A stretch of DNA of 37,937 bases, taken from assembly GCA_008081395.1 (NCBI GenBank), contig VMCJ01000176.1:1-37937 (forward strand), written 5' to 3'. How positions within the stretch are numbered: the first letter of the stretch is position 1; each line of letters opens with the position of its first letter. Below, piece by piece: positions 1-37,937 of the stretch. This DNA is from Rhodospirillales bacterium (lineage in GTDB: Bacteria > Pseudomonadota > Alphaproteobacteria > Bin95). Below the pieces are notes generated by a model. The model had not been told where the DNA came from. It saw nothing but the letters and a program-made list of their open reading frames with translations, and ran no database searches. The position numbers were made by a program, and so were the translations under genes.

Positions 1-780
1 AAAATAGTGAATTGGCGTCATGATATTAGACAAGCCAGGCCATATTTCATCTGAGTAAGCATTGGTAGCTAGAATTACCCGATCTGCTAACGCAGTTTCT
101 CCCCGCTCTAAATGTAAACGCCAATAAGGACCATCTTTTGATAAGGAAGTGACACGCGTCCCTGTTGAAATACGGGCACCAGCTGCTCGACTCGCACGAG
201 CTAGGCCTCGAGCATATCCCATTGGGTTAATCGTTCCGGCCCTATTGTCCAATAATCCGCCGAAGAAGGATTTAGTTCCTGTTTTGGCCGCTACCGCTTC
301 ACGGCTCAGGAGCTCAACAGGTGCCCCCATTGCTTTCCAGGTTGAATATCGTCCCTTGAGTTCGATCATGCCGGAGGGTGCGTGTGCGGCGTGGATTGTG
401 CCTGCTTGTATTGCCTCAGCGCGAATTTGGAAACGTTCAATGAGGTTAAATACGTATTCAGGTGCTGTTCCAAAAAGGTCTAAGAATTTTTGACCTCGAT
501 TTTCGCCAAGCAATTTGCGTACATCATCCGGAGGCAGCCATATTCCAGGATTTACCAGGCCTACATTCCTGCCAGATCCACCAAAACCGATTTCTTCACT
601 TTCAAAAACATGAGCAGACACCCCCGCTTCAGATAGGTGTAGCGCCAGAGACAGGCCAGTAAAGCCGCCTCCAACAATGGCCACGTCAGTCTTTATATCA
701 AGCGCGGCATCGGAGGTATTTTTAGTTTCCTCGGCAGATTTATCCCAGAGAGATATGTTGCTTGGAACACTTCTTATCAA
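1..780 (-). CDS. FAD-dependent oxidoreductase, PuuB/OrdL-like (DAO family), 3' end outside window
   Basis: The first 260 codons are present and the reading frame is still open at base 1, so the C-terminus is missing. After a short lead (SLWDKSAEE) comes a dinucleotide-binding motif, DVAIVGGGFTGLSLALHL, at about residues 25-42, then GFGGSGRN and a later ATNAYS. This pattern is typical of the DAO-fold oxidases around gamma-glutamylputrescine oxidase, which oxidise amines or amino acids with FAD. The substrate cannot be read from the sequence. The start is TTG, with its last two bases shared with the TGA stop of secF (TTGA). An in-frame stop lies only eight codons upstream, and later starts would remove the FAD motif. 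It therefore appears translationally coupled to secF. Family is fairly sure; exact function is open. Confidence 0.8.
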   Translation of the reverse strand, partial: MIRSVPSNISLWDKSAEETKNTSDAALDIKTDVAIVGGGFTGLSLALHLSEAGVSAHVFESEEIGFGGSGRNVGLVNPGIWLPPDDVRKLLGENRGQKFLDLFGTAPEYVFNLIERFQIRAEAIQAGTIHAAHAPSGMIELKGRYSTWKAMGAPVELLSREAVAAKTGTKSFFGGLLDNRAGTINPMGYARGLARASRAAGARISTGTRVTSLSKDGPYWRLHLERGETALADRVILATNAYSDEIWPGLSNIMTPIHYF

Positions 781-1724
781 TTTGCAGTTTCTATTTCTCG
801 GTCATGATCATTGTTTGAAGGACGGGTATTTCTTACGTCACGAAAGAAAAGAAGAAGACAAGATGCGATAAAAATTGATGAGTAAGTACCAATTACAACA
901 CCCCAGATGAGGGCATAGGTAAAGTCACGGATAACTTCACCACCGAAGATAGCAAGAGCAATTAGTGCTATCATTGTTGTTAAGCTCGTCATGACCGTTC
1001 GGGACAACGTGTCATTCACGCTTCTGTTTAAAAGGCTTGGAAGCGGCTCTTGTTTAAAACGACGTAAGTTCTCGCGCACTCTGTCAAACACAACAACTGT
1101 ATCGTTGATCGAGTAACCAGCAATCGTTAGCAAAGCGGCAATCGTTGCAAGATTAAACTCCCAACCCGTCACGGCAAACAGCCCTATCGTTATTACAACG
1201 TCATGTACCAACGCTGCTATGCCTGCGATGGCAAACTGCCATTCAAACCGAAACCACACATAGGCTACGATGCCAATCAATGACAGAAGCACGGCGATTG
1301 CACCTGCTTCTTTTAGTTCTTCGCCAACAGTGGGACCAATGAATTCTGTTCGACGTATTTCAACGTCAGAACCAAGTGCATCTATAACAGTTTTGATAGC
1401 TTGTGTTTGATCTTCAACAGCGCCTGGTTGCTTCTGTATGCGAATTAAAATGTCGTTAGGATTACCAAACTCTTGGATTGTAATCTCCCCGAGTCCAAGG
1501 CTGTCTACTTTTCCTCGTAATTCAGAAATAGATGGAGGACTTTTAAAGCGCGTCTCGATAAGTGATCCGCCACGAAAATCGATACCTAGATTCAAGCCCA
1601 AGAGGATCATTGCTAAAAGTGCAGCGATGATGGCAGAGCCAGAAAATATATAAGCAAGCCGTCTTCCGTTTATAATTTGGAAGTTTGGTCGCTCCGGAAA
1701 AAATCGGAATGGGATAATCGTCAT
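777..1724 (-). CDS. secF: Protein translocase subunit SecF
   Basis: Inner-membrane partner of SecD. Together they use the proton gradient to help SecYEG export proteins to the periplasm. The 315-residue product has an N-terminal membrane helix, the LGIDFRGGSLIE motif of the first periplasmic domain, and a C-terminal block of helices containing GYSINDTVVVFDRVRENL at about residues 203-220, a SecF signature. Length is normal for the family. It lies 14 nt after secD, in the classical yajC-secD-secF order. Unusually, its stop overlaps the start of an oxidoreductase gene. Confidence 0.97.
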   Translation of the reverse strand: MTIIPFRFFPERPNFQIINGRRLAYIFSGSAIIAALLAMILLGLNLGIDFRGGSLIETRFKSPPSISELRGKVDSLGLGEITIQEFGNPNDILIRIQKQPGAVEDQTQAIKTVIDALGSDVEIRRTEFIGPTVGEELKEAGAIAVLLSLIGIVAYVWFRFEWQFAIAGIAALVHDVVITIGLFAVTGWEFNLATIAALLTIAGYSINDTVVVFDRVRENLRRFKQEPLPSLLNRSVNDTLSRTVMTSLTTMIALIALAIFGGEVIRDFTYALIWGVVIGTYSSIFIASCLLLFFRDVRNTRPSNNDHDREIETAN

Positions 1725-1738
1725 TCTTCAGTTTCCAT

Positions 1739-3310
1739 TCAAATGGGTAGAGTATTGCGACGAGGGCCGGCACGAAGCCAAGTGACTACCATAAGTCGAG
1801 TTACCCAAATTGCAGTGAAAAGAGAGGTCACGATGCCGATGGTTAAAGTAACGGAGAAGCCTCTGATAGGGCCTGAACCCATAGCGAAGAGGATCACTGC
1901 CGCAATTAAAGTGGTTACTTGACTATCAATGATAGATGATAAGGCCCTGCGGTACCCACCATCTATGGCAGAGACGACTGATTGACCTGAAGCTAATTCC
2001 TCTCGAATACGCTCAAAAATTAGCACGTTAGCATCGACTGCCATACCAATTGTAAGAACGATTCCAGCAATGCCAGGTAAGGTCAGTGTTGCTTGCAGTG
2101 CAGAGAGGGTTCCGAGAATTAGCCCCGCGTTGAATATCAAGGCTAGCGCAGCAAAGACACCAAAGAGGCCATAAGCAATTATCATAAATACAGCCACCGC
2201 AACGAATGCAACTATTGAAGCAAGTTTGCCTGCTTCAACGGAGTCTTGGCCAAGCGAAGGGCCAACGGTTGACTCCTGCAAAAATTGGACTGGTGCGGGC
2301 AAAGCTCCAGAACGAAGGAGGAGGGCAAGCTCTTGTGTGCCTGCTACCGAGAACTGTCCGGTTATAATGCCGTTTGCACCAATAGCAGCTTGGATGGTTG
2401 GAGCGCTGATCACCTGTTTGTCCAGGACGATAGCGAGTGGTTCTCCAATGTGTTTTCCGGTTAAATCAAGAAATCGTCTTGCCCCTTCGCCATTGAAGCG
2501 GAAAGAAACTACTGGTCGATTGTCTTGAAATGATGGCTGGGCATCAACAAGGAGATCTCCGGGAACAGACGGAGAAGTTCTCACAACATATTTACTAAGC
2601 CGTCCTGGTCGACTGTCCTGTGCATCTAGAACCTCAAAACCTGGTCTTGGAGTGAAAGTTAAGGGATCAGAATTGGGGTCTACTAGGCGGAAATTTAGTT
2701 GTGCAGTAGTCCCAATAATATTTTTCAACTTCCCAGAGTCATCATACCCAGGGACCTGGATCACTACTCGGTTATCCCCTTGGCGCTGAATGATAGGTTC
2801 TTTTGTGCCTAGCTCATCAATTCTAATTCGGATGATTTCAATAACCTGGCTAAGAATTGTTGTCCTTAACTGCGCTTCGTCGTCGGCTCTAAAGCCGACG
2901 GTGATCGATCCATTTTCGCCTATTGTGACCTCGGCACTTTGGTCTGCTTCTTGGACCAATTCAGCTGCCCGAGCAGTCTCCGCAGGGTCGAGCGTGCGGA
3001 ATCGAACTGCTGCGCCCAGTCTTTCCGGTGCCGATCGACGAATTCCGCTTCCCCGGAGGGCAGATCGGACTGTATCTTCAAAAGATGCAGCCCTTTGTTT
3101 AATCCCAGCATCTATATCGACTTCAGCAAGGAGATGGGCCCCGCCTTGGAGGTCAAGACCAAGGCTCAAGGTCTTATGGGGTAGCCAACTTGGAATGCTG
3201 GAGCCGCTTTCATCACCATTGCTGCGCCAAATATTTGGAGATGCATAGACCAAGCCAAGGGCGCAAATCAGCCCAATCAGCATAGCCTTCCACTTTTCTA
3301 CGTACAGCAT
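1739..3310 (-). CDS. secD: Protein translocase subunit SecD
   Basis: RND-related membrane subunit that pairs with SecF in the Sec auxiliary complex and promotes late stages of export and release of translocated proteins. The 523-residue product has one N-terminal helix (about residues 8-25), the SecD motif GLDLQGGAHL at 51-60, a large periplasmic region with the GIITGQFS element, and five or so C-terminal helices. These carry GMAVDANVLIFERIREEL near residue 423, including the conserved Asp of the proton path. Length is usual for alphaproteobacteria. It starts 23 nt after yajC and is followed closely by secF. Confidence 0.97.
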   Translation of the reverse strand: MLYVEKWKAMLIGLICALGLVYASPNIWRSNGDESGSSIPSWLPHKTLSLGLDLQGGAHLLAEVDIDAGIKQRAASFEDTVRSALRGSGIRRSAPERLGAAVRFRTLDPAETARAAELVQEADQSAEVTIGENGSITVGFRADDEAQLRTTILSQVIEIIRIRIDELGTKEPIIQRQGDNRVVIQVPGYDDSGKLKNIIGTTAQLNFRLVDPNSDPLTFTPRPGFEVLDAQDSRPGRLSKYVVRTSPSVPGDLLVDAQPSFQDNRPVVSFRFNGEGARRFLDLTGKHIGEPLAIVLDKQVISAPTIQAAIGANGIITGQFSVAGTQELALLLRSGALPAPVQFLQESTVGPSLGQDSVEAGKLASIVAFVAVAVFMIIAYGLFGVFAALALIFNAGLILGTLSALQATLTLPGIAGIVLTIGMAVDANVLIFERIREELASGQSVVSAIDGGYRRALSSIIDSQVTTLIAAVILFAMGSGPIRGFSVTLTIGIVTSLFTAIWVTRLMVVTWLRAGPRRNTLPI

Positions 3311-3333
3311 GGCGACAAAGAGTTCCTTTTAAA

Positions 3334-3723
3334 TTAACGCTTGAAGATGCCGCCAAGCATTCCACCAGGCTTGCTGTCTTGGTTGGCTGGTGGTGGAGGT
3401 GCATTACCTTCGGGCGCAGATTTTTTAACGACTTGAGTAATCGTTTCACGAATAACCTTAACGCGCACGTTTTCTGCTATTTCTACTTCTACTTCTCCAT
3501 CCTCAGGAGCGCGGGTCACTTTCCCTATTATTCCACCAGCTGTGACAACACGATCATTGCGTCGCAGCGAAGCAACCATCTCACGGTGTTCTTTCGCGCG
3601 TTTTTGCTGTGGCCGAATGAGAAGGAAGTAGAATACTACAAAAATCAGAATGAACGGCAGGAATGATGTCAGAGCATCACCGCCACCGGCGGATTGGGCA
3701 TAGGCTGGGGGAAAAAAATTCAA
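3334..3723 (-). CDS. yajC: Preprotein translocase subunit YajC
   Basis: Small inner-membrane protein that copurifies with SecDF. The sequence has a hydrophobic stretch at about residues 19-36, directly followed by the YajC hallmark IRPQQKRAKEH. A beta-rich cytosolic part follows (RNDRVVTAGGIIGKVTR), then a Pro/Asn-rich tail. I chose the TTG at 3723 because AGGAG sits seven bases upstream. A GTG two codons earlier (3729) has the same AGGAG only one base away, which is too close. It is the first gene of the yajC-secD-secF set, and its promoter should lie in the 175-bp divergent gap shared with the mechanosensitive channel gene. Confidence 0.95.
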   Translation of the reverse strand: MNFFPPAYAQSAGGGDALTSFLPFILIFVVFYFLLIRPQQKRAKEHREMVASLRRNDRVVTAGGIIGKVTRAPEDGEVEVEIAENVRVKVIRETITQVVKKSAPEGNAPPPPANQDSKPGGMLGGIFKR

Positions 3724-3898
3724 AATCACTCTCCTGAGGGTACATCGTCAACCGACGTGAAGCGTTCCTGCTCACGGATATAGTATCCACGGGAATTAAG
3801 CGCAACTAAAGCAGTTTGACCATACTAGCGAGAAATTGTTGCAGCCAAGGGGTGAGCGCAGGTATCTTCCCCAATATCATAACGATCGGACTAGTTAA

Positions 3899-6238
3899 TT
3901 GCGCTCCTTCATTTTTGCTTTTTTAGTCTCGACAATATGTGCAGCGACTGTTTCGCAGGCTCAGGTTGTCGCTCCTAGCAATCCTGACAGCTCTAAATCT
4001 CAGATCTCTGAAAAGGCATTGACTTCTGATCAACTGAAATCTCTTGCGCAAGCTCTGCAGAATGAAGAAATTCGTAAAGCCCTTGTTGCTGAGTTGGAGA
4101 GCTTTGCAGGCAAAGATGAAAGTAAAGGCTCAGGGCCAAAAGCGGCTGCAGTTTCTGAGTCTAAGAAATCTAATTTTAATTCATTTGGGATTGCTGTAGC
4201 CGAAAGAACTAAGGCTGCTGCAAATTCAATTTCCAATGCATTGAATGAATTCTGGGTTCGTTTGCAAAATGCACCCTCAATATTCAAGAGTTTGAGTGGT
4301 GCGGAAGCTTCTGTGCTCTGGGGGGCATTTATCGATCTTGCCTTGATCATTTTGGTTACTATCACTTCATTTTTTATGTTTCGTTCCATAGGTAAGCGCA
4401 TTGATAGAAAATTCGGGGACATCGCAACGAGCGCTCTCCTACTGAAAAAAATCGGGTTCGTAGCGGGCTCCTTGGTTATTGATTTGGTTGTCGTGGTTTT
4501 AGCTTGGGCGATTGGATATGGAGTATCTGCCGTAGCCCTTGGCCCAGTTGGTGAAGTGGGTACTTTGCAAGCTCTGTATCTCAACGCATTTCTTGTTGTT
4601 GAGTTTGCAAAGGTTGGCGTTCGGACAGTGCTTTCACCCGCAACCAGCGGACTTAGACCTATCCAGCTGCCCGATAATGGAGCAATACGGCTCAACTATT
4701 GGATAAGTGTTGTAGTTAGTGTGCTGGGCTATGGCCAAATGCTGGTAGCACCAATTTTAAGTGATCAAGTGTCCAATTTTGCTGGTCATGCCGTCGGTGT
4801 GATCATATCCCTCACGGCAATTTTTATTTTACTGGCAATGGTTCTTCTGAATCGAGTTGGAGTAACCGAGTGGCTGCTAGAAGCTCGACAATGGAAGCTA
4901 GGCTCAGCCCTGCACCGTTTAATCGCCCGCGGCTGGTTTTGGCCAATAATAGGCTACCTCATTATTCTTTTGCTGATTGTGTTGACACGACCGACTACCG
5001 TTTTACTACCTGTGATTGGAGCATCAGGCCAGATCCTAGGTGCAATAATTCTCGGTAGCATTGCGGCAAACGGCATCTCTCGATCCATTAAGGACGGGTT
5101 GCATTTGCCTCCAGATGTAAATCAGCGATTGCCATTGTTAGAACGCAGGTTGAACTTATTTGTGCCAAGGGCGCTTGCTCTGGTGCGAGGATTTATTGCA
5201 GTGTCGGTCGTTGCATTTGCGCTGGACACGGCTGGCATTATTAATGTGGGAGCTTGGCTGGCGAGTGAAATTGGTGCCAACGCTGCGGCATCAGTTATCA
5301 GCGCTACTTTCATGCTAATCATCGGTTTTGTTATTTGGTTGTTGATCAATTCTTGGGTTGATTACAGACTGAACCCTGATTTTGGTTCCGTCCCAACAGC
5401 TCGTGAGAGTACGCTGCTTACCCTACTTAAGAATGCCGCAACCATAACTATTTTAGCCGCCACTCTAATGTTTGCACTCTCGGAGTTGGGCGTCGACATA
5501 GCTCCTTTGATAGCATCTGCTGGTGTACTTGGCCTTGCGATTGGCTTTGGTGCTCAGAAGCTTGTTCAGGATGTGATAACCGGCATTTTTATCCAATTTG
5601 AAAATGCCATGAATGTTGGCGATGTGGTAAAGGTAGGGGACACCATTGGAACTGTTGAACGATTAACAGTTCGCTCGGTAAGTCTGCGTGACCTGCATGG
5701 GATTTTTCACATTATCCCTTTTTCTTCGCTAAACAGTGTCTCAAATTACATGCGTGAGTTTGGTCACTACGTATGTGATATGGGTATTGCCTATCGTGAA
5801 GATGTTGATGAGGCAAAGCAGGCAATGTTCGATGCTTTTGCTGAGTTACGTGAAATGGAAGAATATAAAGCAGATATTCTAGAGGATATGACCTGGTTTG
5901 GTCTTACCACGTTTGGTGACAGCGCTGTAAATGTGCGGTCACGGATCAAGTGCGCGCCTGGCAAACAATTTGCGATTGGGCGTGCATATAATGCCATCCT
6001 TAAGCGTGTATTTGATGCTAGAGGGATAGAAATTCCGTTTCCACATCAGACAATTTACTTTGGTGAGGACAAGAACGGGCAAGCACCTGTTGGCCGCATC
6101 GCTCTTAGACATGAAATTAAATCTTCTGTTACCGATCAGGAAGACGAGACAGAAGATAAAGAAACTCCTAAAAATATTATTAAAGAAGGGCCTAAGCCAA
6201 AACTTAGTGATGATGTTCCCAGTGAAGGCAGTACTTGA
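3899..6238 (+). CDS. Large mechanosensitive ion channel, MscS family (YbiO-like)
   Basis: Membrane channel that should open under membrane tension and release solutes during hypo-osmotic shock. The 779-residue product starts with a signal peptide (MRSFIFAFLVST, likely cut after SQA). It then has an Ala/Ser/Lys-rich periplasmic segment with helical character, about ten membrane helices, and the MscS pore and beta domain. GLAIGFGAQKLVQDVITGIF near residue 544 is the diagnostic TM3/beta-domain junction. The acidic and lysine-rich tail (about 735-779) looks disordered. The start is a TTG directly after an in-frame TAA, so no earlier start is possible. It fits the signal peptide, although no good Shine-Dalgarno is visible. 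The size and layout match the E. coli YbiO type more than the short MscS. Confidence 0.9.
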   Translation: MRSFIFAFLVSTICAATVSQAQVVAPSNPDSSKSQISEKALTSDQLKSLAQALQNEEIRKALVAELESFAGKDESKGSGPKAAAVSESKKSNFNSFGIAVAERTKAAANSISNALNEFWVRLQNAPSIFKSLSGAEASVLWGAFIDLALIILVTITSFFMFRSIGKRIDRKFGDIATSALLLKKIGFVAGSLVIDLVVVVLAWAIGYGVSAVALGPVGEVGTLQALYLNAFLVVEFAKVGVRTVLSPATSGLRPIQLPDNGAIRLNYWISVVVSVLGYGQMLVAPILSDQVSNFAGHAVGVIISLTAIFILLAMVLLNRVGVTEWLLEARQWKLGSALHRLIARGWFWPIIGYLIILLLIVLTRPTTVLLPVIGASGQILGAIILGSIAANGISRSIKDGLHLPPDVNQRLPLLERRLNLFVPRALALVRGFIAVSVVAFALDTAGIINVGAWLASEIGANAAASVISATFMLIIGFVIWLLINSWVDYRLNPDFGSVPTARESTLLTLLKNAATITILAATLMFALSELGVDIAPLIASAGVLGLAIGFGAQKLVQDVITGIFIQFENAMNVGDVVKVGDTIGTVERLTVRSVSLRDLHGIFHIIPFSSLNSVSNYMREFGHYVCDMGIAYREDVDEAKQAMFDAFAELREMEEYKADILEDMTWFGLTTFGDSAVNVRSRIKCAPGKQFAIGRAYNAILKRVFDARGIEIPFPHQTIYFGEDKNGQAPVGRIALRHEIKSSVTDQEDETEDKETPKNIIKEGPKPKLSDDVPSEGST

Positions 6239-6322
6239 GACCACGTCCCAAACATTCTTAAAAATATTGATTGTGTAGGACTTGCTGTACTCTCAGGGTC
6301 ACAGGGTTTGGCTTTTCAATGA

Positions 6323-6348
6323 GGAAGTGCTCTTGGACGAGCACTTCC
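6323..6348. terminator. Perfect 10-bp hairpin between convergent genes
   Basis: GGAAGTGCTC and GAGCACTTCC form an uninterrupted 10-bp stem with a six-base loop in the 140-bp gap between the channel gene and the dehydratase gene. Neither side has a clean T-run, so it may act as a bidirectional barrier or RNA-end stabiliser rather than a textbook intrinsic terminator. Confidence 0.5.
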
Positions 6349-6378
6349 AGTCTACGTTCTGCTGTTTTGCAGTCTAAA

Positions 6379-7902
6379 TCACATTACAGCGCCAACTTGC
6401 CAGGGGATAAATTCTGCGTCGCCAAGGCCTTGTGCCTCACTTTTAGAGGGTTCGCCTGAGGCTATTGAAAGGAACTTGCGGAAAATCTCTGTCCCTTTCT
6501 CTTCCACAGACACGTTACCATCTGCAATTTCACCACAGTTTACATCCATGTCCTCAGACATTTTATTATACATTGTTGTATTGGTGGCGAGCTTTATGGA
6601 TGGGCATGGTTTGTTTCCATACACACTCCCGCGGCCGGTGGTGAAACATACAACGTTGGCTCCTGAAGCAACTTGCCCAGTAATCGATGCTGGGTCATAG
6701 CCGGGGCTGTCCATAAAAACGAAGCCTTTGGCAGTGGCAGGCTCGCCATATTTATAGACCCCTGCAAGGTTGGTTGTGCCTCCCTTAGCCGCGGCACCGA
6801 GTGATTTCTCAAGGATGGTTGTGAGGCCACCTTTTTTGTTTCCTGGCGAAGGATTGTTATCCATTTCTCCTCCGTTCCGAGCTGTGTAATCCTCCCACCA
6901 CTTAATTCGTTCTATAAGTTTATTGCCTACATCGTCTGAAACAGCACGGCGGGTCAGTAGGTGTTCCGCTCCATAAATCTCTGGAGTTTCTGCAAGTATT
7001 GCTTGTCCGCCATGACGGGTAACGAGATCTGCTGCATAGCCTAAAGCTGGGTTTGCCGTGATGCCTGAGTAACCGTCTGAGCCCCCGCACTGCAGTGCAA
7101 CTGAGAGATGCTCTGCGGATACGGTTTGACGTTTTGCTTTTGCTGCTTCTGGAAGCATCTCTTTCACCATATCCATTCCCCAGTCGACTGTCTTTCGAAC
7201 TCCACCCGCGTCCTGGATGTTCATTGTTTGGAAAAGAGGTCCTCTATCAATGCCGTACGCTTCTAAAAGAAAATCGATCTGGTTAACTTCACAGCCAAGC
7301 CCCACCATCAAGATGCCAGCAAAATTTGGGTGCCTTGCATGTCCCCATAACACCCGTTGTAGGTTTTCATAGCCTTCGCCAGCACCAGCCATGCCGCAGC
7401 CAGTTGAGTGCGTAAGTGCAACAACCCCATCTACTCCTGGATAATTTTCTAAAAGGCCAGATCTTTCCATGTCCCTCGCAATAAATCTGGCTACAGAAGC
7501 TGAGCAATTCACACTAGTTAAGACACCTATATAATTTCTGGTCCCAACTCTGCCGTTAGAACGAACATAGCCTTCAAAAGAAGCACGTTCACCGCCAGTA
7601 ATATAATCAATCGGTTTTACTTCGGATCCGATAGCATAATCTCTTTCAAAATCTCCCATGGCACAGTTATGCACGTGAACATGGTCGCCAGGATTAATAT
7701 CCAGTGAGGCAAATCCAATTATTTGGTCATATTTCCTTACAGCTTCGCCTTTTACAATCGGTCCCGTTGCCACTTTATGACCTGCTGGAACATGATCCTG
7801 AGCAGTTACGTTTCCTTCCACTAAAGCTCCTGGAGCAAGGTCGACGCGCGCAACCACTACGTTGTCAGCATTGTTCAGCCGCAATGTTACTTTTGGAGCC
7901 AT
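6379..7902 (-). CDS. UxaA/GarD-family sugar-acid dehydratase (altronate/galactarate dehydratase type)
   Basis: Enzymes of this family remove water from sugar acids such as altronate or galactarate, using iron. The 507-residue product combines an N-terminal SAF-like domain (about residues 1-90, containing DHVHVHN) with the full catalytic region. That region includes STGCGMAG near residue 169, VGLGCEVNQ, CGGSDGYSG near 271, and PGYDPASITGQVASGA near 397. So it is a fused, full-length UxaA-type protein. The ATG at 7902 is preceded by GAAGG at ideal spacing; a TTG five codons upstream overlaps that site and is unlikely. It is the last gene of the seven-gene catabolic operon, after a 140-bp gap, so it could have its own promoter. 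The true substrate is not determined. Confidence 0.88.
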   Translation of the reverse strand: MAPKVTLRLNNADNVVVARVDLAPGALVEGNVTAQDHVPAGHKVATGPIVKGEAVRKYDQIIGFASLDINPGDHVHVHNCAMGDFERDYAIGSEVKPIDYITGGERASFEGYVRSNGRVGTRNYIGVLTSVNCSASVARFIARDMERSGLLENYPGVDGVVALTHSTGCGMAGAGEGYENLQRVLWGHARHPNFAGILMVGLGCEVNQIDFLLEAYGIDRGPLFQTMNIQDAGGVRKTVDWGMDMVKEMLPEAAKAKRQTVSAEHLSVALQCGGSDGYSGITANPALGYAADLVTRHGGQAILAETPEIYGAEHLLTRRAVSDDVGNKLIERIKWWEDYTARNGGEMDNNPSPGNKKGGLTTILEKSLGAAAKGGTTNLAGVYKYGEPATAKGFVFMDSPGYDPASITGQVASGANVVCFTTGRGSVYGNKPCPSIKLATNTTMYNKMSEDMDVNCGEIADGNVSVEEKGTEIFRKFLSIASGEPSKSEAQGLGDAEFIPWQVGAVM

Positions 7903-8042
7903 AATTTTTTCCTTCAAAATGGGAATTTGATCTGTAGTTGAAGTTAGTAATGCAATTTGTCTTGCTATCGCTTCGACAGCTTATCTGAGCAAAATGGTAG
8001 AGAAAAAGGGCGGAAGCAATGGCTGCTTCCGCCAAATTCAAT

Positions 8043-8444
8043 CTACATATCTTTCTTTTCAATTAATTCGATTTTATAGCCGTCCGGGTCCTCAATGAAC
8101 GCGATAACACTTCCACCATGCTTCATTGGGCCTGGGGGACGCGGAATTGAGACTCCTTCGTTCGCTAGTTTTTCGCAGGTGGCGTAAATATCCTTTACTC
8201 CTAAGGCTAAGTGTCCAAAACCGTTACCTAAATCATACGGTTCTTCTTGCCCCCAATTGTGAGTCAGTTCGATAACAGTGTTGTTAACTTCGTCACCATA
8301 ACCGACAAACGCCAGTGTGAAGTCTCCCGTTGGGAAGTCTTTTTTTCTCAGCTCCTGCATTCCGAGCAGACGAGTGTAGAAATCTAGAGATTTATCCAGA
8401 TCCTTCACCCTGATCATCGTGTGCAAATATTTAAACTCGGCCAT
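8043..8444 (-). CDS. gloA: Lactoylglutathione lyase (glyoxalase I), GloA type
   Basis: Converts the hemithioacetal of methylglyoxal and glutathione to S-lactoylglutathione. The 133-residue protein is a short vicinal-oxygen-chelate enzyme with two repeated modules. All four expected metal ligands are visible at canonical places: His8 (YLHTMIRV), Glu59 (TVIEL), His78 (FGHLALGV) and Glu126 (YKIELIE). The compact form without long insert loops resembles the Ni-type bacterial GloA. It sits inside a catabolic operon, so its role may be to handle a reactive 2-oxoaldehyde made there, or it may act on a pathway-specific substrate. AAGG lies nine bases before the ATG. Confidence 0.9.
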   Translation of the reverse strand: MAEFKYLHTMIRVKDLDKSLDFYTRLLGMQELRKKDFPTGDFTLAFVGYGDEVNNTVIELTHNWGQEEPYDLGNGFGHLALGVKDIYATCEKLANEGVSIPRPPGPMKHGGSVIAFIEDPDGYKIELIEKKDM

Positions 8445-8484
8445 GGCAAATTACCTTCCTTTTCAATTCTTATTTTTGAAAATA

Positions 8485-9372
8485 TCAAACCAATTTTGTG
8501 TTACCAATTTCTTCTAGCGTTTTGAGCAGTGTCGTGATGTCTGCGTCCATTCCTTCCTTCCACATTGATTGCAGGTAAAGAGTCCGCATGTTCACTCCAA
8601 GCTGCATTGGTGTCTCGAATGCTTCTACTTCCTGTCGCCAGAGGTCAAGGTCTTTCGCAATAATGTAATTTGCACCACCAAAGTCGAACGCGCGATTTAG
8701 AACATGGTTTGGGATTAACCATTCAGTGGCAGTATTTCGGCCTGAAGACGCATTGATAACTTCTAGCATTTGTTCAGCACTTAAGCCTGCTTTAGCTCCA
8801 AGTGTTAGCGCCTCCATGGCTACTGCGACGTTCCCAAAGAAAATTATATTATTTACCAGCTTCATTACCTGAGCTGCCCCTGGTTTTTCTCCCAAGTAAA
8901 CTAATTTTGCTGAAATTGCTTCTAATGCATTGTCCTTAAGAGCCTCGAAAGTACTCCGATCACCAGAACACATTACACCGAGCGTCCCTGCTTCGGCGCC
9001 GGGAGGCCCTCCAGAGATGGGTGCATCCAGGTAAGCCTTGCCTGCGGCATTCATTGCTTCAGCTGTTGACCGCGCAAAAGCACTTCCAGTTGTGCCCATA
9101 TTTACAAAAGCCTTAGCTCTGGAACCCGCTATTACCCCATCTTTTCCGAGGGCGACTGCTTCTGCGGCTGCAATGCTAGGTAAACAAGTCAGGACATAGT
9201 CAGCTTCGTCTGCAACCTCCTTCGCAGATCTGGCCACAGAGGCGCCGCGCTGAGCTAGAATTTTAGTTTGGTTTTCATTTAGATCAAAAACAACGACTTC
9301 ATGGCCAGCTTCCGTAATATTAACCGCCATTGGTCTGCCCATAGCACCAAGTCCAATGTAACCAATACGCAT
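8485..9372 (-). CDS. NAD(P)-dependent beta-hydroxyacid dehydrogenase (3-hydroxyisobutyrate dehydrogenase/GarR family)
   Basis: Oxidises a beta-hydroxyacid, or reduces the semialdehyde, using NAD(P). The 295-residue sequence starts with the Rossmann motif GYIGLGAMGRPM (GLGAMG at 7-12). Asp30 closes the second beta strand, which suggests an NAD preference. The substrate loop DAPISGG is at 116-122 and the catalytic lysine is Lys171 in QVMKLVNN. These are the complete family signatures. Members include 3-hydroxyisobutyrate dehydrogenase, tartronate semialdehyde reductase (GarR/GlxR) and others; I cannot choose between them. A strong AAGGAG lies seven bases before the ATG. It is the fifth gene of the catabolic operon, 11 nt after the flavoenzyme gene. 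Confidence 0.88.
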   Translation of the reverse strand: MRIGYIGLGAMGRPMAVNITEAGHEVVVFDLNENQTKILAQRGASVARSAKEVADEADYVLTCLPSIAAAEAVALGKDGVIAGSRAKAFVNMGTTGSAFARSTAEAMNAAGKAYLDAPISGGPPGAEAGTLGVMCSGDRSTFEALKDNALEAISAKLVYLGEKPGAAQVMKLVNNIIFFGNVAVAMEALTLGAKAGLSAEQMLEVINASSGRNTATEWLIPNHVLNRAFDFGGANYIIAKDLDLWRQEVEAFETPMQLGVNMRTLYLQSMWKEGMDADITTLLKTLEEIGNTKLV

Positions 9373-9383
9373 ATGACTTCTCC

Positions 9384-10550
9384 TTAAAAGAAAACCTCGG
9401 GCTGACCACCCAAAAGAATTTCTCCAACAGCTTCGAAATGAGCAACCCTGGACTGAATTTGCTGAGAGAGCGTGTGGATGTCTCTAAATCGGCGTTCAAA
9501 AGGGGATTCAGAAAAAATAGCCGACACCCCAGCGGCCCTGTGGACCCAGTCTGCAGCCTCCACAGAAGCCTGAATGCCATGGCTACAAATGAGGCGAACA
9601 GATGCTCGCTCCTTGAGGCCTATAGCCCCTTCATTTGGAGCCTCATTATAGAGTTTAGAAAGGGTTTGATCGGCGAAGGATTTTGCGGCTCTCAGGCTGG
9701 CGTGATGTTGAGCAAATTTAGCTTGTGTTAGTTTGTCATCCGCGAGACGCCCACGTCCTCTGGGAGTTTTTGCTACAGCTAGTCGATGAAAGTCTTCCAT
9801 CATAGCGCTTGCTAATCCAAGCGCGCAGCCCATGACGCCAACTGCGTAAAGCCCTTGCATTGGAAAAGCAAATAGACGGCCAGGATCTCTTCTGCACTCT
9901 GGTGTTTCCCGAGTGCCACTCTGGTCCTCCGGTACGAAGACATTCTCTACCCTGTAAGAACCGGAGGAAGTCCCGCGTAGTCCCATAGGTTGCCAATCAT
10001 TAAGAAGTGTCGCCTCATCTTTCCTGAAAAGCACAGTCTGTGTGATTGGACGTCCTTGTCGGTTTACCCGGATTGAGCCATCAATTTCTCGAACATGGCC
10101 ATGAGCTCCCATCCAAGTAGCTTGCCGACTCCCGCTTGCGAATGACCACACTCCGGAAACTTTGTATCCACCCTCTACGGCCTGAAGTTTTTGGGCATCA
10201 GGTGGCCCCCAAGCAATTACAGCTTTTGGATCCGACCAAATCATTTTAGCAGTTTTGAAGGGTATATGGGGTGCCAATAGGCACGCTGAATTTGCAACAA
10301 ACATGTTCCATGCCACTGAGCCATCAGCCTTTGCTATCTCTATCAAGGCTTCAAGATATTGGCTTGGACTTACCTCTTCGCCTTCCAGAGATTTTGGAAG
10401 AAAGAGGCGAAGCAGACCAGAATATATTATTTGCTCAAAGACAGCCGGAGGAAAATCCTGGGTTAGTTCAATTTCCTCAGCCGCCGCTAAAATTAGTGGC
10501 GCGAGTTTCTGGGCTCGGACAGCCGGACTATCGGTGATCCTCTTGATCAT
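9384..10550 (-). CDS. Acyl-CoA dehydrogenase-fold flavoprotein, probable group D flavin monooxygenase
   Basis: The 388-residue protein has the acyl-CoA dehydrogenase fold, but its C-terminal part matches the Acyl-CoA_dh_2-type domain found in flavin-dependent monooxygenases (DszC, HsaA, HpaB-like). This is seen in RRFRDIHTLSQQIQSR near residues 353-368 and in the Trp/Ser-rich middle part (VSGVWSFASGSRQATW). The catalytic glutamate of true acyl-CoA dehydrogenases is not evident. Such enzymes use reduced FMN or FAD from a separate reductase to oxygenate aromatic, thioether or amine substrates. It follows the LLM oxidoreductase gene with only one base between stop and start. Substrate unknown. 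Confidence 0.8.
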   Translation of the reverse strand: MIKRITDSPAVRAQKLAPLILAAAEEIELTQDFPPAVFEQIIYSGLLRLFLPKSLEGEEVSPSQYLEALIEIAKADGSVAWNMFVANSACLLAPHIPFKTAKMIWSDPKAVIAWGPPDAQKLQAVEGGYKVSGVWSFASGSRQATWMGAHGHVREIDGSIRVNRQGRPITQTVLFRKDEATLLNDWQPMGLRGTSSGSYRVENVFVPEDQSGTRETPECRRDPGRLFAFPMQGLYAVGVMGCALGLASAMMEDFHRLAVAKTPRGRGRLADDKLTQAKFAQHHASLRAAKSFADQTLSKLYNEAPNEGAIGLKERASVRLICSHGIQASVEAADWVHRAAGVSAIFSESPFERRFRDIHTLSQQIQSRVAHFEAVGEILLGGQPEVFF

Positions 10551-10551
10551 T

Positions 10552-11409
10552 TCAGCCCTTTGCTGCTTCCTTAAAACGACGCAGTATCTCTATCTGTCCG
10601 TCTAAGTTACCTGCATGGAACATTGGATATAGCATGGCCATTGAGATGCCATTTTGCCGCCAGTAATCTGCGTCTCGACCCCAAGCTTCAGGGTCCATTT
10701 CATTTGCTCTCAGCCAAACCTCTACAGGTGCCTCGTCTGGCTGTCTTCCATTTTCAACAAGATACCCCCTGAATTGTTCTAATTTTTCCTCAGCCTTCTC
10801 TCCAGGAGGCATAATAGGCATCCAACCATTTGCTAACTTTGCAGCTCGACGAAGGACAGCGTCCGCCGTACCTCCAAGCCAGATGGGAATAGGCCTTTGT
10901 ACTGGTCCAGGAACTATATTTACCCGGTCTAGGTCGTGGAAACGGCCTTTAAAGGTAACTAATTCTTCTGACCAAAGCAGTCGCATGACTTCTATTTGCT
11001 CGGCTTGTTTGGCACCTCTCGTTTTCCAATTTGTTTCTAAAGCCTCGTACTCAATATGATTCCAACCAACGCCAATTCCTAATCGAAGCCTTCCCCCTGA
11101 CAATAAGTCAGCTTCTGCAGCCTGCTTGGCAACAACCCCCGTTTGTCGTTGAGGAAGAATAAGAACTCCAGAGGAAAGTCTGATGGTTGTGGTGCATGCG
11201 GCCAGAAACCCAAGAGTTACAAATGTCTCGTGAAAATGCTCATTTTCATTGTAATTTGGGGTCCACCCATCTCTTGCCTGAGCGCCAAATACATGATCGG
11301 GAACTTCGATATAAGAATATCCCAAGTCTTCCGCAGCTTGTGCCCAGTCTTTAATTTTTTGAGGGTCATTTCCAATAAATCTTGTCGGGAATTGTGCGCA
11401 GAGCTTCAT
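10552..11409 (-). CDS. LLM-class flavin-dependent oxidoreductase (TIGR03619-like)
   Basis: Luciferase-like TIM-barrel enzyme of 285 residues using F420 or FMN. Seen: the N-terminal beta strand and GYSYIEVPDH segment, ILPQRQT near 84-90, SGGRLRLGIGVGW at 104-116, and RPIPIWLGGTADAVLRRA later. These are standard landmarks of LLM proteins and resemble the TIGR03619 group, many of which are labelled F420-dependent. Whether this organism makes F420 cannot be told here; FMN is the alternative. It could oxidise an intermediate or work with the adjacent flavoenzyme. Its ATG lies two bases after the hydrolase stop codon, in the middle of the operon. Confidence 0.83.
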   Translation of the reverse strand: MKLCAQFPTRFIGNDPQKIKDWAQAAEDLGYSYIEVPDHVFGAQARDGWTPNYNENEHFHETFVTLGFLAACTTTIRLSSGVLILPQRQTGVVAKQAAEADLLSGGRLRLGIGVGWNHIEYEALETNWKTRGAKQAEQIEVMRLLWSEELVTFKGRFHDLDRVNIVPGPVQRPIPIWLGGTADAVLRRAAKLANGWMPIMPPGEKAEEKLEQFRGYLVENGRQPDEAPVEVWLRANEMDPEAWGRDADYWRQNGISMAMLYPMFHAGNLDGQIEILRRFKEAAKG

Positions 11410-11411
11410 AA

Positions 11412-12248
11412 TTACTGATCCTCTTCGAGCAGGATTGAATTTATTTTCTCTGGTTCTTCATAAGATGCCCAGTGTCCGGCACCAGGAATGATTGTGAAGG
11501 CTTGGCAATGGGGAAGAGCTTCAAAAAGCTCACGTCGTTCACTTAAATATCGCCCAGCTGTAGCGTCCTTTTCGCCCCAAATGCCACGGACTGGGATCCT
11601 TAATTTTTTTAATGCATCCTGCAGGCTTCGTCCGTGGGGGATAGTACCACTTCGGGTTCGGGCCTTCCTTGTATTTATTGTCTGCAGGTCCAATGCCATC
11701 TCGTCTATCTTAGAATTGTCGCCAAACATAAAGATACCCAGGTTGTTACGATGGACATCTCTCAACTCGTTTTCGGCCATCTTACTGGAAGGCTTCATAA
11801 GTGGAGCCCGATCATCTATCGGCAGGCCTAGTGCGTTTGAACCGATTACAACGAAACGATCTATTCGATCTTCCATGATTAATGCTGTTTGCCCACCAAC
11901 TATGCCGCCAAATGAGAATCCAACCAGTTGGAACCGTTCATCCGTTTGAAGGGTTTGTTCAATAGTTTCAGCAACCAGGTTTCCCATAATCTCAGCGGAA
12001 ATTGGTTCTGGGGGTTGATCACTATCGCCCATACCAGGCAGATCAATCGCTACAACCTTTTTAAAACGGGAGAGTTCGATAATGTTTTTTGCCCAGTGCG
12101 ACCAAGCACCAAAGCTGCCATGAAGAAGAACAATAGTGCCCTGCCTATGATTTTTCTCTCCCCAAATTCGCGAAGTAATAATTCCGTGAGCATGTTGGGT
12201 GTTCAATCGAACCCCAGCATGCTCAATTTTTTCTAATTCTGTTGGCAT
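11412..12248 (-). CDS. Alpha/beta-fold hydrolase
   Basis: The 278-residue protein has a complete catalytic triad for this fold. Nucleophile Ser112 lies in GFSFGG, Asp228 in WGEKD and His259 in GAGHW, with an oxyanion-hole LLHGSFGAWSHW motif near residues 41-52. No signal peptide is seen, so it should act in the cytoplasm. This family includes C-C bond hydrolases, esterases, lactonases and haloalkane-type enzymes; the sequence alone does not choose. In its operon, next to a likely monooxygenase, it may hydrolyse an ester, lactone or ring-cleavage product. It starts four bases after the dehydrogenase stop. Confidence 0.88.
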   Translation of the reverse strand: MPTELEKIEHAGVRLNTQHAHGIITSRIWGEKNHRQGTIVLLHGSFGAWSHWAKNIIELSRFKKVVAIDLPGMGDSDQPPEPISAEIMGNLVAETIEQTLQTDERFQLVGFSFGGIVGGQTALIMEDRIDRFVVIGSNALGLPIDDRAPLMKPSSKMAENELRDVHRNNLGIFMFGDNSKIDEMALDLQTINTRKARTRSGTIPHGRSLQDALKKLRIPVRGIWGEKDATAGRYLSERRELFEALPHCQAFTIIPGAGHWASYEEPEKINSILLEEDQ

Positions 12249-12252
12249 AGCT

Positions 12253-13332
12253 TCAATTTCCTAGAAGATAAGCAGCGCCGCTTGTTTCGGAAGCCTTCCG
12301 AAGTTCCTCAAGTAATGTATCAGAGATAGGTATTCCGTCCTTCTCCCGTTTCATCTTAGCAATTTTCTCAGGTTCGCCTGCAACCATAACAGGCTGGGAA
12401 TGGTCAGCGGGGGGCGTAGCCTTTAGCGTGTCAATAAGAGCATCCATATCCCCCTCAAAATCTGCTCCCTCATCCCGAAAGAATTCAGGATCGATAGCAA
12501 GGAAAAAGCTGCCAATATTGTGGTGTTGCCCAGTTTTTCCTGTTTTTAGGTCATGTGCCCCAAACCAAGAGCCGGTTAAGACGCTAGAAAGAATATCAAC
12601 CATAATGGCTAGCCCATAACCCTTGTGGCTGCCTCTTTCTCTATCGCCGCCTAATGGCGTCATCCGGCGGGGTCTCGCGTCAAAAGCTGCTTGGGCATCA
12701 GTTCTAATGCCGCCGTCTTCATCAAGCGCCCACCCTGCGGGCAATGACTGGCCCAGCCGTCGATAGATATCAAGTTTTCCAACTGCAACAGTCGATGTTG
12801 CCATATCCAGAACGAATGCTGGACGCTCTCCTGCGGGTACTGCGCAAGCAATTGGATTAGTGGAATACATTGGTTCCTTTGCAAAGGTAGGAACTATGGA
12901 TCGCTGACTGGTTCCAGTCATACTAATGCCAATAAGCCCTTGATCACTGGCCATGGTGGCGTACACACCAGCAGCTCCGTAGTGATTTGAGCGCTTTACA
13001 AGGCCTAGACCAACAGCTGTATTTTTTGCTTTTTCGATGGCCATACCCATGGCCATTGCCCCTGCAGCGTGTCCAAGTCCATGTCCAGCATCTACTATGC
13101 AAAACGCAGGATTGTCGGTTACTACTTCTGGCGTCGCATCTGGAAATACGAGACCTGCCAGTCGTCGGGTCTCGTAGTGGGGCAACATCCCTATTCCATG
13201 GCTATCAATTCCACGCAGGTCTGCTTCAATCATGAGACCTGACATTAGTTTACACCGTTCTTCGGGTAGGCCCCAGGCTGCCAGGACGGCCTCAATTTGC
13301 CGCCTCAGAATATCTGCAGAAAATACTCGCAT
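12253..13332 (-). CDS. Ldh-family (malate/L-lactate dehydrogenase type 2) oxidoreductase
   Basis: NAD(P)-dependent reductase or dehydrogenase of 2-hydroxyacids, ureidoglycolate, diketogulonate or cyclic imino acids. The 359-residue product has the family's two histidine motifs, DSHG at 43-46 and RSNHYGAAG at 114-122. It also has MTGTSQRSIVPTFAKEPMYSTNPIACAVP-type spacing and the late GSHKGYGLAIMVDIL segment, and it is full length. I start it at ATG 13332 because MRVFSADILRR fits the family's usual N-terminus. A GTG at 13404 in frame adds an unrelated Cys-rich lead and lies at or next to the probable transcription start. It is the first gene of the seven-gene catabolic operon. Confidence 0.87.
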   Translation of the reverse strand: MRVFSADILRRQIEAVLAAWGLPEERCKLMSGLMIEADLRGIDSHGIGMLPHYETRRLAGLVFPDATPEVVTDNPAFCIVDAGHGLGHAAGAMAMGMAIEKAKNTAVGLGLVKRSNHYGAAGVYATMASDQGLIGISMTGTSQRSIVPTFAKEPMYSTNPIACAVPAGERPAFVLDMATSTVAVGKLDIYRRLGQSLPAGWALDEDGGIRTDAQAAFDARPRRMTPLGGDRERGSHKGYGLAIMVDILSSVLTGSWFGAHDLKTGKTGQHHNIGSFFLAIDPEFFRDEGADFEGDMDALIDTLKATPPADHSQPVMVAGEPEKIAKMKREKDGIPISDTLLEELRKASETSGAAYLLGN

Positions 13333-13409
13333 GGAAAAGGGTCCGATCCTTGGTGAAAAATCAGTATGAGCACCATCGCAAAGGATGCAAAGCCAAGTTT
13401 CCACGTAAA

Positions 13410-13438
13410 TTATTAGATGTAAAATTTTAATGCGTTAA
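13410..13438 (-). promoter_or_regulatory. Candidate promoter of the seven-gene catabolic operon
   Basis: On the minus strand TTAACG (13438-13433) and TAATAA (13415-13410) are separated by 17 bases, a sigma70-like arrangement in the only gap (13333-13476) upstream of the operon. Transcription would begin near 13403, giving a leader of about 70 bases before the ATG at 13332. An AT-rich palindrome, TAAAATTTTA (13420-13429), lies in the spacer. Confidence 0.35.
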
Positions 13439-13476
13439 ATGCTGTTTTTTATTTTGGCAGACGTTAGTGGCTTTTT

Positions 13477-16400
13477 TTATTCCATCCTCGCATCAATTAC
13501 GCCAGGCAAAGACTTCATGGCCTGTGCAGTTGCAGATGACAGAGAAATTTTATGCTTTAATTCCACTGAAATTTCACGCGCTGGGTCAACTTCCAAAAGT
13601 AAACGAACAGTCGCACGACCTGGTTTTTCATTGCTTAGAACGGATGAAATAGGCTCTAGAGCTTCTTTATTACCAATATGAACGATTAGTTCTCGACCAG
13701 CATCGGCCGCGGCCTCCTCGAGGTCTCGCACACTCGCTATTCCTACACGTAAGCCGCTATCACTAAGTCGCGCTTCTATGCCGAGAAGTAGGGGGCGCCC
13801 TGAGTCAAGAAGGTCACGAGATGAGGATAATACTTCGGAGAATGCTGTGGCTTCTATAACGCCAGTCGCGTCGGAAAGTTGAACAAAGGCAAACCGGCTG
13901 CCGCGGGCAGAAGTTCTTTCTTGTCGGCCAAGGTGCGTAGCTGCAATTCGGCAATTTGCTTCTGTGCCACGATGGAAGTTGTTGTATTCCTGGTTGCGCC
14001 GGGTTGATGGAGGTGGGCCATTTTTTAATAGGTCCGCTATACTTGTTACACCGAGCTTTTTCATTTGTGCTTGGTAAGCGTCTAACGGATGAGCAGATAA
14101 GTACATCCCTATTGCGTCTAGCTCATTTGAGAGCTGCTCGGCATCACTCCATGAATTAACTGATGGCAGTCGTAAATTTGGTCCAGCATCTGCTTCGCCA
14201 AATAGATTGGATTGATTACTTATTCTATCTTCCGCAGCAGCTTGGGCGGCGCGTGCAATAGCTTCTGCACCTTCAAAAACACAGGCTCGATTTGATTCTA
14301 AGTTGTCAAATGCCCCAGCGCGGGCCAAGGCTTCAATTTGACGCTTATTTATTTTGGTAGAATCCAAACGTTTGGAAAAGTCACCTAAATTTTGAAAAGG
14401 TCCTTTCTCCCGAGAATCAACTATGGCTAATGCTGCTGGACGCCCGACATTTCTGATTGCTCCAAGAGCATATCTAACCCCTAGCTTTCCATCATCATTT
14501 TTTTCAACGGTAAAAACTGGATTTGAGGCATTTATATCTGGGGGGAGGAGAGGTGCTTCTATCCTATCCAACTCCCGGCGAAATAGACCGAGTTTATCAG
14601 TGTTGTGCATATCATGCGTCATAGAAGCAGCTATGAATTCAACGGGATAGTTTGCTTTGAGATATGCTGTTTGGTACGCCACTAAGGCATAGGCTGCAGC
14701 GTGGCTTTTGTTAAAGCCATACCCAGCGAATTTATCTACCAGATCAAAAATCTCGCTAGCTTTATGCTCGTCTACGTCCCGTTCAACTGCACCTTTAACA
14801 AAAATTTCTCTCTGGGCAGCCATTTCGCTTTTAATCTTTTTTCCCATTGCTCGGCGCAAAAGATCTGCCCCGCCTAGACTATAACCTGCAAGCACTTGAG
14901 CTATCTGCATCACTTGCTCTTGGTAAATTATGATCCCGTATGTTTCTTCCAAAATTGACTGAAGCATAGGGTGGGGGAAGGCAACAGGTTCGGCGCCATG
15001 CTTTCTTGCGATGTAGCTTGGAATATTGTCCATAGGACCGGGGCGATATAGGGCTACGACTGCAATAATGTCCTCAAATCGATTTGGCTTGAGTCGTTTG
15101 AGCATGTCTCGCATGCCAGAACCTTCAAGCTGGAATACACCTGCGGTATTGCCGCTAGACATAAGTTCGAAAGATTTTTTATCGTCTAATGGGATGCGAT
15201 CAACATCTAGATCAATTCCTCGATTTTTAAGAAGCTTTACTGCATCGTTAATTACAGTGAGTGTCTTCAGGCCCAAGAAGTCAAACTTTACTAGACCCGC
15301 TGTCTCTACAGATTTCATGTTGAATTGGGTTACTGGCATTTCTGAGCGTGGGTCACGATACAGAGCAACTAGTTTGTTGAGAGGGCGATCGCCAATTACA
15401 ACTCCTGCAGCATGGGTAGACGTGTTGCGATAAAGTCCTTCGAGCTTCAAAGCGATGTTAATGAGTGTGCCAACTTGCTCGTCTGTTTTCCGCATCTCCT
15501 GCAAAGCAGGTTCGCCATCTATAGCCTGGCTAAGAGTTACAGGATTAGCTGGGTTATTAGGGACTAATTTACATATCCGATCAACTTGACCGTATGGCAT
15601 TCCAAGTACTCGGCCCACATCTCGAAGTACTGCGCGAGCTTGTAATTTTCCGAATGTTATTATTTGAGCGACCTTGTCTGATCCGTACTTCTGCTGGACA
15701 TGCGTAATAACTTCGTCTCGCCTTTCTTGACAAAAGTCGATGTCAAAGTCTGGCATTGAGACACGCTCTGGATTCAGGAAACGCTCAAACAGCAAATTAA
15801 ACTGAAGCGGATCAAGGTCCGTGATTGTAAGAGCCCAAGCAACAACTGACCCAGCTCCTGAACCGCGTCCCGGTCCTACAGGTATACCTTTGGCTTTCGC
15901 CCACTGGATAAATTCAGCAACAATAAGAAAGTAGCCAGGAAAACCCATCTGGGTGATCACGTTGAGTTCGTAAGCTAGTCTCTCTTGATAGAGTTTCTGT
16001 TTTTCCTGATCTATCTCAAGAGTTGCTATTCGCCTTGCTAAGCCTTGCTCTGCCTGGGCTTTTAATTCCTCTGCCTCATCGCGGCCGGCTTCAGTTTCAA
16101 AACCAGGGAGAATAGGGTCCCGCGGTTCTGGCATTACTGCGCACCGCTTTGCGATAATTATGGTGTTGCTTATTGCTTCCGGAATATCAGCAAAAAGCGA
16201 CGTCATCTCAGATGCTGACTTGAAGCGATAATTTTCTGATGACCGTCGCCTATCGGTGTCTTCTAACCGTCGACCGTCTGCTATTGCGAGTAAAGCATCG
16301 TGAGCTTCATGCATCTCGGCCGTCCCAAACCGGACGTCATTTGTCGCAACCAGGGGTAAATCAAGCGAATATGCGAGCTTTATAAGATTTGGTTCCACCT

Positions 16401-16959
16401 CAATTTCATCGGGTAAATCAATCCTTTGTAGTTCCACATATACCCTGTTGGGGAACAATTTTTTTAAATAATTTAGCCGAGTCTCGGCGCGTTCAAATTG
16501 GTTTTCTCGGATTAATCTATTTACGGCACCATTCGGGCCACCTGTTAGCGCTATTAGCCCGTCGGTATTGCCTTCAAGGTTATCTAATTTGATCTCAGGA
16601 TCATAGTCGCCATCACTGGAAAGATAAGCATTTGAAACCAGCTTCATCAGGTTTGCATAACCAGTTTGATCCTGAGCTAGAAGCACAAGGTCATCTGCTG
16701 GTGGACGACGTTGAGAGGAGTCAATTTCAACCTGATCGCGTGAAATTGGCAGTATAACGCCAGTAATTGGCTGGATCCCGGCACCAGTCGCTTTCATAGA
16801 AAATTCGAGTGCGCCAAATAAATTTCGATTATCTACTACTGCCACTGCTGGCATGTTGTTTGACATAGCCAGGTCAACGATGTCGGGGGCGTGAAGAGCT
16901 CCATCTAATAATGAATAGGCCGACCTTACCCGCAAGTGAACAAACTCAGCGTGGGACAT
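13477..16959 (-). CDS. dnaE: DNA polymerase III subunit alpha
   Basis: Catalytic subunit of the replicative polymerase. The 1160-residue protein begins with a PHP domain and then carries GPGRGSGAGSVVAW and the catalytic PDFDIDFCQERR at about residues 362-414. It continues through palm, thumb and fingers (including FQLEGSGMRDMLKRLKP and YQEQVMQIAQVLAGYSLGGA), a helix-hairpin-helix region and an OB-fold (VIEATAFSEV). Length is normal for DnaE1. In the PHP domain the first motif reads HLRVRSAYS where metal-binding versions have HLHVHS, so the PHP metal site looks degenerate. The start is ATG 16959 with GGAG six bases upstream; the GTG just before is too close to that site. Confidence 0.97.
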   Translation of the reverse strand: MSHAEFVHLRVRSAYSLLDGALHAPDIVDLAMSNNMPAVAVVDNRNLFGALEFSMKATGAGIQPITGVILPISRDQVEIDSSQRRPPADDLVLLAQDQTGYANLMKLVSNAYLSSDGDYDPEIKLDNLEGNTDGLIALTGGPNGAVNRLIRENQFERAETRLNYLKKLFPNRVYVELQRIDLPDEIEVEPNLIKLAYSLDLPLVATNDVRFGTAEMHEAHDALLAIADGRRLEDTDRRRSSENYRFKSASEMTSLFADIPEAISNTIIIAKRCAVMPEPRDPILPGFETEAGRDEAEELKAQAEQGLARRIATLEIDQEKQKLYQERLAYELNVITQMGFPGYFLIVAEFIQWAKAKGIPVGPGRGSGAGSVVAWALTITDLDPLQFNLLFERFLNPERVSMPDFDIDFCQERRDEVITHVQQKYGSDKVAQIITFGKLQARAVLRDVGRVLGMPYGQVDRICKLVPNNPANPVTLSQAIDGEPALQEMRKTDEQVGTLINIALKLEGLYRNTSTHAAGVVIGDRPLNKLVALYRDPRSEMPVTQFNMKSVETAGLVKFDFLGLKTLTVINDAVKLLKNRGIDLDVDRIPLDDKKSFELMSSGNTAGVFQLEGSGMRDMLKRLKPNRFEDIIAVVALYRPGPMDNIPSYIARKHGAEPVAFPHPMLQSILEETYGIIIYQEQVMQIAQVLAGYSLGGADLLRRAMGKKIKSEMAAQREIFVKGAVERDVDEHKASEIFDLVDKFAGYGFNKSHAAAYALVAYQTAYLKANYPVEFIAASMTHDMHNTDKLGLFRRELDRIEAPLLPPDINASNPVFTVEKNDDGKLGVRYALGAIRNVGRPAALAIVDSREKGPFQNLGDFSKRLDSTKINKRQIEALARAGAFDNLESNRACVFEGAEAIARAAQAAAEDRISNQSNLFGEADAGPNLRLPSVNSWSDAEQLSNELDAIGMYLSAHPLDAYQAQMKKLGVTSIADLLKNGPPPSTRRNQEYNNFHRGTEANCRIAATHLGRQERTSARGSRFAFVQLSDATGVIEATAFSEVLSSSRDLLDSGRPLLLGIEARLSDSGLRVGIASVRDLEEAAADAGRELIVHIGNKEALEPISSVLSNEKPGRATVRLLLEVDPAREISVELKHKISLSSATAQAMKSLPGVIDARME

Positions 16960-17022
16960 CACAATCTCCAGTGTGTCCCCTCAACCTATACCAATTCGTT
17001 CATATCAGTTGTGGATGATTTG

Positions 17023-17691
17023 TTAAAAATCGAGATTTGCGTAATGCGGGGGCGGCTGAAAACCATTAACGCGGTCTGCCAAAAGTGATCTGAAACTTGG
17101 ACGTGACTTTATCCGCTGGTACCAAAGTTTTGCACCCTCAAATCTATCCCAGTCGATATCACCTAGGAAATCAAGGACCGAGATATGTGCACCAGCGGTT
17201 ATGTCAGCTAAAGAAAAGTGGTCTGCGGCTAGCCATGTGCGTCTATCACATAGCCAGGCAATATAATTAAGATGGTGTGCTACATTTGTCCGACCAGCCC
17301 TAAGTGCAACAGAGTCAGGTGACCCACCACCAGTTTGCCTACGTAAAACTTTTTCACCATAGATATGCTGCGTAACCTCGCGGTAGAATTTATCATCAAA
17401 CCACGCGATTAGTCGTCGGGTTTCTGCTCGAGCTTCTGGCGTTGTGCCTAGAAGGGATGGCGAAGGCACCATCTCTTCAAGAAATTCACAAATAGCCTGA
17501 GAGTCGGCGAGAACATGGTTGTTTTCCATCTCTAAGACGGGAACTTTTCCTGCTGGGTTAAGTGCTAAAAAATCACGTCTTCTATCCCATACTCGTTCCT
17601 CACGAAGCTCTATTGGCAGTGATTTTTCGCCCAGTGTTATCCGAACCTTACGGCAGAATGGAGAGAGTGGCAGGTGATGAAGCGTCGGCAT
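17023..17691 (-). CDS. Glutathione S-transferase family protein
   Basis: The 222-residue cytosolic protein has a thioredoxin-like N-terminal domain with SPFCRK (10-15), NPAGKVPVLE near 45-54 and the glutathione-binding DSQAI (63-67), then an all-alpha C-terminal domain containing FSLADITAGAHISVLDFLGD. The end, HYANLDF, and the preceding SRPSFRSLLADR resemble a subgroup common in alphaproteobacteria whose physiological substrate I do not know. Cys13 could be the catalytic residue. It lies 74 nt after the Tam41-like gene and 63 nt before dnaE on the same strand. No clear Shine-Dalgarno is visible. Confidence 0.88.
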   Translation of the reverse strand: MPTLHHLPLSPFCRKVRITLGEKSLPIELREERVWDRRRDFLALNPAGKVPVLEMENNHVLADSQAICEFLEEMVPSPSLLGTTPEARAETRRLIAWFDDKFYREVTQHIYGEKVLRRQTGGGSPDSVALRAGRTNVAHHLNYIAWLCDRRTWLAADHFSLADITAGAHISVLDFLGDIDWDRFEGAKLWYQRIKSRPSFRSLLADRVNGFQPPPHYANLDF

Positions 17692-17765
17692 ATTGTAGCC
17701 AAACCCGGTGGTGAGATGGATTACCTAATTGTTATGACGTTTATAGAGCATATTGGCGAGTCGCG

Positions 17766-18644
17766 TCACTTGAATCCACCTCGACGCCAAACAGACCATG
17801 CAAGCCCTGGTGCTGCAATGAGTGGCCAGCGTCGATGCCATGGCTTTATCGCTACTTTCACACCACTATGCCGATTAATTTTCCACGCTATGTAGTCCAG
17901 ACCACCCTCGAATGTGGACATTCCTTTGAGAAGTCTAACAACTGAAAGCAGCTTGCCAAAAATCTGCCTACGAATTTTTCGATAATGGGTTCCACGAAAT
18001 ATGGGGCGATTACTGTTTAGAATGTCAAATATTAGATCATATCGATTTTGATCAGCTAAGTAGATTTGAAGAGGTCTATCAGGTCCTTCAGAGCGAAGTT
18101 CGGAAGCGTATGTATGTTTGAAACCTTCTGTCCAGAAGACTTCACTTTTGGCCGGTGGATACAAATGTGTCTCGCTGGCAAAGGTTAAAACAGCGGATTT
18201 GCAGGCTTCGGCAATTTGGATGATGAGGTGTTCATTTTCGGCCCAGACAAGCCTTATTGGTTGTGCAAAACGTGCCCAGAAATAACTGTGAAAGGTTCTT
18301 TCGCTTGTCAGTTGAATAAATTGACCCACCGTAATAATTGCTGCCTTTGCTCTGAGTTTTCCATCTGGGCCATCACACTCCAGGTAGATGACACTCGGTG
18401 GAAGCACACGATTTAGAATCCGAATTAGCCAATTTTCTTTTTTGGATGCGTCATCCTCAATCAGTAGATAAAGATCAGCAATTGAATTGGTTGTTATTCC
18501 GTCCCTTAGACATGACCCATAGAATAAAGCGGCTTTAACGCCGATAACGCGATCTCGTGCGCTTTTAACCAGTGAGGTCGCGTTTATCTCAGCCGGACGA
18601 CTAAGTTCATCAATAATTAACTCGGTTAGATCTGCCACTTTCAT
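17766..18644 (-). CDS. Tam41-like nucleotidyltransferase, possible CDP-lipid (CDP-diacylglycerol) synthase
   Basis: The 292-residue protein has a nucleotidyltransferase signature, FYGSCLRDG (Gly43-Ser44) followed by the acidic ADLYLLIEDD (Asp58). Beyond that, it follows the order of mitochondrial Tam41, which makes CDP-diacylglycerol from phosphatidate and CTP. Resembling segments are the CDGPDGKLRAKAAIIT segment, ARFAQPIRLVW near 124-134, and ACKSAVLTFASE, which parallels the LKSAVTAA region. This resemblance is from memory, not an alignment. The C-terminus is basic with Trp-rich hydrophobic patches, suggesting membrane contact. Its ATG overlaps the stop of the lipid kinase gene (ATGA), so the kinase product is the obvious substrate candidate. 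It could instead transfer a nucleotide to another lipid phosphate. Confidence 0.68.
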   Translation of the reverse strand: MKVADLTELIIDELSRPAEINATSLVKSARDRVIGVKAALFYGSCLRDGITTNSIADLYLLIEDDASKKENWLIRILNRVLPPSVIYLECDGPDGKLRAKAAIITVGQFIQLTSERTFHSYFWARFAQPIRLVWAENEHLIIQIAEACKSAVLTFASETHLYPPAKSEVFWTEGFKHTYASELRSEGPDRPLQIYLADQNRYDLIFDILNSNRPIFRGTHYRKIRRQIFGKLLSVVRLLKGMSTFEGGLDYIAWKINRHSGVKVAIKPWHRRWPLIAAPGLAWSVWRRGGFK

Positions 18645-19612
18645 TCTACTAAAAATTGGACCTCTCCACCGGCTGATAGTCGGATGGGTTTGGATGCGTG
18701 GGCCTCATAAAGCTCCCCATCAAGAGTGACTTGTCCGGTGTATGTTATTTCATAACTTTCATCTTTGAGACTTTCGTAACCGGGGCTTTGGGGTCGTTTT
18801 GTGTTTCCAAAAAGTAAGGGCAAAATATTAGCAAAAAGTCTTGGTGGCGGTGCCTGGACTGCAGTCAATGGAAGGCCGGATCCATTGCCCCAGAATGGCT
18901 TGGCGCCAAGAGTAAGCTTTTCTAGAGTGGAAGCCATTAAAACCGAATAGCTTCCGTCTAATTTGTGATGTTGATCAAAATCGTTCATTCCGCGAATAAC
19001 CAAAGGAGCTCCGGCTAAAACACCATCTGAAGGATTAAAAACCAAGTTTCTCAGAAGCAAAGGCAATAAGGTTAGCCAAGATGCTGAGCTTCCGACAATT
19101 CCATGACGGTGCAAATTCACTCGGCAAAACTCTATGGCCCTACAAATTCCGATAGCCCCAAAAAACATCCCTACTTGAGGATCAGTGCCACCCATTTTAT
19201 CCATGACACCATCCAAACGAATGGTTTGCCGCTTGACCAATTTACCCTGGCCAGACTTCGCTAAGTTATAAGCGCGGTTGAGGTTATTTTTACCTGTTGC
19301 AATACCTATATCGGCTGCCGTCATATTTGTTGTGCCATCTGGAGTAAGACAGAGGATAGGTTGTCTCTCAAAAGCGTGTCCTGTCAGTATAGCAGTAAGT
19401 GCTGACAGAACTGTCCCATCTCCACCGCTAACTGCAAGGACGTCAAGCCCTGCATCTCCCAGCCTACTTATGGCTGCGGGGAGCTCTGCCAAAGAGGAGG
19501 GCGTCTCTACTAATATTCCTTTTGATCTTAGATAGGTAATGTCTGGAGGTTGTCTCGAATTCCGACGGCTTGCCAGATTTACTAAAGCTCCAAACTTTTT
19601 TGTAGCCTTCAT
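18641..19612 (-). CDS. Diacylglycerol/ceramide kinase-family lipid kinase
   Basis: The 323-residue protein has the DAGK catalytic domain: VNLASRRNSR near the start, the ATP-binding VSGGDGTVLSAL (GGDGT at 63-67), and TPDGTTNMTA near 90-99 where others read PGGTAND. The C-terminal half has the expected beta-sandwich, ending with TLDGELYEA (the DGE motif). It phosphorylates a lipid hydroxyl; candidates are diacylglycerol, undecaprenol-like lipids or ceramide (a Caulobacter ceramide kinase belongs to this superfamily). The ATG at 19612 overlaps the lptG stop as ATGA and has AAGGAG eight bases upstream, which beats an earlier in-frame start at 19633. Coupled upstream to lptG and downstream to the Tam41-like gene. 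Confidence 0.83.
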   Translation of the reverse strand: MKATKKFGALVNLASRRNSRQPPDITYLRSKGILVETPSSLAELPAAISRLGDAGLDVLAVSGGDGTVLSALTAILTGHAFERQPILCLTPDGTTNMTAADIGIATGKNNLNRAYNLAKSGQGKLVKRQTIRLDGVMDKMGGTDPQVGMFFGAIGICRAIEFCRVNLHRHGIVGSSASWLTLLPLLLRNLVFNPSDGVLAGAPLVIRGMNDFDQHHKLDGSYSVLMASTLEKLTLGAKPFWGNGSGLPLTAVQAPPPRLFANILPLLFGNTKRPQSPGYESLKDESYEITYTGQVTLDGELYEAHASKPIRLSAGGEVQFLVE

Positions 19613-20664
19613 CCTGGCTGCTCCTTGAAGCACACCATACTAAGCAAAATTAGAAGCAAGGCGACGGGGGGACCCCACGCACCACTGTAGGGCCCAATGG
19701 CGCCAGACTCAGCTGCTACCGTTGCAAGGTTTTCAAAGACGAAGAACCCAAATCCCGTTAGCAGGGCGAGGGCCAAAGGTGCAGCAACTGACCTGCCACG
19801 AGCCATTTGCCCTGCAAACGGAATGGCCAGCAATAACATTAACGCAGACGAAAATGGTGCCGAGTACCGTAGCTGTATCCAGTGGTCGTAATAGTACTTT
19901 GGTTTTGGACTAATACTGATGGCATCAGAGAGAGACTGCAATTCCTTAAGAGTTAGCTCGGAAGGGTGCGAGGCTAGGGAGGCAAATGAGCCAACAAGGA
20001 TTGCTGGAGACCATTTTACTATATCTACAATTTTTTTGCTCTGGTCGCTCAAATCTAGAATCTCGGCGTTTTGTAGCTGCCAGGTGTCTTCTTTTTTTAT
20101 TGCTGTATGTGCCTGAATTTCAAAGGTTAGTTGTCCTGCGCCGGTGCGTTTGAAAATTGTTATATTCTCAATTTTTGTTTCATTATCCGACACTTTTTCG
20201 ATACGGACGATATCAAGGCCATCTCGTAGCCAGATGGCATCGGTTGGTTGGGCTATTCTTGCAAAAGGTTCTAAGCCCATTGCACGAAGAGTTTGTGCAG
20301 CCGGGGGAACAGCAAATTCACTTACAACAAATATCAATCCAGCTATAGCGAAGGCTATTGGTGACAGAGCCCTAATAGTCCGAACTTGGCTGGCTCCCAA
20401 TGCACCAGCTGCCGCTAGTTCACCAGACCTTGAAAGACCCAATAAAGAAATCAATGCCGCTAAAAGCCCTGTTATTGGGGCTAGTTTTAGGGTCAGAATT
20501 GGGAGCCGTGCAGAAACGTAAGTCAGCACACCACCTGCTTGAGCAGCTTTGTCAGCGTTTGAGAGTATATCCAGGGATATCGCTAGACCTGCAATACTCA
20601 CAAACACAATAATAAAGCTAACTGTAACCCTTGATAGGATATAACGGTCAAGATGCCCAATCAT
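19609..20664 (-). CDS. lptG: LptG-family (YjgQ) permease of the LPS export ABC transporter
   Basis: Inner-membrane half of the LptB2FG transporter, which extracts LPS or a related lipid toward the outer membrane. The 351-residue protein has the layout of the YjgP/YjgQ family: three N-terminal helices beginning LDRYILSRV, a periplasmic jellyroll (about 130-240), and three C-terminal helices. The coupling-helix region contains GELAAAGALGASQVR. It overlaps lptF by ATGA and is itself overlapped by the lipid kinase gene. In many alphaproteobacteria lptFG precedes lptD; here lipid-modifying genes follow instead, so a specialised paralogue is possible. Confidence 0.85.
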   Translation of the reverse strand: MIGHLDRYILSRVTVSFIIVFVSIAGLAISLDILSNADKAAQAGGVLTYVSARLPILTLKLAPITGLLAALISLLGLSRSGELAAAGALGASQVRTIRALSPIAFAIAGLIFVVSEFAVPPAAQTLRAMGLEPFARIAQPTDAIWLRDGLDIVRIEKVSDNETKIENITIFKRTGAGQLTFEIQAHTAIKKEDTWQLQNAEILDLSDQSKKIVDIVKWSPAILVGSFASLASHPSELTLKELQSLSDAISISPKPKYYYDHWIQLRYSAPFSSALMLLLAIPFAGQMARGRSVAAPLALALLTGFGFFVFENLATVAAESGAIGPYSGAWGPPVALLLILLSMVCFKEQPG

Positions 20665-21824
20665 GTTGGCCTCTCAACTTGAGATTTTCTGGCTAAAAGC
20701 TTGAAAGCGGGCAAATAGGGTATGATTTCGAAGCCTACACCACGCCAGGCCCGAATGAAGATAAAAAGGGAAAAACAAAGTAGAGCGCTGTAAAGTGACC
20801 AAATCGACAAAGCTGGAGGGATGGTACCTAAATCCGCCGTCTCCTCAATAAACTTTAAGCTTTGGACATAAACAAGCAAAGTGATGACACCAATTGCTAT
20901 GGATGAAACAGAGCGTTTGCGTCTTCCCGCTATCGCAAGCGGTATCGCAAGTATTGGAATTAAAAGACATGTGAATGCTCTTGCCATACGAGCATTTAAT
21001 TCTGATTCAATGCGATCTGCAGTGAGGTGCGAAGAAGCAGTTTCCATTGCAGCTAATAATTCTGGCCATGTTAACTCTGACTCAATCCAACCTCGAGGTT
21101 TGTATGATCCAAGAAATTTCCTGTCGATTGGCCAATCGAGGTTTCTAAACGAAATTAGAGCAAGCTGACCATCAGGGCTTTCGTCTAATAATTGCCCTTC
21201 TTCAAGACCTATAGCGATATCCCCGTTGGCCTGATTTTCAATTACTGTAGCTTTTTGGGATGTAATGGTTCGATTGGAGCCATTTGTCCCCCGCTGATGA
21301 ACAAAAACCTTTCCAAATCCAAGATCACCCGGCCGCCCGCTTTCAACGATAAAGGTGATGTCGCCAAATTCAGCAAAATTACCTGATTGAAGAGCCTCTG
21401 TAATAGACGAATTAGCAAGATGGAATTTAAGGGTCCGATACTCAAAACGCCCATGAGGCTGAAGATTGCTATGTACCAGGCTTGAAATTAGGGTGAGAAG
21501 GGCTGCAAAAAAGAACGCTGGACGCGCCAGACGGCCCAGTCCTCTTCCTATACTTGCTGTGGCGTCTAGTTCACTTGTATTTGCGAGACGTCGGAAAGCG
21601 ACAAAGCAGGCCACGAAAAGTGCCGCAGGAATAGCAAGGCCAAGATAGTGTGGGATTAAGCTGCTCATGATGTCGAAGACATAGCTAACAGAGCCATTAT
21701 GCTCGCCAACGAGTTCGACAACTCTAATCATTCTCTCCAGCATAAGGAGCAGCATTGCTCCAGCTAACGCAGCTAAGAATGGAGGTATCAGTAGAGCTAA
21801 AATGTAACGATCAATCCGGTCCAT
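20661..21824 (-). CDS. lptF: LptF-family (YjgP) permease of the LPS export ABC transporter
   Basis: Partner of the LptG-like protein in a lipid-extracting ABC transporter. The 387-residue protein starts MDRIDRYILALLIPPF, has helices at roughly residues 10-30, 50-75 and 95-115, a periplasmic jellyroll and three C-terminal helices ending near 360, matching the YjgP/YjgQ fold. The cytoplasmic loop RRLANTSELDATASIGRG carries the coupling-helix glutamate. It heads a four-gene chain joined by 4-nt overlaps (lptF, lptG, lipid kinase, Tam41-like gene). Its promoter should be in the 443-bp gap upstream, which holds a long palindrome. Confidence 0.85.
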   Translation of the reverse strand: MDRIDRYILALLIPPFLAALAGAMLLLMLERMIRVVELVGEHNGSVSYVFDIMSSLIPHYLGLAIPAALFVACFVAFRRLANTSELDATASIGRGLGRLARPAFFFAALLTLISSLVHSNLQPHGRFEYRTLKFHLANSSITEALQSGNFAEFGDITFIVESGRPGDLGFGKVFVHQRGTNGSNRTITSQKATVIENQANGDIAIGLEEGQLLDESPDGQLALISFRNLDWPIDRKFLGSYKPRGWIESELTWPELLAAMETASSHLTADRIESELNARMARAFTCLLIPILAIPLAIAGRRKRSVSSIAIGVITLLVYVQSLKFIEETADLGTIPPALSIWSLYSALLCFSLFIFIRAWRGVGFEIIPYLPAFKLLARKSQVERPT

Positions 21825-22267
21825 TATCTCAACAGTCGTTGTATCATTCCGCTGGGATGCATCCCTTTAAAACTCGCTTGATTTTCTTTGGCCCTGTCAC
21901 TCACCTTCGGGCAGTTAACTGTGGTAATCATTTTTCTCTCAGTCATGTCAAAATTTTTTGACATTGAAAAATCATTTTGGCCGCTGCTCATCTGTCAGAG
22001 TAGGTAGCGCGTTTTCACTCACTTATCAGCACAAGTCTACCTAATAATTGAAGACTTTCATATTTTCAGAATTGTTTATCTTATCGAGTGGTTGAATTTT
22101 CTGGCATCATGCGTGATGGATTAAATAATTGAGAATGCCCTAACTGCCATACCATATGTTTTTAAATGCCAATACGGTCCTTGCACTGTTTGCGTCCGTG
22201 TTCTTCATTTACCCTGCAATGACCTTGGTTTAATACATCGATTTTTAAACTCTCTTGGGAGCTACGT
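21825..22267. other. 443-bp divergent intergenic region of the lipid locus
   Basis: This gap separates the starts of lptF (minus) and the BcerS-like gene (plus). It is AT-rich and must contain both promoters. The most distinct feature is a 20-bp palindrome listed separately. A TTGCAC at 22181 could be a minus-35 for the rightward gene, but I see no good minus-10 at the right spacing. I see no convincing small ORF, tRNA or intrinsic terminator in it. Confidence 0.5.
21945..21964. promoter_or_regulatory. 20-bp palindrome, candidate operator upstream of lptF
   Basis: Arms ATGTCAAAA and TTTTGACAT are perfectly complementary with two bases between them. Each arm carries a TTGACA hexamer on one strand, so a protein bound here would cover potential minus-35 elements in both directions. 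It lies about 120 bp before lptF and about 300 bp before the rightward gene. The regulator is unknown. Confidence 0.45.
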
Positions 22268-23410
22268 GTGCAGGATGTCCGCATCCTCCCAGTTATAGGA
22301 AAACGGGAAAGGCGCGCTTTTCTCGACGTCCCAAAATTCGTTATGTCTAGTGACCCTAATTTTGTCGCACCGTTAGAAATGGAGGTGGCTCAGCGCTTGG
22401 ATGCCAGCAGTCATCCATTTTATGACAACGGGGAGGCAGCGTTCTGGGTTGCGTTTGATTGTGCTGGAAATCCGGTGGGCCGTATTTCGGCGCAGGTCAA
22501 CAATGTTCACCAAAAAAGGTATAGCAACAGAGAAGGTCACTTTGGCTTTATTATTGGCGCTAACAACGCAGAGTTATACAGAAGACTTTTAGCGCAGGCG
22601 GAAGATTGGCTGGTAAGTAAAGGGGTGGTTTCATCGATTGGACCGTTCACCCTTTCGATTAATGAAGAGTCGGGTCTTCTTGTGGATGGTTTTAACACGC
22701 CACCTATGATTATGATGGGTCACGATCCGGCGTGGTCCCAAGAGCATATATTGGCGGCTGGTTATCAACCGGAGAAAGATCTGCTTTCATACATCTATGA
22801 TCCTTCTGGAGGATCATCGAGCCGCCTCTCCTCTTTTGCTGAGAAGTTTCTTTCTATTGATGGAGCTATTTTACGCCCATTTGATAAGCGCAAATTTAAG
22901 CAAGATCTCGCTGCTATTTTAGACATATTCAATGATGCGTGGTCCGACAATTGGGGATATGTCCCAATGTCAAAAGGGGAGATTAATGCGCTTGCCCACG
23001 GTTTGAGGGCTATCGCTGATTATGAATTGATATTGATTGCTGAAATTGCAGGCCGTCCCGTGGGAATGGCCGTGAGTTTGCCTAACGTTAATGAAGCACT
23101 TGCAGGACTAAATGGTGCAAAAAAGCTAGGTATTTTGCGCTTTTTATGGCGTCTTAAAGTTGTTGGTGTGAAGTCCTCCAGAGTATTGTTGATGGGAGTA
23201 AATAAAGCATGCCAAGCTGACATCGCACTTGGCCCAGTGATCAGTATGGCATTGGTTAATGCGTTGATTGAAGCGCATCGCCGCAAGGGTTACCAGCGTA
23301 TGGAATTGTCATGGATTTTGGATACGAATGAGCCGATGCGACGCATTGCCGAGTTTGGTGGAGCAGAGCTCTATAAAACATATAGAATTTTCCGAAAGGA
23401 TCTAACGTGA
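22268..23410 (+). CDS. BcerS-like/YghO-family GNAT-fold acyltransferase (candidate ceramide synthase)
   Basis: The 380-residue protein belongs to the family often labelled GNAT N-acetyltransferase or, wrongly, dATP pyrophosphohydrolase, and related to E. coli YghO. Landmarks I recognise are SSDPNFVAPL near 27-36, ASSHPFYDNGEAAFWVA, GPFTLSINEESGLLVDGF at 125-142 and MIMMGHDPAW at 147-156. Others are IFNDAWSDNWGYVP near 219-232, the LLMGV segment, and a final RIAEFGGAELYKTYRIF. The Caulobacter bacterial ceramide synthase is, to my knowledge, in this family, so the likely reaction is N-acylation of a long-chain base. That assignment is inference. The start is GTG with GGAG six bases upstream. 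Its stop overlaps the next gene as GTGA. Confidence 0.75.
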   Translation: MQDVRILPVIGKRERRAFLDVPKFVMSSDPNFVAPLEMEVAQRLDASSHPFYDNGEAAFWVAFDCAGNPVGRISAQVNNVHQKRYSNREGHFGFIIGANNAELYRRLLAQAEDWLVSKGVVSSIGPFTLSINEESGLLVDGFNTPPMIMMGHDPAWSQEHILAAGYQPEKDLLSYIYDPSGGSSSRLSSFAEKFLSIDGAILRPFDKRKFKQDLAAILDIFNDAWSDNWGYVPMSKGEINALAHGLRAIADYELILIAEIAGRPVGMAVSLPNVNEALAGLNGAKKLGILRFLWRLKVVGVKSSRVLLMGVNKACQADIALGPVISMALVNALIEAHRRKGYQRMELSWILDTNEPMRRIAEFGGAELYKTYRIFRKDLT

Positions 23411-24183
23411 GGCAAAAGTGGACGGCCTTAGTGCTAGCTGCAAGCCGCCCAGGCGATCCATTAGCCATTGCAGAGAAGGTTAGTAACAAGAACCTAGTCG
23501 ACATCAATGGTCTGTCTTCCCTTCAAAGAGTGATCGATGCCCTTAATGAAGCTCCAGCTATTGGCCAAGTCTTAGTTTCTGTTGAAAATCTAGATCTTGT
23601 TGACGAAATCAAGCCAAAACCAGAAGTGCTTAAAGCCTCTGTGCGAGTAGTCGATACAGTTCGCGAAACACTAGAGAAAGTGGGGGCACCTCTTCTTGTT
23701 GTCACTGGGGACCATGCTCTTCTGACTGCAGAGATGGTGGAAACATTTCTCGAAAAATCTACGGAAACTTGCGCTGAGGTCTCTGTGGCCCTTGCTTCCA
23801 AAGATGTGGTGAGTTCGGCGTATCCTGATGTTAAACGAACGTACATCAAATTTGCGGAGGGAGGGTATTCAGGCTGTAATCTCTTTGCTCTTGCAACTCC
23901 CAACGCAACTGGTGCTCTGGATTTTTGGCATAAGATTGATCGTAATCGGAAAAGGCCGTGGGTATTTCTAAAGTCTGTGGACGTCTGGGCCTTTGCACTT
24001 TATGCCTTCAGGCGTCTTACTCTTGATAAGGCCATGGAGCGGCTATCAAAAAAGATCGGTGTTAAAGCTGTAGCAATTAGGATGCCAATGGCCGAAGCCG
24101 CGATTGATGTAGACAAAGTATCTGACTTGTACCTCGTTCGAAAGATCGTTGAACAAAGGCACTCGTCCGTTAAGGGCGCATAA
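23407..24183 (+). CDS. MobA-like NTP transferase domain protein
   Basis: The 258-residue protein has a GT-A type nucleotidyltransferase fold. The N-terminal ALVLAASRPGDPLAIAEKV (7-25) is a variant of the sugar-nucleotide pyrophosphorylase loop LAAGxGxR. KNLVDINGLSSLQRVIDAL follows, and VVTGDHALLT near 98-107 supplies the metal-binding Asp. The classical GxGxRM loop is altered, so it is not an ordinary MobA, and its substrate is unknown. It probably transfers a nucleotide to a phosphorylated alcohol, for example to make a CDP-headgroup. It is translationally coupled to the BcerS-like gene (GTGA overlap, AAGGA six bases upstream), which points to a shared lipid pathway. It ends 14 bases inside the convergent small gene. 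Confidence 0.72.
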   Translation: MRQKWTALVLAASRPGDPLAIAEKVSNKNLVDINGLSSLQRVIDALNEAPAIGQVLVSVENLDLVDEIKPKPEVLKASVRVVDTVRETLEKVGAPLLVVTGDHALLTAEMVETFLEKSTETCAEVSVALASKDVVSSAYPDVKRTYIKFAEGGYSGCNLFALATPNATGALDFWHKIDRNRKRPWVFLKSVDVWAFALYAFRRLTLDKAMERLSKKIGVKAVAIRMPMAEAAIDVDKVSDLYLVRKIVEQRHSSVKGA

Positions 24184-24385
24184 ATGAGTAGTCTTCATCA
24201 CCACTAATATTATTAGCAATGAAAGAGAGTTCATTCTGCGTGTCTTCCACGCTTGTAATTTCGACCAAAGCCTCTGCGGCTGCGTCTAATAAAGCTCTGA
24301 TTATAGCCGCTTTATCCATGTTGCCCGCATCAACCTTTTCAAGAAATCCAGATAACTCAGAGCGGGCAAATTCTGATGGAGTCAT
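24170..24385 (-). CDS. Small acidic protein of unknown function (71 aa)
   Basis: A small gene starting at the ATG with AGGA eight bases upstream, ten bases after the stop of the DUF2889 gene. The product is acidic and predicted mostly helical (SEFARSELSGFLEKVDAG, then AAIIRALLDAAAEALVEI). It ends in a polar tail, with no signal peptide or membrane helix. Its frame continues open to 24574, but that part overlaps the DUF2889 gene and lacks a ribosome site. Its 3' end overlaps the convergent NTP-transferase gene by 14 bases. I do not recognise a family. Confidence 0.6.
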   Translation of the reverse strand: MTPSEFARSELSGFLEKVDAGNMDKAAIIRALLDAAAEALVEITSVEDTQNELSFIANNISGDEDYSFMRP

Positions 24386-24395
24386 AATTTCTTTC

Positions 24396-24962
24396 CTAAT
24401 CTGCTTGTACAGCGGTTGTATTTTTACGCCGCATGATTGGGCTTTCATCCGCGAAAGCATAGCAAGAATTTGGCGGCGGGCCTTTTCGGCGTAAAGCTTC
24501 AGATTCTGACAATCCTTGCTTGCGCAAATTTTGTTCTCGATAAGCAAAAACTGTCTGGAAGGCGGTGGTGCCAACTGGGTAAAGCATTTCTAATAAATGA
24601 GTGCAGCCCTTAGCTCCCCCATAGCGCTCTTTAACTTGATTCATCCAGCCGCCTTTAATTCGAAGCCCCTTGAGGCGTTTGAAGCCCCAGGATGCAGAAG
24701 GACAAACTTCATAGGGACTGTTCCGAGTAAAAGCTTCGGCCTCAATGATATTGAGGCGGTCGTCAACCGTAATTCTGATTGTCATTTCATGAACGGGAGA
24801 ACCAACCTCCACAAGCCCGCGCCAAGAATTCTCAAAAGGGTAGGTTTTCAAATCAACAAGAGTTCCCTCAATATCCCAAAGACCATCATCGCGTGCGTAT
24901 CCACGGCATTCAACTTGACGTGTATGGATTAGGTGTCGTTCTGTTTCGGGGCTTAAAGTCAT
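24396..24962 (-). CDS. DUF2889-family protein
   Basis: The 188-residue soluble protein matches the DUF2889 pattern: ECRGYARDDGLWDIEGTLVD near 19-38, ENSWRGLVEVGSPVHEMTIRITVDD, CPSASWGFKRLKGLRIKGGW, and GCTHLLEMLYPVGTTAFQT. The His/Cys/Thr cluster at the end of this core is conserved in the family, but no biochemical role is known to me. Related genes often sit near catabolic or coenzyme A-related genes in alphaproteobacteria. It is divergent from the FAD monooxygenase gene (gap 126 bp) and precedes a small acidic gene, with which it probably forms a two-gene unit. Confidence 0.82.
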   Translation of the reverse strand: MTLSPETERHLIHTRQVECRGYARDDGLWDIEGTLVDLKTYPFENSWRGLVEVGSPVHEMTIRITVDDRLNIIEAEAFTRNSPYEVCPSASWGFKRLKGLRIKGGWMNQVKERYGGAKGCTHLLEMLYPVGTTAFQTVFAYREQNLRKQGLSESEALRRKGPPPNSCYAFADESPIMRRKNTTAVQAD

Positions 24963-25068
24963 GATGGCCGCAATTCTTTATCTCTCAAAATTGCGCTCAA
25001 GATATTAGGCTTTTTTGTGTGGTCAATGCGACTGACTAAAGGTCTGCTATGATTGTTTTGCATAGTCT

Positions 25069-25074
25069 TATAAT
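25069..25074 (+). promoter_or_regulatory. Candidate minus-10 box of the FAD monooxygenase gene
   Basis: A perfect TATAAT lies 15 bases before the ATG at 25089, which would give a very short 5' leader. The minus-35 position reads GCTATG at 17-bp spacing, a poor match, so an activator may be needed or the site may be spurious. Confidence 0.35.
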
Positions 25075-25088
25075 TATTTGGGATTTTG

Positions 25089-26312
25089 ATGATGCGCGTT
25101 GTGATTGTAGGGGGTGGTGTTGCAGGTTTGGCTCTTGCTTTAGCGCTTAGATCACAGGGTTTGGACTATGTGCTCTTAGAGCAGGCTGCGGAATTTAAAC
25201 CTGTAGGCGCCGGTATTCAGCTAAGCCCAAATGCTACACGAACGCTTCATTATTTGGGAATTTTAAGGCGTTTAGCCCCAAGAACAGTTCAACCGAGGTG
25301 TCATAGGTTTGTCGATTGGGAAACAGGTCGCCCATTATTAACTACTCCCTTGGGAGATGCGGCCCTTGAAGCTTTTGGTCAGCCTTATCTTCATGCCCAT
25401 CGGGCCGACCTTTTGAGAGCAATTCTTGATGAAATTGGAGAGGATCCGCGTATTAGGATGTCTGTTCGTGTAGTTGAAACCGGACAGAACGGTGACCAAC
25501 CCTGGGCAAAAATTGAGGATGGTGAGATTGTTCAGGGTGATATTCTTGTGGCTGCCGATGGTGTCAAAAGTGCAATAAGGGAAGAACTTTTCGAGCCTGA
25601 ACCGCCGCAATTTTCTGGGTGCATGGCCTGGCGAGGGTTAACACCCGCCTCAACCGCTCAGAGGCTTGGCTTTGAAAAAGATAGTTATATTTGGATGGGC
25701 CCAAACCGCAGCATGGTCATTTACTATGTTTCCGGAGGTGATTTGCTCAACTGGATTGGCATTGGTCCATCAGATGGGGACACTCGAGAGAGTTGGACTG
25801 CGCAAGGCACAACCGCGGCAGCCTTAAACGAATACGAGGGATGGCATCCAATGATTCGTGGCTTGATCAAGGGATCTGAGCCCCCTCATAAGTGGGCTCT
25901 CTTTGATAGAAAGTCACTGGATAATTGGGTGCGAGGAAGGACGGTTCTAATTGGTGACTCTGCCCATGCCATGCTTCCCTATCATGCTCAAGGCGCTGCC
26001 CAATCCATTGAAGACGCCTGGGTTTTAGCTCGTCGACTAGTGTTGGCTCCTAATATTGATGAAGCGCTTAGAACTTATCAGATGATCCGTAAAACGAGAA
26101 CTGACAAAGTCCAGGAAGCCAGTCGTGCCGCACAGAATTTATTTCATATGTCGGATGAACAGCAAATACAAAAGCGAAACCAACGCTTTACTTCTATGCA
26201 GACGAGCATTGGCGATGGATTTCCTCCCGGTCAAGAATGGCTTTTCGCATATGACGCAGAAAATGCCGCTGCTCAATCAGACAGTGATTGGCAGCGTTTA
26301 GCATGGAGGTAA
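25089..26312 (+). CDS. FAD-dependent monooxygenase, salicylate hydroxylase-like (group A)
   Basis: Single-component aromatic-ring hydroxylase type, 407 residues, using FAD and NAD(P)H. Visible motifs are VVIVGGGVAGLALALAL (FAD-binding GxGxxG near 8-13), VAADGVKSAIRE (DG motif) and GDSAHAMLPYHAQGA (GD motif near 288). These are in the correct order and spacing for the NahG/3-hydroxybenzoate 6-hydroxylase family. The phenolic substrate is not evident. ATG 25089 has GGGA upstream; a second ATG follows at once. It is divergent from the DUF2889 gene, and its last 15 bases overlap the end of the convergent phosphatase gene. Confidence 0.87.
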   Translation: MMRVVIVGGGVAGLALALALRSQGLDYVLLEQAAEFKPVGAGIQLSPNATRTLHYLGILRRLAPRTVQPRCHRFVDWETGRPLLTTPLGDAALEAFGQPYLHAHRADLLRAILDEIGEDPRIRMSVRVVETGQNGDQPWAKIEDGEIVQGDILVAADGVKSAIREELFEPEPPQFSGCMAWRGLTPASTAQRLGFEKDSYIWMGPNRSMVIYYVSGGDLLNWIGIGPSDGDTRESWTAQGTTAAALNEYEGWHPMIRGLIKGSEPPHKWALFDRKSLDNWVRGRTVLIGDSAHAMLPYHAQGAAQSIEDAWVLARRLVLAPNIDEALRTYQMIRKTRTDKVQEASRAAQNLFHMSDEQQIQKRNQRFTSMQTSIGDGFPPGQEWLFAYDAENAAAQSDSDWQRLAWR

Positions 26313-26921
26313 GTTTGTCCCAGAGACACGCCAAGCTTCTTGAGAGTTAGATCTTTTTAAGTGATCTATGCGCGTGATCGAACAATTTTCGATGCTGAAG
26401 GCCAGAGCAGCTGACGGCTGAAGGTTGAGAGCTAGAGCAATGGCTGCGCGGATTGTTCCCCCGTGAGCTCCCACCACTATATTAGAGCCCGCATAAGTTT
26501 CTACCATTTCGTGAATGGCCGGGGTCACTCGAGCACACAAGTCTGCAAAACTCTCCCCGCCAGGAGCACGCTCGTTGGCATTTAACATCCAAAAGTGCGG
26601 CCAAGGCCCTCCGTGGGGAAAAACATTCTGAATTGGCTGACCATGCCAATCTCCAAGGGATTGCTCGTTTAATCGCTCATCAGTAGGGATGTGGCTTGGG
26701 ATGTCATGTCGCCCCTGTTCGCGCACGGCCGCGAGCGTTTGAGCTGTTCGCGACAAATTGGAGCAAATGAAGGTTGCAGATTTAGGCAATAATCTTGCTA
26801 AAGCTTCATATGTAGGTTTATGGCTTGTATCTGCGTCGATTTCGGCGCCGCCATATATAAGTCCACCATTATCAACTACAGGTGCGTGCCGCAGCCACCA
26901 AAAGTGTGTCGTCGTCATCAT
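26298..26921 (-). CDS. Histidine phosphatase family protein (CobC/alpha-ribazole phosphatase candidate)
   Basis: The 207-residue protein has the phosphoglycerate mutase-like phosphatase core. The phospho-accepting His12 is in WWLRHAP, Arg58 in SNLSRTAQT, the acid/base glutamate is probably in DERLNEQSLGDWHG (83-94), and the second histidine, His153, is in VVGAHGGTIR. It lacks a signal peptide. It is transcribed away from cobT with only 56 bp between the starts. This makes alpha-ribazole-5'-phosphate phosphatase (CobC), acting on the CobT product, the most attractive role. Family is sure; substrate is inference. Confidence 0.83.
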   Translation of the reverse strand: MMTTTHFWWLRHAPVVDNGGLIYGGAEIDADTSHKPTYEALARLLPKSATFICSNLSRTAQTLAAVREQGRHDIPSHIPTDERLNEQSLGDWHGQPIQNVFPHGGPWPHFWMLNANERAPGGESFADLCARVTPAIHEMVETYAGSNIVVGAHGGTIRAAIALALNLQPSAALAFSIENCSITRIDHLKRSNSQEAWRVSGTNLPPC

Positions 26922-26977
26922 CCCTATCCCCTACTATATGATTAAAATGAAGTCTGCGCGAATGAGGATCATAGCTT

Positions 26978-28000
26978 ATGTCAACTAGCAATGGGGCCGA
27001 GCCCGAAGTTTCTCTTGATGAAATAGCAGCTTTAGTTCGAGAGTTTCCAGGACCTGACTTGGAAAGCGCCACTAAAGTTCTCGAGCGTGATAGGCTCATC
27101 GCTAAGCCCAAAGGAGGCCTTGGACGTCTGGAGGCACTGGCTGAGTGGCTTGCAACTTGGCAAGCTCGCCATCCTCCAAAACTAGAGCGTCCAGCAGTAT
27201 GCATTTTTGCCGGCAATCACGGAATAGCTTTATCTCGCGAGATATCTTCTCGGACTGGCAAAGCAACCGCAAAAAAAGTTGCAGGATACAGTGCTGGTTT
27301 AGGTGCGGTAAATTCAATTTCACAAGTGCTTGATGCTGACCTGCGTGTGTTCGAGCTTGCTCTGGACTCCCCGACTGCTGACTTCACCAAATCCCCCGCT
27401 ATGACTGATGCAGAATGTGCAAAAGCGATGGCTTATGGAATGATGGCGGTAGAGCAGGGGGTTGATGCGATTGTCCTTGGCCAAGTCGGTGTTGGAGGGG
27501 ATGTAGCAGCAGCTGCTTTATTTGCGGCTTTTTATAAAGAAGATCCATCTTATTGGCTGCCGGAAGAAGGGGATCTTAAGAAAAATAAAGTCAATGCTGC
27601 CTCAGAGGGTGTCTTATTACATAGTAAATCTGCTACGTCTGCCTTCCAGCTTCTTGCTAGGTTAGGTGGCCTAGAAATTGCGGCAATGACAGGAGCAATA
27701 GTGGCCGCTCGAATGGGACGAGTTCCTGTGATCCTAGATGGGTTAATACCTGCAGCTGCAGCAGCTGTAGTGGAAAAGCAGGTACCTGGCGGATCTCGCC
27801 ACTGTATCCTTGGCCATGTTGGAACATCCGCTGCCGATCAGCGCTTAAAAGATCTATATGATGCTCCTCCGATCCTCGAATTGGGAATCAATGTAGGAGA
27901 AGGCGCGGGAGCAGCGCTTGCCGTCCATGTTCTGCGTGCAGCAGCTGATTGTCATTCGAATATGGGAACAAGAGCTGAACTCGACAAAGGACTGGCGTGA
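26978..28000 (+). CDS. cobT: Nicotinate-nucleotide--dimethylbenzimidazole phosphoribosyltransferase
   Basis: Makes alpha-ribazole-5'-phosphate from dimethylbenzimidazole and nicotinate mononucleotide, activating the lower ligand of cobalamin. The 340-residue product has VCIFAGNHGIA near 72-82, then VLGQVGVGGDVAAAAL and GLEIAAMTGAIVAARMGRVPVILDG. The catalytic-glutamate motif ELGINVGEGAGAAL is near 300-313. Length is typical. GAGG is present before the ATG. No cobS follows; the next gene is convergent trpS after 19 bp. No cobalamin riboswitch fits into the 56-bp upstream gap. Confidence 0.95.
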   Translation: MSTSNGAEPEVSLDEIAALVREFPGPDLESATKVLERDRLIAKPKGGLGRLEALAEWLATWQARHPPKLERPAVCIFAGNHGIALSREISSRTGKATAKKVAGYSAGLGAVNSISQVLDADLRVFELALDSPTADFTKSPAMTDAECAKAMAYGMMAVEQGVDAIVLGQVGVGGDVAAAALFAAFYKEDPSYWLPEEGDLKKNKVNAASEGVLLHSKSATSAFQLLARLGGLEIAAMTGAIVAARMGRVPVILDGLIPAAAAAVVEKQVPGGSRHCILGHVGTSAADQRLKDLYDAPPILELGINVGEGAGAALAVHVLRAAADCHSNMGTRAELDKGLA

Positions 28001-28019
28001 AGAATACAGCTGTAATTTT

Positions 28020-29021
28020 TTAAACTTCGAGGAACCCGACTAGTTCTTTAGTTCGTTTTAAAATTGGTTCGGCGACAGTTCGTGCGCGAGTAGCACCATC
28101 AGCGATCATAAGGTCGATTTCAGCGGGATCAGCGAGAAGACGGCGCATTTCACTGGTGATTGGTGACAGCACAGACACGGCAAGATCTGCAAGTGCAGGC
28201 TTGAACTGCCCAAATCCTTTACCACCAAATTCAGAGAGCACTTCTGAAGTTGTTTTGTCTGAGAGAGCTGCGTAGATCCCTACCAAGTTGGCAGCTTCAT
28301 GCCTCCCTTCAAGGCCTTCTATCTGTTCGGGCAACATTTCTGGGTCAGTTTTTGCCCGTTTAATTTTTTGCGCGATTGCGTCGGCATCGTCTGTTAAATT
28401 AATTCGTGATTGATCTGATGTATCAGACTTACTCATCTTTGAGGTTCCGTCGCGCAAACTCATTACCCGAGTTGCTTCGCCAAATATTTGAGGTTCCGGC
28501 AACGGAAAGAAATCTTCTTCAAATTGATTATTGAAAGCCCCTGCTATATCGCGGGCTAGCTCTAGGTGTTGTTTCTGGTCCTCGCCAACTGGAACGTGAG
28601 TTGCATGATAGAGAAGGATATCTGCCGCCATAAGTACGGGATAGCCAAATAGGCCAAGACTTGCTTGCTCTCTTCGCTTACCAGCTTTTTCCTTAAACTG
28701 CGTCATTCTATTTAGCCAGCCTAAAGGTGTGATCGTGCCTAAGATCCAGGAAAGTTCAGCGTGATAACCTCCGAGCGCGGATTGGTGATAAATGGCACAC
28801 CGCTTTGGATCGACGCCAGAAGCAATATAAGCAGCCGTGACTTCTCGAGTTGCCCTTTGAAGTTCTGTCGGGTTTTGGGGAACGGTAATTGCATGCATGT
28901 CCACAATGCAGAAAAAGCATTCGTAATCATGCTGTAATGAAACCCAGTTGCGGACTGCTCCCAAGTAATTTCCAAGGTGCAAGTTCCCGGTAGGCTGCAT
29001 GCCGGAGAATATTCTTTTCAT
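28020..29021 (-). CDS. trpS: Tryptophanyl-tRNA synthetase
   Basis: Class Ic aminoacyl-tRNA synthetase charging tRNA-Trp. The 333-residue protein has the HIGH-type motif as HLGN (15-18) in [17 protein letters not shown]. The loop KMSKS is at 195-199, and between them lie the family segments [12 protein letters not shown] and [16 protein letters not shown]. Length is standard for the compact bacterial enzyme. It lies 65 nt after murJ on the same strand, a pairing seen in other alphaproteobacteria, and converges on cobT. Confidence 0.97.
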
Positions 29022-29086
29022 AGGGCTGGAACTCTAGAAATCTTGAGGGTCGAGAGTGCTGTTATCGTGCCGCAAGTGTATCGCAG

Positions 29087-30646
29087 TCAAGATTTACTCG
29101 TTTGGCCACGAAATTCTGCGATAGCAACATCTATGCGGGCTGATCCAATCAAATGAGCCAAAATGAGATAGAGTATAGCTCCTGCGAGACAGAGCCCAAT
29201 TGCAGCAATAAGTCGAATTATGCCTGAATATTCAAGCACTAGAGGGCCAGCAAAGTGAATTGCTGAGGCCATCACTGCGGATGCTGCAACCATACCAATG
29301 ATCCGTCTCAGCATTTGCTTGTTAGGGGTGAACCAGCCCCGCTGCATTAGGTGCCTACTAAGCAAAATGGTTTGAAGCCAGCTAGAAAATGTAGTTGCAA
29401 GTGCCAGGCCTACATGCCCAAGCGGCCACATAAGGATGAGTCCAAGTGCAATATTCACCACCACCGATAACGCCGCTACTTTAGCTGGCGTCTTGGTATC
29501 TTCTCTTGCGAAAAAGGCAGGAACTAGAGTTTTCGTTAAAACAAAAGCTGGGAGCCCTGCTGCGTAAGCTACTAACGCTAAGGCTGTTGCACGTGCATCA
29601 GCTCGATCAAAGGCTCCATGTTCGAAGAGGGCGCTAACAAGCGTCTCTGGGATTGAAATGGCAGTTGCGGCAGCTGGAAGAGTTAACCACAGACTAAGCT
29701 CTTGAGCTCGATTGAGAGTAGTCCTTGCTGAAACGTCGTTTCCAGCTCTGGTCTCACGAGATATTTGGGGAAGAAGCGCAACTCCGATAGCGACGCCTAT
29801 GACCCCCAAAGGTAGTTGGTAAAGACGGTCCGCATAATATAAGTGGCTGATTGCGCCAGCTGCTAAAAGCGAGGCTAATTGAGAGCCGACAACGATGTTA
29901 ATTTGGGTGGCACTTGCTGCAAGTACGCCCGGAGCCATCAGCTTAAAAAGACGTTTAACGCTGGATGTTAGTCGAGGCCATTTCAGTCTTAATTCGTAAC
30001 CTGCTTTCTTTGCAGCAAAAGTAACGAGAATTAGTTGGGCAAGGCCTGAAACAGTCACTGCAGCTGCAAGAACATGTCCTGGGGATTTTCCAAGATTAGC
30101 AAATGCTACTAGGGCGGTTATCATGATTATATTTAGAAGGATTGGTGCTGCAGCGGCGGCCCAAAAGCGCCCAATCCCATTCAAAACGCCGCCGGCGAGA
30201 GCAGTTAATGTCATTAAGCCAAGGTAAGGGAATGCTAGCCGAGCCATTTGAGTGGTTTGCTCAAATTGCACTGGGTTTTCGAGAAACCCTGGAGCAAGTA
30301 TTACTATCAGACCTGGCATTATTAATTGCGCAAATGCCGTTAGAAAGATTGTTACCAACAGGACTACCGAAAATGCCTCTTGAGCAAAATTACGCGCAGA
30401 ATCTGGCCCGTCTTGCTCAAGCTTCTGCGCAAAGATCGGAGCAAAAGCGGAGTTAAAAGCACCCTCTGCAAATAAGCGTCGAAAAAGATTTGGTAAGCGG
30501 AAAGCAGTGAAGAAAGCATCAGCTAATGGCCCGGCACCGAGGGTCGTCGCAATCAAAAGGTCTCGGACAAAGCCCAAGATGCGACTTAGCAGAGTGTAAA
30601 AACTAACAGTAGCGGCCGAGCGGACGATATTCATAACAACTTGCAT
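29087..30646 (-). CDS. murJ: Lipid II flippase MurJ (MviN)
   Basis: MOP-superfamily membrane protein moving lipid II across the inner membrane for peptidoglycan synthesis. The 519-residue product has about 14 helices. The MurJ N-terminal signature is clear: FYTLLSRILGFVRDLLIATT (16-35), then GPLADAFFTAFRLPNLFRRL and AEGAFNSAFAPIF. Key charged residues (Arg near 24 and 28 in SRILGFVRD, Asp43) are retained. The first ATG, at 30646, has AAGG three bases upstream; the ATG four codons later lacks a site, so the exact start is uncertain by four residues. Confidence 0.95.
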   Translation of the reverse strand: MQVVMNIVRSAATVSFYTLLSRILGFVRDLLIATTLGAGPLADAFFTAFRLPNLFRRLFAEGAFNSAFAPIFAQKLEQDGPDSARNFAQEAFSVVLLVTIFLTAFAQLIMPGLIVILAPGFLENPVQFEQTTQMARLAFPYLGLMTLTALAGGVLNGIGRFWAAAAAPILLNIIMITALVAFANLGKSPGHVLAAAVTVSGLAQLILVTFAAKKAGYELRLKWPRLTSSVKRLFKLMAPGVLAASATQINIVVGSQLASLLAAGAISHLYYADRLYQLPLGVIGVAIGVALLPQISRETRAGNDVSARTTLNRAQELSLWLTLPAAATAISIPETLVSALFEHGAFDRADARATALALVAYAAGLPAFVLTKTLVPAFFAREDTKTPAKVAALSVVVNIALGLILMWPLGHVGLALATTFSSWLQTILLSRHLMQRGWFTPNKQMLRRIIGMVAASAVMASAIHFAGPLVLEYSGIIRLIAAIGLCLAGAILYLILAHLIGSARIDVAIAEFRGQTSKS

Positions 30647-30830
30647 ACGCCTTTTTTGCGGTTAACTGAAATATTTGTTGTGTGTAAAGAGATCAAGATC
30701 TTGGCTGGAGTAGGGAATATCAAAACTGCAGATATGAATGCTGTCTTTGGAGGGCGGTTTTGTTCTTAGATTTTTAAATACCCTGCGTTAAATTTTTCTA
30801 GATGTTTGGGTAGTCAAAGTTCCTCTTCTG

Positions 30831-30859
30831 TTGACAATTAGGGAGAGGTGCCTTACTTC
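30831..30859 (+). promoter_or_regulatory. rpsD: Candidate rpsD promoter
   Basis: A consensus TTGACA at 30831-30836 is followed after 17 bases by TACTTC (30854-30859), a partial minus-10. Transcription would begin near 30866, giving rpsD a leader of about 100 bases. Confidence 0.42.
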
Positions 30860-30882
30860 CCCGCTCTCATTCCTGAGGAAGT

Positions 30883-30904
30883 GGGTCGTTCAACGAAATG
30901 ACCC
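30883..30904 (+). promoter_or_regulatory. Hairpin in the rpsD leader
   Basis: GGGTCGTT pairs with AATGACCC (8 bp with one G-U) around a CAACGA loop, directly followed by a second imperfect fold (CCGGCTACC/GGTCGG). Ribosomal protein S4 represses its own operon through leader RNA in other bacteria, so this may be an S4-responsive element; the link is inference. Confidence 0.35.
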
Positions 30905-30968
30905 CGGCTACCGTAAATGGTCGGCTTATCGGGACAAAAATAAACATATTTGAAGTGGAACGAGCCAC

Positions 30969-31583
30969 ATGGCAAAGCGCGAAAACGCTAAGTATAAAAT
31001 AGATCGCCGTCTCGGTGTTAACCTGTGGGGGCGTCCTAAGAGCCCTATAAACAAGAGAGAGTACGGCCCTGGACAGCACGGTCAGCGGCGCAAAAAACTG
31101 TCTGACTTTGGTGTGCAGCTTCGGATGAAGCAGCAGCTTAAAGGCTACTACGGTAGCATTTCGGAGAAGCAATTCCGCCGGTATTATCAAGAAGCAGTTC
31201 GCCGAAAAGGCGACACCGGTGAAAACCTTATTGAAATTCTAGAGCGTCGCCTTGATGCCGTAGTTTATCGGATGAAGTTTGTGCCAACGGTTTTTTCGGC
31301 ACGCCAGATTGTCAATCATGGGCACATTCGTGTGAATGGTAAACGCGTCAACATCCCTTCCTATCAGGTGCGTGATGGTGATGTAATTGAATTGGGTGAT
31401 AAGGCTAAGACTATGGCGCTAGTTCTTGAGGCGATCCAGTCGTCCGAGCGCGATGCCCCAGACTACGTTGAAGTTGATTACAACGCTCTTAAAGGTTCAT
31501 TCGTTCGCGGTCCAAAGCTTGCGGACGTTCCTTATGCAGCGCAGATGCAGCCCAACCTCGTTATCGAATATTACTCGCGTTAA
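30969..31583 (+). CDS. rpsD: 30S ribosomal protein S4
   Basis: Primary 16S rRNA-binding protein that starts assembly of the small-subunit body. The 204-residue protein starts [16 protein letters not shown], has [10 protein letters not shown]-like basic stretches, and the S4 RNA-binding domain from about 94 ([14 protein letters not shown], then [17 protein letters not shown]). Length is usual. It stands alone rather than in the alpha operon, as is normal for alphaproteobacteria. A hairpin separates it from ndk. Confidence 0.97.
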
Positions 31584-31607
31584 TTATCGAGCAACTGAAC
31601 TATTCCT

Positions 31608-31638
31608 GCAGCCTGCCTTCAACCCCGAAGGCGGCTGC
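31608..31638 (+). terminator. Strong hairpin between rpsD and ndk
   Basis: GCAGCC-t-GCCTTC pairs with GAAGGC-GGCTGC around an AACCCC loop, a 12-bp stem with one bulged base. The following ATTTGCTTG is only weakly T-rich, so termination may be partial and some rpsD transcripts may read into ndk. Confidence 0.55.
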
Positions 31639-31660
31639 ATTTGCTTGAAGGAGCATTTTT

Positions 31661-32083
31661 ATGGGTACCCAGCGTACACTTTCAATTATCAAGCCAGATG
31701 CAACACGTAGAAACCTCACCGGAAAAATTAATGCACGGTTCGAGGAAAAGGGGCTTCGTATTGTAGCTCAACGTCGTGTGCAGTTGACCCGAGCTCAGGC
31801 TGAGGGATTTTATGCGGTTCACAAAGACCGACCCTTTTTCAATGATTTGTGCGAATTTATGATTTCTGGTCCTGTCGTTGTACAGGTTCTAGAAGGCGAT
31901 AATGCTGTGCAGGCAAATCGTGATATTATGGGGGCTACTAACCCAGCAAATGCTGATGAGGGTACAATCCGAAAGGATTTTGGGGAGTCTATTGAGGCTA
32001 ACTCCGTCCATGGTTCCGATTCAGAAGAGAACGCAAATATCGAGATTTCATTTTTCTTCGGACAACTTGAAATCGTGGGGTAG
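31661..32083 (+). CDS. ndk: Nucleoside diphosphate kinase
   Basis: Transfers the gamma phosphate of ATP to nucleoside diphosphates through a phosphohistidine. The 140-residue protein begins [17 protein letters not shown] (the KPDA motif) and has the active-site His117 in [14 protein letters not shown]. It ends [13 protein letters not shown], all standard. GAAGGAG lies just upstream of the ATG. It is followed by a good intrinsic terminator. Confidence 0.97.
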
Positions 32084-32116
32084 TACCCGGTTTAATCAAA
32101 ACTGGTTGTGTTTTGA

Positions 32117-32155
32117 GGGGTGCGTCTGCAAGTGGTGGGCGCGCCCCTTTGTTTT
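32117..32155 (+). terminator. ndk: Intrinsic terminator after ndk
   Basis: GGGGTGCGTC pairs with GGGCGCGCCCC in a GC-rich stem of about ten pairs (some G-U), followed at once by TTTGTTTT. This has the layout of a Rho-independent terminator 34 bases after the ndk stop. Confidence 0.72.
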
Positions 32156-32204
32156 AAAATAATAAAAAAATATCTTAGGCGCGCGTTACTAATAAAAGAT
32201 CGTT

Positions 32205-32223
32205 AAAACTAACAGTTAGTTTT
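32205..32223. promoter_or_regulatory. 19-bp palindrome, candidate operator upstream of the chromate transporter gene
   Basis: AAAACTAAC and GTTAGTTTT are perfect 9-bp arms around a central A, 42 bases before the chrA-like start. This is the size and position of a repressor site. It is too AT-rich to be a stable terminator stem, although it is followed by a T. No regulator gene is nearby. Confidence 0.45.
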
Positions 32224-32265
32224 TAATTCAAATTAAGTCAGTCTGGCATCAGGAAAATCCATACT

Positions 32266-33543
32266 ATGTCTAACCCAGCAGATGTTTCCTTTCGTGAAGC
32301 AGTGATTGTCTGGCTTAGGATAGGAATCCTCAGTTTTGGTGGTCCAGCAGCGCAAATCTCTTTGCTGCATAACATTGTTGTTGAAGAAAAACGCTGGATT
32401 TCTGAGAAAAATTATTTGAGCGCACTTGGGTTTTGTATGATGTTACCAGGCCCTGAGGCTATGCAACTTGCAACCTATGTTGGATGGAGATTGCACGGGG
32501 TTTTGGGCGGTCTCGCCGCAGGTATTTTATTTGTGGTTCCCGGTGCTCTAGTAGTGCTTGGCTTAGCTGTGGCATATGCGCTTTTTGGCGAAAGCTCTGT
32601 CTTGATTTCTATTTTTTATGGGATCAAGGCCGCAGTGATAGCGATTATCTTCGATGCTTTGATTAAAATCGCTCGAAGATCGCTTAAAAGCCGAGGTCAA
32701 TGGATTTTGGCTTGCTTAGGCTTTATTGCACTTTTTTTCTTTGCTCTGCCGTTCCCAATTGTTGTGCTAGCAGCAGCGGTCTGGGGATTCTGTCGGGGAA
32801 AGTCTTTCGTTGGTGAATTCCATTCGAACAATACTTCCCAAATAAGTTTTGGCCGATTGGGGATGACGGTTTTAGTTTGGTCCGGCCTATGGTTTGCACC
32901 CATTTTTTTCCTTTGGGTCTTATTCCCTAACCAACTCTTGACCGAAGTGGCCACTTTCTTTTCAACATTAGCTATCACCTCGTTTGGTGGAGCATATGCC
33001 GTTCTTGCATACGTGGCTCAGGAAGCAGTCAGTTCATATAATTGGCTAACAGCTGCTCAAATGATGGATGGACTGGGGCTGGCTGAAACTACTCCAGGAC
33101 CTCTGATTTTAGTTACAGAGTTTGTTGGGTTTATGGCGGGTTTTACGGCTGGCGGAATAACATTGGGTATTGCGTCGGCCGCTATTACATTATGGGTGAC
33201 TTTTGTGCCTTGTTTCCTTTGGATATTTGCTGGCGCACCATTCATTGAAGTAATAGCAGCACGCCCATCTTTAGCCTCGGCATTGGCAAGCATTACTGCG
33301 GTTATTGTTGGCGTAATACTGAATCTATCGGTTTGGTTTGCTTTGCATGTTTTTTTTGGTGACATTGAGCAAAATAATTATGGTCCCATTGTAACCTGGG
33401 AGCCGACTTTCAGTTCTTTTGATGGCCTTGCTGCTGTGTTGGTTATTATTGCAGTATTAATGATATTTGCATTCAAGCAGAGCGTACTGAGGGTACTGCT
33501 ATCGGTGACTTTAGTTTCAATGGCTTTAATGGCATTCAATTAA
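32266..33543 (+). CDS. Chromate transporter, CHR family (ChrA-like)
   Basis: Inner-membrane protein of the long, two-domain CHR type; known members export chromate and some relatives may handle sulfate-like anions. The 425-residue protein is a tandem repeat of two CHR halves. The first has FGGPAAQI (24-31) and PGPEAMQLATYVGW (61-74). The second has FGGAYAVLAYV near 239 and TPGPLILVTEFVGF near 275. About ten to twelve helices are present. It is a single gene between ndk and purine genes, with a palindrome upstream. Real substrate in this organism not known. Confidence 0.88.
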   Translation: MSNPADVSFREAVIVWLRIGILSFGGPAAQISLLHNIVVEEKRWISEKNYLSALGFCMMLPGPEAMQLATYVGWRLHGVLGGLAAGILFVVPGALVVLGLAVAYALFGESSVLISIFYGIKAAVIAIIFDALIKIARRSLKSRGQWILACLGFIALFFFALPFPIVVLAAAVWGFCRGKSFVGEFHSNNTSQISFGRLGMTVLVWSGLWFAPIFFLWVLFPNQLLTEVATFFSTLAITSFGGAYAVLAYVAQEAVSSYNWLTAAQMMDGLGLAETTPGPLILVTEFVGFMAGFTAGGITLGIASAAITLWVTFVPCFLWIFAGAPFIEVIAARPSLASALASITAVIVGVILNLSVWFALHVFFGDIEQNNYGPIVTWEPTFSSFDGLAAVLVIIAVLMIFAFKQSVLRVLLSVTLVSMALMAFN

Positions 33544-33559
33544 TAAAAGCCATTTTCCC

Positions 33560-33578
33560 TAGGGGAACATGGCCCCTA
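33560..33578. terminator. Hairpin between convergent chrA-like gene and purMN operon
   Basis: TAGGGG and CCCCTA form a 6-bp stem around AACATGG, in the 91-bp gap between the two convergent stops. T-runs are weak on the plus side; on the minus side GGGAAAATGGCTTTTATT follows. It may help end both transcripts. Confidence 0.4.
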
Positions 33579-33634
33579 CAGGTAACGTGCCACCAATCAA
33601 ATGTCTAAAATAGAACTAAGGGAACTAGTTCATC

Positions 33635-33760
33635 TTAGAGTAAAAAAATCGCCATAAGTATTAGGAGACCAGCTACCGCCACGGTTGCCACCGTTGTCAT
33701 TTTAGTGAAGTGCGTCCACTCGGTTCTCCGCACGTTAGCATCTTCATCAAAATCAACCAT
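33635..33760 (-). CDS. aa3-type cytochrome c oxidase subunit IV-like small membrane protein (41 aa)
   Basis: A very short gene of 42 codons with a clear ribosome site (GGAG six bases before ATG), 30 bases after purN on the same strand. The product has an acidic start (MVDFDEDANVRRTEWTHF), then Lys20, then one membrane helix (about 24-41) ending LMAIFLL. This matches the pattern I remember for the alphaproteobacterial aa3-oxidase subunit IV family (a Trp-x-x-Phe-x-Lys stretch followed by a single helix). It sits away from any cox genes, so the functional link to the oxidase is inference. Confidence 0.7.
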   Translation of the reverse strand: MVDFDEDANVRRTEWTHFTKMTTVATVAVAGLLILMAIFLL

Positions 33761-33790
33761 TTTTGTCTCCAAACAAATTGAGAAAGATAT

Positions 33791-34441
33791 TTATACTGCC
33801 GAATGGGGAGGCGGCAAATAGTAAGATGCTCCGCTTTCCACACCTTCGATAATCACTTTGCCGTTTTCTTTAAATAATTTTCCTTCCGCGATCCAGCGCA
33901 CAGCTTGCACATAGATTTCGTGTTCCGCTTTTAAAACTCGAGCTGCGAGTGAGTCTGGATTATCATTGGGTAGTATCGGCGTCACAGCCTGGATAATTAT
34001 TGGCCCTGCATCCATTTCTGCGGATACAAAATGGACTGTCGCTCCAGCAAAACGACAACCAGCTTCAATTGCTCGCGAATGCGTATTTAAACCCGGAAAT
34101 GAGGGTAATAATGAAGGATGAATATTAATTGCTTTTCCTGACCATCGTTCGGTGAATGTTGAGGTTAGAACTCGCATGAAGCCAGCAAGGCAAACGAGCT
34201 CTACGCCAGCATCCTCGAGAGCATCATTAAGAGCTAATTCAAAATTCTCTCGATCTTTGTAAAATTTATGGTCAATCGTCAGGCATTTCAGACCAGCTTT
34301 CTCAGCTCTTTCGAGACCTGCTACATTTGGTCGGTTGCTGATAACAATTGAAATTTCTGCAGGTAAGATATTGCTAGCACAGGCGTCTATCAGTGCTTGA
34401 AGGTTTGAGCCGCGACCTGAAATCAGAACTCCAAGCTTCAT
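33791..34441 (-). CDS. purN: Phosphoribosylglycinamide formyltransferase
   Basis: Third step of de novo purine synthesis, transferring a formyl group from 10-formyltetrahydrofolate to GAR. The 216-residue protein has the substrate loop SGRGSNLQALIDA (8-20) and the catalytic set Asn106 and His108 in INIHPSLLPSFPG. Asp144 lies in SAEMDAGPII. Its ATG overlaps the purM stop (ATGA), the usual purMN arrangement. Length is normal. Confidence 0.96.
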   Translation of the reverse strand: MKLGVLISGRGSNLQALIDACASNILPAEISIVISNRPNVAGLERAEKAGLKCLTIDHKFYKDRENFELALNDALEDAGVELVCLAGFMRVLTSTFTERWSGKAINIHPSLLPSFPGLNTHSRAIEAGCRFAGATVHFVSAEMDAGPIIIQAVTPILPNDNPDSLAARVLKAEHEIYVQAVRWIAEGKLFKENGKVIIEGVESGASYYLPPPHSAV

Positions 34442-35508
34442 TTCTGCAACCTATCTATACCTTCAAGATGGACAGCCGGGCCGTCATTTCTTGAAAAAAT
34501 CTTACCCGCAATCACAGCATCTTTAGTGCCAATGCTAGACAGTAGGTCTAGCGCTGCATCGACTTTATCTTTTGCTGTATAGACCAAAAGGCCGGAGCCG
34601 CAGTTGAAGGTCCGGGCCATATCCCAACTCGAGATATTTCCCGATTTGGCTAGCCACGGAAAAAGCGGATCTTCTGGAAGTGCGCTGAGGTCAAATTCCA
34701 TAGCAAGAGACTTGGAGAAAGCACGGGGTGGGTTTTCAATTAACCCCCCACCTGTGATGTGTGCCATTCCATGAGCAAGACCATTCCGCGCAAGTTCTAC
34801 CGCCTCACGGGCGTATATCCTCGTTGGCTCCAGCAATGCTGCTCCCAGTTTCCTATTTGGTGCAAATGGTGCTGGGTCATCGTAGCTTAAGCCAGATCTT
34901 TCAACGATGCGGCGCACTAGAGAATACCCGTTAGAATGAATTCCGCTTGAGGGGATTGCTATAACAACGTCACCTTCTTGGACCGAGGTCCCGTCTATAA
35001 AACCGCCACGCTCTACTGCACCCACTGCAAATCCAGCAAGATCATATCGGCCGACTGGGTAAACGCCCGGCATTTCTGCGGTTTCGCCACCAATTAATGC
35101 GCAGCCTGCGAGCTTACATCCGGCAGCGATACCTTCGATGACTTCTGAAGCTTGGTCTATATCTAACTTGCCCGTTGCAAAGTAATCCAAGAAAAATAGG
35201 GGTTCTGCCCCTTGAGTTGCTAAGTCATTCACACACATCGCAACCAGATCTGTGCCGATACCAGTATGATCTCCAACTGTTTCTGCAATAAGAAGTTTTG
35301 TTCCAACCCCATCTGTTGCCGCTACTAGTATAGGATCGGAGTAGCCTGCTGCTTTAAGATCAAATGCTGCGCCAAACCCTCCTAGCGCAGCACCAGCACC
35401 TGCTCGGGCTGTTGCTTTTGCGGCTGGAGCAATCCGCGCCACGAGAGCGTCGCCTGCAGCGATGTCAACTCCAGCTTGCTTATATGCGTCATTGCTGTTC
35501 TGAGTCAT
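34438..35508 (-). CDS. purM: Phosphoribosylformylglycinamidine cyclo-ligase (AIR synthetase)
   Basis: Closes the imidazole ring of AIR with ATP in purine synthesis. The 356-residue protein begins SNDAYKQAGVDIAAGDALV, then has GGFGAAFDL, the ATP-site VAATDGVGTKLLIA and GTDLVAMCVNDLATQGAEPLFF. GGETAEMPGVY follows, and AHITGGGLIENPPR occurs later. All are PurM signatures. I chose ATG 35508, with GGA six bases upstream; an ATG two codons earlier is also possible. A TTG at 35562 would add an unrelated lead. It is first in the purM-purN unit and divergent from the DUF2066 gene (123 bp). Confidence 0.95.
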   Translation of the reverse strand: MTQNSNDAYKQAGVDIAAGDALVARIAPAAKATARAGAGAALGGFGAAFDLKAAGYSDPILVAATDGVGTKLLIAETVGDHTGIGTDLVAMCVNDLATQGAEPLFFLDYFATGKLDIDQASEVIEGIAAGCKLAGCALIGGETAEMPGVYPVGRYDLAGFAVGAVERGGFIDGTSVQEGDVVIAIPSSGIHSNGYSLVRRIVERSGLSYDDPAPFAPNRKLGAALLEPTRIYAREAVELARNGLAHGMAHITGGGLIENPPRAFSKSLAMEFDLSALPEDPLFPWLAKSGNISSWDMARTFNCGSGLLVYTAKDKVDAALDLLSSIGTKDAVIAGKIFSRNDGPAVHLEGIDRLQK

Positions 35509-35631
35509 ATTCATTCCGATTATATCTTGTCTTATAAAGAACTGCTGCCTTCCGTGAGGCAATACCCCTCGAGGCAGTTTCGCGCAACGACGGTTGTTTA
35601 CGTTTTTGTGAGATATTTTTGGGAGAAGGGT

Positions 35632-36747
35632 ATGCGATCTTTGGCTGCCGCCTTGTTTCTAGTGCTAGTGGCAAACAGCTTCATGCGCTCTGCAGAAGCG
35701 GCGGATCCATACACTGTATCTGGCATCGTTGTTGATTTGACGAGAGAAACTTCTGCGATAGCGAGGAAGGAAGCAATAGAAATTGCTCACGTTCAAGCCT
35801 TTGAACGCTTATTTAAACGCCTTTCAGTTTCTAACAAGTCGGCAGATTTTCCAGAAATTAACTATCTGATTGCTGCAGATCACACCGCTGGCTTTAAGAT
35901 CGACGACGAGGTTACATCTGAAACTCGCTACGCAGCAAAAATAACAATCTCATTTGTACCCGAACGGGTAAGCAATTTTTTTCAAGAGTACCGTATCCAA
36001 TTTACAGATAAACAAGCGCCAAGTGTCATCGTGGTTCCGGTTTTGGCATGGGCTGGTGCTTTGTCGCTATGGCAACAAAATAATCCATGGCGCACTGCTT
36101 GGACATTTCTGGATACATACGACGGCCTCACCCCGGTGATGAACCCAAAGGGTGATTTGGTGGATGTTGGATCTTTATCTCCTTATCAAGCGGTTAACCA
36201 AAATTCGCAGAGACTCAAGGCAATCTCGGCACGCTATGGCGCAGCTGGTGTATTGCTCGCTCAGGCAAATTACCGAGTTGATTTCGAAACAGGTAATCCT
36301 GTTCTTGAAGTAGCCGCAGAAGTTCTTGGAGGTGGTCCTGATTTAGGTCGTTTTAAGTATGTGAAAACTGGCGCGGCTGGTTCTTCATTGGAGGCTATGT
36401 GTAGAGAGGCGGCTTTTGCTGTTATGAATGAACTTGATGCGGTGTGGAAGCAGAAATCCTCCAGCTTAAACTCTGGAAAAAAAAGTGTCCTACTTGCTGA
36501 TTTTGAATTGAAAAGCCTTTCCGAATTTGGCGATGTGCGACTTAGATTGGATGCTTCTTCCAGTGTGACGCGACATGAGCTCGTTAGCCTCTCCAAAGAC
36601 CGAGCCCGTTTTCGTATTTACTTTGATGGCACACCTGAGGAGGTTAGGGCTAATATTGCTGAACAAAATATGGACCTTGTGCCATCCGATCCTGGTAGCC
36701 AAGTAAAGTGGGTGCTCATTGCAGCACCTAAGCGTTCAAAGAGGTAA
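35632..36747 (+). CDS. DUF2066-family exported protein
   Basis: The 371-residue protein has a clear Sec signal peptide (MRSLAAALFLVLVANSF, cleavage probably after AEA near residue 23) and so should be periplasmic. The mature part has EIAHVQAFERLFKRL, a YAAKITISFVPERVSNFFQ segment and VIVVPVLAWAGALSLW, which match the DUF2066 family. No enzymatic role is known to me. GAGAAGGG lies just upstream of this ATG; the frame is open further upstream, but that part has no signal peptide and runs into purM. It begins the DUF2066-permease-hdaA run found in many alphaproteobacteria, with 9 bases before the next gene. Confidence 0.87.
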   Translation: MRSLAAALFLVLVANSFMRSAEAADPYTVSGIVVDLTRETSAIARKEAIEIAHVQAFERLFKRLSVSNKSADFPEINYLIAADHTAGFKIDDEVTSETRYAAKITISFVPERVSNFFQEYRIQFTDKQAPSVIVVPVLAWAGALSLWQQNNPWRTAWTFLDTYDGLTPVMNPKGDLVDVGSLSPYQAVNQNSQRLKAISARYGAAGVLLAQANYRVDFETGNPVLEVAAEVLGGGPDLGRFKYVKTGAAGSSLEAMCREAAFAVMNELDAVWKQKSSSLNSGKKSVLLADFELKSLSEFGDVRLRLDASSSVTRHELVSLSKDRARFRIYFDGTPEEVRANIAEQNMDLVPSDPGSQVKWVLIAAPKRSKR

Positions 36748-36756
36748 GGTTTGCCT

Positions 36757-37878
36757 ATGGTTGCTGATGATAAACTGGAAAAAAAAGTGATGCCAGGGTG
36801 GCGAAAACTCGCTGCCTGGATACTTATTCTTTGCGGTATTGTTCTTTTTATTGGCTTATTTAGAGAAGTTTTATTGCCCTTTGTTGTTGGTTTGGCAGTG
36901 GCTTACTTTTTAGACCCCTGTGCGGATTGGTTGGAGCACAAAAAGGTCCCTCGTTGGGCAGCGGCAACCATAGTTTTGATTTCGTTCGCTTTTCTTTTTC
37001 TCATGATCATTGTTCTGGCGTTCCCGCTAGTGCAAACACAGTTCAAGGCAGCTGCTGAAGCGTTGCCGATTTATGCAGAAAAAGTTGAGGGACAGTTAGA
37101 CTCACTTCTAATTTTCGCTTCAGAAACACTGGGCGAAAATGATGTTCAAAGAATTCGTGAAGCAGTGGGAGGCCAGGTTGGAAAAGGAGTTGAGATTTTT
37201 GGAGGCTTGATCCAGAAAATTTTCAGTGGTGGCGTAGCTCTGGTTAACATCTCAACTTTTATCTTTGTCACTCCCATCGTGGCATTTTACTTGCTCAGGG
37301 ATTGGGATCGCTTAATTCGGTGGTTAGACGACCTGGTGCCTAGAAAAGCATTAACACCCGTTCGTCAGCAAGCCGCACTAATTGATAAAACATTGGCGGG
37401 ATTCGTGCGCGGTCAAGCAACTGTGTGTCTGCTTCTGGGGCTCTTTTATGGAATTGGATTAACTCTAACAGGTCTGCAGTTTGGCTTTATTGTTGGCATT
37501 ATCTCAGGAGTTTTGGCCTTTATCCCTTATGTAGGCTCAATTTTTGGTCTGGTTGCTAGCGTAGGGCTTGCGCTAATCCAATTCGACAGTAACTGGGATA
37601 TCGGAGCTGTCGCTTTAATTTTTGTTGTCGGTCAACTGCTCGAAGGCAATGTGTTGACCCCAAAGCTGGTCGGAGACCGGATCGGACTGCACCCGGTTTG
37701 GGTGATTTTTTCTCTCTTTGCTGGAGGGGCTCTCCTTGGTTTTTTGGGGATGTTACTTGCCTTACCGGTGGCCGCAGCGGTCGGAGTGCTCCTGCGTTTT
37801 GCTGTTGCAGAATATAGAAAAAGCCAGATTTATCATGGAGAGGATGATAGTCATCACGAAAGCGGAGACCCGGCTTGA
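36757..37878 (+). CDS. AI-2E/PerM family membrane permease
   Basis: The 373-residue inner-membrane protein has about eight helices. It has the family's N-terminal LPFVVGLAVAYFLDPCADWLE, a long cytosolic or periplasmic helical middle (about 85-150), and the C-terminal core. That core carries FIPYVGSIFGL and LEGNVLTPKLVGDRIGLHPVWVIFSL, strongly typical of AI-2E/PerM proteins. Members are called transporters, but few substrates are proven. ATG 36757 has AAGG seven bases upstream; a TTG two codons earlier is unlikely. Its stop overlaps the hdaA start as TTGA. Confidence 0.9.
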   Translation: MVADDKLEKKVMPGWRKLAAWILILCGIVLFIGLFREVLLPFVVGLAVAYFLDPCADWLEHKKVPRWAAATIVLISFAFLFLMIIVLAFPLVQTQFKAAAEALPIYAEKVEGQLDSLLIFASETLGENDVQRIREAVGGQVGKGVEIFGGLIQKIFSGGVALVNISTFIFVTPIVAFYLLRDWDRLIRWLDDLVPRKALTPVRQQAALIDKTLAGFVRGQATVCLLLGLFYGIGLTLTGLQFGFIVGIISGVLAFIPYVGSIFGLVASVGLALIQFDSNWDIGAVALIFVVGQLLEGNVLTPKLVGDRIGLHPVWVIFSLFAGGALLGFLGMLLALPVAAAVGVLLRFAVAEYRKSQIYHGEDDSHHESGDPA

Positions 37879-37937
37879 ACAAACAGTATCCGCTCGAGCT
37901 TCCTCATCAACCCACTTATGCAGAGGCGGATTTTCTC
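37875..37937 (+). CDS. hdaA: HdaA-like DnaA regulatory inactivator, 5' end only
   Basis: The first 21 codons reach the window end. They read NKQYPLELPHQPTYAEADFL after the start, matching the QLPLDLPxRPxxxxEDFL opening of alphaproteobacterial HdaA proteins. That segment holds the clamp-binding QxPLxL motif used to contact the DnaN sliding clamp and inactivate DnaA-ATP. The start is a TTG overlapping the permease stop, and an in-frame stop lies nine codons upstream with no ATG or GTG between them. The position after DUF2066 and PerM genes supports the call. The AAA+ part lies outside the window. Confidence 0.78.
   Translation, partial: MNKQYPLELPHQPTYAEADFL

Follow-up and report, generated by a model that had tools for sequence, protein, structure and literature searches.

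The six-gene locus at 17766-24183 of the window (the whole 37,937-nucleotide stretch of DNA that was analyzed) probably directs the synthesis and export of a CPG-type phosphosphingolipid in a lineage that appears to have lost lipopolysaccharide (LPS), with the lipid replacing LPS by way of a dedicated LptF/LptG pair that feeds the old Lpt bridge. Gene content, homology, the absence of lpxC and lpxB and the presence of a single LptF/LptG pair of the sphingolipid-associated type were established by sequence comparison. The locus belongs to the published Caulobacter CPG-type gene set, and its natural, LPS-free background is the new and interesting part.

Organization of the locus

Six intact open reading frames were confirmed when the open reading frames, strands and overlaps of the window were re-checked:

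17766..18644, minus strand: Tam41-fold nucleotidyltransferase (CpgC/CC_1161 homologue), predicted to activate ceramide-1-phosphate (Tam41_Mmp37 matches in its family; predicted fold)
18641..19612, minus strand: DAGK-family lipid kinase, predicted ceramide kinase (CpgB/CC_1160 homologue; DAGK_cat E 6.4e-8; GGDGT motif)
19609..20664, minus strand: lptG, sphingolipid-associated type (LptG2-like), 351 aa (Pfam LptF_LptG E 6.4e-49; best NCBIfam match LptG; sphingolipid side of the LptG tree)
20661..21824, minus strand: lptF, sphingolipid-associated type (LptF2-like), 387 aa (Pfam LptF_LptG E 6.8e-61; sphingolipid side of the LptF tree)
21825..22267, no strand: divergent intergenic region between lptF and cerS, 443 bp
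22268..23410, plus strand: cerS, bacterial ceramide synthase (CerS/bCerS, CC_1154 homologue; weak GNAT Pfam match; 40% identity over 379 aa to the Caulobacter copy)
23407..24183, plus strand: MobA/CofC-like nucleotidyltransferase (CC_1153 homologue; NTP_transf_3 E 1.9e-6)

The three junctions of the minus-strand arm carry ATGA on the coding strand (20661-20664, 19609-19612 and 18641-18644), and cerS and the NTP transferase gene share a GTGA overlap at 23407-23410. Genes, coordinates, strands and all four overlaps were as originally predicted, and the domain calls agree. Judged by the closest named matches, the window probably derives from the Alphaproteobacteria. The kinase has an ATG start at 19612; the list of open reading frames prolongs its frame to a GTG at 19633. 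Downstream of the Tam41-like gene, both the window (17023-17691) and congener G001 (L025:16378-17046) have a glutathione S-transferase-like gene.

The same genes recur around cerS in many other genomes, which indicates that the six-gene grouping is not due to chance; lptFG lies no more than about 8 kb from cerS in 40 of the 80 named loci. That the locus consists of two unrelated functional units, divergent by chance, is extremely unlikely. The arms do point away from each other across 443 bp and gene order differs among groups of cerS loci, but congeners G001 and G003 have the two arms side by side (contig ends limit the view in G002 and G004), and the same divergent six-gene order (tam-kinase-lptG-lptF opposite cerS-NTP transferase) was found in a Hyphomonadaceae locus (L081) and a Robiginitomaculum locus (L100); the six proteins there are 24-37% identical to those of the window. 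Moreover, mutants of the Caulobacter counterparts have lipid phenotypes in common (Olea-Ozuna et al., 2024, PMC11324152).

Identity of the lipid enzymes

The Tam41-like protein taken alone had no Pfam match and no NCBIfam name. In a family-level Pfam scan, six of its 16 family members matched Tam41_Mmp37 (best E 9e-10). Its AlphaFold model (pLDDT 85, pTM 0.82) had Tam41 structures 6ig4, 6ig2 and 7ecd as best PDB matches (E about 5e-6, TM about 0.45-0.54). The original assignment of a Tam41 fold to this protein holds at the level of the family and by predicted structure. By the criteria of PMC10331486, in which the Caulobacter ceramide kinase (CC_1160) was assayed, the window's kinase falls in the bacterial ceramide kinase (CpgB) class: the GGDG ATP motif is present and the eukaryotic CxxxCxxC motif is absent.

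The genes for making the ceramide precursor were detected elsewhere in the genome. A serine palmitoyltransferase (Spt; G000:C7, L022:6980-8161) scored 587 bits against an NCBIfam equivalog cut-off of 500, and on the same contig, separate from that of the window, spt is adjoined by genes for an acyl carrier protein, a CerR-like reductase and a fatty acyl-AMP ligase (acpR, cerR and aasR homologues). The CerR assignment is by family resemblance and position. The cerR frame, with its GATGFLGG nucleotide-binding motif, runs upstream of the first ATG, GTG or TTG (L022:9316-9423), which suggests that translation starts at an unusual codon, CTG for example.

The search for serine palmitoyltransferase and a ceramide reductase, and the comparison of the two arms across relatives, had been proposed as checks with the original prediction, and both came out in its favor. 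The six genes thus probably make, phosphorylate, nucleotide-activate and export one anionic sphingolipid, as had been predicted: Spt and the acpR, cerR and aasR homologues are present and the arms are conserved in the genus.

In four congeners, the gene immediately upstream of cerS encodes a fatty-acid hydroxylase (loci L017-L020 and L023-L026; PF04116 E 2.7e-19), which may hydroxylate the sphingolipid. Neither this gene nor a remnant of it was found in the corresponding gap of the window (21825-22267). A hydroxylase gene also lies upstream of cerS in other loci, for example L029, L058 and L104.

Correspondence to the Caulobacter cluster

Phosphosphingolipid synthesis has been described in Caulobacter crescentus, where the cluster CC_1168-CC_1152 accounts for CPG and CPG2 and the biosynthetic genes were studied by lipid analysis of mutants (Olea-Ozuna et al., 2024, PMC11324152). 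The head-group genes of that cluster are CC_1161 (CDP-DAG-synthase domain), CC_1160 (ceramide kinase), CC_1159, CC_1158, CC_1153 and CC_1152 (PMC11324152); CC_1152 is equated here with CpgD/CCNA_01210 of PMC12275187. LptC, LptF and LptG each have a second copy in the cluster, for which a role in transporting the lipid was proposed (PMC11324152). The window has homologues of lptF2, lptG2, CpgB, CpgC (CC_1161), cerS and CC_1153, and those of spt, acpR, cerR and aasR are elsewhere in its genome. The combination is therefore not new: the original prediction had called it not known as a described system, but all six functions are found in the published cluster.

Identity to the Caulobacter locus (L045) was 40% for cerS, 40% for the NTP transferase, 34% for the Tam41-like protein, 26% for the kinase, 27% for LptF and 26% for LptG; with kinase, LptF and LptG at only about 26%, conservation of their substrates is assumed. 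The two systems differ in arrangement, since the window's arms are divergent and its ceramide genes are on a separate contig. They also differ in background: Caulobacter has retained LPS and possesses two LptFG pairs, whereas the genome of the window has one and lacks lpxC and lpxB.

A further difference concerns the head group. No homologue of CpgA (CC_1159), the CDP-alcohol phosphotransferase required for the double-headed CPG2, was found in the window's genome, in which a PF01066 search returned only PgsA. With PgsA as the sole CDP-alcohol phosphotransferase found, the likelier product is CPG or a lipid with some other head group rather than CPG2, and CPG without CPG2 is a possible end product. 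The PgsA gene is at G000:C90 (L205:1858-2403). The genome had no PssA-type match, so the usual route of phosphatidylethanolamine synthesis may be missing.

LPS genes and the Lpt bridge

A search of the window's genome, a 96% complete metagenome-assembled genome (MAG), did not find LpxC or LpxB, the lipid A synthesis genes that canonical LPS cargo would call for. LptD is present, and LptC-LptA-LptB adjoin rpoN. Only two LptF/G domains were detected, which corresponds to one LptF/LptG pair, that of the window. Neither the absence of LPS-synthesis genes nor the uniqueness of the pair had been noticed in the original prediction.

The pattern is shared by the genus. CerS was present in five of five genomes of the genus and in none of nine from sister genera, whereas LpxC was found in 0/5 and 9/9, and LpxB in 0/5 and 8/9, respectively. 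Two of the five genomes are about 99% complete. A chance gap in a single incomplete MAG was rejected as the explanation, since the LPS genes are absent from all five genomes. The genus appears to have lost LPS altogether.

Sphingomonas is likewise naturally without lipid A and has glycosphingolipids (PMC10964400), its known surface lipids, in place of the phosphosphingolipid proposed here, and sphingolipid genes have been reported as scattered in the Sphingomonadales (PMC11324152). The cerS-bearing sphingomonad genomes sampled here resemble that of the window in lacking LpxC and in having sphingolipid genes and a single LptFG pair. These likenesses would fit a surface lipid consisting largely of a glycosphingolipid, either neutral or bearing uronic acid, with the kinase and the Tam41-like enzyme making a minor phospholipid. 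We regard this as unlikely: the window locus has no glycosyltransferase, its kinase gene overlaps both lptG and the Tam41-like gene, and in those congeners with contigs that reach far enough, the kinase and Tam41-like genes adjoin lptFG.

LptF/LptG type and LPS loss across genomes

In the LptF and LptG trees, cerS-associated sequences split from those of the alphaproteobacterial LPS type (support 0.999 and 1.0) when the split is read at the second branch, which was chosen after seeing the tree, the first cut being the long branch of the genus itself. The genus of the window falls on the sphingolipid side of both splits and its LPS-bearing sister genera on the other.

Descriptively, 19 of the 24 LpxC-lacking genomes in the trees had LptFG of the sphingolipid side only, the exceptions with only LPS-type LptFG being two Roseovarius, one Kiloniellaceae MAG and two others. 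Dongia mobilis and Aestuariivirga litoralis are species that combine a lack of LpxC with sphingolipid-type LptFG. LPS-type LptFG was present in 32 of the 37 genomes with LpxC; the five without it were Rhodanobacter, Carnimonas, Luteibacter and Desulfobulbus, all outside the Alphaproteobacteria, and the Robiginitomaculum MAG G083. Gammaproteobacterial LptFG fall on the sphingolipid side because the comparison clade is the alphaproteobacterial LPS type, and they were not counted as exceptions for that reason. Among 30 named cerS-bearing genomes, three or fewer LptF/G domains were found in 15 of 16 without LpxC and at least four in 11 of 14 with LpxC (Fisher p 9e-5), figures that are descriptive because genomes were sampled by cerS similarity and kinship and the statistics ignore phylogeny. 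The literature searched contained no report of a general relation of LPS loss to sphingolipid-type LptFG.

In the two Roseovarius genomes (G076, L070/L226; G079, L087/L228), cerS, kinase and Tam41-like genes are present, LpxC is absent and there is a sole LptFG pair, which belongs to the LPS type. G083 (L100, L230) retains LpxC, unlike the genome of the window, and its sole pair is of the sphingolipid type; possibly this pair handles LPS as well, unless the genome is incomplete.

These comparisons bear on whether LptFG instead exports another cargo or is the ordinary LPS exporter, its adjacency to lipid genes being incidental and the LPS genes having been missed. The window's genome is a fragmented MAG, and some LpxC-lacking genomes do have LPS-type LptFG. 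Even so, this explanation is very unlikely, given the joint absence of LpxC and LpxB throughout the genus, near-complete genomes included, the grouping of the window's pair with cerS-linked LptFG rather than with that of the sister genera, and the closeness of lptFG to cerS in half of the named loci.

Proposed pathway and implications

The substrates of the enzymes, the head group, the end product and the Lpt cargo are predicted here from homology and gene context. In the pathway that we propose, the Spt, AcpR, AasR and CerR homologues would form the sphingoid base, which cerS would acylate to ceramide, and the DAGK-family kinase would convert ceramide to ceramide-1-phosphate. The Tam41-fold enzyme, possibly together with the MobA-like transferase, would then use a nucleotide to activate either the lipid or its head group, allowing an anionic head group to be attached. 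Sphingolipid-type LptF/LptG, powered by the genome's LptB, would extract the finished lipid from the inner membrane, and the retained LptC-LptA-LptD bridge would carry it to the outer leaflet in place of LPS.

More broadly, and with about even confidence, we propose that several proteobacterial lineages including this genus naturally swapped LPS for a phosphosphingolipid, kept the Lpt bridge and lost LPS-type LptFG, leaving the sphingolipid-type pair as the sole extractor. On this view, the Lpt bridge could exchange one cargo for another, with LptF/LptG largely determining its specificity.

According to a 2024 study, it was not known how sphingolipids get to the outer membrane of bacteria (PMC11324152). 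Here, a genus in which no LPS genes were found has the whole Lpt bridge together with LptFG of the sphingolipid-linked type alone, a natural experiment that points to sphingolipid as an Lpt cargo. Its LPS-bearing sister genera provide a matched comparison for the loss of LPS in a Gram-negative lineage, and its natural background without LPS genes makes the question of sphingolipid transport testable.
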